DNA from: Robiginitomaculum sp.
Lineage (GTDB): Bacteria; Pseudomonadota; Alphaproteobacteria; Caulobacterales; Maricaulaceae
Direction of reading: 5' to 3'
Assembly (NCBI GenBank): GCA_030949705.1
Contig: JAUZSF010000017.1
Coordinates: 186,001-250,000 of the forward strand
Length of the DNA: 64,000 nucleotides
The notes under the pieces were generated by a model. It searched no databases, was not told the DNA's origin, and saw nothing but the letters and a program-made list of their open reading frames with translations. The position numbers and the translations under genes were made by a program. Shown here in pieces: positions 1 through 64,000 of the stretch (position 1 is its first letter; every line of letters begins with the position of its first letter).

Positions 1-861
1 GCCGGCTGGCCGCTGCGGTTAAAGGTTGGTTTGGAATCCACCAGATCCTCCCCATCGACCAACGGACGGCGACGGATCAATACATAGGGCTCGGCGGGGT
101 TGGACCCTTCGACCAGCCTGGCCCCCGGCGGAATACGCCCGGCCTGAGCCTCGGCCACGGTAACCGATGTATCCAGCAAATGAAACGTCATCTTGGCGGT
201 CTGACCGACCAATTCCTTGATTCGTTCCGGATCGCTCTTGCCCGGCACCTCAACAATAATACGGTCATCACCCTTGCGCTGGATGGTCGGCTCGCGCGTG
301 CCCAGCTCATCAATACGCTGGCGAATCACCTCGATCGAGCGTGCCACCGCATCCTTTGATTCTTTTTCCAGCGCTTCGGGGGTCAGAGTCAGGGTAATAC
401 GCCCGCTTTTCGGATCGCTGTCGATCACAAAAAGGCGGCTTGGCACTGCCGGTCAACAAGGCCGCCGCATCCACGGTGTTAATTGGTTTTAGTCGCTCCA
501 ACGCCAGATCCATTTGCTCAGGGCGCGCCAGCCGAAACGTGACTGTGTCGCCGCTGACCCGAAAGCCGGTGGCTGGAATAATGGGTTTTTCACTGCGCAG
601 GAACTGGCGCGCATCATCAGCGGCCGCTTCCAGCTTGCCTTGTTTTACCGAAGCCACATCCACTTCATAGAGCAGGTGCGTGCCCCCCTGTAGATCCAGC
701 CCCAGATTAACCGTTTTTCTGGGCATGAAGGACGGCAAAGTTCCCTCAATATCGGGGCCGCCTCGTATGCTTTCCGGCAAGACATTCGGCAAAGCATAGA
801 AAAAACCAGCAAGTACGATCAGCCAAATAAAGGCTTGTTTTAGCTTGGAAAAATGTAGCAT
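1..861 (-). CDS. secD: Protein translocase subunit SecD (partial, frameshifted)
   Basis: SecD is an inner-membrane subunit of the Sec accessory complex SecDF-YajC that uses proton motive force to help pull exported proteins into the periplasm. The N-terminus (start at 861) shows a first membrane helix at about residues 10-28 and then the family motif NLGLDLQGG. The reading frame breaks at an A5 run (429-433 on the plus strand); removing one base rejoins it to the P1-domain sequence that runs off the left edge of the window, so the C-terminal membrane part is missing here. It lies 18 bp downstream of yajC on the same strand, the usual yajC-secD order. The break is most simply a sequencing error because the gene is near-essential and both frames match the family. 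Confidence 0.93.
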
Positions 862-879
862 GATTCAGGCGTCCGCGAC

Positions 880-1239
880 TTAGGATTTTTTCGTCTTGGC
901 AGCACTGTCATTCGCTGGTTTGGGAGACGTTTTGGATTGAATGTCCTGTAAGGTAGCCTTGATGGCCGTAACACGGACACCATCGGCCAGATCAATCTGC
1001 ACTTCGGTATCGGTTACCTTGGCCACTTTGCCAACCAGACCACCGCCGGTAACCACCCGGTCACCGCGCTTGACCGCCTCGACCATATCGCGATGTTCGC
1101 GGGCGCGTTTTTGCTGTGGGCGGATCAAAAGAAAGTAGAAGATGGCAAAAAGCGCCACCATCATCCCAATGCTATAAAACGGGCTGGGCCCTTCGGGTGC
1201 GGCCTGTATAAATGCAGCGATCATCGGCTGGACGGTCAT
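880..1239 (-). CDS. yajC: Preprotein translocase subunit YajC
   Basis: YajC is a small single-span inner-membrane protein that associates with SecDF. The 119-residue product has one hydrophobic helix at about residues 25-42, followed directly by the family signature FLLIRPQQKR and a basic/polar cytoplasmic part with a GDRVVTGGGLVGKV motif. The C-terminus is a lysine-rich tail. The start is supported by GGGGAGA placed a few bases before the ATG. It is followed closely by secD, so the two are probably cotranscribed. Upstream, 1240-1424 holds no gene or clear signal. Confidence 0.95.
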   Translation of the reverse strand: MTVQPMIAAFIQAAPEGPSPFYSIGMMVALFAIFYFLLIRPQQKRAREHRDMVEAVKRGDRVVTGGGLVGKVAKVTDTEVQIDLADGVRVTAIKATLQDIQSKTSPKPANDSAAKTKKS

Positions 1240-1424
1240 GAGTTCTCCCCTACATGCGCCATGCCCGGTTTTCCCAAGGCACGGCCCCGGACAGATGCAT
1301 CCGGTTCAGGCGAATATAGGTATGGCGGCGTGAAAAGCAATTACCCCAGAGGGCGTAAGCCATAGAAATCACACCCCCTTCATGACCGCATCATAACCGA
1401 CAAATACGGGTCGGCAGCAACCTC

Positions 1425-3452
1425 TCAGGCAGACTGTACATCCGCTAGGAAACTGTCAACGTGTTCGCGAAGCTGTCGTGATTGTTCAGACAGGCTGCCA
1501 ACCGCCATTTTGACCTGTGAGGAGACACTGTCCACTTCCTGGGCAGATTCGCTAAGGCCACCAATATTGTGGTTCACCTCAGCAGTGCCTTGCGAGGCCT
1601 GCACCACGCTGGAGGCAATCTCCTGGGTCGCCTGGCGTTGTTCGCCCAGCGCATGTGAGATGGAATCCGAACTCTCGGCCAGTTCCTGAATAATGGAACG
1701 AATACCCGAAAGCGATTCGGCAGCCCCTGTGGTGGCGTTTTGCATCTGTTCGATCTGTACCGAGATCTGTTCCGTTGCCTTGCCGGTCTGCGAGGCCAGG
1801 CTTTTCACCTCAGAGGCCACAACCGCAAAGCCGGCACCGGCCTCGCCGGCCCGGGCCGCTTCAATGGTGGCGTTCAGGGCCAATAGATTGGTTTGTTCGG
1901 CAATGTCATTGATCAGAGCCGTCACCTCGGAAATCCCGGCTGAAACTTCCTGCAACGAGTTCATTTGCTCGGTGGTTTTTTCGGCCTCTTTAACCGCATT
2001 GGCAGCCACCTGGGCCGACTGACCAACCTGTTCAGAGATGGAATCCACCGTGACCGACAATTCCTCTGCCGCGGCACTGACCGCCTGAACATTCTGGGCG
2101 GCCATATCAGATGCTGAAGCGACGGAACTGGCACGTCCTGCAGTCCCCTCGGCCACTTCGGTCATGATTTGTGCACTGGAATTCAGCTCGTCCATGGAAG
2201 AGCCAATGGATTGCAACAGATTGGAAATTTCCTGGTCAAAGGATTTAACCATGGCCGAGAGTTTTTCACCACGTTTGATCCGCTCCTCGGCGGTGCGCTG
2301 TTGCTCTTCGGTAAGGGACTGGGTCTTGATCATATTGTCTTTAAAGATCGCCAGGGCCCGCGCCATTTCGCCAATTTCATCATCAGCAACCGGAGTAACC
2401 TCTACGGTCATATCCCCTTCAGCAAGACGGCGCATAGTGGCGCTCATGCAGGTCAGGCGGCGCGACACATTACGGATTACATAGAACCAGACAATGGCGG
2501 CACTGGCTGCAATACTGGCCACGGCCATCAGCAACAATAACAAACGTCCCATACTGGAAGCCGCAGCGGCACGCTTGCCAGCCGTGATGGCGGCTTCGCG
2601 GGTTTGCTGTGCAAATCGTGTGACATCCTTGTCCAGCAAAGCGGAAATCCCTTCCAGCTCTGCGATCTTGTCCTCGATCATGGCGTCTTTGGCCAACTGG
2701 GTTTTGCGCTCAGCAAAGATAGAGGCCTCATCGGCACCCAGCGCGACCAGCGTACCGGCCCGTTCGCGCACATTCTTGGACAGGCTGGAGCCCATAATCG
2801 CCACATTGGACTTCATCTCGCTGGCGGCCGCAGAATAGGCCTCTTCGATTTTTTCAATCTCTTTTACCGAATCACTCGCCATGGCTTCGGCATAGGTCAC
2901 CGTGACCACATTGGCAGACATCAAAATGCGCAACAGCGATTCAATGTCAAAATCTTCGGCAGTTTCCAGCTGGGTTTCCAGCTCGGTATTCAAATCCTGA
3001 CGTAATGTCCGCGCAGCATTAAAGGCATCATCAATACGCGAACGCCGGCTCAGCCGATCTATAACCAAGGCATCCAGTTGCGCCACCAGATCGGGGAAGG
3101 CAGCCGCTTCTTCAGCGAGACTCTTGGTGATTTCACGATTGCCTTTCTGGGACTGACTAACCGCATTGATCAATTTGACCAGCTCTTCATTTTTCGCCGT
3201 GGCTTCATTTACGGCGGCTTCCGCCTCGCGGAGGCTCTGGGCGCGTTCAATATCGGCAACCGAACCCAATAACGCACTGCCCGTCACGGATAATTTTAAA
3301 GAATTATCCAGATTGGTAAGGTGAATGTTACTGATCTCGTTCTGCACTGCTGTGGTCTTGGCATTACTCCACAACCCGATCCCGACTGAAAGTATAGTGA
3401 AAGCGGCAACGGCGCCAAAAGCCAGCAAAAGACGAGCACTAATGGTCTGCAA
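1425..3452 (-). CDS. Methyl-accepting chemotaxis protein
   Basis: A membrane chemoreceptor of about 675 residues. Order of parts: N-terminal membrane helix (about 8-28), a long helical periplasmic sensor region, a second membrane helix near residues 300-325, a HAMP linker ([23 protein letters not shown] region), and a cytoplasmic signalling domain with the conserved hairpin tip [19 protein letters not shown]. No C-terminal CheR-tethering pentapeptide of the NWETF type is visible. The sensor region is not recognisable, so the ligand is unknown. The TTG at 3452 has no ribosome site; a strong GGGGAGG lies before an in-frame ATC at 3470, which would add the basic residues IKRF before the first helix. 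It sits, unusually, between yajC and the LytM gene; no che genes are in the window. Confidence 0.92.
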
Positions 3453-3550
3453 AAAAGTAAAGCGTTTGATGGTAGCCTCCCCGAACTCAATAGCAGAGAC
3501 AGCTGTGTCCTGCCACCTCTTATCAGGTAAGCTTCCACGGATTTGGTTAA

Positions 3551-3578
3551 TAAAAAGCTCCCCCGCAAGCGAGGGAGC
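3551..3578 (-). terminator. Rho-independent terminator after the TonB-C gene
   Basis: On the minus strand a GC-rich hairpin, GCTCCC-TCGCTTGCG-GGGAGC in its pairing core, is followed at once by TTTTTA. It lies about 30 bp past the stop of the TonB-C gene and about 100 bp before the chemoreceptor start, so it would separate their transcripts. Confidence 0.8.
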
Positions 3579-3607
3579 CAGTTATACTGCTTAAATTTTT
3601 AAAATTC

Positions 3608-3946
3608 TTACAGTTTGAAGCTAATTTTTGCTCTTGCGCCTTCAACGACTTTTGCCGGCGGCTCATATTTCCACTTGGAAACGGCTTTCATGGCAGCATC
3701 ATCAAATACCCCAGCGGGTTCTGCTTCGGCCACCGCAACATTGCTGACCTTGCCATCGGTATCCACTGAATAGGTCACCACCACGTGACCTTCAATCTTG
3801 CGACGCTCGGCACCACGTGGATAAATTGGCGCAACCCGCTTTTTAGCGACCAGACCGTCGCCAGCCATCGCCGTTGGCACGGCTACCATCGTGCTCGCTG
3901 CCAGGACCAAACCTGCACAAACCGTAATTTTCTTGATAATATTCAT
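3608..3946 (-). CDS. Small secreted TonB C-terminal domain protein
   Basis: A 112-residue protein with a clear Sec signal peptide (MNIIKKITVCAGLVLAASTM, then AMA cleavage region) followed by a single TonB C-terminal domain: the APIYPRGAERRKIEGHVVVTYSVD stretch (split here by its motifs YPR...A and EGHV) and the end motif AVSKWKYEPP. True TonB proteins keep an N-terminal anchor and a proline-rich spacer; both are missing, so this is a free periplasmic domain rather than an energy transducer. The ATG at 3946 is chosen because GGGGTG stands seven bases before it; a longer frame upstream has no such site. It has its own terminator downstream and a promoter-like sequence upstream, so it looks like a single-gene unit. 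The substrate or partner is unknown. Confidence 0.8.
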   Translation of the reverse strand: MNIIKKITVCAGLVLAASTMVAVPTAMAGDGLVAKKRVAPIYPRGAERRKIEGHVVVTYSVDTDGKVSNVAVAEAEPAGVFDDAAMKAVSKWKYEPPAKVVEGARAKISFKL

Positions 3947-4078
3947 ATTTAGACACCCCGGTGTTTTTTTGTGTTCCGGCACCATTATTGGTGGCCGTTG
4001 ATTGCACCATAGCAAGCACGCTCTAACGCCCATTTAAAAAGATAGATAAAATTTTACTGGTTTCGGTTTTTTGACAAA

Positions 4079-4108
4079 ATTATATGAATTATCGTTTATT
4101 TTCAACAA
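4079..4108 (-). promoter_or_regulatory. Putative sigma-70-like promoter for the TonB-C gene
   Basis: On the minus strand an AT-rich stretch carries TATAAT (4079-4084 on the plus strand) with TTGAAA 15 bp upstream or TTGTTG 18 bp upstream. It would give a leader of about 130 nt for the TonB-C gene. This rests on consensus resemblance only. Confidence 0.35.
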
Positions 4109-4117
4109 GATAATACA

Positions 4118-5425
4118 TCAACTTTTTTTGGGCAAATGCTGTAACGGGTTTACCGGGTCGCGTCCGCGCCGGGTTTCGAAGTGGAGTTGCGGTGTACTGA
4201 CCGAGCCCGTGGCCCCGACCTCGGCAATGGTATCGCCGGTTTTAATCTTGGCCCCTTCTTTGACCAGCAATTTGCGATTATGGGCATAGGCACTGACCCA
4301 GCCATTGGGATGACGGATCAGAATAAGATTGCCAAAGCTTTTCAATTCAGCCCCGGCATAGACCACAGTACCGCTGCCTGCCGCGCGCACCGCGGTGCCG
4401 GCCGGGGCAGCAATATTAATGCCGTCATTACGGGTACCACCGGGTTTTGCGCCAAAACTGGAGACCACGGGGCCATTTAATGGCCAGGCAAAGGTCGACG
4501 TTTTGGCCGGGGCCTGGACCCGGGCGGGTTTTGCGTTTGATCGCGAGGTCGCGTTGCGTCCCCCCGTCGCCGACTTGCGACTGGCCGCCGCACTTTTCCA
4601 TTTACCATCGGCGCCGCGCACCAGGGATGGTAATATCAACAGCTCGTTTGCACGCAAGGCATAGGGCGGCTGGATCCCATTGATCAGGGCCAGCGACCTG
4701 AAATCCAGTGAAAAACGCCGGGCAATGCCCATCACCGTATCTCCGGCGCGCACCCGATAATGCAAAGGCGGCGGCAGTTTCAGGGTCTGCCCCACCTTCA
4801 GGGCATATGGCGGTTTGAGCTTGTTAACCGCAATCAGTGGCTTTAGCGCAATCTGGTATTTTTCCGAAATCCCAAACAGGGTATCGCCCTTGCCGACCTT
4901 TATACTGGCCGGACGCACTTTGGCGGGCACCACCTCCCTCTGCATGGCTGATCGGGTTGGTTCTGTGCCGCGCGGGCCATTTCCCTGTGAGGTCTTTTGG
5001 CGGCGGTCCATCGCCTTGCGCCCGATCTTGCCGCCGGTCTTGGCGATTTTGGAAGCCGCCTTCAGGGACCGCCCTGCATTCGAGGCCGTATTACGCGTCG
5101 CGGCGGCCTGGGCATCAAAGGGCACTTTGGCCATGCGTCTGACCGGGATATCGACCGATGGCCGCTTAACCGAAGGGGATGGCCGGTCATTGAAAGATAC
5201 CGAAGGCTGATCCGTCGATGGCAAGGGATCAACAGGCTCTAACGGCTCCAGCGACTGGCTCTCAATGGGCTGGGTTGGCGCAGCGCTGGGCACCACATCA
5301 TTATCCAGAGCCGCCGAAGGGCCCAATGGTTCATCGCCATGATACACCACAGGGGCCGGGCCGCGGGGTGTTCCACACGCAGCCAGCGTTAAAATCAACA
5401 TTGATGTCAGAGCATGGCGAAACAT
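4118..5425 (-). CDS. NlpD-like lipoprotein, two LysM and degenerate LytM/M23 domain
   Basis: A 435-residue lipoprotein: signal peptide with lipobox LAAC (Cys 17), a long low-complexity linker, two LysM peptidoglycan-binding repeats (each with GDT...I and a PPYAL motif, about residues 175-220 and 223-268), and a C-terminal M23/LytM domain. The M23 zinc ligands are replaced: the usual H-x-G-I-D reads NDGINI, and the final HLHFE reads QLHFE. It is therefore predicted to be catalytically inactive and to act like NlpD/EnvC, which activate cell-wall amidases at division. It follows pcm in the conserved serS-surE-pcm-LytM order. The inactive state is inferred from the residues; no amidase gene is in the window. 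Confidence 0.88.
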   Translation of the reverse strand: MFRHALTSMLILTLAACGTPRGPAPVVYHGDEPLGPSAALDNDVVPSAAPTQPIESQSLEPLEPVDPLPSTDQPSVSFNDRPSPSVKRPSVDIPVRRMAKVPFDAQAAATRNTASNAGRSLKAASKIAKTGGKIGRKAMDRRQKTSQGNGPRGTEPTRSAMQREVVPAKVRPASIKVGKGDTLFGISEKYQIALKPLIAVNKLKPPYALKVGQTLKLPPPLHYRVRAGDTVMGIARRFSLDFRSLALINGIQPPYALRANELLILPSLVRGADGKWKSAAASRKSATGGRNATSRSNAKPARVQAPAKTSTFAWPLNGPVVSSFGAKPGGTRNDGINIAAPAGTAVRAAGSGTVVYAGAELKSFGNLILIRHPNGWVSAYAHNRKLLVKEGAKIKTGDTIAEVGATGSVSTPQLHFETRRGRDPVNPLQHLPKKS

Positions 5426-5460
5426 ACCCCTGATAATGTCTTATTAATCTTAACGGAACA

Positions 5461-6108
5461 CTACAGCGCGCTGGCAATGCCGGCGATCAAAGGTACAAAT
5501 CGCACCGGGGCCACCTGGCGCTGGTGAAACACATCCCCATCACGGCGAAAGACGGTGACGAACTGTCCCTCCGGCGGGCCAATGGGCGCGACCAGCAGGC
5601 CGCCTTCGCACAATTGCGACAAGAGCGCCGGCGGGCATTCTTTGGTACCGGCGGTGACCAGAATGCGATCAAATTCGCCCTGTTCGGGCCAGCCCAGCAT
5701 GCCATCGCCAAGGCGGGTGACGATATTGCGCAGACGCAGGCGGTCAAAGCGCTCTTCGGCCGCTTTCATCAAAGTGCGATAGCGCTCGATGGTATACACC
5801 CGGCGCGCCAGCAGGGATAAAATGGCGCATTGATAGCCAGAGCCGGTCCCCACCTCCAGCACCCGCAGGCGCGGCGTCAGGCACAGGGCCTCGGTCATCA
5901 TCGCCACCACAAAGGGCTGGGATATGGTCTGCCCACAGGCAATCGGCAGCGCCCGGTTTTCATAGGCCCGCCTGGTAAATTCGCTGGTGACAAAGACATC
6001 GCGGGGAATGCGTTCCAGCGCGCCCAATACCGCCTTGTCGACAATACCGGCAGAGCGCAGCGCCATGATCAGCTCGACAACGCGCATATCGGGTCCGCTC
6101 TGGTTCAT
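5461..6108 (-). CDS. pcm: Protein-L-isoaspartate O-methyltransferase
   Basis: Cytoplasmic repair enzyme that uses S-adenosylmethionine to methylate isoaspartyl residues in damaged proteins. The 215-residue product has the family's expected size, the SAM-binding loop VLEVGTGSGYQ, and the substrate-side motif GQTISQPFVVAMM. It is 35 bp upstream of the LytM lipoprotein gene and 9 bp downstream of surE, matching the widespread surE-pcm-nlpD stress-survival arrangement. It is probably cotranscribed with surE. Confidence 0.95.
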   Translation of the reverse strand: MNQSGPDMRVVELIMALRSAGIVDKAVLGALERIPRDVFVTSEFTRRAYENRALPIACGQTISQPFVVAMMTEALCLTPRLRVLEVGTGSGYQCAILSLLARRVYTIERYRTLMKAAEERFDRLRLRNIVTRLGDGMLGWPEQGEFDRILVTAGTKECPPALLSQLCEGGLLVAPIGPPEGQFVTVFRRDGDVFHQRQVAPVRFVPLIAGIASAL

Positions 6109-6117
6109 GGAACGACC

Positions 6118-8274
<2,157 letters not shown>

Positions 8275-8414
8275 GGGTAGGTATCCGTCTATCTGAGGAT
8301 TGCGGGTTTACCCTTAGCCTTACCTTTCGTCCACCGGGCAATCTGCGCTTTGGCTTTTTTGTTCTCCCGGGATCCGAAAGCCGTCGGGCAGTTCAGGAGG
8401 GCCTGTGTGTCTCT

Positions 8415-8537
8415 CCATACTTCGAGGCCCTTCGTGGGTGCTGCGCACCTCCTCAGGACACCTCAGTATGAGGCGGTGTTAAATTTTAAACGTACCTCAT
8501 CCTGCGGTGCGAACGAAGAGAGCCTCGAAGGATGACT
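8415..8537. repeat. REP-like arms (copy A)
   Basis: Left arm ACTTCGAGGCCCTTCG and CCTCAG..CTCAGTATGAGG, right arm CCTCATCCTG...CGAAGAGAGCCTCGAAGGATGA. The arms are mutually inverted and can form a long imperfect hairpin. This family of dispersed palindromes is familiar from alphaproteobacterial intergenic regions. Confidence 0.7.
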
Positions 8538-8624
8538 AGAAGTATACGCCACCCACGCCGGTGTGGGGTAAGGTTTTGCTATCCCCATCCCCGACATCAT
8601 TGCACCGGCATGGAGACAATCTCT

Positions 8625-8648
8625 TTCCTCTCCCGGGTGGGAGAGGAA
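8625..8648. repeat. Inverted-repeat hairpin 1 (copy A)
   Basis: TTCCTCTCCC / GGGAGAGGAA arms around GGGT. The identical hairpin is at 63128-63151 in copy B. It has no following T-run, so it is not a typical terminator. Confidence 0.75.
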
Positions 8649-8701
8649 TAAGGTGAGGGATCAGAGGCTTAAAGAAAGGACTCAGGCTTTAATTCACAAG
8701 C

Positions 8702-8721
8702 CCCTCTCCCTAGGGAGAGGG
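8702..8721. repeat. Inverted-repeat hairpin 2 (copy A)
   Basis: A perfect 20-bp palindrome, CCCTCTCCC-TA-GGGAGAGGG. In copy B the matching hairpin (63217-63236) has CCTTCTCCC / GGGAGAAGG, a paired change that keeps the stem. Confidence 0.75.
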
Positions 8722-8766
8722 ATAAATCCCCCGTATAACGCCCCCAAGGGTCAAAGAGGATCATGC

Positions 8767-8861
8767 CTTACCCCTGGGTGTCCCTGCCCTTACCCCTAAA
8801 TTATCCCTGAATGAGAAAAAACGGACCCTGAAACGTCCCTCCTTTATCCCTGATTATCCCT
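8767..8861 (+). promoter_or_regulatory. Helically phased TTAYCCCT motif array (copy A)
   Basis: Eight CCCT cores, most inside TTACCCCT or TTATCCCT and some as GTCCCT, end at 8775, 8785, 8797, 8808, 8829, 8840, 8851 and 8861. The spacings are 10, 12, 11, 21, 11, 11 and 10 bp, so all sites fall on about one face of the helix. An additional off-phase CCCT ends at 8790. The matching array in copy B has spacings 22, 11, 21, 11, 11, 10, 10. This pattern suggests cooperative binding of an unknown protein; no function is known to me. Confidence 0.6.
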
Positions 8862-8885
8862 AACGGACACGAGGATAAACCAGGT

Positions 8886-8916
8886 TTGTCCCCACCCCGA
8901 AAAAGCAGTCTATACT
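8886..8916 (+). promoter_or_regulatory. Conserved promoter-like element after the array (copy A)
   Basis: TTGTCC (8886-8891) and TATACT (8911-8916) are separated by 19 bp, and copy B has TTATGC and TACAAT at the same 19-bp spacing. In this copy it points toward the ABC permease gene at 9084. The spacer is longer than optimal, so this is tentative. Confidence 0.35.
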
Positions 8917-9083
8917 GGGGCAATTTCCAGGCGCGTTGGGGCGATCCCCAGAATGACCCTCACCTTTCGAAACGAAGAACATGCATCGCTCTTTCCTTTG
9001 CCGGGCCATAATTTTTTATGCAGAACGATATTCCTAAATACTGTCGAGCATAGTATGGCTGTGGCAAGACCGTTCAAATCACA

Positions 9084-9884
9084 ATGCGTAGGAAAGTTTT
9101 GGTGTCGATTTCAGGGGGCGTATTCAGTTTAAGACGCATACAGCTTTGGGTTTACACATCCTGGTTTGAATTTCTCATCCGCTATCGCAAAACCATGCTT
9201 GGACCGCTTTGGCTGTTGGTCGGCCCGGCTCTTTTCATATCGCTTTTGGGTCTTCTTTATGCCCACGTTGGTGGCATTCCTGTTGAAAAGTTCATCCCCC
9301 ATTTGACCATCGGTATTGTGGTCTGGACGCTGATCACCGGGTTTCTGGTTGGCAGCACCCGGGTTTTTCAAAAGGCTCAGGCGCAGATTATGCAAGACGG
9401 TATTGATCTGATCGATATCGTTATGGTCAGTGTACTTTCGACGGTCATTCATTTTGCTCATCAGGTCGTCCTGATTATTGTTGTTTTGGCATTTTTTAAA
9501 GTACCGATAACGCCTTATGCCTTGGTGAGCCTGGTTGGGCTTGTTTTGCTGATCATTAACGGCATCTGGCTGACGATCGTTTTTGGAATCATCGGTGCCC
9601 GGTTTCGCGATCTGGCCGAGATTGTGCAAGCCATCATGCGCATCGCCTTTCTGGCCACCCCCGTCATCTGGATGCCGTCCAAGACCGGACGCGGCGGGGT
9701 GATGGGGGCCTTTTTGGATTTTAATCCCTTTTACCATTTTCTGGAGCTTATCCGCGCGCCGCTATTGGGAACCCCGATTGAGCCTCTTAGCTGGATCCTT
9801 GTCCTTTCGATTACGGTAACCGGCTTCCTTCTGGCATATATAAGCACCAGACTTTTGGCCAAAAACATAGCGCTTTGGGTATAA
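9084..9884 (+). CDS. ABC-2 type polysaccharide export permease (Wzm-like)
   Basis: An inner-membrane permease of about 266 residues with roughly six hydrophobic segments and the family N-terminal pattern LWVYTSWFEFLIRYRKTMLGPLW (motif YRKTxLGPLW). Such permeases pair with a Wzt-type ATPase to move lipid-linked polysaccharide (O-antigen, capsule or teichoic-acid-like) across the membrane. The ATPase gene follows after 5 bp. The ATG at 9084 has no ribosome site; a GTG at 9102 preceded by AGGAAA at a spacing of six is an equally good or better start. The gene belongs to an island that separates serS from tatC. The polymer exported is unknown. Confidence 0.9.
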   Translation: MRRKVLVSISGGVFSLRRIQLWVYTSWFEFLIRYRKTMLGPLWLLVGPALFISLLGLLYAHVGGIPVEKFIPHLTIGIVVWTLITGFLVGSTRVFQKAQAQIMQDGIDLIDIVMVSVLSTVIHFAHQVVLIIVVLAFFKVPITPYALVSLVGLVLLIINGIWLTIVFGIIGARFRDLAEIVQAIMRIAFLATPVIWMPSKTGRGGVMGAFLDFNPFYHFLELIRAPLLGTPIEPLSWILVLSITVTGFLLAYISTRLLAKNIALWV

Positions 9885-9889
9885 GGGAC

Positions 9890-10672
9890 ATGACAAGCAA
9901 TGCCACGCCCCCGCAACCTTTGCTGCATGCCAGCAAGCTGACGCTGCACATACCGATTATCAGGCCAAAAGATCGCCAGCTATTGTCTAATCCGGCGCGT
10001 TTTTTGATTGATTTATATTTTTCCCGCACCAACCGGGATGTGGTCACCATTTTGGACAAGGTCTCTTTTACCTTGAACCAGGGCGAACGCATTGGGATTA
10101 TCGGTGCCAACGGGGCTGGCAAAAGTACGCTCCTGCGCTTGCTGGCTGGCATATATGCCCCCTCCAGCGGCACATTGGAGGTCAATGGTACCGTGAAGGG
10201 ATTGTTTTCCATTTCCCTTGGCATGTACCCCGAGGCCACGGGTCTTGAAAATATCTATATGCGTGGGCTGCAAATGGGTCTGAAGCTTCAGGAAATCAAG
10301 GAAATGGTCCCCGAAGTTGTTGAGTTTGCCGAGTTGCAAGATGCCATTGAAAACCCGCTGAACACCTATTCCACCGGCATGAGAACACGTCTGGCGTTTT
10401 CCATATCCACCATGATCGAACCCGATATTTTATTGCTGGATGAATGGATTGGTGCCGGGGATGCACGGTTTCGTGACAAGGTGCAGGCACGTATGAACCG
10501 GTTGGTAGAAGACAGCCGCGGCCTGGTACTGGCCACTCACAATACCGGCCTGATGAAAAGATTGTGTACCAAAGGGCTGGTGCTTTCCAAGGGCAAAATG
10601 GCCTATTATGGCGATCTGGAAGAGGCGCTGGAGGTCTATACGAATGACAAGAAGCTGCAAGCAAGGCTATAA
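9890..10672 (+). CDS. ABC polysaccharide export ATPase (Wzt-like)
   Basis: Cytoplasmic ATPase partner of the preceding permease. It shows Walker A GANGAGKST (residues 72-80), the ABC signature in the form YSTGMRTRLAF, and Walker B DILLLDEWIGAGD, which is the typical Wzt/TagH wording. It ends soon after the nucleotide-binding domain (260 residues), so it lacks the C-terminal carbohydrate-binding module of O9a-type Wzt proteins; it probably belongs to the type that needs no terminal modification. The ATG at 9890 follows AAGGG closely; an upstream TTG at 9875 overlapping the permease is possible. Convergent with the next gene. Confidence 0.92.
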   Translation: MTSNATPPQPLLHASKLTLHIPIIRPKDRQLLSNPARFLIDLYFSRTNRDVVTILDKVSFTLNQGERIGIIGANGAGKSTLLRLLAGIYAPSSGTLEVNGTVKGLFSISLGMYPEATGLENIYMRGLQMGLKLQEIKEMVPEVVEFAELQDAIENPLNTYSTGMRTRLAFSISTMIEPDILLLDEWIGAGDARFRDKVQARMNRLVEDSRGLVLATHNTGLMKRLCTKGLVLSKGKMAYYGDLEEALEVYTNDKKLQARL

Positions 10673-10684
10673 ATGCCCAAGCCA

Positions 10685-11689
10685 TCATGGTTTTGATGGT
10701 TTTAGCGCCTTTATGAAATTATAGCCCTGCCATAATTTGTGTCTGGTTTTATACCACAGGCTGTGGTGGCGAACATTGGCGAGAAACTCTCCCAGCGGCT
10801 CCCAGTAACGTTCCGGTTGCCCTTTTTCGTGCCATTTCCAAAACGCCTCCACCCATGGAGAGGCCGCAAAAACGTCTTTGGCCCGATCGGGCGTTTCGCT
10901 GAAATAATATTGCGGATGAAGAAGAATAAAAAATCGGGTATTTAAAGCCAGCGCCTTCATCAACCGATATTGTAAGTCTACCGTAAGATCGCCACGCGCC
11001 AGACGGGAGGCCAGACCACCATCGCTATACTTGTCCCCAATCGGGGAGAAACGGTTATGGGTCCAGATCAAGGCCTTTGAAGCAAAGGCCGGATAAAAGA
11101 AACTGTTGTTTCTTCGCCCATCGGGGCCGGCCGGTCCGCCATGGGGTGAAAAATGATTGATGGCAAATCCGCAACGTGTGAGCATTGCCACGTCCTCATT
11201 AAAATGCGTCTCTACTTTTGACGCATCAAAACCTGCGGTTTGGTACGCATTACAGTGATAGGTAAAGCAATTCCCCCGCGCCTGCGTTGCCAACAAGCGT
11301 TCATAATCTATTGGGTAGGGTGTCTCTATGCCCTTGACCATGGTGCGGGTAAACAGCGCCGTGGTGGAGACAATGCCGTTTGCGGCCTGATGTTCACACA
11401 GATGAACGGTCTGTTTCGGCCCGCTGTCGCAATCATGCATCAAAATGATGTCAATGACCGGTTCATCTCTGGATTTAACTTCTTTCTTCCACGCTTTGAA
11501 CTCGGCTTTGTAGGCCGCTTTGAGCTGTTTTTCCGTGCGAAAAGGCTGCTCCAGATTAAAGTCCAGGTCGGCAAAGGTGCGAAAGCGGATACGGGGAGAC
11601 TGCTTGAGAACAGCAAACAGACTCTCCAGATAGGTAAACGGCAAATAGCCAAGGGCTTTATACGCCAACCAGCTCATTTGCGGCGCCAT
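10685..11689 (-). CDS. Polysaccharide deacetylase-like (NodB-type barrel) protein
   Basis: A 334-residue cytoplasmic-looking protein without a signal peptide. Features that suggest a divergent carbohydrate-esterase-4/NodB-like barrel are IDIILMHDCDSGPKQTV (candidate catalytic/metal aspartates in D-C-D), FTYHCNAYQ, HFSPHGGPAGPDG and the late RFFILLHPQYYF. The family assignment is by motif resemblance only. A second ATG at 11677 forms a 4-bp ATGA overlap with the stop of the methyltransferase gene and may be the true start. Together with that gene it forms a two-gene operon convergent with the ABC exporter, so a role in modifying or tailoring the exported glycan is plausible but inferred. Confidence 0.6.
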   Translation of the reverse strand: MAPQMSWLAYKALGYLPFTYLESLFAVLKQSPRIRFRTFADLDFNLEQPFRTEKQLKAAYKAEFKAWKKEVKSRDEPVIDIILMHDCDSGPKQTVHLCEHQAANGIVSTTALFTRTMVKGIETPYPIDYERLLATQARGNCFTYHCNAYQTAGFDASKVETHFNEDVAMLTRCGFAINHFSPHGGPAGPDGRRNNSFFYPAFASKALIWTHNRFSPIGDKYSDGGLASRLARGDLTVDLQYRLMKALALNTRFFILLHPQYYFSETPDRAKDVFAASPWVEAFWKWHEKGQPERYWEPLGEFLANVRHHSLWYKTRHKLWQGYNFIKALKPSKP

Positions 11690-12252
11690 ATCTCTATGCG
11701 GGGAATGGAATATATAAGACCGTATTTTTCTCTTTTACGTGGTGACGGTATTTCAATCCTGATGGCATTTTTATCTGCCCATTCTTTGCTCACGCGGTGG
11801 ACCACCTCCAGAAAATCTTCCTTGCCCGGCACCGGATTATTCCAGGGGGCAATCCATATCCATCCATCAGGAGACAGGGATGCCGCCATATCATCAAGAA
11901 AAGCGGCCAGACGCTCTTCGGACGAAAACCAGCAACAATTCAGGCTGCCACGACAGAAAATACCATCAAATACCTCGCCCTTATAAGGCCAGCCCTGTTT
12001 GAGGTTGGCGATGGTCATGTCGTGCCCGCGTAGTTTGCCCAGCGCGCCAACCGCCGGATCAAAATCACACCCATAGGTACGATCGGCACCAGCTTTTTTG
12101 GCCATATCCAGAAAGTCACACTGGCCCGGCCCTATATCGAGAATGCGCTTGTTTTTGAACGCTGACCTTCGAAGATATTTTTTTATGATGAGCCGGAACG
12201 ACTCAACACTAATGTCTGGCTTGCGCAGGTTATGCTGCCCCGCTGCGCTCAT
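11674..12252 (-). CDS. SAM-dependent methyltransferase
   Basis: A class I methyltransferase of about 192 residues. The SAM-binding loop ILDIGPGQCDFLDMA and the acidic motif YGCDFDP are clear, and motif SLSPDGWIWIAPWNNP is the usual post-beta5 region. The ATG at 12252 is preceded by AAAGAGAT; a TTG 30 bp upstream is less likely. It overlaps the deacetylase-like gene at its 3' end, so both are probably translated together. The substrate is unknown; the neighbouring exporter suggests a sugar or lipid carrier. Confidence 0.85.
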   Translation of the reverse strand: MSAAGQHNLRKPDISVESFRLIIKKYLRRSAFKNKRILDIGPGQCDFLDMAKKAGADRTYGCDFDPAVGALGKLRGHDMTIANLKQGWPYKGEVFDGIFCRGSLNCCWFSSEERLAAFLDDMAASLSPDGWIWIAPWNNPVPGKEDFLEVVHRVSKEWADKNAIRIEIPSPRKREKYGLIYSIPRIEIWRRK

Positions 12253-12294
12253 GATCTCTTTTTCTTCAACGTTATAGAGCAAACCGAACCATCC

Positions 12295-13146
12295 TTATGC
12301 CTCAGGCTCTGCCTCGGCCTCATCGTCTTCTTTGCGTTTGCGTTCGATCAACGCCACGCTGAAGATCGAGATTTCATAGAGCAGCAAAACCGGAACGCCC
12401 AATATGATCTGGCTGATGACATCGGGCGGCGTAAAAAAGGCAGCAAAGGCCAAAATGCCAACAATGGCAAATTTACGCCCCTTGCGCAGTGCCGCCGCGC
12501 TGACCAGCCCGGCCCGGCCCATCAGGGTCAGCACCACGGGGAGCTGAAACGAAAAGCCAAAGGCAAGGATCAGCGTGGTGGTCAGGCTGAGATATTCGCT
12601 CACCCGGGGCAACAGTTCGATGGCGATGCGCGAGCTGTCCGGGGCCTGTTCCTGCATCAGCGCAAAGCGCATGACCATGGGCATCATGATGAAGTAAACA
12701 AAGCTGGCCCCCAGCGCAAAGAGCGCCGGCGAGGCCACCATAAATGGTAAAAAGGCCCCCCGTTCATTGCGATAAAGCCCCGGGGCCACAAAACGATAAA
12801 TCTGGTAGGCAATAAAGGGAAAGGCCAGAATGATCGCCCCAAAAAGCGCCAGCTTGACCTTGACGAAGAAAAATTCCATCGGCCCGGTGAAAATCAGTTT
12901 GGGCACAATGGCGTTGCCAGACTGGCTGCTGACCAGCTGGGCGGCCACGGTGAAGGGGCGCAACAAAAAGTCATAAATCGGCAAGGCAAAGGCAAAGCAG
13001 ATGCCAAAGGCAATGGCCACCGCAATCAGCGCCCAGATGATGCGCGTGCGCAGCTCCAGCAAATGATCAAGCAGCGGGGCGCGGCTGGCCTCAACCTCGT
13101 CCTCGTCTTCATCCATTTGGGGAGCGTCATCAGGAGGCGACGTCAT
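12295..13146 (-). CDS. tatC: Sec-independent translocase TatC
   Basis: TatC is the six-helix receptor of the twin-arginine pathway that exports folded proteins. After an acidic N-terminal extension (DEDEDEVE), the family signature LLDHLLELRTRIIWAL is present, followed by six hydrophobic segments and FTPPDVISQ, another TatC mark. The ATG at 13146 overlaps the tatB 3' end by 17 bp. The acidic C-terminal tail is unremarkable. The gene ends the tatABC operon; serS, its usual next neighbour in many alphaproteobacteria, is 4 kb away. Confidence 0.95.
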   Translation of the reverse strand: MTSPPDDAPQMDEDEDEVEASRAPLLDHLLELRTRIIWALIAVAIAFGICFAFALPIYDFLLRPFTVAAQLVSSQSGNAIVPKLIFTGPMEFFFVKVKLALFGAIILAFPFIAYQIYRFVAPGLYRNERGAFLPFMVASPALFALGASFVYFIMMPMVMRFALMQEQAPDSSRIAIELLPRVSEYLSLTTTLILAFGFSFQLPVVLTLMGRAGLVSAAALRKGRKFAIVGILAFAAFFTPPDVISQIILGVPVLLLYEISIFSVALIERKRKEDDEAEAEPEA

Positions 13147-13420
13147 CACGCACTTCATCTTCGGTTTGTTTCAGGTCGTCAGCAATGTCAGTAAGGGGGT
13201 TGGCGTTCTTGATGGCTTCGATCTCTTTGCGCAATTCTTCCAGCTCAACTTCGCGCCCCATATCATCAAACGCACCTTGAAACTCGCGCGCCATGCCCCG
13301 CGCCCGGGCCACCCAGCCACCGACCTTGCGCATCATACCGGGCAGGTCGCGCGGCCCCACCACCACCAAAGCGACAATGGCGATCAGCAGAAATTCGGTA
13401 AACCCAAGCTGTGGTATCAT
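13130..13420 (-). CDS. tatB: Sec-independent translocase TatB
   Basis: A 96-residue single-span protein that forms the Tat substrate receptor with TatC. The N-terminal helix contains the conserved glutamate (MIPQLGFTEFLLIAIVALVV, Glu 9) and the hinge VGPRDLPGMMR typical of TatB, followed by an amphipathic helix and an acidic tail. It starts 6 bp after tatA and overlaps tatC. Confidence 0.95.
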   Translation of the reverse strand: MIPQLGFTEFLLIAIVALVVVGPRDLPGMMRKVGGWVARARGMAREFQGAFDDMGREVELEELRKEIEAIKNANPLTDIADDLKQTEDEVRDDVAS

Positions 13421-13426
13421 AATGGT

Positions 13427-13645
13427 TTAGTCTTCGGTGGACGTGCTTTTCTCACGCCGGGCGGTGCCGTCAATGGTTTCGCCCTTGTCCTCTATGACCG
13501 GGTCATCGTCTTTCAGCCCCTTGCGGAAGCTTTTAATGCCTTTGGCCAGATCCCCCATGACCGAAGAAATCTTGCCGCGCCCGCCAAAAAGGATCAGCGC
13601 AACCACGGCAACAACAATAATCTGTAATGGACCAACAGAACCCAT
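13427..13645 (-). CDS. tatA: Sec-independent translocase TatA
   Basis: A 72-residue pore-forming Tat component. One N-terminal membrane helix ends in the LILFGGRGK hinge (phenylalanine-glycine motif), followed by an amphipathic helix with [11 protein letters not shown]. The length and order are normal. First gene of tatABC; about 70 bp separates it from scpB. Confidence 0.95.
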
Positions 13646-13718
13646 AACCCGGACCTTCCTATTGCATTAAACGAGCAGACCAAGAATACCCGTCGCAAGC
13701 AGGTTTGGCGAGGTGTTT

Positions 13719-14500
13719 TTACTGCTCATCATTACTGCCCATATAATCGGTGTGAAATTCCGATGCTTCTTCCATGGGTTCGTCCAGTGGCAGTTCGGCT
13801 TCGTCCATCACATCGGACGGGCTGGGCACGGTAAAGCCCGCCGGTACGCGGCTGTCCAGAAGCCCCGCGGCCTTCAGTTCGTCCTTGCCCGGCAGATCAT
13901 CAATGCGCTCCAGCCCGAAATGGCTTAAAAAACGCATCCGTAGTGCCATAGGTAACCGGACGGCCCGGGGTGCGGCGACGACCGCGCAGGCGCACCCATT
14001 TCATTTCCATCAGTAAATCCAGCGTGCCTTTGGAGACTGCCACGCCGCGCACGTCTTCGATCTCGGCCCGGGTCACCGGCTGGTGATAGGCAATGATGGA
14101 AAGGGTTTCCAGCGCCGCATTGGAAAGCTTGCGTGGCTCTTCGCGCTCTTCGACCAGAATGTGGGCCAGGTCCGGCGCGGTTTGCAGCCGCCATTTATCG
14201 GCAACCCGGACCAGATTTACCCCGCGCCCCGCATAGTCCTGTTCCATGCGGGCCAGCAAAGCGGTACATTCGGCATTCCCCCGGCAGGCGCGTACGAATG
14301 GTTTCCATGTCCAGTGGTTCGGCGGCCGCAAACATCAGCGCCTCTAACATGCGGTAATGTTCTTCATCGCGGGCGCTGACCGGGTGCAGACCCGGCAGGC
14401 GCGGCGCCTGGCCCTGTACGCCAGTATGTTTGGTACGCGCGGCCAGGGCTTTGACGGCCTCTGCAATGGCGTCCAGAGTCGGGTTTTCGTCCTCGCTCAT
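13719..14500 (-). CDS. scpB: Segregation and condensation protein ScpB (two frameshifts)
   Basis: ScpB is a winged-helix kite subunit that joins ScpA and the Smc ATPase in chromosome condensation. The start ATG is at 14500 (MSEDENPTLDAIAEAV), overlapping scpA by 4 bp. Core motifs LEALMFAAAEPL and LSNAALETLSIIAYHQPVTRAEIEDVRGV are canonical. Two +1 shifts break it: C5 at 14278-14282 and A6 at 13927-13932 (plus strand). Removing one base in each gives 259 residues with a continuous family match, so these are probably read errors. Confidence 0.92.
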
Positions 14501-15315
14501 GATCCTTTTTCCCCAGGTGAACAGGGGCGGACATAAAGCGGCGCAAAGGCACCGGCCTGGCGCAATTCGGCCTTGCCTTCCTTGGCCAGTTCCAACGTCG
14601 CCACCAGCGAGCTGGCCAGTATGGACGAACGGGGCGGCGCATCCTTGCTGGCTTTGCCACCCGTTGGCAGCAATGCATCCAGCGCCGTCCATTCACGGAT
14701 CTTGCCCAGCACCCGCTCCAGCCGTTCGCGGGCTTCTTCCAGCGCATACACAATCGGGGTTTTCATGGTCAGATGCGCCCGCGCCACCCGCGAGCGGCGC
14801 ACCGCATAAGCCTTCAAAAGATCATAAATGCTGGCCTCGAATACCGGCGAGGTGATACGGCGCACCCCCTCGGGGGCACCCCGGGTGAAGGTATCCACAC
14901 CGGTGCGGGTTTGTTCCATCAGGGCCTTGGAAGCCAGCCGCATGGCGTGCAAACGACGCAAACGAAAGGCCAGCCGGATCGCCATTTCCTCGCCACTGGG
15001 CTCGTCATCATCCTTTTGCGGGGTGGGCAGCAACAGGCGAGACTTCAAATAGGCCAGCCAGGATGCCATCACCAGATAATCAGCGGCCAGCTCGATACGG
15101 ACTTCCTTGATGCGCTCAATAAAGCTGAGATATTGTTCGGCCAGTTCCAGAATGGAGATATTGCGCAAATCCACTCTTTGCTTGCGCGCCAGCTCCAGCA
15201 AAACATGCAGCGGACCTTCGAAGCCATCAATATCCACAATCAGGGGCGTATTTTCGCCAAGCGCCTGACGGGCAGCCTCAAAGGGCAGGTCTTCTTCAAA
15301 TTCCTGCACGCTCAT
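14497..15315 (-). CDS. scpA: Segregation and condensation protein ScpA
   Basis: Kleisin subunit of the Smc-ScpAB complex. The N-terminal signature is seen (DGFEGPLHVLLELARKQRVDL, with FEGPLxLLLxL) and the YLVMASWLAYLKSRLLLP helix follows, as usual. The product has 272 residues. Both ends overlap neighbours by 4 bp (nagZ upstream, scpB downstream), so the nagZ-scpA-scpB genes are translationally coupled. Confidence 0.95.
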   Translation of the reverse strand: MSVQEFEEDLPFEAARQALGENTPLIVDIDGFEGPLHVLLELARKQRVDLRNISILELAEQYLSFIERIKEVRIELAADYLVMASWLAYLKSRLLLPTPQKDDDEPSGEEMAIRLAFRLRRLHAMRLASKALMEQTRTGVDTFTRGAPEGVRRITSPVFEASIYDLLKAYAVRRSRVARAHLTMKTPIVYALEEARERLERVLGKIREWTALDALLPTGGKASKDAPPRSSILASSLVATLELAKEGKAELRQAGAFAPLYVRPCSPGEKGS

Positions 15316-16331
15316 CCCTGCCCCCCGTCAAGGCGCGCCATCCATTTCTCGGCCTGGACCTCGGCCTCATGCCGCGAAAGAGCATTTACACTGGCCCCGG
15401 TGCGGGCCGCCTTGGCCCGGCGCAAGGCCTCACCGCTCAAAGTGGGGGCGGCGGCCGCCACCTCTTGCATGTCGCCCAAAACGCCATTGCATTGCAACAC
15501 CACATCACATCCGGCCGCCAACGCCGCCTCGGTGCGTGTCGCCAAACGGCCCCGCAAGGCCTTCATGTCCAGATCATCACTCATCAATAAACCATCAAAG
15601 CCGATTCGCCCCCGGATCACCTCTTTTATCATAATCGAGGAACAAGTGGCGGCATTATCCGGGTCAAAGGCGTTATAAATAACGTGCCCGGTCATGGCCA
15701 TCGGGGCGTCTTTAAGCGCCGCAAAGGGTAAAAAGTCGTGGGCTTGCAATTCATCCTGACTGGCGTTGACCACTGGCAAAGCCTTGTGGCTGTCCACATC
15801 GGCGCGACCATGGCCCGGTATATGTTTGATGATGCCGCTAACGCCGCCATCGTTCAGCCCGTCCAGACAGGCCTGACCGAGACTGGCGGTGATCGCCGGA
15901 TCGGTTGAAAACGCCCGGTCACCGATAATCGGGTCCGCATCTTTTGCGGGCAGGTCCAGCACCGGGGCGCAGTCCACATCAATGCCCATGCTTGCCAGTC
16001 TTGCGCCAATGGCGGCATAGTTTGCCCGCACTGCCGCCCGGGCATCTTCGGGTGACAAAGCCGATTTTGCAAAAATTTCTGCCTTGGGGCCAATGCGTCC
16101 ACCAAGGGGGCGCAGCCGCGAAACCCGGCCACCTTCCTCGTCAATCAGGATGGGCGCATGGCGGCCAACGGCCGCGCGCAGATCCGCGCAAAGGGCAGCA
16201 ATTTGCGCCTCGCTCTCACAATTGCGGCCAAAAAGGATGAACCCCCACGGCTGGGCCTCGGCAAAGAAGGCTTTTTCATCCTTGCTGAGGTGCGTGCCTT
16301 GGCATCCAAAAATACAGGCCCGCATGCTCAA
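15312..16331 (-). CDS. nagZ: Beta-N-acetylhexosaminidase NagZ (GH3)
   Basis: Cytoplasmic glycoside hydrolase of family 3 that removes GlcNAc from cell-wall recycling products (GlcNAc-anhydromuropeptides). The catalytic-loop motif KHIPGHGRADVDSH is at residues 169-182, with the acid/base Asp-His pair, and the nucleophile region LLMSDDLDM follows. The length of 339 residues is typical of the single-domain NagZ form. The ATG overlaps the SPOR gene stop by 4 bp. Confidence 0.94.
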   Translation of the reverse strand: MSMRACIFGCQGTHLSKDEKAFFAEAQPWGFILFGRNCESEAQIAALCADLRAAVGRHAPILIDEEGGRVSRLRPLGGRIGPKAEIFAKSALSPEDARAAVRANYAAIGARLASMGIDVDCAPVLDLPAKDADPIIGDRAFSTDPAITASLGQACLDGLNDGGVSGIIKHIPGHGRADVDSHKALPVVNASQDELQAHDFLPFAALKDAPMAMTGHVIYNAFDPDNAATCSSIMIKEVIRGRIGFDGLLMSDDLDMKALRGRLATRTEAALAAGCDVVLQCNGVLGDMQEVAAAAPTLSGEALRRAKAARTGASVNALSRHEAEVQAEKWMARLDGGQG

Positions 16332-17077
16332 CGATGCACCACAAGGCAGTCCTGACCGCTCTTCTTTAACTCGTCACAGAAGGTTTTAGCGCTGTCCCGG
16401 TCAGCAAAGCTGGAGGCGCGCAAACGATAATACACCCCCTTGGCTCCCAGATCAGCCCGTTGCACGTCCGCATTGAGACCCGAAGTGGCCTGCGCCAGAC
16501 GCCCGGCCAGCCGGTCCCAGGCCGCCTGGGCCTGGGCCTCAGAACGAAAAGAGGCAATCTGCACCAGAAAGGCGCCATCAACCGGGGCAGCCTTTACGGC
16601 AGGCTTTGTAATCGTCTTGGCCACGGGCTTGGGTTTTGGTTTTGGCTTGGTTTGCGCCGGGGCCGGTGTGGTTTTGGGTACCGCCTTGGCCACGGGTGGC
16701 GGGGTAATGGTTTTGGTGGGACGCGCCATGGGCTCTTCGCTCAACGGTGCGGTTTTGACCTTCTCCACCGGGGCGGCCTTTACATCATCCAATGGCTCAT
16801 AGGCGCGATTGCCCAAATTGGGGGTCGGCGTGCCATGGCTTTCACTGGGTTTGGTTTTAATAGGGCCAGGTTCGGCGGTGACGTGAGGCGCGGCATCGCG
16901 GCCACCTTTGCGCAATCCCTGATGGTAGGCGGTGTACACCACGGCGGCAAAGGCCAGCAGTACCGCAATGGTCACCACCAGCAATAACGGCCCACGGTTT
17001 TCATCCCCATCATGGCGGGCATCAAATCCATCACGGTCATATGACGGGGCGTAAATTCTGTCGTCCTTATCAACCAT
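16328..17077 (-). CDS. SPOR-domain inner-membrane protein
   Basis: A single-span protein of about 249 residues: a cytoplasmic N-terminus, one membrane helix near residues 30-48 (LLLVVTIAVLLAFAAVVYTA), a long Pro/Lys/Ala-rich periplasmic linker with KPKPKPKP, and a C-terminal SPOR domain (AFLVQIASFRSEAQAQAAW through the end). SPOR domains bind septal peptidoglycan stripped of stem peptides. The ATG at 17077 is used; the frame extends to a TTG at 17086. The linked nagZ and LytM genes fit a cell-wall role. In many relatives argS lies between this gene and dgt; here it does not. Confidence 0.9.
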   Translation of the reverse strand: MVDKDDRIYAPSYDRDGFDARHDGDENRGPLLLVVTIAVLLAFAAVVYTAYHQGLRKGGRDAAPHVTAEPGPIKTKPSESHGTPTPNLGNRAYEPLDDVKAAPVEKVKTAPLSEEPMARPTKTITPPPVAKAVPKTTPAPAQTKPKPKPKPVAKTITKPAVKAAPVDGAFLVQIASFRSEAQAQAAWDRLAGRLAQATSGLNADVQRADLGAKGVYYRLRASSFADRDSAKTFCDELKKSGQDCLVVHR

Positions 17078-17136
17078 CGTTTTCAACCATTAATGCGTTC
17101 ACGCCATCCGCGAATCACTCAAAGCCCAAACCTATC

Positions 17137-18327
17137 TTAAAGATAGCTGTCCATAGACAACAGACGTTTATGTTCTTCCATGGCAAAGGTATCGGTCATG
17201 CCGGCAATATAATCACAGACAATGCGGGCGGTGGCTTTGCCCCTCGGTCCATCGGTTTGGGCGTTCAGCTCGTCATTCAGCAAATCCGGCTCGTTTAAAA
17301 AGGTATCGAACAATTCGCGGACCGCCCGGCGCGCCTTGGTACGGGTGCGGTTTACGGTGTAATGACGATACATTTTTTCCAGCAAAAATTTACGCAATGC
17401 ATTGATATTGATCATCATTTCATCTGAAAAACCGATCAAGGGTGCGCTCATCATCCGCACTTCGTCGGCGCTTTGCGGGTTATTGGCCTTGATGCGCCGG
17501 TTTGATTCGTCCAGCAAATCATTGACCCATTTGCCAATCAGGCGGCGCACGGCTTCGCGGATCACCCGATTGGATGACAGCCCCGGATGGGCGCTGAGCA
17601 CCTCTTCAAACGTATCTCCAACCAGCGGCAGCTCCATCAATTGTTCAATGGTGATGATCCCGGCGCGCAGGCCATCATCAATATCATGATTGTTATAGGC
17701 AATATCATCGGCCAGCGCCGCCACCTGGGCTTCCGGGCCGGCATAGGTGTGCGGTTCCAGCCATTCCCAGCCCTCGAAATGGGTAAACGCCCAGGGCAGA
17801 CCATCCCGATCCGAGGCCGAGCGGCACATGGGCCCATTGTGTTTGACCACCCCTTCCAGGGTTTCCCAGGTCAGGTTCAGGCCATCAAAATCCGGATAGA
17901 CATGTTCCATCTGCGTGACGATCCGCAAGGTCTGGGCATTATGGTCAAAGCCATCATAATTGCGCATGGCCTCGTCCAGCACGTCCTCGCCCGCATGACC
18001 AAAGGGCGGATGCCCCAGATCATGGGCCAGCGCCAGGGTTTCGGCCAGATCTTCGTCCAGTCCCAGCACCCGGGCGATGGAGCGGGCGATCTGCGCCACC
18101 TCCAGCGAATGGGTCAGGCGGGTACGGTAATAATCGTCCGCATGGGCGACAAACACCTGGGTCTTGTGTTTCAGACGGCGAAAGGCGGTGCAATGGATCA
18201 CCCGGTCGCGATCGCGCTGAAACGCCGTGCGCGTGGCGCTGGGGGCCTGTTTAAACAATCGACCCCGGCTCAATAGCGGGTCCGAGGCAAAGGGTGCCCG
18301 CGGCGGTATCTTGAAAGTTTCTGACAT
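17137..18327 (-). CDS. dgt: dGTPase-like HD-domain phosphohydrolase
   Basis: Deoxyguanosinetriphosphate triphosphohydrolase-like protein, 396 residues from the ATG at 18327. The HD metal-binding residues are in THSLEVAQIARSIAR and AHDLGHPPFGHAGE, and the N-terminal DRDRVIHCTAFRRLKHKTQV motif is the family hallmark. It hydrolyses dNTPs to nucleoside and tripolyphosphate. Divergent from erpA with only 87 bp between the starts. Confidence 0.94.
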   Translation of the reverse strand: MSETFKIPPRAPFASDPLLSRGRLFKQAPSATRTAFQRDRDRVIHCTAFRRLKHKTQVFVAHADDYYRTRLTHSLEVAQIARSIARVLGLDEDLAETLALAHDLGHPPFGHAGEDVLDEAMRNYDGFDHNAQTLRIVTQMEHVYPDFDGLNLTWETLEGVVKHNGPMCRSASDRDGLPWAFTHFEGWEWLEPHTYAGPEAQVAALADDIAYNNHDIDDGLRAGIITIEQLMELPLVGDTFEEVLSAHPGLSSNRVIREAVRRLIGKWVNDLLDESNRRIKANNPQSADEVRMMSAPLIGFSDEMMININALRKFLLEKMYRHYTVNRTRTKARRAVRELFDTFLNEPDLLNDELNAQTDGPRGKATARIVCDYIAGMTDTFAMEEHKRLLSMDSYL

Positions 18328-18414
18328 TGATTTACTTTGAAAAAAGAAAAGAGACCCCCATATATCCAAAGTTGACCTTTATTCCTACTCCCCTGACCAG
18401 CCGGAGCCTAAACC

Positions 18415-18744
18415 ATGAGTGAACCCCAAGTCCGTCTTTCTTCTGCGGCGGCAAAACGCATCAATGCGATTATGAGCGAGCACAAGAAAACCGCCCTGCG
18501 TGTGGCGGTGGTTGGCGGTGGCTGTTCCGGATTTTCCTATACTTTTGATTTTGCCGATGCCCCGGAAAAAGATGATCTGGTGATCAAGCGCGACGGGGCC
18601 ATGGTGGTGATTGATAATGTCTCGCTGGATTTTCTGGCTGGGTCCGAGATTGATTACTCTGATGAATTGATCGGCGCGGCCTTTAAAATCAACAATCCCA
18701 ACGCCAAAAGCGGCTGTGGTTGCGGCACCAGTTTTTCTATCTGA
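18415..18744 (+). CDS. erpA: A-type iron-sulfur carrier ErpA
   Basis: Small (109 residues) scaffold that delivers Fe-S clusters to target enzymes. The three ligand cysteines are in GGGCSGFSY and SGCGCGTSF. GGAG lies eight to ten bases before the ATG. The erpA/dgt divergent pair is common in alphaproteobacteria. About 60 bp separates it from the glycan operon, which may be read through from here since no terminator is apparent. Confidence 0.95.
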   Translation: MSEPQVRLSSAAAKRINAIMSEHKKTALRVAVVGGGCSGFSYTFDFADAPEKDDLVIKRDGAMVVIDNVSLDFLAGSEIDYSDELIGAAFKINNPNAKSGCGCGTSFSI

Positions 18745-18804
18745 GCCACAGCGAACCCACACAAATCTTTTGACCCCTGCGGGTCCACTGTTTATCACCA
18801 CCCT

Positions 18805-19977
18805 ATGGTGAATTCGCCCCCCCCTGCCCCTACCCTGCGCGTGCCGTTTTGCCAACCCGATTACGGGACGGAAGAACGCGCTGCGTTCGAAGAGGCCATC
18901 GCCGGTGGCCGTCTGGAAGGCGGCGGCGCACAAACCCGCGCCTGTGAAACCCTGATGGAAAAATCCACCGGCGCCGAACGGGTATTGATCACCCCGTCCT
19001 GCACCGCGGCGCTGGAAATGATGGCGCTGGCGCTGGAACTGGGCCCGGGCGACGAGGTCATCGTGCCGGCCTTTACCTTTGTTTCCACCGCCAATGCCTT
19101 TGCGCTGCGCGGCGCGGTGCCGGTTTTTGCCGATATTGATCCGCTGACCATGAACCTAGATGTGGCGGCCGCCCGCGCCGCCATCACCCCCAAAACCCGC
19201 GCCATCATGCTGGTCCATTATGCCGGGGTGGGGTGCGAGATGGAGGCCTTTGTCGAGCTGTGCACCCAGCACAATCTGGTTTTGCTGGAAGATGCCGCCC
19301 AGGCGGTGGGTGCGCATTGGAACGGCAAGGCCCTGGGCGCCTTTGGGGCCATGGGGGCGTTCAGCTTTCATCACACCAAGAACATTACCTGCGGCGAAGG
19401 CGGCGCTTTGCTGGTCAATGATCCGGCGCTGGTCAAACCTGCTGAGTTTATCCGCGACAAGGGCACGGACCGGGCGGATTTCCTGCGTGGTCAGGTCAGC
19501 AAATATGAATGGCGGGTGCTGGGATCGTCCTATTTGCTGAGCGAGCTGGCCGCCGCGGTGCTTTTGGGGCAATTTCAACGCGAAGAGGCCCTGACCAAGG
19601 CACGGATGCGCATCTGGCAGACCTATGATACACACTTCGGCCCCGTAAACTCCCTGCGCACGCCGCAAATCCCCGGGGCGGCGCATCACAATGCCCATAT
19701 TTACCACCTCCGCTTTGCCAATCAGAAATTGCGCGATGCCTGCGCCGCCTTTATGCGCGCCCATGGGGTGATGACCGCGCCCCATTATGTGCCGTTGCAT
19801 ACGACCCCGGCGGGGCGCAAATATGGCCGGGCATCGGGTGAATTGCCCCACACCCTTGATGCGGCGCAAACCCTGCTACGCCTGCCGCTATACAGCGCCA
19901 TGAGCGATGAAGAGCTGGCACTGGTCATCGACACCATGGAGGCTTTTTTGCATCAAAACGGGCTGGCGACTTCGTGA
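18805..19977 (+). CDS. DegT/DnrJ/EryC1/StrS-family sugar aminotransferase
   Basis: A 390-residue PLP enzyme of the sugar-nucleotide aminotransferase family. Motifs: ITPSCTAALEMMALAL (cofactor phosphate site), EDAAQAVGAHW (PLP-ring aspartate) and FSFHHTKNITCGEGG with the Schiff-base lysine. Such enzymes convert 4-keto or 3-keto NDP-sugars to amino sugars. A C8 run follows the start (ATG 18805 or GTG 18808). First gene of an eight-gene operon; the next start is embedded in its stop codon (TGATG). The exact sugar is unknown. Confidence 0.93.
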   Translation: MVNSPPPAPTLRVPFCQPDYGTEERAAFEEAIAGGRLEGGGAQTRACETLMEKSTGAERVLITPSCTAALEMMALALELGPGDEVIVPAFTFVSTANAFALRGAVPVFADIDPLTMNLDVAAARAAITPKTRAIMLVHYAGVGCEMEAFVELCTQHNLVLLEDAAQAVGAHWNGKALGAFGAMGAFSFHHTKNITCGEGGALLVNDPALVKPAEFIRDKGTDRADFLRGQVSKYEWRVLGSSYLLSELAAAVLLGQFQREEALTKARMRIWQTYDTHFGPVNSLRTPQIPGAAHHNAHIYHLRFANQKLRDACAAFMRAHGVMTAPHYVPLHTTPAGRKYGRASGELPHTLDAAQTLLRLPLYSAMSDEELALVIDTMEAFLHQNGLATS

Positions 19978-21779
19978 TGAATATCGATAGGCGCACACTG
20001 GCCCTGATGCTGCTGAACGGACTTGTGGGCCTTATGTTTTTATGGCTGCCGCTAAGCGTGCTTGTAAATCTAAATCGTGGCCTCGATGTCTCGGACACCG
20101 GCCATTATTACGCCAGTCTTTATCATTTTACCGACATTCGCATGATGAGCACCCAGTTTCCGCTGGTGTGGAAACTGATCCCGCACCCGGACAATATTCT
20201 GATCAATCGTTTGCTGGTGTTTGCCTTGCTGATGGGTAGCAGCGCCGCCTTATTTCTCCTCGCCGCCAAAGCGGTTATGCGCGAAACCCTCTTGCCCATA
20301 CAAAAATGGTTGCTGGCTTGCGCCGGGGCCGGGGGCGGCGCGCTTTATTATTATTACTGGCTTCCCGACCCCTCTTATAACGCCATCGGGGTAATCCTGA
20401 TGGCGCTGGTTCTGGGCGCGACCTTTGCCTTAACCACCATTGAAAATACGCGCACATGGCCGTTTCGCGGCGCCGCCATGCTGGCTGGGTTTGCCGGGCT
20501 GGGACTGGCCGCCACCCGGCCCGTCACGGCCATGGCCATGGCGCTGATCTGTGCCCTTTTATATTTCATGCTGGCCCGGTTTTCCTGGCAAAGACTGACT
20601 CAACTCATCCTGTTTGTGGTGCTGGGCGCGGTGGTTTTCTTTGTGTTGGTGCAGGTTTTTATCGAACCCTTGCCGGTCACGCTGGAACGCATCCAAGGCG
20701 GCCTGCAAAAACGCGAAATCCTGGGCACCAACCAATTGGTCGCCAAGGGTTTCAGCCTGTTGCGAAAAGAGATCACCATCATCAGGCAGACCGCCCCCTG
20801 GGCGCTGTTGCTGGCCAGTCTTGGCCGCGCCTTGACCGCCCCAGGGGTAGCAAACCGCTTTGCCAAGGCACCATGGCTGCGCCTTGGCGGGGCGGCAATG
20901 GGGGCCATTGGCCTGATCTGGATACAGATAATTTTCTGGCAACAAAGTCAGGCGCTGGTGCAGGTGCCGTTGGACAAGCTGACCTATTATCTGATCAATC
21001 TGGGCCTGATGGCCATACTTAGCGGCGTCTTTGCCGGCGCGCTGGCGCCCCATAAGGATACGCGGCGGCTCTATTGGCGGCTGGCAGGTGTGGGAGTGCT
21101 TTTATTGCTGGCGACCTTAAGCCTGACCATATTTGGCACCGGGTACTGGATCCGCAAGGCCGGGATTGCCAGCGTGTTTGTGGTGCTGGCCTGCGCCCTG
21201 ATGGCTCTGCACATGGCCCGCGGCGCGGGCTATATCTGGGCTCTGGCTATGGTCAGCGCGCTGATCCTGCCCATCATGGCCACACGCAGCACGATGGTGA
21301 AGCATCCCTATCGGCTGGAAACACCCCTGGCCGCGCAAACCCAAAAAACCAGCATTCGCGGCGGGCACAGCACAGTGCGCCTAGACCCTTTGACCAAAGC
21401 ATTTTTTGACCACCTGAGCACCGCCGCCAAGAAGATGGGACCAGTGGACCAGCGCCCCATATTGATTGATCTTTCGGGGCGTTTGCCCATGGTGCAATAC
21501 CATATGCAGGCCCGGCCCGCCTTCACGCCCTGGATATTGAGCGCCTATAAGGGCTCGGATGCCTTTTTGGCCCATGTGATTGCGCAAATGAGTGATGAAG
21601 AGCTGGCCCGGGCCTGGATACTGGACGCGCCGGGTTATAAACACCGTATGAACCCGGCCCCGATAAAGGCGCGCGGCCATGATCTGGCGCGCGATTACCG
21701 GATCGTGACCACCGCCATGGCGCCCTATATCAAAACCGATATTGTGGTGCTGGCCCCCCGGCCAAAAGGGGCGAAGTAG
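19977..21779 (+). CDS. Polytopic membrane protein, GT-C-like
   Basis: A 600-residue membrane protein with about eleven to twelve hydrophobic segments and a C-terminal soluble part of about 150 residues. The first extracytoplasmic loop contains LDVSDTGHYY, with acidic residues where GT-C glycosyltransferases such as ArnT and PMT place their catalytic aspartate. This suggests transfer of a sugar from a polyprenyl-phosphate donor on the periplasmic face, but the assignment rests on topology and this one loop. GTG at 19974 directly before the ATG at 19977 is an alternative start. Four bases separate it from the next gene. Confidence 0.65.
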   Translation: MNIDRRTLALMLLNGLVGLMFLWLPLSVLVNLNRGLDVSDTGHYYASLYHFTDIRMMSTQFPLVWKLIPHPDNILINRLLVFALLMGSSAALFLLAAKAVMRETLLPIQKWLLACAGAGGGALYYYYWLPDPSYNAIGVILMALVLGATFALTTIENTRTWPFRGAAMLAGFAGLGLAATRPVTAMAMALICALLYFMLARFSWQRLTQLILFVVLGAVVFFVLVQVFIEPLPVTLERIQGGLQKREILGTNQLVAKGFSLLRKEITIIRQTAPWALLLASLGRALTAPGVANRFAKAPWLRLGGAAMGAIGLIWIQIIFWQQSQALVQVPLDKLTYYLINLGLMAILSGVFAGALAPHKDTRRLYWRLAGVGVLLLLATLSLTIFGTGYWIRKAGIASVFVVLACALMALHMARGAGYIWALAMVSALILPIMATRSTMVKHPYRLETPLAAQTQKTSIRGGHSTVRLDPLTKAFFDHLSTAAKKMGPVDQRPILIDLSGRLPMVQYHMQARPAFTPWILSAYKGSDAFLAHVIAQMSDEELARAWILDAPGYKHRMNPAPIKARGHDLARDYRIVTTAMAPYIKTDIVVLAPRPKGAK

Positions 21780-21783
21780 GCCA

Positions 21784-22740
21784 ATGTCCGGCACGCTGAA
21801 AACCTCTGCCTTTCTGGTCCTGAAGATTATCGTCAGCATCGCCCTGTTGTATTTTATTTTTACGCTGGTGGATGTTCATGCCGCCTTCAAGGCCGCCGCC
21901 GGGGCCAATTTTGCTCTTTTACTACTGGCGGCCGGGGTGCGCGGCAGCGTGTTTTGTTTTGATGCCTTGCGCCTGCACTGGATGGCCCCGGTCCGCGGCC
22001 TGCCCTATGTGCAGCATTTGCGCCTGGCCCTGCGCGGAGCGTTTTTCTCGCAAATGGGCTTTGGGTTCCTGACCGGCGATGCCTATCGCGCCGTGGGTTA
22101 TGCCAAGGGCGCGGCCAAAACCCCAGGGGCCTTATCGGAACCGGCGGCGCATTTGCTGGCGGCGCGTCTGGCCGGCATTACTATGACTGGCTTGATCGCC
22201 CTCATCGCCGCGCTTTATCTGATTTTCAGTGGCAATATCGCCCTGCACGGCTTTGCGGTGCGCGTTGGCTATGGCGTGGTGGGCGGCGGCGCGGCGGTGG
22301 GCATTCTTTTGTGGCTGGGCCTTAAAATCCTGCCCAGGTTTGCCCCCCCAGCCCTGAAAATGCGGCTGGAGCATGGCCTTGATGCCCTGCGCAGCCTTGG
22401 CCCGCGCATCTGGGTGCTCAGCCTGTGGGTGATCCTGTTGCGCGGCCTGTCCCTGTGGCTAATCTTTATTGCCTTGCAGCAAAACCTTTCTTTTTTTGTA
22501 CCCCTATTGGCCAGTGTCACCGGCACGCTGGTGACCCTGTTGCCGCTGGCCTTTGGCGGACTGGGCCTGCGCGAAGGCGCGGTGGCAGGGGTCGCAGCAC
22601 TTTTTGGCGTACCGGCCGCCTTGAGCGTCAGCGCGGCGATTTTACTGCGCCTGGCGGTGATCAGCGCCGCCTCGCTGGGCCTGTTGATCAGCCTCTTTTT
22701 GCCGGAAATGGACCGCCCCGATACCGAGGCCAAACCATGA
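21784..22740 (+). CDS. UPF0104/LPG-synthase-TM family membrane protein
   Basis: A 318-residue protein with about eight membrane helices. The family marks are QMGFGFLTGDAYRAVGYAKG near residue 85 and PLAFGGLGLREGAVAG near the C-terminus. Members include the flippase part of MprF and the AglD-type proteins linked to glycolipid synthesis; this one has no attached synthetase domain. The neighbouring GT-C-like and GT2 genes suggest a role with lipid-linked sugars. Its stop overlaps the next start (ATGA). Confidence 0.83.
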   Translation: MSGTLKTSAFLVLKIIVSIALLYFIFTLVDVHAAFKAAAGANFALLLLAAGVRGSVFCFDALRLHWMAPVRGLPYVQHLRLALRGAFFSQMGFGFLTGDAYRAVGYAKGAAKTPGALSEPAAHLLAARLAGITMTGLIALIAALYLIFSGNIALHGFAVRVGYGVVGGGAAVGILLWLGLKILPRFAPPALKMRLEHGLDALRSLGPRIWVLSLWVILLRGLSLWLIFIALQQNLSFFVPLLASVTGTLVTLLPLAFGGLGLREGAVAGVAALFGVPAALSVSAAILLRLAVISAASLGLLISLFLPEMDRPDTEAKP

Positions 22741-23447
22741 CCAGCCTCGCCATCATGCAACCGGTTTATCTGCCCTGGCTTGGGTATTTCGAACAAATGG
22801 CCCTGTGTGATCATTTCATCTTTCTGGATGATGTGCAGTACACCAAACAGGACTGGCGCAATCGTAATCGCATCCGCACCAAGAAAGACTGGTGCTGGCT
22901 GACCATACCGGTGCGCAAAGGCGGCCTTGATACCCGGCTTTGCGATGTGCGCATCAGTGACCATAAAAACTGGGCCCGCGCGCATCTTTTATCGATCCGG
23001 CAAAACTATGCCCGCGCGCCTTATTTTGAGGAGGTGTTTCCTCTGGTGGAAAACCGCTTGCAAAGCCCGCCCGATCGACTCACCGATCTGACCATTGGCC
23101 TGATTGCGGATTTTGCAAAGCATCTGCAGATTACGACGCCCACCCAGCGCGCCTCGGATATTGCCGGCAACACCAATGACCCGGTGGCCCGCATTATCGA
23201 ACTGTGCCACCATGTGGGGGCCGATGTCTATTATACCGGCCCGTCGGCAGCCTCTTATCTGGATACGGAAGCCCTGAAAAACGCTGGCATCGCCGCGATT
23301 TTTCAGGACTATCAGCACCCGGTCTATAGCCAGGTCTATCCCGGGTTTGAAAGCCATATGGCGGTGGTTGATTTGCTGATGACCCAAGGGCCGGCGGCGC
23401 GATCCACCTTGCTTTCCTCGCCCATCCCGGCGGCGCTGCGCCCATGA
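22737..23447 (+). CDS. WbqC-like family protein
   Basis: A 236-residue soluble protein. The N-terminus IMQPVYLPWLGYFEQMALCDHFIFLDDVQ and the NRNRIRT motif are diagnostic of the WbqC family, found in O-antigen clusters. Its reaction has not been established to my knowledge; members often neighbour DegT-type aminotransferases, as here. Both ends overlap neighbours through ATGA, which supports translational coupling. Confidence 0.9.
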   Translation: MTSLAIMQPVYLPWLGYFEQMALCDHFIFLDDVQYTKQDWRNRNRIRTKKDWCWLTIPVRKGGLDTRLCDVRISDHKNWARAHLLSIRQNYARAPYFEEVFPLVENRLQSPPDRLTDLTIGLIADFAKHLQITTPTQRASDIAGNTNDPVARIIELCHHVGADVYYTGPSAASYLDTEALKNAGIAAIFQDYQHPVYSQVYPGFESHMAVVDLLMTQGPAARSTLLSSPIPAALRP

Positions 23448-24580
23448 GTACGCCGCTGATCTTCATTACCGGCGCACCGCGATCGGGCACCACTTTGGTG
23501 GATAAAATCCTCTGGTCCCTGCCCGCCGTGGACTGTTTTTCCCAACCCTTGCCATTATTGCTGACCCGGATCAAAAGCGCCTTTCTGAAACGCTGCGACG
23601 CCCCCCAAAGCGCATTGGCCCATCCGCTGAACGATCAGCAATTTGAAAACGCCTATCCGCAAAACGCCTTTGTTGATTTTCTAAAACAAGAAAATCTGTC
23701 CGCCAGAACGATTGAAAATGCCATGGACGCCATGGCGGATTATTCGGGCCAGTATTTCAAACCAGACAACCCAAAAAGCGCCCTTGCCGACTGGACGGGG
23801 AGCGATCTGGCCAGCTTTGCCCGGCATTATTTTGATCATTTTGCCCAAAAACCACATGCCCAACGACAGGCCATGGCGTGGAAAGAAACCGGGGCGGAGG
23901 AGTTTTTGCCCTATTTCCTGGGCCAAAACATGAAGACCATTCTTATTTTGCGCGATCCGCGCGATATTGCTGCCTCTCTCTATTATGGTCATGCCAGTGC
24001 CCATGCGGGCCAACCCAGACCGCTTTTGTTTATGGCGCGGCAATGGCGCAAATCGGCGGCGTTTTTTGCATATTTTAGCGAAAACCCAAACGTGTTGTGT
24101 GTGCGCTATGAAGATCTGGTAGCCGACCCGAATACCCATCTGAAACACTGGCAGGACTGGCTGGGCCTGCAAAACACCAAGGGCGATTTAACCCTGCAAA
24201 GCCAGAGCGGCAAAAGCTGGGCCGGGAACAGCTCGTTCGATCATTTTGACGGTATTTCCACCCAAGGCGTGGGACGCCATAAAACGGTCTTAACCGATGA
24301 CGAGCGCAGCTTTATCGAGGCGCTTTGTTATGGTGAAATGTGTATGACGGGCTATACGCCAAAGCTGAGCGCCGAGGCGGTGCTGGACCGCCTGCAAAGC
24401 GGCCCGGCCAAAGATTATCTGGAACGCGAAGGCCTCGCCCATTATGCCTATGATGAAACGCGCAAGGGCGAGGAAAGCGCACGCTGGCAAACCGCCATGA
24501 ACAAAACCGCGTCCTTTGATCCGGCCATGTTTCTGTTTGCCGATCACCAGCGCGCTGTGCAAAAAGTGCTAAACCCATGA
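23444..24580 (+). CDS. Sulfotransferase-family protein 1
   Basis: A 378-residue protein with the PAPS-binding loop FITGAPRSGTTLVDKI near the N-terminus (5'-phosphosulfate site) and ILRDPRDIAASLYYG, the 3'-phosphate site, near residue 170, followed by VRYEDLVADP. These are the marks of the sulfotransferase superfamily, which moves sulfate from PAPS to a hydroxyl or amino group. The soluble N-terminus (no signal) indicates a cytosolic acceptor such as a sugar nucleotide or lipid-linked sugar. The next gene starts inside its stop codon. Confidence 0.88.
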   Translation: MSTPLIFITGAPRSGTTLVDKILWSLPAVDCFSQPLPLLLTRIKSAFLKRCDAPQSALAHPLNDQQFENAYPQNAFVDFLKQENLSARTIENAMDAMADYSGQYFKPDNPKSALADWTGSDLASFARHYFDHFAQKPHAQRQAMAWKETGAEEFLPYFLGQNMKTILILRDPRDIAASLYYGHASAHAGQPRPLLFMARQWRKSAAFFAYFSENPNVLCVRYEDLVADPNTHLKHWQDWLGLQNTKGDLTLQSQSGKSWAGNSSFDHFDGISTQGVGRHKTVLTDDERSFIEALCYGEMCMTGYTPKLSAEAVLDRLQSGPAKDYLEREGLAHYAYDETRKGEESARWQTAMNKTASFDPAMFLFADHQRAVQKVLNP

Positions 24581-25575
24581 GCACGCTGATGATCCATGTT
24601 ACGCGGGCCTCGGCCCTGATTTATGCTCTGGCCAAAGCCGGACCAGAGGGTGCGTGGCTGTTGCCTGCCAATGTCTGCCCGGCGGTGCCGCTGGCCCTGA
24701 TGCAGGCAAAGTGTCCCTTTGTTTTTGTGGACATAGACCCCAAAAGCCTGTGCATGGATGTTACACAGGCCGTGCAAACCATCGGTCAGTCCTCTGCGGT
24801 GGCCGGCCTGATTTATGTGCGCACCTATGGTTATGCCCCACAGGCCGAAAGTGATTTACCGGCCTTGCGCGCGGCCCTGCCGACCGGGGCGGTTCTGGTG
24901 GATGACCAATGCCTGAGCACGCCGAATATCGAGCTTGAAAAGCTTGATCCCCATGGTGCCGATGCGGTGATTTTCAGCACTGGCTATGGCAAGGTGCTGG
25001 ATCTTGGCGGCGGGGGATATGGCGTTTTTTATCATGACCTGCCTTATGAATTGCCGCCGCCCCTAAGCGAAGAAGAAGCCCAGGAGGCCGAAGCCGCTCT
25101 GAACGCACGCATTATGGTTGCCAAAGCGACAGGCAGCATGCTTTTTCCCGACCCGCAAAGCGAAATCCTGCCCAACTGGATCAGGGGCAAGCTCATTACA
25201 TTCTGGCCGGATCACCACCAGCAGATCGTAGACGCGCTGCCCGCACGGCTGGCGCACCGCGATGAAATCAACCGGATTTATGCCGAAGGATTGTCTGACC
25301 TGGAGGGGTTAACGCCACTGGTGCCCTCGGACCCGGTCTGGCGATTTAATCTGCGCGCAAGCCGACGTGATGAATTTCTGGCGCATATATTCAAGAACGG
25401 TCTTTTTGCCTCGGCGCACTATTATCCGGCCTCGGATCTTTTTGGCGGTCCGCCCTGCCCGGTGGCCAGAACCCTGCACGGCAATATTTTAAACCTTTTC
25501 AATGACCAGCATTTCAGCGTAGAGCAGGCCAAACGCATTGTATCGCTGGCCCGTGACTTCTATAGTCCGGCATAA
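24577..25575 (+). CDS. Divergent DegT-like PLP-dependent enzyme
   Basis: A 332-residue protein of the DegT fold type. LLPANVCPAVPLALMQAKCPFVFVDID (segments ANVCP and FVDID) matches the PLP region and IFSTGYGKVLDLGGGGYGVF holds the likely Schiff-base lysine. It is shorter than the first aminotransferase of the operon and more divergent, so whether it is an active aminotransferase, dehydratase or an accessory subunit is open. It sits between the two sulfotransferases with ATGA overlap upstream and a 16-bp gap carrying GAGGGG downstream. Confidence 0.75.
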   Translation: MSTLMIHVTRASALIYALAKAGPEGAWLLPANVCPAVPLALMQAKCPFVFVDIDPKSLCMDVTQAVQTIGQSSAVAGLIYVRTYGYAPQAESDLPALRAALPTGAVLVDDQCLSTPNIELEKLDPHGADAVIFSTGYGKVLDLGGGGYGVFYHDLPYELPPPLSEEEAQEAEAALNARIMVAKATGSMLFPDPQSEILPNWIRGKLITFWPDHHQQIVDALPARLAHRDEINRIYAEGLSDLEGLTPLVPSDPVWRFNLRASRRDEFLAHIFKNGLFASAHYYPASDLFGGPPCPVARTLHGNILNLFNDQHFSVEQAKRIVSLARDFYSPA

Positions 25576-25591
25576 TAGCTGAGGGGCCGGC

Positions 25592-26593
25592 ATGTCTTTT
25601 ACGTTTTTACTGTGTTCGGAACGCTCGGGCAGCAATCTGATCACTTCGATCATGAATGGTCACAAGGCAGTCTCTGGCCCGCCCCCGTCGCATCTATTTC
25701 GCCTGTTTGGCCTGAACGCCCATGGCTATCACCCGTTATCGGATGATGCCAATTGGGATGCGTTTTTGCGCGACCTTACCGAAGCGCAAACCTGGATGAT
25801 CGGCGAATGGGAAAGCGCCCCGGATCGGGGCGCCATAGACACCGCCTGCCCCAAACGCACCATGGCCTGTACCTTTGATTATCTATACGCGCAAGAGCGC
25901 CGCAAGGGCGAAACCATCAGCTTTGTCAAAGAAAACTATACCTATCTGATCGTGCCGTTTTTGCTCTCCACCTGGCCCGATTGCCGCTTTGTTTATCAGG
26001 TGCGCGATCCGCGTGATGTGGCCGCCAGCTGGGTGAAGACCCGCGCTGTGCCCGGCGGTGTGAGACGCGCCATGGATGTCTGGGTGGAAGATCAGCGCGC
26101 CAGTTTGGATGTTTTTCACCAGATGCAACCCAGCGGACGGATGATCCAGGTGCGTTATGAAGATCTGATTGGCAATACCGAGGCGGTGGGGCGCACCTTG
26201 TGCACCCATATGGGAATTGCCTATGATCCGGCCATGCTGAACTTTCATCAGGATCAACGCACCCGGCGCAATGCCGGCCGCACCCAGGCCTGGAAAAACC
26301 TGGCCAGACCGGTGCTGAGCGATAATGCGCAAAAGTATAAAACCGTGCTCAGCGATGCTGATCTGCGCTATGTGGAGCTGCGCTGCGCCCGCTTTATGCG
26401 CGCCTTTGGCTATCCGCTGGAAACCGATGCCGACGAATTAAGCCCCGAGGCGGCAAAGGCCGAGGCCAAAGCATTGCAGAGCCAGCTTTCCCCGGGGGAA
26501 GATGCCCATCCGCCAAGTAAACGCGAAGCCGAACAGCGGGCACGTCGTGCCCAGATCATTCAGCGCATTGTGGCGCGAAGCGAGGCCGCATGA
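25592..26593 (+). CDS. Sulfotransferase-family protein 2
   Basis: A 333-residue protein. The N-terminal loop LLCSERSGSNLITSIMNGH is a PAPS-site variant (ERSGSN in place of the usual RSGTT) and FVYQVRDPRDVAASWVKTR is the 3'-phosphate motif. VRYEDLIGN follows as in other members. The C-terminal 50 residues are charged and Ala/Glu-rich, possibly a coiled coil. It is clearly different from sulfotransferase 1 in the same operon, so two acceptor positions or substrates are likely. GAGGGG precedes the ATG. Confidence 0.85.
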   Translation: MSFTFLLCSERSGSNLITSIMNGHKAVSGPPPSHLFRLFGLNAHGYHPLSDDANWDAFLRDLTEAQTWMIGEWESAPDRGAIDTACPKRTMACTFDYLYAQERRKGETISFVKENYTYLIVPFLLSTWPDCRFVYQVRDPRDVAASWVKTRAVPGGVRRAMDVWVEDQRASLDVFHQMQPSGRMIQVRYEDLIGNTEAVGRTLCTHMGIAYDPAMLNFHQDQRTRRNAGRTQAWKNLARPVLSDNAQKYKTVLSDADLRYVELRCARFMRAFGYPLETDADELSPEAAKAEAKALQSQLSPGEDAHPPSKREAEQRARRAQIIQRIVARSEAA

Positions 26594-27534
26594 CCGCGCC
26601 CACCCAAAAACCACGCTACAGCGTGGTCGTGCCGGTTTATAATACCGAGGATTGCCTGACCGATCTGGTGATGCGTCTGCAAAGGGTTTTTACCGATACG
26701 GTAAAGGCCAGTTTCGAGATTATTCTGGTCGATGATGGATCGGTAAAGGCAGAAACCAAAACCCTGTTGGATGATCTATCCCAAAAGGATGGGGTGATGG
26801 TGGTGCGCCTGACCCGCAATTTTGGCAAGCCCGGCGCGGTCCTGTGTGGTCTTTCGGCCAGCCGGGGCGATTGGGTGATTACCATTGACGATGATTTGCA
26901 ACAAAGCCCCGAAGACATCCCCCTGCTGATCGCCCATGAACAGCACGACATGGTCACCGCCACCCATGCGCGCAAGCAACACACGCTGTTGCAACGCATC
27001 ACCAGCTGGATCAAGGCTCTGTTTGACCGCGCGGTGCTGGGCTATCAGGTAAAACTGTCACCATTAAAGTTGATCCGCCGCCATGTGGTGGACGGCATGT
27101 TGGCCATCAAGACCAACCGCCCGTTTATACCGGCCCTGATTCGCCAAGTGACCAATGATGTGGTTTCGGTGCCCAGCGCACACCAAAAAAGCGCGCAAGG
27201 ACGTTCGCGCTATTCGTTCAAACGCCGCTGGAACCAGTTCAGCGACCTTCTGGTAGGCAATTCAAATTTTCTGATGCAGGTTTTTACGCGCCTTGGCTTT
27301 GTGGTGGCGGGCCTTAGCTTTGCCCTGGCCGCCGGGGTCATTGCACGCAAATTGCTGGGTATTCCCACCCAAGCCGGGTGGAGCTCCCTGATGGTAGCAA
27401 TCCTGCTGATCGGCGGCCTGAACCTGGCAGCAGTGGGCATAACCGGGCAGTATTTCATCCGCATTCTGGATATTACCTCCAAAAAACCAGCCTTTGTCGA
27501 ACGTGAACGCCTGGGCGCGCCGCCAACAGAATGA
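26590..27534 (+). CDS. Family 2 glycosyltransferase, ArnC/DPM-like
   Basis: A 314-residue membrane-bound GT-A enzyme. The N-terminal nucleotide-sugar part shows VVPVYNTEDCL, ILVDDGS and TIDDDLQQSPED (DXD-type metal site). Two C-terminal membrane helices (about 230-255 and 265-290) match enzymes that charge polyprenyl phosphate with a sugar, such as ArnC and DPM synthase. This would make the donor for the GT-C-like protein earlier in the operon. Last gene of the eight; the 71-bp gap to gspF has no clear terminator. Confidence 0.9.
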   Translation: MTAPTQKPRYSVVVPVYNTEDCLTDLVMRLQRVFTDTVKASFEIILVDDGSVKAETKTLLDDLSQKDGVMVVRLTRNFGKPGAVLCGLSASRGDWVITIDDDLQQSPEDIPLLIAHEQHDMVTATHARKQHTLLQRITSWIKALFDRAVLGYQVKLSPLKLIRRHVVDGMLAIKTNRPFIPALIRQVTNDVVSVPSAHQKSAQGRSRYSFKRRWNQFSDLLVGNSNFLMQVFTRLGFVVAGLSFALAAGVIARKLLGIPTQAGWSSLMVAILLIGGLNLAAVGITGQYFIRILDITSKKPAFVERERLGAPPTE

Positions 27535-27605
27535 CCGTGCTTAAAGCCATTGAAAACACGAGGGTTTTAAGTATATTTTACGCAGCAATTTGCGATTGAG
27601 ACTCC

Positions 27606-28814
27606 ATGCCCAAATTTCAGTATAAGGCAATACGGAAAAACGGCTCGACGGTCAGCGGTGAGATAGAAGCCGCTGATCAGGACGCCGCCTATCTGGCCAT
27701 TGAAAAACGACAATTGTCGCCGTTTTCCCTAGTCGAGCGCAAAGACTCGCCGCTGATGAATTTTCTGCGGGCGCGCAAGGTTACCCGCAAGGACCAGTCG
27801 GCCTTTATCCGCCAATTGGCCACCTTGCTGAAAGCCGGTGTGGGCCTGTTGGAAGCCATGAAAAGCCTGGCCAAGTCGAACGCCAATCCGGCACTGGCCA
27901 AATGCGCCGATGCCATCCGGTCAGATCTGCGCGCCGGTCAGCGCCTGTCGGAATCGCTGGAAACCCATATGCAGGACCTGCCCCGTTATGTGCCACGCCT
28001 GGCTGAACTGGGCGAAGCCACCGGCACCCTGGCCAAAGCACTGGCCGATGCCTCGGAACGGATGGAATTTGAAGACAGTATGCGCAGCGAAATTCGCGGG
28101 GCGCTGTCCTACCCCCTGTTTCTGGCCAGTGTTGGTGGCCTGATCGTGATCTTGATGTTCCTCTTTGTAGTGCCCCGCTTTGATGCCCTGATTGGCAATC
28201 ACCGCGATAATTTACCAGCCATTTCCAAAGTGGTGATCGCCACCGGCGTGTGGATGAAAGGACATATTCCGCTTTTTCTGGCCATAGCAGGGGTCTTTAC
28301 CGCCAGCGTGATCTTCATGGTTCGCAACAAGGCCGTGCGGGAATGGTTTCGCAGTACCGCAGAAAAAACACCGGTGATCGGTAGCTTTCTGATCCAGTCT
28401 GAAATTGGCGGCTGGGCGCGCACCATGGGCATTGCGCTGGATAATGGTGCCGACATTCTGACCGCCTTGCGCCTGGGGGCGTCTGGCCTGCAATCGCGGG
28501 AGCTGAAAAACGGTATGGAGGGGGCGCGCAGCGAAATCCGCGCCGGACGCAATATCGACGAGGTGCTGGAAGAACATCTGCCCGCCATGGATGCCCTGTC
28601 GATTGATCTTATTCGCACCGGACGCAATTCCGGTGCGCTCGCTGATATGTTATTATTCGTTGCCGACACCAAGGAAAAGGAAACCCGGGAGCGGGCAAAA
28701 GGCCTCACCGCCATTGCTGAACCGGCGGCCATCCTTTTTATTGCCATGATTGTCGGTACAATTGTGCTTAGCATTGTGCTAGCGATGACCAGCCTGTATG
28801 ATTTTGATATATGA
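27606..28814 (+). CDS. gspF: Type II secretion inner-membrane platform protein GspF
   Basis: A 402-residue polytopic platform protein of the T2SS. The N-terminus MPKFQYKAIRKNGSTVSGEIEA is typical and two T2SSF domains follow (about 70-190 and 270-395), each ending in membrane helices. GspF couples the GspE ATPase to pseudopilus assembly. The stop overlaps gspG by 4 bp. Confidence 0.94.
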   Translation: MPKFQYKAIRKNGSTVSGEIEAADQDAAYLAIEKRQLSPFSLVERKDSPLMNFLRARKVTRKDQSAFIRQLATLLKAGVGLLEAMKSLAKSNANPALAKCADAIRSDLRAGQRLSESLETHMQDLPRYVPRLAELGEATGTLAKALADASERMEFEDSMRSEIRGALSYPLFLASVGGLIVILMFLFVVPRFDALIGNHRDNLPAISKVVIATGVWMKGHIPLFLAIAGVFTASVIFMVRNKAVREWFRSTAEKTPVIGSFLIQSEIGGWARTMGIALDNGADILTALRLGASGLQSRELKNGMEGARSEIRAGRNIDEVLEEHLPAMDALSIDLIRTGRNSGALADMLLFVADTKEKETRERAKGLTAIAEPAAILFIAMIVGTIVLSIVLAMTSLYDFDI

Positions 28815-29314
28815 CACACACACATAAACACACCGACACCAAACCAGACACACGCCATCTTGACGCGACCACACCGCCAAATGGACAGGACAAGCGCGCC
28901 GGGTATTCCTTGTTGGAAATTTTGGTGGTGCTGGCCATTATGGGCACCATCGTGACCCTGGTGGCCCCACGCCTTTTCTCGCAACTGGACCGTTCCAAAG
29001 TGGTGGCAGCCAAGGCCCAGGCCAAAACCATCAAGCTGGCTTTGAACAGTTTTCGCATTGATTTTGGCCGCTTTCCAACCGCCGAAGAGGGTTTGGAAGT
29101 GCTGGTAAAAATGCCCAGCGATCCAAATTTGCAATCACAATGGTATGGCCCCTATCTGGATGGTGACTTTCCCACTGATCCTTGGGGAAACCCATTTCAT
29201 TACGAGATGGCCAAGACCGATGATCGAGGTGGGCAGACCACCCCCAAAATTGTCTCCTATGGAGCCGATAACGCCGTGGGTGGCAAAGGCCTGAATGCCG
29301 ACATTTCGATGTAA
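28811..29314 (+). CDS. gspG: Major pseudopilin GspG
   Basis: A 167-residue class III pseudopilin. After a long polar leader with several His/Thr residues, the prepilin peptidase site is RAG-YSLLEILVVLAIMG with Glu at +5. The C-terminal half has the GspG marks PTAEEGLEVL and GPYLDGDFPTDPWGNPF. It is the main subunit of the periplasmic pseudopilus. Cotranscribed with gspF and gspH. Confidence 0.95.
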   Translation: MTHTHKHTDTKPDTRHLDATTPPNGQDKRAGYSLLEILVVLAIMGTIVTLVAPRLFSQLDRSKVVAAKAQAKTIKLALNSFRIDFGRFPTAEEGLEVLVKMPSDPNLQSQWYGPYLDGDFPTDPWGNPFHYEMAKTDDRGGQTTPKIVSYGADNAVGGKGLNADISM

Positions 29315-29321
29315 TCGGGGC

Positions 29322-29783
29322 ATGACAGATCAGCAACACATGATCGCCACCGCCCCTGGAAATACCGGGTTTTCTCTGATGGAAGTGATGGTCACACTGG
29401 CCATCATCAGCATTGTGGTTTCCCTGGCAACGGCCTCGCTATCCAACAGCCTGCAAAGTGCGCGCTTTGCCTCTTTGTCAAAGGCCGCAGCGACCGAGGT
29501 CCGCAATTATCGGGCAAAAGCGCTATTGCTGGGGCAAAGCGCTGTAATAGTTACCGACACATCGGAACCTCCCACAGAAACCATACGAAACGTCTGGCGC
29601 CTGTCTCTGCCCAAAGGGTGGAAGACACAGGGAGACGCCATCGAAATCACCCCATCGGGCATGTGTCTGGGCGGTGAAATTCTTATGATCAATCCAAAAG
29701 GCCGGCGCGCCCTTTATCGCTTTGCCCCCCCAGAGTGCATCCCAAAACGCGTTGCCGCCGCTATAACCAAAGCGCCCTTATGA
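29322..29783 (+). CDS. gspH: Minor pseudopilin GspH
   Basis: A 153-residue pseudopilin with cleavage motif TG-FSLMEVMVTLAIISIV and a beta-rich C-terminal domain. The ATG at 29322 follows GGGG; the frame extends further upstream into gspG. Its stop lies one base from the stop of the convergent gspI. Confidence 0.85.
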   Translation: MTDQQHMIATAPGNTGFSLMEVMVTLAIISIVVSLATASLSNSLQSARFASLSKAAATEVRNYRAKALLLGQSAVIVTDTSEPPTETIRNVWRLSLPKGWKTQGDAIEITPSGMCLGGEILMINPKGRRALYRFAPPECIPKRVAAAITKAPL

Positions 29784-29784
29784 T

Positions 29785-30252
29785 TTATAAGTCAGAAAGA
29801 TAGGCCGCTTTTGCTCTCCAGCCTGTGGCATGCACATTAAACACCTGTGTGCGTTTTTCTTCAAAGGTTAAGGTCACCTCAACATTATAAAGCGCGACGA
29901 TAAAACGCCCCTCGCCGCCGCCCTTATTGCTGACCAGACGCTCTTTAGAAATGGGCGTTGATGTCCAGTGCATAATGGCCAGCCCCAGATCCAGCTCACC
30001 GCGGGGGTCCCGCATGGGATTTAGCGTACGCACATACGCCAAAGCCGAACGCTTGGCTTCCATTATCGTTGCATTGCGCTCTAATGAAACCGTGGTTCTC
30101 GCCATTTGTTCTTGAAGCGCCAACAAAGGCAAAAAGGCGATCGCCAAAATGGCAATGGCGATAATTGCCTCCAATACAGAAAACCCGGGCGATCCCACCT
30201 TCCCACCGTTGGCTTTCATTGCATCGGGTGCTTTTTTTCCATTGCCTGGCAT
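29785..30252 (-). CDS. gspI: Minor pseudopilin GspI
   Basis: A 155-residue pseudopilin, cleavage motif SPG-FSVLEAIIAIAILAIAFL with Glu at +5, preceded by a 22-residue basic leader. The body includes the pattern RTLNPMRDPRGELDLG. With GspJ and GspK it forms the pseudopilus tip. Last gene of the minus-strand block gspJ-K-L-M-C-D-I, three bases after gspD. Confidence 0.85.
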   Translation of the reverse strand: MPGNGKKAPDAMKANGGKVGSPGFSVLEAIIAIAILAIAFLPLLALQEQMARTTVSLERNATIMEAKRSALAYVRTLNPMRDPRGELDLGLAIMHWTSTPISKERLVSNKGGGEGRFIVALYNVEVTLTFEEKRTQVFNVHATGWRAKAAYLSDL

Positions 30253-30255
30253 GGC

Positions 30256-32445
30256 TTAGTCAGCGGTAGACTCTTTTTTCCCAATGGAAAGCAAAGAGTT
30301 TCTCGGCAATAGGGTAATCAGCCGGTCTGACTTGCTCAAAGAGCCATTAATCTCCTTGGTCAGACTATCAACAAAGGCCGTCTTGTCCTCTTGCCCTCGC
30401 ATAATATAGGCGGTGATCAATACCAGCAATTCCGTTCGGTCAGAGGTAATCGTATCCGACGAAAATGCACTGCCGATCAAGGGAATATCCTTCAGAAAAG
30501 GTATCCCGGTTTCCTTATGGGTTAAGGTATCCTGCATCAACCCGCCCAATACGGCGGTCTGGCCATCTTCCAGGGAAAGCTGTGTCTCCAGTGAGCGATT
30601 GGATATGGTTGGGCTGGCAATGGCGCTATTGCCGGAATCAATGGTCGCTGAAACTTCCTGGCTGATGGTCAGATCCACACGATTATTGCTAAAAACGATC
30701 GGCTCAATATTCAGGATCACCCCGGTTTTACGATAGCTAACCGTTTGCAATACATCGGTCACGCCTGAAGTCGATTGTGAATTGGCGGCACGCTGTGATG
30801 TGATAACCGGCACATCGGTACCCACGGTAATATTGGCCGAGCCCCCGGAACGGGCCATCAGGCGCGGCGTGGACAGCACTTTGATATCGCTGTTGGTGGC
30901 CAGCGTATTGGCGTTCAGGGTGACATCCCCCTTGGCAATGGCCACATTGAAACCGGTACTGCCTACACCCAACCCCTGGGTACCAAAGGTGTTCTTGAAA
31001 TTATTGGCCCCAATATCATTGATAAAAAATTCAAGGCCGAATTTGGTGCTGTCATTCAGGGTCACCTCGGCAATCGTTACCTCAATCAATACCTCGGCCG
31101 GTGGTCGATCCAATTGTTTCAGAAGAGGCAACACCCTCTCATATTCATTTACAGTGCCGGAAAAAATCAGACGATTGCCGATGGGGTCAACCACAAATTT
31201 ATCCCCTGGTGAGCTTTTTCGCGCTTTTCTGCCGGAGGCATCCCCCGTTGACGGCGCTGCCGTGCCACTGCCCGGCCTGCCTGCTCCTCTATTGACAGAT
31301 CCGGCATTCATGGCGGCATTGGCGGTCTCGGCCAGATCAATGGCATCAACATTGGCCACCTGGTAAATGAAGAGCTGGCTGCTATCTCCCCCCTTTATCG
31401 GGCGATCCAGTTCTTTCAACCAGATATTGGTGCGCTCACTAACCGTTTTATTCCGAGAAAATATGAAGATGTCATTTGAATATTCAACGGGAAGTAGGTT
31501 GATGGCCCGAGGTGCCATAATATTATTAGTGACTTGCCATCCCTCTACCGATAAAATTTTCCCGACCTCTTTGGCGAGCGCCTTGGCTTCCCAGTAAACC
31601 GGGGAATAACGCTGTACGGTAGAGCCTGCATAATTGAGCTCGTCCAGTTCCTTGATGATAGACAAAATGGCATCTACCTCGTCCGGCAAGCCCGAAAGGG
31701 TGATCGTATTTTTGAGTGGTTGCGCCGTAATTTTAACATTCTTGCTGCCGCCGACAGCCTGTTTTAACAAACCCACCATGCTGTTAGCATCAACCGCATA
31801 CAGCTCAACGAGCTGAATTACCGGTCTTAGGGATTTTGGAGTCCCCGGTTGCGCACGAGAACGGATATAGCGCGGCATACGAGCTTTCAGGGCCTGGTCT
31901 TCCAAAATGCGATAGACCCCGTTTTCCGGGACAACGCGTACGCCATATTCACGCAAGGCCGATTGAACAAGGTCAAAAAAGTCCTTGCCTGATAGAGTGC
32001 CGGACGAGCGTAATTGCACTACATCTTTTCGCGCGGCCACTCCCGGCCCGGTAACGTAGGGAACCTTGAGCATTTCCCCAAAAGCCACATCAATAAATTC
32101 AGGCAAAGGAGATGGCGCCACATAGGCTTCAACCGTCTTAACCGGAATTTTGGGCGCTCTGGTCGAAACCTTGCTATGCCCCTCTCTTTGCAGTTCTGCA
32201 ATACTGGGAACCGCCTTAATCTCAGACAAAGGGGTGCTCTTTTCAACAGAGTCTTCGCTGGTTTTATTTTCCAGTTCATCCTGCGTCTGCCGTTCAGGAC
32301 GTTCAACACGAAAACCGACATTATTGCCTTGTGCCGACAGGGTGCGAATTGAATTGGTAGTTTCGCAAGCGCTTAGCCCGACCAAAGCCGAACTCAGCGC
32401 CAAAGCCCTCAAAAAGTATGATGGTTTATTCGCCATATTCTTCAT
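30256..32445 (-). CDS. gspD: Type II secretion outer-membrane secretin GspD (lipoprotein)
   Basis: A secretin of about 729 residues that forms the outer-membrane gate. N-terminal N0-N3 domains are followed by the secretin core with GQTAVLGGLMQDT and the end FLKDIPLIGSAFSSD. Unusually it has a lipobox, VGLSAC, so it is probably a lipoprotein that can pilot itself to the outer membrane, as known for HxcQ; no pilotin gene is in the window. A Ser/Gly/Ala-rich stretch interrupts the N3 region. The ATG at 32445 follows AGGTTGG; a start further upstream is less likely. Confidence 0.93.
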   Translation of the reverse strand: MKNMANKPSYFLRALALSSALVGLSACETTNSIRTLSAQGNNVGFRVERPERQTQDELENKTSEDSVEKSTPLSEIKAVPSIAELQREGHSKVSTRAPKIPVKTVEAYVAPSPLPEFIDVAFGEMLKVPYVTGPGVAARKDVVQLRSSGTLSGKDFFDLVQSALREYGVRVVPENGVYRILEDQALKARMPRYIRSRAQPGTPKSLRPVIQLVELYAVDANSMVGLLKQAVGGSKNVKITAQPLKNTITLSGLPDEVDAILSIIKELDELNYAGSTVQRYSPVYWEAKALAKEVGKILSVEGWQVTNNIMAPRAINLLPVEYSNDIFIFSRNKTVSERTNIWLKELDRPIKGGDSSQLFIYQVANVDAIDLAETANAAMNAGSVNRGAGRPGSGTAAPSTGDASGRKARKSSPGDKFVVDPIGNRLIFSGTVNEYERVLPLLKQLDRPPAEVLIEVTIAEVTLNDSTKFGLEFFINDIGANNFKNTFGTQGLGVGSTGFNVAIAKGDVTLNANTLATNSDIKVLSTPRLMARSGGSANITVGTDVPVITSQRAANSQSTSGVTDVLQTVSYRKTGVILNIEPIVFSNNRVDLTISQEVSATIDSGNSAIASPTISNRSLETQLSLEDGQTAVLGGLMQDTLTHKETGIPFLKDIPLIGSAFSSDTITSDRTELLVLITAYIMRGQEDKTAFVDSLTKEINGSLSKSDRLITLLPRNSLLSIGKKESTAD

Positions 32446-32497
32446 TACCAACCTATATTTCAATGGCCATCATCGCCACACTTAACGGATACCAAAT

Positions 32498-33019
32498 TCA
32501 TTCTTCAGCATTATCCTGCTCCTGCATACTCATATGCTCAAAAACCGCAAATGAGAAGCGTGTCGGCCCAGCGTCTGCCTCTAAACGGTCTGGAAAAATC
32601 CTGGCAATGACCCAGCCACTGGGGAGTGTGTCGCCAGCATGAACAGTAAGGATCATATTATCAGCCTGCCTGAGTTGTGCTGTGTCCAGTCCATCAATTC
32701 GAGAAATCGAGATAATATGAGGAAAGGGACCATATTCTTTTTCGGCCGCGGCAATGGCACTGTCCACTTTGCCCTCTTCATCTGAAAGTCCGTTCCCCCC
32801 ATTCTGGGCCGTCCCACGGCCTTGAAAATATGGTGAGCCCAAGAGCCGTTGCCTCAAGGCAGAAACTTTCGTTTTACCATCCTCAAGCTTGAGTGGTTTT
32901 TTCCACTGTGCCTGATTGCTATTCATCGTATAGGATTCTGTGCCCGCCTGCTGCCACCCCACCAGGCCTGAAACCAACATCAAGGACACCACGGCGCCAA
33001 CAACCATTAAGCGGTTCAT
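32498..33019 (-). CDS. Short GspC-like T2SS protein
   Basis: A 173-residue single-span protein: an N-terminal membrane helix (about 4-22) followed by a periplasmic part whose segment TVHAGDTLPSGWVIARIFPDRLEAD resembles the HR domain of GspC, the clamp linking the inner platform to the secretin. GspC proteins are usually near 280 residues with a PDZ or coiled-coil end, both missing here. Its place between gspM and gspD and the 4-bp overlap with gspM support a T2SS role. The GspC assignment is by position and this motif only. Confidence 0.55.
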   Translation of the reverse strand: MNRLMVVGAVVSLMLVSGLVGWQQAGTESYTMNSNQAQWKKPLKLEDGKTKVSALRQRLLGSPYFQGRGTAQNGGNGLSDEEGKVDSAIAAAEKEYGPFPHIISISRIDGLDTAQLRQADNMILTVHAGDTLPSGWVIARIFPDRLEADAGPTRFSFAVFEHMSMQEQDNAEE

Positions 33020-33606
33020 GCACCACTCCCCGGTTTGTTGTCACGATTGATAACCTGCACGATTGCCAATCCCGACAGCCGAATGATACTGCGCCGGTCC
33101 AGATAAAAATCAGCAATGGCCTCATCGACAACCAGCTTCTTTTCTCCTTCGGCCATCGCCAGAAGAAGTTCCGGCACCGCAGATTTGCTCGAGGCTGTAC
33201 CGGAAAGACTGAACCGCATAATGGTCTCGCCATCCACTTCGATAATTTCACTACCGACATTAATTCTTGGATTTCTCAGTTTTACCTTGCTGGCCTGCTT
33301 CATCAGCTCTTGTTGAATTTTGGCCGCCAGCACCCCAACGGTTTCGCCCTGCCATTTTACGCTTTGCCATTCTTTCAAGGCAATAGCGCTTTCTTGAGCG
33401 CGCTGCTCCCAAAGGTCTGAATTTTTTATGGAATTGAGTTTTGATAACTCACGGGCTGCATATTCAGTTTCGGTTTTGGCCTGCGTTGCATAATCACGAA
33501 CATGGCCAAGCATCACCGTTCCCAGCAAAACCGCCAGCACCACCAGGCCGTAGGCGGCATGCGTAGATATTTTGACCTTCGTTAATATCGTACCAAGCGC
33601 GTTCAT
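33016..33606 (-). CDS. gspM: Type II secretion protein GspM
   Basis: A 196-residue protein with one N-terminal membrane helix (about 17-37) and a periplasmic ferredoxin-like domain, the GspM layout. GspM pairs with GspL in the assembly platform. Sequence conservation of the family is low, so position (between gspL and the gspC-like gene, 4-bp overlaps both sides) carries much of the call. Confidence 0.75.
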   Translation of the reverse strand: MNALGTILTKVKISTHAAYGLVVLAVLLGTVMLGHVRDYATQAKTETEYAARELSKLNSIKNSDLWEQRAQESAIALKEWQSVKWQGETVGVLAAKIQQELMKQASKVKLRNPRINVGSEIIEVDGETIMRFSLSGTASSKSAVPELLLAMAEGEKKLVVDEAIADFYLDRRSIIRLSGLAIVQVINRDNKPGSGA

Positions 33607-34694
33607 TGTACGTTACCCGCCGACAGTTCAGAGCTGATTTCCAGCATTTTATTTGGTCTGAAATTAACGGAAACCTTTTCAAGCGCTGGGTCATCTTCCA
33701 GGGATTTTACCAGAGCAGCGCCATCCAGATCCGGCTCTCCTTTTATCTTTACCAGCAACTGGTTGTCACTCAGGGAAAATCTGACAATACGCGTATCCTT
33801 GCCCTGCACCTTCTCCAATATCCCAGCCAAGCCGGACAACAATGCTGTTGGCACGCCAATATTGGCCATCTTGTCAATGGCCTTCAGGTTCTGGATGGCC
33901 TGGTTTCTTTGCTGCAGAACATCACTGACAACCTCTTTTCTAGCCGTGATTTGTGTCTGAAGGTTTTTCAATGTCTGCGTATAGCGAATGTATTGCGCGC
34001 CGGAATACATAAACATAACTGCCAAAACAATGCCCGCAGTCATGAACAAACGCCCCGGCGTGGCAAACGTTTGCAGGGCATCGATAAGGCTTTGCAATAA
34101 TGGCAAATTGGTGCGCCACGGCACCTCTGTGAGGGGAGGTGGCGCGATACCGTGTTCATCGGTTTTGATCCGCGCTGAGCGCAAGAACGTTATCCATTGC
34201 CCCTGACGGGGTACATCTGGCCACCAGCGACTGGCGACCAGCGCCCCCTCTTCCCATACCTGCCCCTCAACCCCTTCCAGGCATTTTACCAGCCTGAGGC
34301 CAGCCTGCATGGGCTGACGCGCCAGCGTTTCCGGAATGCTGCGTGTTGGGTGGGGATTCAGGTCCGCAGTTGTTTGCGGAACCGCCCAGGTCCAAAGCCC
34401 CGCCATTTTGCGGTTAGACGGATCTTGTTCGATTTGCGAAATATTCGCTTCGGAAGAGGCTTCGCGTTTAGCCTGCAACAAAGCCGCCCGCACCGCGTTG
34501 CGGGATCCGTTGGGCAGGGAAATCCGTTTAAAACTGCACTGTGCCCGGGAAACTACCAGTACATCTGTCTGGATCAGCCCCCCCGGCCTTATGAGCTGGG
34601 TAGAGCCATCACTGTATAAGGCGATCAGACGTTGGGAAAATAGGGATGGAAGCTCCATTCTGAGCGTTTTCACTTTCGCTGTTGTCGCTGGCAT
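33603..34694 (-). CDS. gspL: Type II secretion protein GspL
   Basis: A protein of about 363 residues with a cytoplasmic actin-like part, one membrane helix near residue 225 (FMTAGIVLAVMFMYSGAQYI) and a periplasmic ferredoxin-like domain (VRFSLSDNQLLVKIKGEPD). It binds GspE on the cytoplasmic side. The start is uncertain: ATG at 34694 or 34658, both inside gspK; no ribosome site decides. Confidence 0.8.
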   Translation of the reverse strand: MPATTAKVKTLRMELPSLFSQRLIALYSDGSTQLIRPGGLIQTDVLVVSRAQCSFKRISLPNGSRNAVRAALLQAKREASSEANISQIEQDPSNRKMAGLWTWAVPQTTADLNPHPTRSIPETLARQPMQAGLRLVKCLEGVEGQVWEEGALVASRWWPDVPRQGQWITFLRSARIKTDEHGIAPPPLTEVPWRTNLPLLQSLIDALQTFATPGRLFMTAGIVLAVMFMYSGAQYIRYTQTLKNLQTQITARKEVVSDVLQQRNQAIQNLKAIDKMANIGVPTALLSGLAGILEKVQGKDTRIVRFSLSDNQLLVKIKGEPDLDGAALVKSLEDDPALEKVSVNFRPNKMLEISSELSAGNVQ

Positions 34695-35664
34695 CTCTGG
34701 TTTCCTCAAATACGACATACCTCCTGAAGGGGCGATCCGGCGCCATGGGCGAGCGTTCCACTTCAATAGCTCTTATGATCGTCTTTCCCGTGGCTTGTGA
34801 AGTCGAAAAAATAAACCTCCCCTGCTGCGTTGGCATTTCAACAGTGGAAGTCAAAGCATCCAACATATCCATATTTTGGCTGCTCAATCTCCTAATTTTG
34901 CCATCTGAATCGTCTAAACCCAGTGTTCTGGCAACATCAGAACTCAGAAATCTCTTTCTATAATAAGTAGTTGAGGTGGTCAATGTCGTATAGCGTCGTA
35001 GCCGTTCATAAAGCGGCGGGGTGATCATTTTTTTCCACCCCAGAATACGGTATACCTCTTCATGCGCACGTAAATAGGCGTTGGTCGGCGGGGGCATACG
35101 CTTCAGCCGGTAATCTGCCCGCTCCCCACCCCGAAATCGGCGCCGGTTATCGGAATCGATATAATCTCCCAGCTTGGCGGCCGCAGACTTTGCCACATCT
35201 GACTTCAGGCCAACCCCTTTAAACAAACGGTCCAGAAGCTCTGGCGCATTGCGATTCAAAGGTACCAGGCCAGAAACATCCCGATAGGAGACCGTAACAT
35301 TGCCACTTGGATAACGGGATGTTCGCTGCCCCCCCGACGCCGACCAAATGGCATTTGATGGTAATTTTGTTACATCGAAGCCGTCCACCATATCATTGGT
35401 TGTCCAGGGCGTGTAACTGGTATCAATACCACCTTTTACGGCGGCGCTGGTCAGGAAAACATATAGAGTATCGGCCTCAGCAGAAGCCAGGCGCTGCCTT
35501 GCCATAAAATCCGCGTCCAATGCGGTAATCACCTGGCCAGCAGCCCCAATGGAGCGCACAGCAATGGTGCTGGTCAGCGCCAGTACAAAAATAACAACCA
35601 ACACATAGGGCAATACAAAGCCCTCATTCTTGTTTACTGACCGCTCTGCTACCGATCCACTCAC
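34609..35664 (-). CDS. gspK: Minor pseudopilin GspK
   Basis: A 351-residue large pseudopilin. The prepilin region NEG-FVLPYVLVVIFVLALTS has no Glu at +5, which is characteristic of GspK, the tip subunit. The body shows YIDSDNRRRFRGGERADY (helical domain) and SAAGLVPLNRNAPELLDRL-type motif in SGLVPLNRNAPEL. Overlaps gspJ (4 bp) and gspL. Confidence 0.9.
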   Translation of the reverse strand: MSGSVAERSVNKNEGFVLPYVLVVIFVLALTSTIAVRSIGAAGQVITALDADFMARQRLASAEADTLYVFLTSAAVKGGIDTSYTPWTTNDMVDGFDVTKLPSNAIWSASGGQRTSRYPSGNVTVSYRDVSGLVPLNRNAPELLDRLFKGVGLKSDVAKSAAAKLGDYIDSDNRRRFRGGERADYRLKRMPPPTNAYLRAHEEVYRILGWKKMITPPLYERLRRYTTLTTSTTYYRKRFLSSDVARTLGLDDSDGKIRRLSSQNMDMLDALTSTVEMPTQQGRFIFSTSQATGKTIIRAIEVERSPMAPDRPFRRYVVFEETRDASDNSESENAQNGASIPIFPTSDRLIQ

Positions 35665-36311
35665 TTCAAAGAATCCTCTAAAATTGGCAACTGGTCACGA
35701 TAATTGACAAAGGCAATCCAGACTATGTCTTTGCCAGACGGCTCCTCCAAGGCCTGTAGTCGTATGGCCAACGGAAAAGCTGGCGGATCATAATATTGCG
35801 CATCCTTAAACGGTCCCGGCTCGGGCGTGTTTTTCGGCGGCCATGTAGGTCGCCAGACATTATCCTCACCCAGATATGAAAAATGCGCATTGGCATCAGG
35901 AAACGTCTTTAACACCCATTCCACCTTGCCACTTCGATAGATCAGGGTCGAGCCGGCACCATCATTTTCCAGCGTCATTGAAAATGGCGTCAGACTGATA
36001 TCCAATGTATGCAAAGGCGTGCGGGTCAGCCCTGAGAACCTGGTTGGGGTACCGGTAAAAACATTGCTGGTGTCTTTGGGCCAGGCCGGCACCAGCCCGC
36101 CCACCAGGCCGTTAAAGCTTTTTTGCAGAACGGATACATCCTGCGTGCGCAAGGCCGCATTGATGGTTCGGTCCGACAAGCGCAACAGCGCAGCCGTGGA
36201 TTGGAACAAGGCCAGAGACGCCACCGACATGATCGCCAGGGCCAACAGGGTTTCCATCAAGGAGAACCCGCTTTGTGATTGTTTGCTCTTGTGGTTCAAC
36301 ACATCCATCAA
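35661..36311 (-). CDS. gspJ: Minor pseudopilin GspJ
   Basis: A 216-residue pseudopilin with cleavage motif QSG-FSLMETLLALAIMSVASLALF and Glu at +5. It heads the minus-strand block J-K-L-M-C-D-I, divergent from gspE with about 210 bp between the starts; that gap must hold both promoters, but I can see no convincing boxes in it. Confidence 0.88.
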   Translation of the reverse strand: MMDVLNHKSKQSQSGFSLMETLLALAIMSVASLALFQSTAALLRLSDRTINAALRTQDVSVLQKSFNGLVGGLVPAWPKDTSNVFTGTPTRFSGLTRTPLHTLDISLTPFSMTLENDGAGSTLIYRSGKVEWVLKTFPDANAHFSYLGEDNVWRPTWPPKNTPEPGPFKDAQYYDPPAFPLAIRLQALEEPSGKDIVWIAFVNYRDQLPILEDSLK

Positions 36312-36520
36312 CTGGCCGGTTCACAGATACCTGTGTCTAGAGGGCACCTGATTTAAGGGTCTTGGATTTTAGGTTATGCGCCGGGCAAGGTAAATGCATG
36401 GTGACAGCCCATACGGCGGTCACTCTCAGTGATATATTCGTTATTTTGCTATTCTCAAGAAACGGCGCCCCGCCTATAAGACGAATGGCAAGACTCATTT
36501 GGATGAGACTGGACCCAGGA

Positions 36521-38300
36521 ATGCATACAGAACTAATTGGTCAAATTCTTCTAAACCGTGGCCTGATCACCCAAAAGGATCTTAATCAGGCATTACGGCT
36601 GCAAGATGAAACCGGTGGCCTGTTGGGCCAGGCTTTGTTGCGCCTGGGGGCCTTGACCGAAGACGCCTTGCTGGAGGCTCTTTCCAGCCAGTTGGACCTG
36701 CCCATCCTGGATGCCGCCATGGCGCCCAAAGAAGCCGAACGCCATGAAGAGGCCATGGCCCTGTTAAAAATTTCACCGCGCTGGTTTCTGGCCCAAAGTG
36801 CCGCCATCTGGATTAGCGAAAATGGCGGCCAGAAAACCCTGAATATAGTGGCCCGTGATATTCTGAATGCCGGCATTCAGGAGCATCTGGAAGGGCGCTG
36901 GTATCGCATAGGCGCCCAGCAGCACAATGACGAGGGTGGGTTTTCCGACGTTGGACCGATTCAATATTGGCTGAGCAGCAACCAGTTTATCGAACGCTGT
37001 CTGTATTACATCAGTGAGAGCCTGGGCACGGCGGCCGAAGATTCCGATGACTTTCATGATACCGCCCGCCTGAAAGAAATGGCCGAAGAGGCGCCGGTCA
37101 TTGACTTTGTGAACAATATGTTTGCCACCGCACTAAAGGAAAATGCCTCGGATATTCATGTCGAACCCTTTGAGCACGAATTCAAAGTCCGCTATCGCAT
37201 TGATGGGGTTTTGCATACGCGCCAAACCGAACCGCGGGGTATATTCGATGCGGTCACCAGCCGGGTCAAACTGCTCTCGGGCATGGACATTGCCGAACGC
37301 CGCCTGCCACAGGACGGACGCCAGACAATCCGCTTTGCCGGCCATGCCATCGATTTGCGGGTTTCCTCGCTGCCGGGCTCGTGGGGCGAAAGCATGGTGT
37401 TACGCCTGTTGAAAAAAAGAAGGCGAATTGCCGGACATGAAGGGGCTGGGCCTTACCGGGCGCGCCAACGCGGTGATGAGCGAGCTGACCCAGAGTCCCA
37501 ATGGGGTCATTCTGGTCACTGGCCCAACCGGTTCAGGTAAATCCACCACCCTTTATCGCAGCCTGCAACAGCTCAATAACGGCATCACCAAGATCATCTC
37601 CATCGAAGATCCAATCGAGTACGACATGGACGGGGTGGTACAAATCCAGACCAAAGCCGATATCGGCTATACCTTTGCCAAGGGCTTGCGCGCCATATTG
37701 CGCCAGGACCCGGACATCATCATGGTGGGCGAAATTCGCGATGGCGAAACCGCCACCATCGCGGCCCAGGCCGCCCTGACGGGCCATTTGGTACTGTCCA
37801 CCGTGCACACGAACTCCTCTTTGGCGGCGATTGCCCGTCTCGAAGATCTGGGACTGGAGCCCTATATGATTGCGGCAGCCGTGCGGGGGCTGGCCGCCCA
37901 AAGGCTGGTGCGTCGCCTGTGCCCGAAATGCGCTGCCCCGGATACCGAGGGCGAAGGCGAAGCCATGTTAAAACGCCTGAGCCGCGCCGGCCTGATCATG
38001 GATCAGGAACTGGAAGGCAAAGCCAATTGGCGCAAGGCCACCGGTTGTGAACATTGCGCCAACACCGGCTATACCGGGCGCATCGCGGTCTTTGAAGTGG
38101 TCGCCATCAATGATGAAATGCGCGATGCCATTCTGGATCATGCCCCTATGTCCACCTTGTTGGAAGTTGCCCGCCGCCAGGGTTTCCAAACCCTGATCGA
38201 GGATGGCCTGCTAAAGGCACGCCAAGGCACCACGACTGTGGAAGAGGTGTTGCGGGTTTGCGGCGCAGAACCGTCACAAACAGAAACCGTTGAGGCCTGA
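36521..38300 (+). CDS. gspE: Type II secretion ATPase GspE (frameshifted)
   Basis: Cytoplasmic hexameric ATPase that powers the T2SS. N-terminal MshEN-type domain ([21 protein letters not shown]), then Walker [11 protein letters not shown], the Asp box, Walker [13 protein letters not shown], and a four-cysteine zinc finger (CPKC ... CEHC). The frame breaks at an A7 run (37412-37418); six As give [16 protein letters not shown] and 592 residues. Start ATG at 36521; 36503 is an alternative. It stands apart from the other T2SS blocks, divergent from gspJ. Confidence 0.93.
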
Positions 38301-38351
38301 AACAAACCCAGAGACCTAGGGGCCAAACATTCAGATGATTGAGTCTGGGCC

Positions 38352-40475
38352 CTAAAACGAGCCGCGCAATTGGATGCGATAACGCAGGCCAGATTTGCGT
38401 TGCTGTGACTCGATCGCCGCAACAATTCCATCGGAACGCGGCCCATCATAGAACGTCCGGACACGACTGCTGGGGCGATTGAAGATATTGCGAATATCAA
38501 AAATTGCCGTCATCCCGGCGATTTTGGTGGTTTCCACAAAAACGCTAAAGGCCCGGGGGCTGCCGCCGCCGAAATTACCACCACCTAGGTGGCGCACCTG
38601 TTCTTCAAACAAGCGGAAACTGCGGCGGGTCACACCATTATTATAGGCCCAGCCCCAGGCAATACGCTGGGCACTTAGGTCCTGGCGAAAGGACAAGTCA
38701 AAATTGCGATGCGCCCGGCTGCCCAGTTTTCGGCGCACGCCCGTTACCGGATCTGTGACAGATGAATCACTAATAAAACCATTGGCATCCAGCGTTGCAT
38801 TTTTCAGCCCCAGCATATCCAACGGCAGGCGAGCCACCATTTTTACCTGCCAGAGGCGGGCATCACCAAGATTGCCCGGCGCATCAAAGATATTGTTGAC
38901 CGGTACCCGCCCCTGCACCTGGGTGATCCAGTCCCGATTGGCGCTAAGCGTTAATGAACCTTTTTTGGCAAACCGCCGTTCCCATTCTGCTTTTACCGTC
39001 CAGGTCCGGTCCGGCTCCAGCTCCGGATTACCGACATCGGTCAGATCATCGGTCAGATTCACCGAGGTGACAAAATCCTTGAAATTCAGTTGTGCCACTT
39101 TGCGGATCGCACTGAAGCGCAGCTGGTTTTTTTCACTCAGATTATAACTGGCTGTCAGAGAGGGTTTGGGGAAAGAGAAATTCCGCGTGCGGCTGGCATC
39201 GCCGCTCTGGCTAAGCCGGGACGTTTCAAACTTGAGTCCGCTTTCAATGGTCCATTTTTGGTTCGGCACATAAACCCAGGAAGCAGAAAACTCAGCGCGC
39301 CGCTCTTTCACGCCGGTATTGCTGACCGGCAAGGGGACAACTGAAAACCCGTTTCCATTATCCAGTTCCAGCAGGAGATTGGCATCCAGCGTGTTCAGAG
39401 CCCCTTCGGCAGTAAATTGCAGGCTGTGCTTTTTACTCAGCCCCCAATCCACAACAATCCGTGAAATGCTCTCCGAAGTGACATCCCGTGTTGTCACCCG
39501 CGAAGCATTGGTCTGGCCGGTGGCATTGATGCTGGCAAAGGAAAATTGTCCCTTGCTGGTATTGTCATTACGCAGACCGATCAGTTTCACATCCAGTTTT
39601 TTGCCGATGGGAAAACTGTAATCACCGCCAAATTCCGTACTCTCTGAGACGGATCGCGCGGTATTTCCATCAAAGCGCAAAAACGAGAACGCCCCCACGG
39701 TAGGGGTTTCGACAAAGGAAAATTCATTGCGGGTAAACGCCGTGCGATTGCCTTTGGCATTCAGACGCAGCACCCGGTCACCGGCAAACTTTTTTTCCAG
39801 ATTAAATGTCGGTGTCCAAAAGGCAAAATTACGCTGGGCCGCCTCATCGCGCCTCTCGGTCAGGGTGCCCGGCGGCGAAAACCGGTTTTCGATCCCCGTG
39901 GAACGTCCCGGGCCGCCCTGGCGGGCAATTCCCAGCGTTATATCCGCACCGCCAAGGGTAAGGTTGCGCACAAACTCGCCATTCACAACAACCCGGCTGC
40001 GCGAGAGGGTTGTTTCATAGGACCAGTTATTGCGATCTGCCGTGTCGTCGGTTTTCAGCACCACATTCAACACCCGGGTCAAACCGCGCATATCAATGTC
40101 CGGCGCGGAACCACGGATCAGCTCTATATGATCAACCCGGTCCGCCGAAATACGCTGTAAGATACTGGCCAGATTATCAGACTTGGTGCTGGGCCGCTCT
40201 CCATCGATCAGCACATTGCCCTGGGCCCCACCAAAACCGCGCACATTATCGCCATTATTAATGGAAAAACCAGGCACCTGGCGCACCATATCCAGGGCGG
40301 TTACCGGGAAATAACTGGCAAAAAATTCTGGCTTATAGACCGAAACCCCTTCGGTCTTGCCAGACTCTGCCCGCGGATCTGCGTCCGCCTCTTTGGCAAC
40401 AACCGCCGCGCCGGGCCAAGCGATGCCCATACAAAAAAGGGCCAGCCCTGCCCCAAATTTCTGATTAATGCTCAC
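38352..40475 (-). CDS. TonB-dependent outer-membrane receptor
   Basis: A receptor of about 707 residues. The N-terminus is a signal peptide (GAGLALFCMGIAWPGAAVVA), followed by a plug domain with ALDMVRQVPGFSINNGDNVRGFGGAQGNVLIDG-type motifs (VRGFGG, LIDGERP, DHIELIRG) and a beta-barrel that ends in phenylalanine (RIQLRGSF), the signal for outer-membrane insertion. The plug wording (NVLIDGERPSTKSD) is like that of a poorly characterised TBDR group; the ligand is unknown. GTG at 40475 is chosen because the signal peptide begins there; an ATG at 40568 would add an odd leader. Confidence 0.9.
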   Translation of the reverse strand: MSINQKFGAGLALFCMGIAWPGAAVVAKEADADPRAESGKTEGVSVYKPEFFASYFPVTALDMVRQVPGFSINNGDNVRGFGGAQGNVLIDGERPSTKSDNLASILQRISADRVDHIELIRGSAPDIDMRGLTRVLNVVLKTDDTADRNNWSYETTLSRSRVVVNGEFVRNLTLGGADITLGIARQGGPGRSTGIENRFSPPGTLTERRDEAAQRNFAFWTPTFNLEKKFAGDRVLRLNAKGNRTAFTRNEFSFVETPTVGAFSFLRFDGNTARSVSESTEFGGDYSFPIGKKLDVKLIGLRNDNTSKGQFSFASINATGQTNASRVTTRDVTSESISRIVVDWGLSKKHSLQFTAEGALNTLDANLLLELDNGNGFSVVPLPVSNTGVKERRAEFSASWVYVPNQKWTIESGLKFETSRLSQSGDASRTRNFSFPKPSLTASYNLSEKNQLRFSAIRKVAQLNFKDFVTSVNLTDDLTDVGNPELEPDRTWTVKAEWERRFAKKGSLTLSANRDWITQVQGRVPVNNIFDAPGNLGDARLWQVKMVARLPLDMLGLKNATLDANGFISDSSVTDPVTGVRRKLGSRAHRNFDLSFRQDLSAQRIAWGWAYNNGVTRRSFRLFEEQVRHLGGGNFGGGSPRAFSVFVETTKIAGMTAIFDIRNIFNRPSSRVRTFYDGPRSDGIVAAIESQQRKSGLRYRIQLRGSF

Positions 40476-40585
40476 AATAACTCGCCCTAGGAAACCTTTG
40501 TCCAACCCATACGCTTTATAGGGAAAGGTACAAATAAAAATGTTGCGAATTAGATTACCCTTTTGCAATCTTCACAGACTGGCAA

Positions 40586-41482
40586 TCAGGGTTTGATCCA
40601 GAGCCGCTGTCGCGAAAAGTCAAAAACCACGCCAGAGGTACTTTGCAGAAAATCCAGCCCCAGAATCAAAGCCGGTTGACGATTCAGGCCCAGGGCTTCG
40701 AAAACCGCCAGATCCGCAACCAGGATTTCGGCCTCATCCCAACGCAGGCTTTGCAATTTAACCGTGCGCGCCAGGCCGGTGCGGGCCGGCACCTGTGGCA
40801 GCGCCACCCCGGTGATAATTTGTTCGCGCACCAAAATGCTCGCCGGGCTGAGACCATCCAGCAAAGCCCCCAGTTTTTCATTGCCAATGGACCGTCGCGC
40901 CCCAGAATCAATAATGGCGCGCACCCGCCGGCCATTAATGCGCAAATTAACACTTAGAAAGCCTGCAAAATTACGCCGGGCCCAAATTTTATGCCAGCGG
41001 CGATCCCGCCGGATGTGCTGGGCCTCTTCTGCTGAAAGAAAGGCCAGCTTGCGCCCTTTAAAATCAAACAGTAACGGCTGAGTAGTCAGAACATCCAGCC
41101 CCAAAATACCAGCATAGCCAGCTTCGGTCGGGGTCGGGGCCGCCGGCAAAGCCAGCGCCGCCGCCAACGTCCATTGCTGGCCGGCGAAACGCAGGGCATC
41201 CACACGATAAACCTGTGTCGTCGTCTCGCCGCTGGCGCCTACCAGACGCCCGACCCGGTTAGGTAATAATGGCAAGGTCAGTTCCGTGGCCAGACGAGTG
41301 CTGATCACCGTACGGCTGGCCGCCGAATCCAGAATAAAGGCATAGGGACCGCTGGCATTGATATAAACCGGCACCACCAAATGCCCATCGGCGGAATACC
41401 CCAAAGGCACAGCATTATCCGGGCGCGAGGCCACCGGCGCGGCCAGGCTCAACCAAACGATCAGGGCCAGTAGGATGCGCAT
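40586..41482 (-). CDS. Two-lobed retropepsin-like aspartic protease, exported
   Basis: A 298-residue protein with a signal peptide (MRILLALIVWLSLAAPVAS). It carries two retropepsin-like repeats: FILDSAASRTVIS (Asp 52) with AGILGLDVL, and AIIDSGARRSIGN (Asp 192) with ALILGLDFLQS. Each repeat is a half-site, so one chain could form the whole active site, as in pepsin. It probably acts in the periplasm; the substrate is unknown. Same strand as the TonB receptor and the unknown secreted protein. Confidence 0.85.
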   Translation of the reverse strand: MRILLALIVWLSLAAPVASRPDNAVPLGYSADGHLVVPVYINASGPYAFILDSAASRTVISTRLATELTLPLLPNRVGRLVGASGETTTQVYRVDALRFAGQQWTLAAALALPAAPTPTEAGYAGILGLDVLTTQPLLFDFKGRKLAFLSAEEAQHIRRDRRWHKIWARRNFAGFLSVNLRINGRRVRAIIDSGARRSIGNEKLGALLDGLSPASILVREQIITGVALPQVPARTGLARTVKLQSLRWDEAEILVADLAVFEALGLNRQPALILGLDFLQSTSGVVFDFSRQRLWIKP

Positions 41483-41597
41483 TCAGGCTCCGCCATAAAC
41501 ATAAAGGGCCGGAACAGGAAACCCTGAAACGATGCTCTTGGCCAGTTACGATTGTGTGAAAATACACCCACGGACGTATGGAAGAGGCATTGGCCTG

Positions 41598-42533
41598 TCA
41601 GTGCGCCGCCGCGGTGGTGACAGATTTTTCTTCGGGGAAGGTTTCGGCAAACAGGCGGGCCGCCACAAAGTCTCCGGCCTCGGCATAAATGCGCTCACGT
41701 TTTTGCCGCTGCCCTGCCTGCCCCGGATAGATCAGTTCCAACGCCACCACATCGCGGGGATCGAGGGCGCTAAAGGCGTTCAATGCCTTGTCGGAAAACC
41801 GAAATAATATTGCTTTGGATGGTGCCTCTTCTTCACCGGTAAGCGAAGGCGGGGCCGGCATTTTGTCAACCGCGAAAAAACTTTGGAGCACACTTTGTGG
41901 CGGCATCAGACTGGCCGGGCTGTCGCCGGTGCGCCCCATCAGACGCAATAGATCTTCACCCAAGGGTTCCGCCAACCGTGAGGCATCCCGCATATGCAAA
42001 ATCACACTGGTTGGTTTTTTGCCGTCCAGCACCACCAGGTCCAGAAACACCCTTTCCCCATCGGCCACCAGACCGAAATCCACAATGGTTCCATTGGCAT
42101 CACTCAGGGGCGCGCGCACCCGCCAGCGGGGCTTGTCGCGGGCATCATCGCGCCGGGCTTCCCAGTTTTGCCACCGGGCGGGAAAGCGCATGGTATGCAG
42201 GCGTGACCAGATTTGTGCAGCGTCCTGCATTCTGGCAATTTCGGATTGCACATCGCTCTGGTCGCATGAAATCCGCTTGGCACGGCGAGACAGATCCATT
42301 TGCAGGGCATCCAGCTTTTGCGGGTCTTCCCCGGCCCGCAGCAAGGCCCCGCGCGCCTGTACCTGACCGGATATCAAGGCCGCCTGTTCCAGCGTCCCCA
42401 GTGTGTCGCAATGATCTGCGATCAACAACATGGAGGTGCGTTCCCGATAGGCCTCAAAGGCCTCGGCCCCGCGACCCGGCGTGCCATAGCCTACAATGGC
42501 AAGCACAAAAAAGACAAAAACACCAATACGCAC
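41598..42533 (-). CDS. Exported protein of unknown function
   Basis: A 311-residue protein with a signal peptide (MRIGVFVFFVLAIVGYGTPGRGAEA). The first half is alpha-helical with two cysteines (IADHCDTLGTLEQ, RISCDQSDV), the second half seems beta-rich. I do not recognise the family. It lies 56 bp from the BcsB-like gene on the same strand, with no evident terminator between, so a link to that protein is possible. Confidence 0.65.
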   Translation of the reverse strand: MRIGVFVFFVLAIVGYGTPGRGAEAFEAYRERTSMLLIADHCDTLGTLEQAALISGQVQARGALLRAGEDPQKLDALQMDLSRRAKRISCDQSDVQSEIARMQDAAQIWSRLHTMRFPARWQNWEARRDDARDKPRWRVRAPLSDANGTIVDFGLVADGERVFLDLVVLDGKKPTSVILHMRDASRLAEPLGEDLLRLMGRTGDSPASLMPPQSVLQSFFAVDKMPAPPSLTGEEEAPSKAILFRFSDKALNAFSALDPRDVVALELIYPGQAGQRQKRERIYAEAGDFVAARLFAETFPEEKSVTTAAAH

Positions 42534-42589
42534 GTTGGATCCCCTGAATTCAATCTGGGAAGCCTAGCGGAATTGTCTTGCAATCTCGT

Positions 42590-44494
42590 TTATGCGGGAC
42601 GCCAATTTGCGTACATTCTTTGCCACAGGCTGATCCACAGGCCAGACAGGCTGATCCCGGCAATCAGGAACAGGATGGCCGGCCATTGTCCCTTGGGGGC
42701 CATGAGGGCGGGGCCAGCGCCAATATCATTGATTTCAACCAGACCGGCACGCCAGCGCACCACCCGCCCGGCAAAGAAATTGATCGCCGGACCATCGGCA
42801 AAAGCCTGCATGGCCGGGATAAAATCACTATCCTTGTCGCCGGTCATGATCAGTACGGGTTTTTGCTGTAACTGAGTCCATCCGGCCACCCCCAGCCCCA
42901 GGGGCAGATTTGCATCGGCGGCAAAGGCGCGCTGGGCCACGGATAATCTGGGCTTTTTATACTGGTTTTCATAATCGCCAGGGCCTGCCGCGGCCCCCGC
43001 GGCAAAGACCTGTGGCAGATCGGCAATGGTTTGCGGGGCCAGATGGCTGCGTGGTCCCAACACCATAATCGCCGCTCCCTCAGGGGCCTTATCGGCACCA
43101 TTACCATACCAGGCAGCGGTCAGGGGCGCCCCGGAGACCAGCGCCACCCGTGCAACCGCCCGCCAGGCGGCCTGAAGCTGTGTATTGGTGTGTGTAGCAA
43201 ACACGATGGCGGCCCCGGCCCCGGCCTGTTGTGCAAAGGGAGCTCCATCAATGGCAAAGCGAGACAGGCCTTTGGCAGCCTCATAACCATTGCTCTCAAT
43301 GCGCGCTGACAACAACCGTAACGGTGTACCCTCATGGGGCAGGACGCAATGGGCGTCCTCTTCCATGGGGCGGGCCTGGCGGGCAATGCTGAAGGCCCGA
43401 ACCACGGTGGCGCTTTTGCGATCCATCGGAATGATAAAATGATTAAGTTCATCCTTGAGACGTTTTTTGAACGGCTTTTGCCCATCAACAGAGATCAACA
43501 CGGTGGATTGCGGGCTGACCCAGTCCGGGCGTTCCATTTCCACCACCAGACGAGTTTGCCCGTGATGGGGCGCGCGAACCGTATTTACAAAAGGGCGGGC
43601 ATCCCAGCTGGGCTGTGCCAAAGCGGCTTTGATACCGTCCAGAGCCTGTGCGGCCTGTACCGGTTCTGCCCGGGCCAGCAGCGCGGGCGTTGCCCGCGTT
43701 CCCCCCAGGCGGATGATCCGACCGGCAAACAGACGCGCCATGGCAACAACTTCATCGGCATTGCGCCCCTGAAACTCGACCACGGGGCGCGTACCAGGGC
43801 GCAGGGCAATGCCTGGTCCCGCCAGCATGGCATCCATGCGTGCCTTGAAATCTACCCCGGCAATGCGTTCCGGCGACACCAACAATGGCACCCGCCCGGC
43901 CCGCACCGCCAAGCCCTGTGTGATCAGCGCCCCAAAGGCGCCATAATGGCTTGCATCCAGGGCACCCTGGCTGATGCTGACCCGATCCAACGCCCAGGCT
44001 CCGGCCGACAACCACCCTTCCAACGCATCAAAAGAAGCAATATTGGGCGATATGGACAAATCAAACCGGCTGCGGGCCAGATCCAGTTGCCAGCCGCCAT
44101 CGCTTTTGCTCGGGCACAGACTGTCATTGGCCCCCTCAAAAGCAATCTGAATGTGATTGATACCGGCCTGCAAATTCGCCGCGGGCAGGTCTATTCTGGC
44201 ATTAAAGGCCTCGGGCCGTGGATTGACCATCACCCCGGGATTGTCGTTAACACTGACCACCATCATCGAGCCCTTGGCGGGCAGGGTTTTACCCGGATCA
44301 GCCACCAGCGTCAGCATGGCAGCGCTGGCCCCGGGGGGGATATTCAGGTCAAATTCCAGCACCGGATTGCGCCAATCCAGCATTTGCTCCCGATCCATCC
44401 CGGTTAAGGTGCGCAAGCTTTCCTGTGCGCGTCCGATGGTCGGCAATACCCATGCCCCCAGGATAAACATGCAAATCCAGAATAAACGTGCCAT
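42590..44494 (-). CDS. BcsB-like cellulose synthase regulatory protein (orphan)
   Basis: A protein of about 634 residues: signal peptide (MARLFWICMFILGAWVLPTIGRA), two jelly-roll-like carbohydrate-binding modules, a flavodoxin-like segment and one C-terminal membrane helix (AILFLIAGISLSGLWISLW), the domain order of BcsB. Motifs such as NHIQIAFEGANDSLCPS match the family (CBM disulfide region, here with a second Cys in EEDAHCVLPHEG). BcsB helps pass the growing glucan across the periplasm. No bcsA, bcsC or bcsZ is nearby, so its partner synthase is elsewhere or different. ATG at 44494 chosen because the signal peptide begins there. Confidence 0.8.
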   Translation of the reverse strand: MARLFWICMFILGAWVLPTIGRAQESLRTLTGMDREQMLDWRNPVLEFDLNIPPGASAAMLTLVADPGKTLPAKGSMMVVSVNDNPGVMVNPRPEAFNARIDLPAANLQAGINHIQIAFEGANDSLCPSKSDGGWQLDLARSRFDLSISPNIASFDALEGWLSAGAWALDRVSISQGALDASHYGAFGALITQGLAVRAGRVPLLVSPERIAGVDFKARMDAMLAGPGIALRPGTRPVVEFQGRNADEVVAMARLFAGRIIRLGGTRATPALLARAEPVQAAQALDGIKAALAQPSWDARPFVNTVRAPHHGQTRLVVEMERPDWVSPQSTVLISVDGQKPFKKRLKDELNHFIIPMDRKSATVVRAFSIARQARPMEEDAHCVLPHEGTPLRLLSARIESNGYEAAKGLSRFAIDGAPFAQQAGAGAAIVFATHTNTQLQAAWRAVARVALVSGAPLTAAWYGNGADKAPEGAAIMVLGPRSHLAPQTIADLPQVFAAGAAAGPGDYENQYKKPRLSVAQRAFAADANLPLGLGVAGWTQLQQKPVLIMTGDKDSDFIPAMQAFADGPAINFFAGRVVRWRAGLVEINDIGAGPALMAPKGQWPAILFLIAGISLSGLWISLWQRMYANWRPA

Positions 44495-44592
44495 GTTGAA
44501 ACACCTTGCCCCTATAAATCCACTCTTGGGGGGTGTAGGAGCAAGAATGCCGCCATGTTCACGAGAAATTTCCGGGCACCACACGCATTCAG

Positions 44593-44940
44593 ATGAAACC
44601 TGACCCGCAATTGAAATCAAAAATCTGGGCCGAAGCCCTGATCCGCCGTGCCCGTCTGGGCGGGGCCTTTGCCTATTTGCGCCATCACGGTGATGATGAT
44701 GCGGGGGTGGTATTGGTCAAAATCGCCCTGATGAATGACACTGCCATGATCTGGTCCCCGGAGCGCGATGAGAATTATAATCGGGTGTGGGTGGCGCAAT
44801 CGAAAAGTCCACAAAACGAGACCGAGGTCGAGGCCTGGATAGAACGGGCCCTGCAAACCGACCCGGATTTATGGGTGGTGGAAATCGAAGACCCGCAGGC
44901 GCGGCATTTTCTTCTTCCTCATGAGATTGGGTCAACTTAA
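44593..44940 (+). CDS. DUF1491 family protein
   Basis: A 115-residue cytoplasmic protein. The layout matches alphaproteobacterial DUF1491: AEALIRRARLGGAFAYLRHHGDDDAGVVLVKI and the C-terminal DPDLWVVEIEDPQARHF. Function unknown. Divergent from the BcsB-like gene. Confidence 0.8.
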   Translation: MKPDPQLKSKIWAEALIRRARLGGAFAYLRHHGDDDAGVVLVKIALMNDTAMIWSPERDENYNRVWVAQSKSPQNETEVEAWIERALQTDPDLWVVEIEDPQARHFLLPHEIGST

Positions 44941-44985
44941 CCTGTCAGACTTGACCCATAGAGCCGAACATGACGCAGTATACGA

Positions 44986-45378
44986 ATGCTATTTTTATTT
45001 AATGACCGGGTATTTGAAATTGGACAGCCGAATGTAACCATTCATTCGGAGGGTTTCCCGCTGTCACCAGAGGGTTTTGAAGCCCTTCGCAAAAGGGACG
45101 TGCTTGGTCTGGTGCGCGAAGAACTGTTTGCCGATCCGTTGCTGGTTCACAATGCGCCGGTGCGGGCCAGCCAGTTGGCCACCATCATTGCGGCCAAGAC
45201 CAATGCCAATGCCATGCTGGCGGGGCCACCTGCCGAAGGCGCGCCTAACCCCGCGCACATTGCAGTGTTGCTGGCCGAGGTTTCCATACTGACCCTGGCC
45301 AGTCTGCAAATACAACAACAAAACGGTACCCTGAGCACCTCCGGGGTAGAGGAAGCCGTCTGGTCGGCCTTGCGTTGA
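44986..45378 (+). CDS. Conserved-looking hypothetical protein
   Basis: A 130-residue protein with no membrane segment or signal. It begins LFNDRVFEIGQPNV and ends in an alpha-helical part rich in Ala/Leu (IAVLLAEVSILTLASLQIQQ). I do not recognise the family. Its codon use and position between DUF1491 and prfC on the same strand support that it is real. Confidence 0.65.
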   Translation: MLFLFNDRVFEIGQPNVTIHSEGFPLSPEGFEALRKRDVLGLVREELFADPLLVHNAPVRASQLATIIAAKTNANAMLAGPPAEGAPNPAHIAVLLAEVSILTLASLQIQQQNGTLSTSGVEEAVWSALR

Positions 45379-45442
45379 GCCAGACGGTTGCGGTTTTTGT
45401 CTTGGCAGGCTAAGCGGTCACGATAAAGAGGCCCAAACCATT

Positions 45443-47035
45443 ATGACCGAACTTCCCTATGCCAGCGAGGCCGCCCGGCGGCGCACCTTTTGCCATCATC
45501 TCGCACCCTGATGCCGGTAAAACCACCCTGACGGAGCATGTGCTGCAAGCCGCCGGGGCCATCCATCTGGCCGGTCAAGTGCGTGCGCGCGGTGAAAACC
45601 GCCGCACCTCATCAGACTGGATGCGGATCGAGCGCGAACGGGGCATTTCGGTTTCCTCGTCGGTGATGACGTTTGAATATCGCGATCTGGTATTCAACCT
45701 GCTGGATACCCCGGGCCACGAAGACTTTTCCGAAGACACCTATCGCACCCTGACGGCCGCCGACAGCGCTGTGATGGTGCTGGATGCAGCCAAGGGGATC
45801 GAACCACAAACCCTGAAATTATTCGAGGTTTGCCGCCTGCGCGATATTCCCATTCTGACCTTTATCAACAAGATGGACCGCGAAGCGCTGGACCCGCTGG
45901 AACTGCTGGATGAAATCGCCGACAAGCTGGCGCTGGACGTTTCCCCCCATGCAATGGCCTGCCGGCTCGGGCAATCGCTTTCGCGGGGTGCAGGATTTGC
46001 GCGATAATCTGTTCCTGCCCTATGAGAAAAAGGCGGATGCCGCGGCCTCACGCCGGATCAATCTGGACGATCCGCAAATGGATGGGTTTTTGCCTGATGA
46101 CCAACGCGAAGAACTGAACGAGGCCGCTGAACTGGCCTTTGAGGCCTATCCGACCTTTCATCGCCAGTCCTATCTGGAGGGGCATCTGACCCCGGTTTAT
46201 TTTGGCTCGGCCCTGCGCCATTTTGGCGTCATTGAATTGCTAAACGCCCTGGCCGAACATGCCCCCGGCCCGCGCCCGACCAAAGCGCAAGTTAGCGGAC
46301 AGGAGGGCATCATTCAGCCCGGCGATGGGCAAACCTGTGGCTTTGTGTTCAAGGTACAGGCCAATATGGACCCCAACCACCGGGACCGGGTCGCCTTTAC
46401 CCGGCTGGCATCGGGCAAATTCAAACGTGGCATGAAGTTAAAAACCACCGCCGGCAAAGTAATGAGCATCAATGCGCCGATCATGTTTTTTGCCCAGGAT
46501 CGCGGCATTGCCGAAGAGGCCTGGGCCGGGGACGTCATTGGCATTCCCAATCATGGTACTTTGCGGGTGGGCGACAGCTTAAGCCAAACCGGCAAAGTGC
46601 AATTTGCGGGCATTCCCAATTTTGCGCCCGAGCTGTTGCGCCGGGCGCGCCCCAAAGACCCGATGAAGGCCAAGCATTTGCGCAAGGCGCTGGAAAGTCT
46701 GGCCGAAGAGGGCGTCACCCAATTGTTCAAGCCCTTGATCGGCGCCGATATGATTTTGGGGGCCGTGGGGCAATTGCAGATCGAGGTAACTGCCGAACGC
46801 ATTGCCGAAGAATACAAGCTGGATGTGCTATTCGAGACCTCCCCCCTATGCCGTGGCCCGCTGGGTACGAGCGGATAACAAGGCCGATCTGGAAAGCTTT
46901 ATGGACAAGCACAAAATGCAAATGGCCGAGGACGTGGACGGCGATCCGGTGTTTCTGGGCAAAACCGCCTGGGATGTTGGCTATGCCCAGGAAAAATTCC
47001 CCAAGGTCGAATTTATGAATACGAAAGAGCGCTAG
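45443..47035 (+). CDS. prfC: Peptide chain release factor 3 (three frameshifts)
   Basis: RF3 is the GTPase that recycles RF1/RF2 after termination. GTP-binding motifs are visible: [11 protein letters not shown] (G1), [10 protein letters not shown] (G3) and FINKMDR (G4). The rest matches the EF-G-like domains and the C-terminus VEFMNTKER. Three +1 shifts break it: T4 at 45488-45491, C6 at 45943-45948, C6 at 46841-46846. Removing them gives 529 residues, the usual RF3 length, so errors rather than decay are likely. Its TAG stop shares its G with the first base of the IS630 element. Confidence 0.92.
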
Positions 47036-47088
47036 TCATCTGGAACTGTAATTGATATCATTATGATGCTATTGATTTGGAGGTTTTG

Positions 47089-48181
47089 GTGGGTCGTGTT
47101 GCTGGTGTTGTTGTATTGAGTGTTGAAGAACGTTCTTTTTCTGGAAAGTCAGGTCAGGCGGCACAAGGCACCGCGTTCACTTTCGGATCGCTGCCGGATG
47201 ATCCTGCTGTGCGCCGATGGGTTGCCCAGCAAGGAAGTGGCCAGCACCATGGGCGTGCATGAACATACGGTTGGCAAATGGCGGCGACGATTTGTGAGGG
47301 ACCGTGTGCAGGGTTTGTCGGACGAGTATCGCCCGGGCCGACCGCGCACGGTGTCTGATGCACAAGTGGCGAAGGTGATTGAGCGCACGCTGCACAGCAC
47401 ACCCAAAGATGCCACCCACTGGTCGATCCGCTCGATGGCCAAAGAGGTCGGTCTTTCGCATACCACCATCCGGCGCATCTGGAATGCCTTTGGCCTGCAA
47501 CCACATCGGCGTGAGACCTTCAAGCTCTCGACCGACCCTTTGTTTGTTGACAAGGTGCGGGACATTGTTGGTCTCTATATGTCACCGCCCAACCGGGCGA
47601 TTGTGCTTTGTGTAGACGAAAAGTCCCAAATTCAGGCGCTGGATCGCGAACAGCCGGTTCTGCCAATGATGCCTGGGGTGGCAGAGCGACAAACTCACAC
47701 CTATATCCGCCATGGCACGACTTCCCTGTTTGCCGCCCTTGATATTGCCACCGGTGCGGTGATCGGCAAGTGCTACAAACGCCACCGCTCACAAGAATTT
47801 CTGGGCTTTCTCAAACAGATTGATGAGTGTCTGCCTAAAGGACCGGACGTGCATCTGGTGATGGATAACTACGCGACCCACAAGACCAAAGAAGTCAAGG
47901 CGTGGTTGGTCCGGCGGCCTCACTGGCATGTTCACTTCACGCCCACCTCCGCCTCCTGGATCAATCAGGTCGAACGCTGGTTTGCCGAGTTGAGCCGAAA
48001 GAAACTTAAACGCGGTGTTCACCGATCAACCCGCGAACTGGAAGCTGACATTCTCGCCTTCATTGAGACCCACAATGAAAACCCAAAACCATACAGATGG
48101 GTCAAATCCGCCGATGAAATCCTTGCCTCCGTCAAACGCTTCTGCCACAAAACACAGCAAACCTTATGCACCGAACTTTAG
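47089..48181 (+). CDS. IS630-family transposase (one frameshift)
   Basis: A DDE transposase of about 363 residues. N-terminal helix-turn-helix ([22 protein letters not shown]), a second HTH, then the catalytic residues: Asp in VLCVDEKSQ, Asp in [10 protein letters not shown] and Glu in [11 protein letters not shown]. The GTG at 47089 has GGAGG five bases upstream; an extra T in the T5 at 47136-47140 breaks the frame right after EERS, and correcting it gives [15 protein letters not shown], the known IS630 N-terminus. The rest of the frame is intact, so the element may be active. Confidence 0.9.
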
Positions 48182-48203
48182 ATTATGTGCCGAACTTTAG
48201 ATT
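48166..48203. repeat. Tandem 19-bp repeat at the right end of the IS630 element
   Basis: Two copies of ATGYRCCGAACTTTAGATT side by side with two mismatches. The first includes the transposase stop. Such subterminal repeats are possible transposase-binding sites. No similar repeat is found at the left end. Confidence 0.7.
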
Positions 48204-48215
48204 CGGGTGACTAGG

Positions 48216-49358
48216 ATGAAGGTTCAAATCGTAAAAACACTGACCGAACAGTTTGGTGAACTTGGCACGCTGGTCGTCGAGGTCTGGAATACCTCGTTTT
48301 TCGGGATCAGTCTGGGCAAGGTCATTCTGGCAGTATCCCTGGTGGTGCTGGCCTTGTTGGTGCGCGGGTTTTTCACCCGCCATGTGCTGCGCATTCTGTC
48401 GCGGATGGCCCGCAAGACCAAGACTGATTTTGACGATCATTTGTTCGAGGCCATCGCGCCGCCGTTCAAATTGCTGCCGTTAATCGTGGGGCTGTTTTTT
48501 GCCATCCAGGTGTTGGGCCTGTCGGGCAGTGCACAGATCTTTGGTGCCAATGTCATGCGCTCCCTGATTGCCTATGCGATTTTCTGGGCCTTGGTGCGCA
48601 GCGTCGAACCGGTATTCCATCTGATGGACCCGCTGAAAAACACCCTCAGCCCGGCCATTCTGGACTGGACCAAAAAGGCCGCCAAAACGCTGTTTGCCTT
48701 TATTGGCGGGGCCGCCATATTGGAAATCTGGGGCATTCAGGTTGGCCCCATGCTGGCGGGGCTGGGCATATTTGGCGTGGCGGTGGCCCTGGGGGCGCAG
48801 GATTTGTTCAAAAACCTGATCGCCGGCATTTTGATCCTGGCCGAGCGGCGCTTTAACCCCGGCGAGTGGATCAAGGTGGATGGGGTGGTCGAGGGCACCG
48901 CGGAAAAGATCAATTTTCGCTCCACCCAGATCCGCCGCTTTGACAAAAGCATTGTGCATGTGCCCAACGCCCTCTTATCGGACAATTCACTGACCAATTT
49001 CTCGCGCATGACCCATCGGCGCATTTACTGGAAAATCGGCCTGGTTTACGGCTCGACGGTGGAACAATTGCGCGCCGTGCAACAGGGCATTTTGGAATAC
49101 ATCCAGACCCATGACGACTTCGCCCAGCCCCCCGAAGTCAGCACCTTTGTGCATATCGACAGTTTCAATGAAAGCTCCATCGATCTGATGATCTATTGCT
49201 TCACCAAAACCACAAACTGGGGCGAATGGCTGGAGATTAAGGAAGATTTTGTCTGCGCCGTCAAAGAGATCGTTGCCAAGGCCGGCACCGATTTTGCCTT
49301 TCCCTCGCGCACGATTTATGTGGAACAATCGGGTGAGCCCGGCGGCCTTGGCGGGTAA
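48216..49358 (+). CDS. MscS-family mechanosensitive channel
   Basis: A 380-residue membrane protein with about four helices before the pore helix GIFGVAVALGAQDLFKNLIAGILILAE (motif GVAVALGAQDLF) and the beta domain RRFNPGEWIKVDGVVEGTAEKINFRSTQIRR. MscS channels release solutes on osmotic downshock. The ATG at 48216 was next to the prfC stop before the IS630 insertion; it may have lost its original ribosome site and prfC-linked transcription. A GTG at 48207 lies within the IS. Confidence 0.88.
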   Translation: MKVQIVKTLTEQFGELGTLVVEVWNTSFFGISLGKVILAVSLVVLALLVRGFFTRHVLRILSRMARKTKTDFDDHLFEAIAPPFKLLPLIVGLFFAIQVLGLSGSAQIFGANVMRSLIAYAIFWALVRSVEPVFHLMDPLKNTLSPAILDWTKKAAKTLFAFIGGAAILEIWGIQVGPMLAGLGIFGVAVALGAQDLFKNLIAGILILAERRFNPGEWIKVDGVVEGTAEKINFRSTQIRRFDKSIVHVPNALLSDNSLTNFSRMTHRRIYWKIGLVYGSTVEQLRAVQQGILEYIQTHDDFAQPPEVSTFVHIDSFNESSIDLMIYCFTKTTNWGEWLEIKEDFVCAVKEIVAKAGTDFAFPSRTIYVEQSGEPGGLGG

Positions 49359-49367
49359 AGAAAGCTC

Positions 49368-50549
49368 CTAGCGCGCCAATTCCTTCATGGCGTTTTCAAT
49401 GCCTTCCAGGGTCAGCGCAAACATGCGGTGGTGACCAATAATATCGCCAATCATGGAAATGCTGGCCGTATAGTCCCAATATTTCTCCGGCGTCGGGTTT
49501 AGCCAGATGACATCGGTATAGCTATCGACAATGCGTTGCAGCCACAACGCGCCGGCCTCTTCATTCCAGTGCTCGACCGAGCCACCGGGCACGGTGATCT
49601 CGTAAGGGCTCATGGAGGCATCGCCAACGAAGACGATTTTGGTGTCGGACGGCAAGGTATGCAGAATATCCCAGGTGGGAATCACTTCGGAACGGCGGCG
49701 AACATTGTCTTTCCACACCGCCTCGTAAAGGCAATTATGAAAGTAATAATGGTCGAGGCGCTTGAACTCGGTCCGCGCGGCGCTGAACAGCTCTTCGCAC
49801 TTGTCGATGAACGGATCCATCGAGCCGCCAACGTCTAAAAACAGCGCCACCTTGACCGTATTGCGCCGTTCTGGCCGCATCAGAATATCCAGCCAGCCCT
49901 GCTTGGCCGTAGCATCAATGGTGCCTTTTAAGTCCAGCTCTTCGGTGGCGCTATCGCGGGCAAATTTACGAAGGCGGCGCAAGGCCACCTTGATATTGCG
50001 GGTGCCAAGCTCACGATCGCCCGCCAGGTTTTTAAACTCGCGCTTGTCCCATACCTTGACCGCCCGGCCATGGCGGCCATGCTTTTGGCCGATGCGCACC
50101 CCTTCGGGGTTATAGCCATGGGCACCAAAGGGCGAGGTGCCGGCCGTGCCGATCCATTTATTGCCGCCCTGATGACGCTCTTCCTGTTCTTTCAGGCGTT
50201 CGGCCAGAGTTTCCATCAGCTTGTCCCAGCCACCCAGCGCCTCGATCTCGCGCTTTTCTTCTTCCGAGAGATATTTTTCGGTCAGCTTGCGCAGCCATTC
50301 TTCGGGAATGTCCGCCTCGCCCACCAGATCGGCGGTGCGCTCCACCCCCTTGAATACCGTGCCAAACACGCGATCAAACTTGTCCAGATCGCGCTCGTCT
50401 TTCACCAGTGCCGAGCGGGACAAATAGTAAAAATCCTCAACCCGGTCGGGGATTACTTTTTTGTCCAGCGCCTCGATCAGCGTCAGATATTCGCGTAACG
50501 ATACCGGCACTTTGGCGGAACGCAATTCTGTAAAAAATCTCGTAAACAT
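49368..50549 (-). CDS. von Willebrand factor A (CoxE-like) domain protein
   Basis: A 393-residue cytoplasmic protein. The N-terminal part (FFTELRSAKVPVSLREYLTLIEAL) and the VWA core with FLDVGGSMDPFIDKCEELF (metal-site DxGxS) match the CoxE-like family, which in operons acts with MoxR AAA+ ATPases. No moxR gene is beside it. The frame runs further upstream to 51080, but that part is antisense to the aminotransferase gene and lacks conservation, so ATG 50549 is used. Tail to tail with mscS. Confidence 0.85.
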   Translation of the reverse strand: MFTRFFTELRSAKVPVSLREYLTLIEALDKKVIPDRVEDFYYLSRSALVKDERDLDKFDRVFGTVFKGVERTADLVGEADIPEEWLRKLTEKYLSEEEKREIEALGGWDKLMETLAERLKEQEERHQGGNKWIGTAGTSPFGAHGYNPEGVRIGQKHGRHGRAVKVWDKREFKNLAGDRELGTRNIKVALRRLRKFARDSATEELDLKGTIDATAKQGWLDILMRPERRNTVKVALFLDVGGSMDPFIDKCEELFSAARTEFKRLDHYYFHNCLYEAVWKDNVRRRSEVIPTWDILHTLPSDTKIVFVGDASMSPYEITVPGGSVEHWNEEAGALWLQRIVDSYTDVIWLNPTPEKYWDYTASISMIGDIIGHHRMFALTLEGIENAMKELAR

Positions 50550-50675
50550 AGGGGCAGGATAACCACGGATGATGCCAGGCACCAGAGCCGAACGTGCGAA
50601 ATCGTGCGGTATACTTGCAAACCCTTCCTCTCTCCCACACATTAACAGGGTACGGCGCAACATTGGGGGCAGGCC

Positions 50676-51980
50676 ATGACCAAAAACACACAGAACATAT
50701 CCCGGCGCAGCGCCCTGAAAGGCGCCGCGATTCTGGGCACGGCAGCCTTTATACCCGCTGGGGTGCACGGCAAAGATGCCAAGGAGACCAATACCGTTAT
50801 GGATCTTACACAAGACGAAAAATACTGGGCTGAAATCGCTATGGACTTTGATGTCACTCCTGACGTCATCAATCTGGAAAATGGCTATTGGGGACTGATG
50901 TCCCGTCCGGTGCTGGAAAAATATATTGCCAACACTCGCGCCGTGAACCGCAATAATTCCTATTATGCCCGGCGTGGTTATAAAGAAGACTTTCCCGCCA
51001 TTTTGCGCCGCATCGAACGCGAGCTGGGGGCCAGACGCGGCGAAATAGTATTGACGCGAAATGCCACCGAAGCCCTGCAAGGGCTGATAAACGGTTATGA
51101 TCGGCTAAAGCCCGGTGAGGCGGTAATGTATGCCGATCTTGACTATTATTCCATGATCGCCGCCATGGACACGCTGGCAGCCCGCCAGAGCTGTGAGGTC
51201 GTCAGGCTGAACATCCCTGAGCCAGTGGATTATGATGGCATTCTTGAATTTTACCGCGCCGCGCTTGCCGATCACCCCAAAGTGCGCTTGCTGTTGTTGA
51301 CCCAGATCGGCCACCGCACCGGCCTGCAAATCCCGGTACGTGAAATCACCAAAATGGCCCGCGCAGCGGGGGTGGATGTGATTGTAGATGCGGCCCATTC
51401 CTATGGACAACTGGACGTTAAAATCGACGATATCGGTGCCGATTTTATTGGCTTTAACCTGCATAAATGGATCGGCGCGCCGCTGGGCGTCGGGGCCATG
51501 TATATCCGTGAAAATCGCCTTGGCGACATTGCCCCCAACCCGTCGGCGGCGCCAAGCGAAAAAGACGGCATTGAAGGGCGTGTACACACCGGCACCACCA
51601 ATTTTGCCGCGGTGATGACCATCCCCGATGCCTTTGATTATCATGCCCGGATCGGGGCCGGGCACAAGGAAGCGCGCCTGCGTTATTTACGCGATGTGTG
51701 GGTAGAGGCGGTTCGTGACATAGAAAACCTGCGCGTGCTTACCGGGAATGATCCGCGCCTGCATGGGGGCATTACCTCGTTTCGTTTTGATGGCAAAACC
51801 AGCGTGGCGGAGAACAAGGCCATTGTGGAACGCCTGTTAAAGGACCATGGCATTTTTACCGTGCACCGCGATGGTGTGGCCAACGGTGCCTGTGTGCGCG
51901 TCACCCCCAGCATTTACAACAGTGTTGATGATGTACAGCAATTGGCCAGGGCCTTGCGCGCCCTTTCCACGCAAATGTGA
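50676..51980 (+). CDS. Tat-exported class V PLP aminotransferase
   Basis: A 434-residue PLP enzyme of the class V (isopenicillin-N-epimerase/cysteine desulfurase-like) family. The N-terminus is a twin-arginine signal: SRRSALKGAAILGTAAFIP followed by AGVHG. The PLP lysine is in FNLHKWIGAPLGVGAMY, and VDAAHSYGQ carries the ring-stacking aspartate. Export of a folded PLP protein through Tat fits the signal; tatABC is present in the window. Substrate unknown. Confidence 0.88.
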   Translation: MTKNTQNISRRSALKGAAILGTAAFIPAGVHGKDAKETNTVMDLTQDEKYWAEIAMDFDVTPDVINLENGYWGLMSRPVLEKYIANTRAVNRNNSYYARRGYKEDFPAILRRIERELGARRGEIVLTRNATEALQGLINGYDRLKPGEAVMYADLDYYSMIAAMDTLAARQSCEVVRLNIPEPVDYDGILEFYRAALADHPKVRLLLLTQIGHRTGLQIPVREITKMARAAGVDVIVDAAHSYGQLDVKIDDIGADFIGFNLHKWIGAPLGVGAMYIRENRLGDIAPNPSAAPSEKDGIEGRVHTGTTNFAAVMTIPDAFDYHARIGAGHKEARLRYLRDVWVEAVRDIENLRVLTGNDPRLHGGITSFRFDGKTSVAENKAIVERLLKDHGIFTVHRDGVANGACVRVTPSIYNSVDDVQQLARALRALSTQM

Positions 51981-52056
51981 TGCCCGCCCCCATAAAATCA
52001 GTAGCGAATGATCCGCAATCGCGATACACTGGTGCATTCTTTTCTGGGAGTCTGTC

Positions 52057-52671
52057 ATGACTGAAGCCGCTAAATCACAAAATCCCAAACGCCGCCGCGG
52101 CCTTTATACCGCGCTGGGCATTACCACCCTGCTGGGCTTTGCCGGCATGGGATATCTGGCACTGATGGGGGGCGCGGTGGCTGCCGAAGGCTCGGCCTAT
52201 GATTACAGTTTCACCACCATTGATGGCGAGCCTTTGCCGCTGGAGCAATATCGCGGCAAGACCGTTTTGCTGGTCAATACCGCCTCGGAATGCGGCTTTA
52301 CCCCGCAATATGAAGGCCTGCAGGCCTTGTGGGAAAAATACCGCGATCAGGGTCTGGTGGTGCTGGGCGCGCCCAGTAATGATTTTGGCGGCCAGGAACC
52401 GGGCAGCGAAAAAGAGATCAAGAAATTCTGCGAAGTGAATTTTAACGTCAATTTCCCCCTGACCAGCAAAATTGTCACCAAGGGCGACGCGGCCCACCCG
52501 TTTTACAAATGGGCGCGCCAGAAAATCGGCTCAGGCCCGAAATGGAATTTCCATAAATACCTGATCGACCCCGATGGCCATCTGGTGGGGTCCTACCCAT
52601 CCATCGTCAAACCGATGTCAAAAAAGCTGCGCAAGGCCGTGGAAAAGAATTTGCCCAAGTCGGCAAGCTAA
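52057..52671 (+). CDS. Glutathione peroxidase-family protein
   Basis: A 204-residue protein: N-terminal membrane helix (about 17-36), then a thioredoxin-fold peroxidase. The motif VNTASECGFTPQYEGLQ has the peroxidatic cysteine, and KWNFHKYLIDPDG contains the conserved Trp. The Gln of the tetrad lies in the expected region. Membrane-anchored, periplasmic-facing orientation is likely. GGGAG precedes the ATG. The protein uses Cys, not selenocysteine. Confidence 0.93.
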   Translation: MTEAAKSQNPKRRRGLYTALGITTLLGFAGMGYLALMGGAVAAEGSAYDYSFTTIDGEPLPLEQYRGKTVLLVNTASECGFTPQYEGLQALWEKYRDQGLVVLGAPSNDFGGQEPGSEKEIKKFCEVNFNVNFPLTSKIVTKGDAAHPFYKWARQKIGSGPKWNFHKYLIDPDGHLVGSYPSIVKPMSKKLRKAVEKNLPKSAS

Positions 52672-52676
52672 ACGCT

Positions 52677-53433
52677 TTACTTTCCCTTATCACCATTTTC
52701 CAGCGAGGCACGTAAGTCGTCGATCAGGCGGAAAAATGTCTGGCGCACATCGGCCGAATATGGGTTTTCGCGCTCGATAGCGCGAAACAGTTCGTCCGAA
52801 TCGCCGCGCACCAATTGCATGGCATTGACCAGATAATCAAAGCTGAGCGTGGTCTGGCGGCGGGGCAAAGGCTCCATCTCGTCCAACACTTTGGCGATCA
52901 AATGGGTCAGGCCCTGCACCATGGCCATGTCCCGGTCATGGCGATCCGCATCGCTTTGGAAGGCATCCAGATGCAAGGTATCGCGCAAAAAGGAAATAAT
53001 CCGTTCCACCCGTTTTGGACCGGCCCCGCGCACCGGACAGATAGAGACTTTCAATCCCGTAAGCCCGGTTTTGGCGCTTTGCGGACCAAACAAAGGGTGG
53101 GTGCCGATAATGCGCACATGATCCGGCAACGCCGCCGCCATGGCCGCCGCCGGGCCCAGCTTGACCGAGGCCACATCAAACACCGTGGCACCGGCCTGGA
53201 CATGGGGCGCAATGGCACTGGCCACCGGGCCGATCTGCAATACCGGCACGGCCAGCACCACCCGGCGGGCGCGGGCACAGTCTTCAAGAGTGCCCAGCCT
53301 GACCCCCCGCTTTGCGGGCAAAGTCCTGGGCCTGGGCCGAGGGGTCATAGGCCGTAAGGTCAAAATGGGGGCGCATCTGCGCCACCAGCAATTGCCCAAA
53401 GGCCCCCAGACCGATTACCCCCATGCTTTGCAC
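52677..53433 (-). CDS. tyrA: Prephenate/arogenate dehydrogenase (frameshifted)
   Basis: An NAD(P)-dependent dehydrogenase of tyrosine synthesis. The Rossmann N-terminus reads VIGLGAFGQLLV after correcting one shift at the C6 run 53303-53308 (plus strand). GTHPLFGPQSA and the C-terminal helical region follow. The length of 251 residues is short but in range. The GTG at 53433 has GGAGAG upstream; the ATG at 53424 is an alternative. Confidence 0.85.
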
Positions 53434-53495
53434 GTTTACTCTCCGTCAGGGGGATTTACGGGTTTTGGCGAAAATCGCCAAAACCCGCCCCCGGT

Positions 53496-55236
53496 CTAAT
53501 CGGTTTCATGCATCCATTTTTTGATGATGGGTGAGATCAGCAACATGAATGCCGCCACCCCAATCGCCACATAGGCCACATTGGTGTAAACGCCGGCATA
53601 GGTTGCCTTGGCCGCCGCCGCATTGATGATTTTACCGCCAATGGTTTCTGCCCCGGTACCGGCCGCAATGACGCCCGCCAGCGAATTGGACAACCCGGTA
53701 TAGAGAAACCAGGTCCCCATCACCAAACCACCGGCCACCGGCGGGGCCAGTTTGGTCATGGCGGAAAGGCCAACCGGGGAAAGCAGCAATTCGCCCATGG
53801 TGTGGATCCAGTAAATCAGGAAGATAAAGATCACCGGGGTCAGCGCGCTGGACCCGGTGGTTTTCATCCCGGCAACCAGCGCCAGAAAACCCAGCCCGAC
53901 AAACAAAACCCCAAAGGAGAATTTGACCGGCGTCGAGGGTTCAATCCGGCGTTTGGCCATCCAGACCCATAACCAGGCAATGATCGGCGCAAAGATGAAA
54001 ATAAACCCGGCGTTCAGAGACTGGAACACCGGCGCCGGGACCGACCAGCCCAAAAAGCTGCGATCGACCAGACGGTCGGTAAAGAGATTCAGAGAGGACC
54101 CGGCCTGTTCAAACAGGGACCAGAACGGGATTTGTGCCAGCGCAAAATAGATGGCCGCCCACATGCGGGTCCGCTCTTTGCCTTGCAGTTTTACCAGGCT
54201 GTAGCTGATCAGGAATATAAACATCAAAACCCCGGTGCCTGCCATCAGCTTGGCCGCCGGTTCAGGGTTCATGATCAATGCAATGGCCACCGCCATGATC
54301 AGCAATGCCGAGGAATAACACGCCCATTCCACATTGATCGGGCCAAAGACCTTTTGTTTCAGTTTTTCAGGGTTGGGGGGCTCTGCTTTGCCTTCCAGCC
54401 ATGGCTGGAATTTCAAAAACGTCAACAAGCCGGCCAACATGCCAATGCCAGCAAGGCCAAAGCCATATTTCCACCCATACACAATGCCCAGCGTACCGGC
54501 GGTCAGCGAAGCAAAAAATGCGCCCAGATTAATGCCCATATAAAATATGGTAAAACCGGAATCGCGACGCGGATCGCCAAGCTCGTACAGCTCGCCGACA
54601 ATGGTGGAAATATTGGCCTTCAAAAAGCCAACCCCCGCAATAATCAAAGCCAGAGACAGATACAGTATGGCAACAAAAAGCGGCTCGCGAATTTTATGGG
54701 TTTGGTATGATGCCGTATCAATAACACCTGGCAGGCCAACGGCCGCCGGATCAGCAATGATCATCTGGCTGGCATCATCATTAAAGGAAATTTCTGACTT
54801 ACCCGTATCAGAGAGGATAATCTGGGTGGCATCACCGCCGCGCCCTTCCAGCGTCAACTGGTATTCTGCGCCCTGATAGGTCATGATTTCCTTGGAGCCG
54901 GACCCTTCGAACGCCATGCCGAAATGCCCCATGACCAGCAAGATGGCCCCAAAGGTGACCGCCTTTCGCTGTCCCAGATATTTATCGGCCAGCGAGCCAC
55001 CAAATATGGCCATCACATAAACCAACGAGACATAGGCCCCGTAAATCAGTGCCGAGCGTTCATCGGAAAACAAGAAATGCTGGGTCAGATAAATGATCAA
55101 CAGGCCGCGCATGCCGTAATAGGAAAAGCGCTCCCACATTTCGGTTGCGAACAAAATGGCCAATCCGCGCGGATGGCCAAAAAAATGATGTGTCATGTAA
55201 GCCGGTGTTTGCAACCTGCGCCTTGTCTGCTGCCAC
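53496..55236 (-). CDS. POT-family proton-coupled peptide transporter (frameshifted)
   Basis: An inner-membrane transporter of about 579 residues with about twelve to fourteen helices. FATEMWERFSYYGMRGLLIIYL is the POT/PTR2 signature (ExxERFxYYG) near the N-terminus, and the second mark FTIFYMGINLGAFFA follows. It imports di- or tripeptides with protons. The N-terminus is split by an A7 run (55179-55185, plus strand): correcting it gives GTG start at 55236 with GGGGAG upstream and THDTSFFGHPRG-like wording. Upstream is a cluster of REP-like palindromes. Confidence 0.9.
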
Positions 55237-55337
55237 GATGGTACTCCCCAATTTATGCGTCGCGTTCTCTTAGATTCGCGTTGGCGCGCAACAAAGCACG
55301 GCGGGGGGGCGTACTCAAGTACTGATGGGGAATTCAC

Positions 55338-55775
55338 CTTTGCAGATCAGAGCTTCTCCTCATTAGTGGGTGCATGACCGCGTTATTCTTTAGGGCTCCC
55401 GGGCGTGAGACCAGGGACCCGGAAAAATGGACCCCGGCTCAAGGCCGGGGACCCTAGTGTTTGTTCTTCACCCTTCGAGGCTTCGCCCATAAAAGGGCTA
55501 CGCACCTCAGGATGAGGAGGAGTAATATTTAATCCCACCCCCTCATCCTGAGCTTGTCGAAGGATGAAAGCAGTACGCCTCGTGCTTCGACAGGCTCAGC
55601 ATGAGGGGGCCATTATAACATCCGTGTCATTACCCGGCTCGTCCGGGTAATCCAGTTTCAGTTTTAAGGCCGCATTGGATTGCCGGGACAAGCCCGGCAA
55701 TGACAGGTCTGGGAAGGTTCGCCTTCCCCTTAGAGGCCCCGGGCCTGCGCCCCGGGACCCATCCCTCAATGTCGA
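55338..55775. repeat. Cluster of REP-like palindromes between POT and VOC genes
   Basis: This 438-bp gap has no gene. It holds at least five palindromic elements: CCCCGGCTCAAGGCCGGGG (also near 62885), CTTCGAGG...CCTCAGGATGAGG, CCTCATCCTGAGC...GCTCAGCATGAGGG, ATTACCCGG..CCGGGTAAT and GGATTGCCGGG...CCCGGCAATGAC, then CCCCGGGCC..GCCCCGGGACC. These are of the dispersed kind common in alphaproteobacteria. The TTAYCCCT array of copies A and B is not present. Confidence 0.75.
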
Positions 55776-56168
55776 TCAGCCCATGCCTGGCATGGTAAAG
55801 ACGTTCAGCTTGTTGCCGTCCATATCGCGAAAATAACCAGCATAAAACCCGCTTTCCCCGCGTGGGCCGGGTTTGCCTTCACACACAGCCCCCAGCGCGA
55901 TGGCCTTGGCATAAACCTTGTCCACCAGATCGGTTGAATTGGCGGTTAGCGCCACCATCACCCCATTACCAACGCAGGCCTCTTTGCCATCAAATGGCTT
56001 GGTAATGGAGATAGCAGCGCCGCTGCCATCGGCGGTCCAGGCAATAAACCTGTCATCTTCCATCATACGTTTGCCGCCAAGCTCTGCCAGCAATTCATCA
56101 TAAAATGCCGCGGCCTTGTCGAAATCATTGGTGCCCAGGGTGACGTATCCGATCATGGGATGCTCCAT
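55776..56168 (-). CDS. VOC/glyoxalase-superfamily protein
   Basis: A 130-residue single-domain protein of the vicinal oxygen chelate fold, beginning MEHPMIGYVTLGTNDFDKAAAFYDELL and ending FRDMDGNKLNVFTM, the standard first and last strands of the family. The metal residues and substrate are not clear. ATG at 56168 or one codon upstream at 56171. Confidence 0.85.
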   Translation of the reverse strand: MEHPMIGYVTLGTNDFDKAAAFYDELLAELGGKRMMEDDRFIAWTADGSGAAISITKPFDGKEACVGNGVMVALTANSTDLVDKVYAKAIALGAVCEGKPGPRGESGFYAGYFRDMDGNKLNVFTMPGMG

Positions 56169-56259
56169 CATTAAAAATCATCAATGTTTCTATTATGTTC
56201 TTTTTGTAAACATAACGCAATGGCCCAAAATTGCATGGCGACCCAACAGATCGTCTGGC

Positions 56260-57621
56260 TTAATACGCCCCGGCCGTGAAGATCATGTCCAGATCGCCTT
56301 CCCATTCGCCATGATAACAGGCGATCAGTTCTTCGGCGGGGGTGATGCCGGAACGGGCAATGTCTTCCATGCCGCGCAAAAACAGGCTTTCATTTTCGCC
56401 GTAATGATTGCACCGGCAACGGCGCTTTAGCCCACCATGAGAGATTTCCAATACGTTTTGCGCGATCTTCTGCATCGTGGTTTCACGAAACGGTGCATTC
56501 AGGCCCAGCGTTGGGGCGGTGCGGCGCAAACCTTCGCGTTCATACGCATTCCAGTCCTTGACCAGTGCCCAGGCTTCATCCAGCGCCTGATCATCATAAA
56601 AGATCCCGGTCCAGAAGGCAGAGAGCGCGCACAGGCGGGACCAGGGCCCACCATCGGCACCGCGCATTTCCAGAAAGGTTTTCAGCCGCACTTCGGGAAA
56701 GAGAGTGGAGATATGGTCTTCCCAATCCTTCAGGGTCGGCTTTTCGCCGGGCAGAATGTCCAGCTTGCCGGCCATAAAATCGCGAAAGCTCTTGCCCGAA
56801 GCATCCAGATAATGCCCATCACGCTTGACGAAATACATCGGCACATCCAGGGCGTAGTCCACATAGTGCTCGAACCCGAACCCCTGTTCAAAGACAAACG
56901 GCAACATGCCGGTACGGTCCGGGTCGGTATCGCCCCAGATATAGCTGCGATAGGACAAAAACCCGTTGGGCCGCCCATCGGCAAAGGGCGAATTGGCAAA
57001 TAGCGCCGTGGCCACCGGCTGTAGCGCCAGTGAGGTGCGGAACTTTTTCACCATGTCGGCCTCGGAGGCAAAATCCAGATTGACCTGCACCGTGCACGAG
57101 CGGAACATCATCTGACGTCCCAGCCGCCCGACCTTGGGCATATAATCACGCATGATCTTATAGCGCGGCTTGGGCATGATCGGTGTATCTTCCAGGGATG
57201 TAACCGGCGAAAAACCCACCCCTAAAAAGCCGGCGCCCATTTCATCGGCAACTTTTTTGACCTCTTTGAGGTGCGCATTCACCTCGGAACAGGTTTCGTG
57301 AATGTCTTTCAGCGGCGCGCCGGACAGCTCGAACTGGCCACCCGGTTCCAGCGTGATGGTGGCCCCTTCGCGGGAAAGGCCGATCATAAAACCTTCCTCG
57401 ACCATGGGCGCCCAGCCAAAGCGTTGCAGGCCTTCCAGCATTTTCAAAATGCTTGGTCCCTTGGCGTCATAGGGCAATGGCCCATGATCGCTCAGGCGAA
57501 AACCAAACTTTTCATGTTCGGTGCCAATGCGCCAATCCTCGGGAGGTTTACACCCAGAGGCCAGATATTCCACCAGCGCCGATTTATCCTCAACCGGCGC
57601 GTTCTTATCCATGGCAGACAT
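56260..57621 (-). CDS. gshA: Glutamate-cysteine ligase
   Basis: First enzyme of glutathione synthesis, joining glutamate and cysteine with ATP. The 453-residue product has the GCS2/plant-type alphaproteobacterial layout, with IGTEHEKFGF and TLEPGGQFELSGAPL in the active site and SHGGLKRRCR near the C-terminus. It has the expected length. The ATG at 57621 or 57612 is the start. Confidence 0.94.
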   Translation of the reverse strand: MSAMDKNAPVEDKSALVEYLASGCKPPEDWRIGTEHEKFGFRLSDHGPLPYDAKGPSILKMLEGLQRFGWAPMVEEGFMIGLSREGATITLEPGGQFELSGAPLKDIHETCSEVNAHLKEVKKVADEMGAGFLGVGFSPVTSLEDTPIMPKPRYKIMRDYMPKVGRLGRQMMFRSCTVQVNLDFASEADMVKKFRTSLALQPVATALFANSPFADGRPNGFLSYRSYIWGDTDPDRTGMLPFVFEQGFGFEHYVDYALDVPMYFVKRDGHYLDASGKSFRDFMAGKLDILPGEKPTLKDWEDHISTLFPEVRLKTFLEMRGADGGPWSRLCALSAFWTGIFYDDQALDEAWALVKDWNAYEREGLRRTAPTLGLNAPFRETTMQKIAQNVLEISHGGLKRRCRCNHYGENESLFLRGMEDIARSGITPAEELIACYHGEWEGDLDMIFTAGAY

Positions 57622-57712
57622 ACAGCCTCTCCTTCAGCCCGAAGATCATGATTTAGGAAGGCGCTTTCCCAAGGGCAAGTCACAAACTGGAGAAGTGCAG
57701 CAATAACCCTGA

Positions 57713-58489
57713 TTATTTTGCTGTTTTCCAGTCACCATTTATGGCCTGCCACAGGCTCAGCGCCGCCACCGCCGCCGTATCGGCGCGTAAAATGCGCGGC
57801 CCCAGGGTCACCGGGCGCACAAAGGCACAGGCGCGTAAAGTTTCCCGTTCCTCGGGGGTAAAGCCCCCTTCCGGACCGATCAGGATAGCCCCTTTGAGAC
57901 CGGGGGGATTGGTAGTCAGGCTTTCCAGCATGGGCAGTGCCCGGCCATGTTCGCCACCCCAGGGCTGGTCCGCATCCTCGCCGGCTTCATCACAAAATAT
58001 CAGCGTCCGTTCCCCATCCCAGTTTTCCAAGACGTCTTCCAAAGAGGCGGGCGCCATGATTTGCGGCAAATCCAGCCGTTCGGTCTGTTCGGCCGCCTCG
58101 CGGACAATCAGGGCCATGCGTTCATCGCGCAAAGGCCGCGCCGTGGTGCGCCGGGTCTGCACGCTTTGTAAAGCACGCACCCCCAATTCGGTGGCTTTTT
58201 CGATTATAAATTCTGACCGGCTCTTCTTGACCGGTGCAAATAACAGCAACAGGTCCGGTACAGGAACAAACAGGCGGCTTTGCGTCTCGATATGTACCTG
58301 CACGACTTTGCGCTCAACCTGTGTTATCCGCGCCAGCCATTCCCCGCTTTGCCCGTCAAACAGGCGCAAAGGATCGCCCACACGGCGGCGCATGACATTG
58401 GCCACATAATGCGAGGCCTCGCGGTCCAGCGTCACATACAGATCCGCACACAACGGTTCATCAACATAAAGTCTTGGTGGTGCTTTCAT
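57713..58489 (-). CDS. rsmE: 16S rRNA (uracil(1498)-N3)-methyltransferase RsmE
   Basis: A SPOUT methyltransferase of 258 residues that modifies helix 44 of 16S rRNA. The trefoil-knot motifs are LIGPEGGFTPEE and LGPRILRADTAAVAAL. An N-terminal PUA-like domain with HYVANVMRRRVGDPLRLFDG is typical. ATG at 58489; a longer frame upstream is not conserved. Divergent from ubiA. Confidence 0.94.
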   Translation of the reverse strand: MKAPPRLYVDEPLCADLYVTLDREASHYVANVMRRRVGDPLRLFDGQSGEWLARITQVERKVVQVHIETQSRLFVPVPDLLLLFAPVKKSRSEFIIEKATELGVRALQSVQTRRTTARPLRDERMALIVREAAEQTERLDLPQIMAPASLEDVLENWDGERTLIFCDEAGEDADQPWGGEHGRALPMLESLTTNPPGLKGAILIGPEGGFTPEERETLRACAFVRPVTLGPRILRADTAAVAALSLWQAINGDWKTAK

Positions 58490-58553
58490 TGGCCAAATGC
58501 ACCCGAAGGCACGCCAAAGGTCAAGTCCGGCTTGACGCGCGGCGCACAATTGT

Positions 58554-59554
58554 ATGCAACAGGGCATGGAAGAAGATCACAAACGCATTGCCGATGCCGT
58601 CCCCCAGGGCTGGGTGGATACCCGCGCGCCGCGCCGCTGGCGGCCATTTTTGCGCCTGGCGCGCTATGACCGGCCCATCGGGTTCTGGCTGTTGGCCATT
58701 CCGTGCTGGATCGGCATGGCGCTGGCGCATCTGGGCCAGCCATGGACCGCCCATGACGGCGTGCTGGCGCTCAGCTTCTGGGTCGGCGCGCTGGCCATGC
58801 GCGGGGCGGGCTGTACCTATAATGATATTGTCGATCGCGATCTGGATGCGAAGGTCAGCCGCACTGCCTTGCGCCCCATAGCCTCGGGCGCGGTCAGCGT
58901 CAAAACCGCCTGGGCGTTCCTGATGCTGCAATGCCTGGTCGGTCTGGGGGTGTTGATCATCCTGCCCGCCATGGCGCGCCTCGTGGCGCTGGCCGCCATC
59001 CCGCTGATTCTCGGCTATCCCTATATGAAGCGCATCACGTACTGGCCTCAGGCCTGGCTGGGCCTGACCTTTAACTGGGGGGGTGCTGGTGGGTTATGTC
59101 GCCATTCATGGCACCATCACCACGCCGCTTTTGCTGGCCTATGCGGGTCTCTTTTTCTGGACGCTGGGCTATGACACCATTTACGCCCATCAGGACAAGG
59201 AAGACGACGCCCTGATCGGGGTTAAATCCACCGCGCGCCTGTTTGGGCGGCATACCAGGAACGCACTTTTTGTGATCTACGCGGCAACCCTGATTCTATT
59301 AGCCTTTGCCGGGATTACCCAGGCCAGACTTCTGGAAACCGCGGATCAGGCGATCATTGTGGGCAGTTGGCTGCCCACCTTGTTGTTTGCGTTTTTTTCT
59401 GGCCGAACAAATCACCAAAACTGATTTTAATGACGCCAATGCCTGTTTGCGGGCCTTCAAACAAAACAAAATTGCCGGGCTGGTTTATGTCATTACGCTG
59501 GCGTTTTCCCCGCCGCTATTGGCATGGCTGCAAAGGGTGTTTGATGCATCATAA
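58554..59554 (+). CDS. ubiA: 4-hydroxybenzoate polyprenyltransferase UbiA (two frameshifts)
   Basis: A membrane prenyltransferase of ubiquinone synthesis. The two aspartate motifs are NDIVDRDLDAKVSRTALRPI and YDTIYAHQDKEDDALIGVKSTA. Two +1 shifts break it, at G7 59077-59083 and T7 59392-59398; removing one base each gives 332 residues and FNWGVLVGY and FAFFLAEQI, as expected. Divergent from rsmE. The stop overlaps the glycosylase gene start. Confidence 0.92.
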
Positions 59555-60158
59555 AGAGGCCCATGCGCACCTGAGCACTGATCCGGTGATGGACACCCTG
59601 ATCGCCCGTCACGGCCCCTGCCCGTTAAGGCAGAATCCCGAGGTCAGCCCCTATCATGCGCTGGTCCGTACCATTGTTTTTCAGCAAATTTCCGGGGCCG
59701 CGGCCAGCGCCATTATGAAGCGCTTTTTGGCCCTGTTTGACGAAGATTTTCCGCGCCCCGAATCTCTGGCCACCATGGACTGGGAGGTGCTGCGCGCCGC
59801 CGGTCTGTCCCGCAACAAGGCGCTGGCGGTCATTGATGTGGCGGCCAAATCGCTGGACGGCACCATCCCGGTGCAAGGCACGCTGGCAGCGCTTAGCGAT
59901 GAAGAGGTGATCAGCCGCCTGATCACCGTGCGCGGCATCGGCAAATGGACCGCCGAAATGTTTTTGATGTCCACCCTTGGGCGACCAGACATTTTGCCGT
60001 TGAATGATGTGGGCCTGCTGAACGGTGCCAAAATCGCCTATGGTCTTCAGAAACGCCCCGATGCAGAGGTCTTTGCCAACATGGGTGAAAACTGGCGGCC
60101 ATGGCGCTCGGTCGCATGCTGGTATTTATGGCAGGCCGCCGATACCAAACTGGCTTAA
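59544..60158 (+). CDS. DNA-3-methyladenine glycosylase II-like (AlkA)
   Basis: A 204-residue HhH-GPD DNA glycosylase that removes alkylated bases. The hairpin-helix-hairpin ITVRGIGKWTAEMFLM is followed by LPLNDVGLLNGAKIAYG with the catalytic aspartate. It lacks the N-terminal extra domain of E. coli AlkA. ATG at 59544 overlaps the ubiA stop by 11 bp; the frame extends further upstream without conservation. Convergent with recN, whose stop overlaps it by 4 bp. Confidence 0.88.
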   Translation: MHHKEAHAHLSTDPVMDTLIARHGPCPLRQNPEVSPYHALVRTIVFQQISGAAASAIMKRFLALFDEDFPRPESLATMDWEVLRAAGLSRNKALAVIDVAAKSLDGTIPVQGTLAALSDEEVISRLITVRGIGKWTAEMFLMSTLGRPDILPLNDVGLLNGAKIAYGLQKRPDAEVFANMGENWRPWRSVACWYLWQAADTKLA

Positions 60159-61852
60159 TCGCCCTGTAACAATGCCCGGGCCGCGGCGCGGGCCTCGTCC
60201 GACACATCGGCACCGGCCAGCATACGGGCGATTTCCTCGGTGCGCTCTTCCTCGCTCAGCACCCGAAGGCGGGTCAGGGTTGCCTTGTTCTTTTCATATT
60301 TTTCCACGCGGATCTGGGTATTGGCGCGCGCTGCCACTTGCGGGCTGTGAGTCACCATCAACACCTGCGCACCCTTTGAAAGGTCCGCCAGCCGCCGCCC
60401 CACCGCATCGGCAACCGCGCCGCCAACGCCCTGATCGATCTCGTCAAAAATCATCGCGGCCGGTCCGTCCTTGCTGGCCAGGCTGGCCTTGAGCGCCAGT
60501 GAAAAGCGCGACAACTCCCCCCCCGAGGCAATGGCCCCCAACGGCCCAAAGGGTGTACCCGGATTGGTGCTGACTTCGAAATGGATCTGGTCACAACCGC
60601 CGGGGCCACAACGATCAGGCGCCAGCATGGTCTGGCGCACCGCAAAGCGCGCCTTTTCCATTTTCAGCGGTATCAGTTCGCGGGCCAACGCCTGTTCCAG
60701 TCGCTTGCCCGCCTTGGCCCGTTTGGTGGCCAGCGCCTTGGCCGCATTATCATAACGTCCCTTGGCGGTCTCCAGTGCCGTGCGGGCGGCTTGTTCTTCC
60801 TCGGCCAGATTTTCCATGCTTTGCAATTGCGCGGTCAACTGTGTGCGCAAATCAGCAAGATCATCCACATTGACGCTGTGCTTGCGGGCCGCGGCACGCA
60901 GCGCAAACAAGCGCTCTTCAGTACGTTCCATCCGGTCCGGCTCTATATTCAGGGCATGCCCGGCATCATCCAGCGCCGAAGCCGCCTCGCCCATTTCAAT
61001 CAGCGCCCGTTCCAGCGCGCTGGCGCTGCGCTCCAGAGGCAGTTTTACCGCCTCGGACTGATCGCCGCCCTGCAGGCCGGCAATGGCCTGTTCCAGCGAG
61101 CCCAGTGCCGAAGACAGACGCGCTTCCAGCCCGCTGCCATCCTGTAAAATGGCATTGGCGTTTTCTACCTTTTCCGCCAGCTTGTGAGCCTGCATCAAAA
61201 ATGCCCGCTCATTGGCCAGGGCCTCTTCTTCGCCCTCTACCGGGTCCAGCCGGTTCAGCTCTTCCAGTGAGGCGCGCACAAATTCGCTTTCTGCTTCGCT
61301 GTTTTCCCGGCGCGTGATGACCGCGTCCAAGTGCTCACGCGCCTCCTGAAAGGCGCGCCACAGCGCCCCCAGCGCCGCAACCTCGCCGTGCAGATTGGCG
61401 GTTTCGTCCAGCAGGGGACGGTGCGTAGCCGCGTTCAGCAGACCTTGCCCATCGTGCTGGCCATGAATTTCCAGCACCTTTGATCCCACCTCCTGTAACA
61501 GACGCGCCGAGACCGGCTGGTCATTGATAAAGGCGCGGCTGCGGCCATCCGCCCCCAATGTGCGGCGCAAGACCAGATCTTCGGCGGCATCCCAATCCAC
61601 CCCGGCTTCGTTCAGCACCGCAAAGGCCGGATGGTTTTGGGGCAGGGTAAAGACCGCCACCACGCTGGCCTGGTCCGTGCCGGCGCGCACCAGTGACTTG
61701 GCCCCACGCATGCCCAGCGCCAACCCCAAAGCATCCAGAATGATGGATTTACCCGCGCCGGTTTCCCCGGTCAGAGCCGTCAGCCCCGGCGCAAAACCGA
61801 TATCCAGCCGGTCGATCAGAACCACATTGCGAATATTAAGTGCGTTCAGCAT
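60155..61852 (-). CDS. recN: DNA repair protein RecN
   Basis: A 565-residue SMC-like ATPase used in double-strand break repair. Walker A GETGAGKSIILDALGLALG at residues 29-47, a central coiled coil (about 150-360), then signature LSRFSLALKAS and Walker B AAMIFDEIDQGVGG. Length normal. Follows bamD by 6 bp, the common lpxC-bamD-recN arrangement. Confidence 0.96.
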   Translation of the reverse strand: MLNALNIRNVVLIDRLDIGFAPGLTALTGETGAGKSIILDALGLALGMRGAKSLVRAGTDQASVVAVFTLPQNHPAFAVLNEAGVDWDAAEDLVLRRTLGADGRSRAFINDQPVSARLLQEVGSKVLEIHGQHDGQGLLNAATHRPLLDETANLHGEVAALGALWRAFQEAREHLDAVITRRENSEAESEFVRASLEELNRLDPVEGEEEALANERAFLMQAHKLAEKVENANAILQDGSGLEARLSSALGSLEQAIAGLQGGDQSEAVKLPLERSASALERALIEMGEAASALDDAGHALNIEPDRMERTEERLFALRAAARKHSVNVDDLADLRTQLTAQLQSMENLAEEEQAARTALETAKGRYDNAAKALATKRAKAGKRLEQALARELIPLKMEKARFAVRQTMLAPDRCGPGGCDQIHFEVSTNPGTPFGPLGAIASGGELSRFSLALKASLASKDGPAAMIFDEIDQGVGGAVADAVGRRLADLSKGAQVLMVTHSPQVAARANTQIRVEKYEKNKATLTRLRVLSEEERTEEIARMLAGADVSDEARAAARALLQGD

Positions 61853-61858
61853 GAAACG

Positions 61859-62731
61859 TCAGAACAAGCGTCTCCAGGTACGGCTGAAGAAAGACCCTTT
61901 ATTCTTTGTTTTATGCTCATCGCCCTCAGCCTCCGCCACACTGGTCACCCCATACTTGGTCAGCAGGCGATAGGTGTCCTTATACCAGTCCGTGCCCGGA
62001 TAATTATACCCCAGAACCGCAGCAACCTGTACCGCTTCGTCCATAATCCCCAAACGCACATAGGCCTCGACCAGACGGTGCAGGGCCTCGGGCGTATGGC
62101 TGGTGGTTTCATAGGTATCGATCACATGCTGGAAACGGGCAATGGCGGCCAGATTATAGCCGCGTTTCAGATACCAGCGGCCAACCGCCATATCCTTGCC
62201 CGCCAGCTGGTCATTGGTCAGATCAATCTTCAGGCGGGCATCACGGGCATATTCGCTGTTGGGAAAGCGCCGCACCACCTGACGCAGGGCCTCCAGCGCC
62301 TTTTTGGTTTCGGTCTGATCGCGCCCCACATCCGATATCTGTTCAAAATGACAGATCCCGATCAGGTAATAAGCATAGGGCGCACTGCGCGATCCCGGGT
62401 GCAGGGCCACAAAGCGTTGGGCCGCATTGATCGCGTCTTCATATTTATTGGCCTGATAATTCGCATAGGCCGCCATCAGCATGGAGCGTCTGGCCCAGAC
62501 CGAATACGGGTGCTGGCGTTCCACCTCATCAAACAGCAAAACCGCTTTTGGCCAGTCCCGCCGGCTCATGCGATCATACCCCTCCAGATAAATTTTCTCG
62601 GCGGGGCGTTCTACATAGGCCAGTTTTTTCTTGCCCTTGCTGCCACACCCGACGGTGAAAACCAGGGAGGCAAGCAGCAAGGCAGTCAAGATTTTAGGCA
62701 TTTTATTTGGCATAATACGGTCTGATTTCAT
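61859..62731 (-). CDS. bamD: Outer-membrane assembly lipoprotein BamD
   Basis: An essential lipoprotein of the BAM complex that inserts outer-membrane proteins. Signal peptide with lipobox TVGC, then a series of TPR repeats (YEDAINAAQRFVALHPGSRSAPYAYYLIG and others). The start is unsure: ATG at 62731 or 62713 (MPNKMPKILTALLLASLVF), neither with a strong ribosome site. Length about 285-291 residues is typical. Confidence 0.93.
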   Translation of the reverse strand: MKSDRIMPNKMPKILTALLLASLVFTVGCGSKGKKKLAYVERPAEKIYLEGYDRMSRRDWPKAVLLFDEVERQHPYSVWARRSMLMAAYANYQANKYEDAINAAQRFVALHPGSRSAPYAYYLIGICHFEQISDVGRDQTETKKALEALRQVVRRFPNSEYARDARLKIDLTNDQLAGKDMAVGRWYLKRGYNLAAIARFQHVIDTYETTSHTPEALHRLVEAYVRLGIMDEAVQVAAVLGYNYPGTDWYKDTYRLLTKYGVTSVAEAEGDEHKTKNKGSFFSRTWRRLF

Positions 62732-62922
62732 GGATACGAAAACTCTATCTACCCCGAAGTCCTGTCCGGGTGAAGCGCTAAGCTGGAACAATCACACTTT
62801 TGCCCAGATTGAAAAGGCAAAACACCGTTCTGGCATCCCTTTTATAGATCAGCCCAAGGTCGGGATTCCCATCTCAGAGCGTGCCCCGGCTCAAGGCCGG
62901 AGGCCCTGGGGGCGTGTGGCTC

Positions 62923-63041
62923 CATACTTCGAGGCCCTTCGGGGTGCGACGCCCGCCCTCAGGACACCTCAGTATGAGGTAGAGAATAATATGCAAACCT
63001 CATCCTGAGGTACGAACGAAGAGAGCCTCGAAGGATGACTA
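62923..63041. repeat. REP-like arms (copy B)
   Basis: ACTTCGAGGCCCTTCG and CTCAGTATGAGG on the left, CCTCATCCTGAGG and AGAGCCTCGAAGGATGA on the right; inverted arms as in copy A. Confidence 0.7.
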
Positions 63042-63127
63042 GAATAATACCCCATCCACGCCGGTGTGGGACAAAATATTTCTACCCCCATCCCCAAATC
63101 CATGGCACCGGCCAAGAGACGATCTCT

Positions 63128-63151
63128 TTCCTCTCCCGGGTGGGAGAGGAA
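63128..63151. repeat. Inverted-repeat hairpin 1 (copy B)
   Basis: TTCCTCTCCC and GGGAGAGGAA arms around GGGT, identical to 8625-8648. Confidence 0.75.
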
Positions 63152-63216
63152 TGAGGTGAGGGATCATAGACTTAAAGAAAGCGCACTATCTTTGCTTCCC
63201 AAGCCCCTCATCCCAA

Positions 63217-63236
63217 CCTTCTCCCCAGGGAGAAGG
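63217..63236. repeat. Inverted-repeat hairpin 2 with compensatory change (copy B)
   Basis: CCTTCTCCC-CA-GGGAGAAGG. Relative to copy A a C-to-T change in the left arm is matched by a G-to-A change in the right arm, so the stem is kept. Confidence 0.75.
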
Positions 63237-63281
63237 AGCGCCGCCGAGGATAGCAAACCTGAGGGTCAAAGAGGGTCACCT

Positions 63282-63386
63282 CATACCCCTAGGCATGCCC
63301 GTCTTTACCCCTGAATTACCCCTAAAGTTTGCAAAACTGCCCCTGAAACGTCCCTCATTTACCCCTCATTACCCCTGCTTGTCCCT
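63282..63386 (+). promoter_or_regulatory. Helically phased TTAYCCCT motif array (copy B)
   Basis: Eight CCCT cores end at 63290, 63312, 63323, 63344, 63355, 63366, 63376 and 63386, with spacings 22, 11, 21, 11, 11, 10 and 10 bp. Motif forms include TTACCCCT, ATACCCCT and GTCCCT. The spacing pattern matches the copy A array although the bases between the motifs differ. Confidence 0.6.
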
Positions 63387-63411
63387 CGGATAAGCGGGGA
63401 TAAAACCAAAG

Positions 63412-63442
63412 TTATGCCCGCCCTGAATAGGCAGGATACAAT
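63412..63442 (+). promoter_or_regulatory. Conserved promoter-like element after the array (copy B)
   Basis: TTATGC (63412-63417) and TACAAT (63437-63442) with the same 19-bp spacing as in copy A. In this copy it reads antisense into the 3' end of lpxC. Tentative. Confidence 0.3.
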
Positions 63443-63472
63443 GAGAGCATTTGCACATCGGGTGATCCGGAT

Positions 63473-64000
63473 TCAGTTTTCAATCTGGTGCCATTGCCAG
63501 GCCTCGGGATCATCCATCAGGGTTCTGATCAGGGCATTGTTCAGGGCGTGCCCGGCACAATTAGAGGTAAAATGCCCCCATACCGGTGCCCCGGCCAGGG
63601 CCATATCGCCAAGAATATCCAGAATTTTATGGCGGACAAACTCGTCGGTAAAGCGTAACGCGTCTTCGTTTTGCATGGTCATGCCATCGACCAGAATGCA
63701 ATTGTCCAGCGTGCCGCCAAGCGCCAGCCCCGCCTCTTTCAAGCTTTTGATTTCATGGGCTAAAGCAAAGGTGCGCGCCGGGGCGATGTCGGTAATAAAC
63801 CCGGCCGCCGTCACGGCAAAATCATAACTCTGATCACCGATCAGGGTATCCGGATAATCGATACGGGCGCTGATCTTGGGAGTGGTTGAGGGCGCGAGGC
63901 GAACCCAGCGTTCACCATCCCGGCAGGTGATGGCTTTGCGCACCTCGATATAACGCCGCGGGGTGTTTTGGCGTACCAGCGCGGCCTCACCAAGCAGGTC
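63473..64000 (-). CDS. lpxC: UDP-3-O-acyl-N-acetylglucosamine deacetylase LpxC (partial)
   Basis: The committed zinc-dependent step of lipid A synthesis. Only the C-terminal 175 residues are in the window; the frame is open to the right edge (DLLGEAALVRQNTPRRYIEV). The zinc/catalytic segment RHKILDILGDMALAG (His, Asp ligands) and CAGHALNN, with the catalytic His, are intact. The usual next gene, bamD, follows after the repeat. Confidence 0.95.
   Translation of the reverse strand, partial: DLLGEAALVRQNTPRRYIEVRKAITCRDGERWVRLAPSTTPKISARIDYPDTLIGDQSYDFAVTAAGFITDIAPARTFALAHEIKSLKEAGLALGGTLDNCILVDGMTMQNEDALRFTDEFVRHKILDILGDMALAGAPVWGHFTSNCAGHALNNALIRTLMDDPEAWQWHQIEN

Follow-up and report, generated by a model that had tools for sequence, protein, structure and literature searches.

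Phased CCCT arrays in Robiginitomaculum sp. are part of a family of promoter-like regions dispersed in the genome

The window analysed here is a 64,000-nucleotide stretch of the Robiginitomaculum sp. contig JAUZSF010000017.1 (assembly GCA_030949705.1). It carries two arrays of TTAYCCCT-like sites, copy A and copy B, both with a promoter-like segment on the right and a neighbouring gene (Table 1). The permease-like protein encoded downstream of copy A scores 185.7 bits with its best model, under the curated cut-off of 380, and has no Pfam match. The conserved feature is larger than the array to which the original prediction was confined and covers about 8726-8926 in copy A and 63255-63450 in copy B. 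Within the stretch of inverted sites, A27, G29, G30, A34 and G39 are invariant in alignment A1. The composites of REP-like modules at 8407-8725 and 62914-63240 contain CTTCGAGG...CCTCAGTATGAGG and CTCTCCC...GGGAGAGG, and their modules match many places of the genome, partly without an array. Both copies sit within a larger common repeat (84% identity in D1, 70% in D2), and the likeness of A to B is therefore by itself not independent evidence. Elsewhere in the window (6118-8274), serS and a surE-like gene are read in overlapping frames, with several open reading frames each, as expected of frame errors or broken genes.

Table 1. Features of the two array-bearing units and their neighbours in the window.
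Feature	Position	Strand	Remarks
Composite of REP-like palindromic modules, left of copy A unit	8407-8725		Sequence matches
Copy A, left end of conserved unit, ATCCCCCGTATA	8726-8737	+	Alignment A1
Copy A, pair of inverted-orientation sites, left of array	8747-8763	-	AGGGTCA and AGGATCA, 10 bp apart; sequence reading
Copy A, phased array	8767-8861	+	In-register CCCT at 8772, 8782, 8794, 8805, 8826, 8837, 8848, 8858
Copy A, box GAGGATAA, local form of conserved GGGGATAA	8871-8878	+	Starts 40 bp before -10 hexamer
Copy A, TTTGTCCCC at -35 position	8885-8893	+	CCC 32 bp (three turns) from last array core
Copy A, -10 hexamer TATACT	8911-8916	+	Aimed at ABC exporter permease ORF at 9084
ABC export permease-like gene, downstream of copy A	9084-9884	+	Best NCBIfam model galactan_ABC_perm
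Copy B, inverted-orientation pair AGGGTCA	63262-63278	-	10 bp apart; sequence reading, alignment
Copy B, phased array	63282-63386	+	CCCT at 63287, 63309, 63320, 63341, 63352, 63363, 63373, 63383
Copy B, GGGGATAA box	63396-63403	+	41 bp before -10 hexamer; sequence reading
Copy B, -10 hexamer TACAAT	63437-63442	+	Aimed at lpxC 3' end (antisense)
lpxC, continues beyond the window	63473-64000	-	Stop codon ~30 bp from copy B -10 hexamer

The CCCT positions were re-read, and the intervals given for both copies in the original prediction are correct. A ninth CCCT of copy A, at 8787, had been passed over; it lies out of register and splits the interval of 12 bp into 5 + 7. When a chain is defined by CCCT steps of 10-12 or 20-23 bp, the longest in-register chain comprises eight sites in copy A and also in copy B. 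This length is reached in none of the 2000 dinucleotide-preserving shuffles of each copy (maximum six sites for A and five for B), and the claim that the phasing exceeds that of shuffled sequence is thereby upheld. The vector strength at 10.5 bp is 0.72 in copy A, equalled by 39 of the 927 shuffles that contain five or more CCCT, and 0.91 in copy B, equalled by 3 of 530; for copy A it is a weaker measure than the chain length. Across the window, the six best plus-strand chains all fall in copies A and B, and the best chain on the minus strand has three sites. TTAYCCCT with one mismatch is not enriched there (74 occurrences vs 63.6 ± 8.5 expected; 13 of 100 shuffles contain as many). The distinguishing traits of the motif in the window are its clustering and register, not its abundance.

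The register is maintained in other genomes of the genus. A period of 10.7 bp fits best in all three species scanned (G000, the window's own genome; G011; G014), and the mean of cos(2πd/10.5) amounts to 0.61-0.79 in five genomes (29, 19, 17, 14 and 18 arrays) vs 0.02-0.03 for random placement. The CCCT-CCCT distances of G000 peak at 10-11, 21-22, 32, 43 and 53-54 bp; those of G014, in which the array sequence differs, lie at 11, 20, 22, 31, 43, 54, 65, 74 and 76 bp. Midway through the array, where the step is 21 bp, an A-rich stretch replaces a site and the register is kept. The helical phase is conserved between divergent species of the genus, which is better evidence than the likeness of copies A and B. 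The spacing is conserved between genomic copies, and a phase kept in divergent species favours the proposal that sites on one helix face would be bound cooperatively by a protein.

Copies A and B are two of about 35 related promoter-like regions dispersed in the genome. In G000 (2.83 Mb, 29 contigs), a DNA search with the whole composite returned 64 matches at E <= 0.001, and a search with the array stretch returned 33 matches at E <= 10, 27 of them below 0.001. A sequence-only profile (R1), built from the 29 own copies of alignment A1, gives 43 matches at E <= 0.01, of which 35 reach at least 83 bits and are taken as strong units, one of them interrupted by a contig end. The strong copies number 41-49 in G011, G014 and G004, and both orientations occur. 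Among the 18 genomes of the genus, R1 detects at least 13 units in 13, one weak match in three others and none in two. A second profile (R2), built from a divergent sister clade, detects several units in G012, G015 and G016 and none in G001 and G010 (520 and 200 contigs). Several units are therefore present in 16 of the 18 genomes when both profiles are combined. R1 revealed no other genus with units among the 19 genera sampled in the family (119 genomes, of which at least 14 belong to this genus, with stricter filters), and R2 gave single weak matches in two of the 119 genomes, from other genera (G044, E 2.5e-4; G076, E 3.8e-3), which are possibly due to chance. A phage or plasmid origin is not supported, no relatives being found by blastn at E 0.01 in either collection of records, and none of the 13 loci given to Rfam produced a match at gathering score. 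The iteron-like role that had also been suggested for the array has nothing seen in its favour, with about 35-50 dispersed copies per genome.

The left part of a unit starts with TTATCCCCCGCATA or AAATCCCCCGCATA, followed by one to three inverted sites (AGGGTCA) and the direct array. The right part consists of GGGGATAA, a CCC at the -35 position, TAnnnT and a short ATTTG, where the likeness between copies ends. An inverted pair, AGGGNYA N2-5 TWAYCCCT, forms the left boundary in 46 of 92 units, and the REP-like palindromic modules located further left are variable between copies. The half-sites resemble TTAYCCCT in the own genome, and TGACCCT and TTGCCCCT occur in other species.

Most units end in a rigid layout, in which the GGGGATAA box is followed 40 bp on by a -10 hexamer, TAnnnT, and the intervening DNA differs by locus. 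The distance from the GGGGATA box to the start of the hexamer is 40 bp in 65 of 73 units from four species (five at 41 bp and one each at 37, 38 and 42 bp), the 73 being those of 92 units with both elements recognised after the other 19, with no recognised box in range, had been dropped. The same 40 bp are found in 24 of 24 sister-clade units. Exceptions with inserted DNA are the fabI-like locus of G011 (L101, 1625-1715), where ~45 bp extra separate the TTATCCCCGCC/-10 part from the GGGGATAA box, and L160 of G004, which has an insertion between box and hexamer.

The -10 element was taken as the best-scoring hexamer near the end of the model, a choice that inflates its frequency and, to a lesser degree, its conservation in orthologues. 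This hexamer scores at least 8 of 9 in 83% of the 92 units vs 11% of shuffled segments, and its sixth position is T in all 92, partly by construction. Over 42 orthologue pairs, the identities along the hexamer are 0.90, 0.93, 0.60, 0.86, 0.81 and 0.95 vs 0.70 in the preceding 27 bp. Positions 1, 2 and 6 are conserved (0.90, 0.93 and 0.95), as in a sigma-70 -10 element, and low conservation at the third position is usual for a -10 box. The 32 pairs with an opposing gene show 0.88, 0.91, 0.53, 0.84, 0.75 and 0.94, with flanks at 0.64 and 0.62; in the 10 codirectional pairs the hexamer (0.80-1.0) stands out less from its well-conserved flanks (0.79 and 0.82). The units are homologous, and counts over copies are not independent. 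According to PMC8407463, T at -7 is missing from most alphaproteobacterial promoters, and the present ones would therefore fall in a minority class.

A TTGACA-like hexamer is absent 16-18 bp upstream of the -10, where mainly CCC is kept (in TTATCCCC or GCCCGC). The last array core lies 32-33 bp from this CCC in 48 of 61 units, a count biased upwards by choosing the candidate nearest 32, and 31 bp from it in 19 of 22 sister-clade units. The missing -35 hexamer is compatible with an activator-dependent promoter. The activator or repressor role put forward in the original prediction is retained in kind, as most units are followed at a fixed distance by a conserved -10 hexamer, which had been overlooked; the regulation may be activation or repression, and the missing -35 hexamer leans towards activation.

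The gene context was read with an ORF heuristic, for which two readings disagree at a few loci. Of 34 own units, 24 face a right-hand gene on the opposite strand and 10 a codirectional one, and the stop codon of the opposing gene lies within 20 bp of the unit end in 15 units. Among the opposing genes are phoB, lpxC, holC, rmlD, a fabI-like gene (below the NCBIfam cut-offs) and those for an MCP and a pfkB-type kinase. The codirectional genes encode, among others, a malate/lactate dehydrogenase, an exonuclease III-like protein, a MerR and a Crp-like regulator and, at copy A, the ABC exporter permease-like protein. Several neighbour genes have no Pfam match. On the other side, the left gene is transcribed away from the array in 11 of the 34 own units, one further unit being ambiguous.

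The arrays and the core promoters differ in their evolution. The 20 best-scoring units were fetched from each of G002, G007, G011 and G014, and 42 of the 60 from the first three adjoin the same right-hand gene as an own unit (G002, 16/20; G007, 17/20; G011, 9/20); the left neighbour is often different. In the array, the identity of orthologues (0.74, 0.70 and 0.60) is hardly higher than that of own paralogues (0.71-0.72). In the right segment, the orthologues reach 0.78, 0.68 and 0.58 vs 0.51-0.53 for own paralogues, and orthology is clear on average. For the array, a paralogue of the same genome surpasses the orthologue in 35 of 42 pairs, and for the right segment it does so in 21 of 42; taking the best of many biases this comparison towards paralogues. 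The orthologue is the single best own match in 20 of 42 pairs for the right segment and 6 of 42 for the array. The array looks homogenised between the copies of one genome and the core promoter more locus-specific. The simplest reading would be recombination within the genome between arrays, with breakpoints on the left, the core promoter presumably being inherited with the right-hand gene.

Phased direct-repeat operators with a pitch of 10-11 bp are a known kind of element. The MraZ operator of the dcw cluster has a TGGGA/TCCCA core every 10 bp and resembles the arrays in its short direct repeats, its 10 bp pitch and its position just upstream of a gene, and TATCCCAT/TTCCCAT is similar to the array motif TTATCCCT. 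Upstream of mraZ (L246-L251), three TCCCAT repeats with a 10 bp pitch, which we take to be MraZ's own site, are present in all six genomes examined. The MraZ-type operator comprises three repeats of a TCCCAT core (A after CCC) at exactly 10 bp and one locus, whereas the arrays have a CCCT core, about 8-10 sites, steps of 10-11 and 21-22 bp, inverted boundary sites and 35-50 loci. MraZ was rejected as the binder on the motif (CCCT in the array core vs TCCCAT at mraZ). In operators of the OmpR/PhoB family (pho box, tor boxes, CtrA sites), cooperatively occupied repeats of 10-11 bp are arranged head to tail and extend from upstream into the -35 region of sigma-70 promoters. The arrays are alike in their 10-11 bp direct repeats, but the operators of this family usually have 2-4 repeats and another core, and we know of no family of 35-50 alike copies among them. 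The type II partition centromere parC, bound by ParR, has phased 11 bp repeats beside a promoter. It is a plasmid locus with adjacent par genes, whereas the arrays are dispersed over the genome and have no phage or plasmid match. The original prediction knew of no described element of this form. No such dispersed array-promoter element was found in the literature searched (mostly without subscription journals), but phased 10-11 bp operators are well known and one of MraZ type is present in this genome. The traits not found described are the dispersal, the likeness within a genome, the fixed welding to a core promoter and the placement at gene ends.

The units are probably dispersed, array-controlled promoters run by a cooperative DNA-binding protein on one helix face. 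One protein would recognise the TTAYCCCT-like half-sites and occupy about 8-10 direct sites cooperatively along that face, with the inverted sites as bounds. The bound protein would then control the primary-sigma RNA polymerase at the -10 hexamer 40 bp beyond the terminal GGGGATAA box. The CCC at -35, three turns past the last core, suggests that the protein contacts the core promoter, either as an activator or as a repressor acting by occlusion. Control of the attached promoter would be exerted in class-II fashion at 35-50 loci. About one third of the own units, including copy A, would have their promoter directed at a codirectional gene; in the remaining two thirds, including copy B, an antisense or noncoding transcript would start at the opposing gene's 3' end. 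Against the promoter reading, most own units have no downstream gene in the sense direction, which is odd for a promoter regulon.

The main alternative, which we consider unlikely, is a non-autonomous dispersed repeat (REP-, BIME- or MITE-like) with no promoter function, whose phasing would result from common descent and from the tandem multiplication of a unit of 10-11 bp, and for whose insertion the 3' ends of genes would be tolerant. The copy numbers (35 strong copies in G000 and 41-49 in the three other genomes), the palindromes to the left of many copies, the frequent opposing gene on the right (24/34) and the likeness of the arrays within a genome all suit such a repeat. REP/BIME elements and MITEs likewise have many intergenic copies, are common at gene 3' ends and are modular. 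Gaps of 10-11 bp form a secondary peak among own paralogues (97 of 1074), the commonest length being 1 bp (461); the one-base gaps may partly be the same assembly noise as the serS and surE-like frames. In addition, the pair TTATCCCC...GGGGATAA, located near the two ends, looks like terminal inverted repeats, but the conserved unit extends past the right one to ATTTG. Unlike the palindromic stem-loop of REP/BIME, however, the array is made of direct repeats bounded by inverted sites. Most units stand at a fixed distance from a conserved -10, and this 40 bp distance, kept despite diverging intervening DNA, and the selective conservation of the -10 in orthologues call for a function. Many positions are common to G000, G002 and G007, so that rapid hopping of the units is not indicated. 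The single locus tried revealed neither an empty site nor a target duplication; there, the own contig C23 (near 28430-28500; L256, ~1370-1450) has a unit truncated after its first sites and G002 has the full unit.

The arrays could also be chromosome-organising or insulating sites, occupied by a nucleoid or condensin-type protein at gene 3' ends and at roughly even distances. This is improbable, although the units are placed at gene 3' ends, both orientations are present and the spacing is somewhat more even than random (Greenwood P = 0.027 in G011, 0.114 in G000 and 0.006 in G014, on 4, 5 and 6 contigs). The evenness is weak, low-scoring matches were counted in it and loss of close repeats by recombination could cause it; moreover, the conserved -10 hexamer and its fixed distance stay unexplained. 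Less probable still is a role at the RNA level, with the C-rich strand as a Rho-loading (rut) site that ends transcripts from the left gene, or the G-rich strand as a G-quadruplex. The array strand does contain more C (0.33-0.35) than G (0.13-0.17) in four genomes, and periodic YC suits Rho primary sites. G3+N1-7 patterns are present in 16 of 32 units of G000, 8 of 20 of G002 and 11 of 20 of G007, vs 1-2% of shuffles. On the other hand, a left gene that runs away in 11 of 34 own units provides no sense transcript to be ended, and neither Rho nor a G-quadruplex explains the inverted boxes and the hexamer. A G-quadruplex element kept across species (four G-tracts, loops of at most 7) was rejected, the pattern being found in 2 of 20 units of G011 and 0 of 24 of the sister clade, both of which retain the phasing.

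A broader form of the promoter reading is tentative, and we hold it to be somewhat doubtful. In this genus-specific system, one cooperative protein on 35-50 homogenised phased arrays would switch promoters that fire mostly into opposing 3' ends (phoB, lpxC, holC, the fabI-like gene and others); the resulting antisense or terminal transcripts would jointly tune or insulate core genes, and in one clade the units would have become a family of boxA-tagged noncoding RNA genes. Phased operators are usually one-off sites, and dispersed repeats are usually viewed as passive. The present units combine the two, with a long phased operator joined to a core promoter by a fixed spacing in dozens of loci, mostly facing gene ends. 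If the promoters are active, these units would offer a readily available case of coordinated antisense control in bacteria.

The boxA-bearing units are those of the sister clade. In 24 aligned units of G014, G006, G009 and G013 the hexamer TATAAT is invariant, the divergent L223, which has TAAAAT, being excluded from the alignment, and a boxA-like GCTNTTTGACA follows in 24 of 24. A boxA lies 3' of the promoter in 18 of the 20 fetched G014 loci, a contig end truncating the remaining two. Downstream of the G014 hexamer come a short stretch resembling a hairpin, then the boxA, and then ~150 nt in which conserved and variable parts alternate with the neighbouring gene beyond; some copies have six consecutive T near the end of these ~150 nt. 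A strongly folded RNA was rejected (z-scores of +0.47 to -1.12 in six folds; two-sided change in 1 of 12 consensus pairs). As support from folding is weak, the sister-clade units are said to lead a putative transcript only, one that would bear a boxA.

The form GCTCTTTGACA, found in 17 of 18 sequences of alignment A3, is identical to an 11-mer of the rRNA leader of G014. This leader (L162, upstream of 16S) has no array and shares the boxA 11-mer with the array-linked putative transcripts. An origin of the array from an rRNA promoter was rejected: the sole 16S locus found, that of G014, has only the boxA in common, and the search in three other genomes yielded no 16S. The sister-clade units resemble the boxA/Nus-factor leaders of rRNA operons and suhB in having GCTNTTTGACA after the promoter, but here the boxA is repeated dozens of times behind an operator array, and nearly all own units are without it. 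PMC5725501 gives the gamma-proteobacterial boxA as GYTCTTTAANA. Nothing was found in the literature searched on boxA-bearing noncoding RNA with antitermination in Alphaproteobacteria. A boxA as a general part of own-type units was rejected: at least 9 of 12 letters are matched in 12 of 92 units, vs 14 of 92 on the reverse strand and 4 of 92 further downstream. One of the 32 own units, L055, matches 11 of the 12 letters, the only one to do so; it is of the sister-clade type, and its orthologues in G002 and G007 likewise adjoin the DASS-type transporter gene. In L105 (G017), a boxA-like GTTCTTTGACATTGTG is placed farther downstream of the box than usual, behind a palindromic insert.
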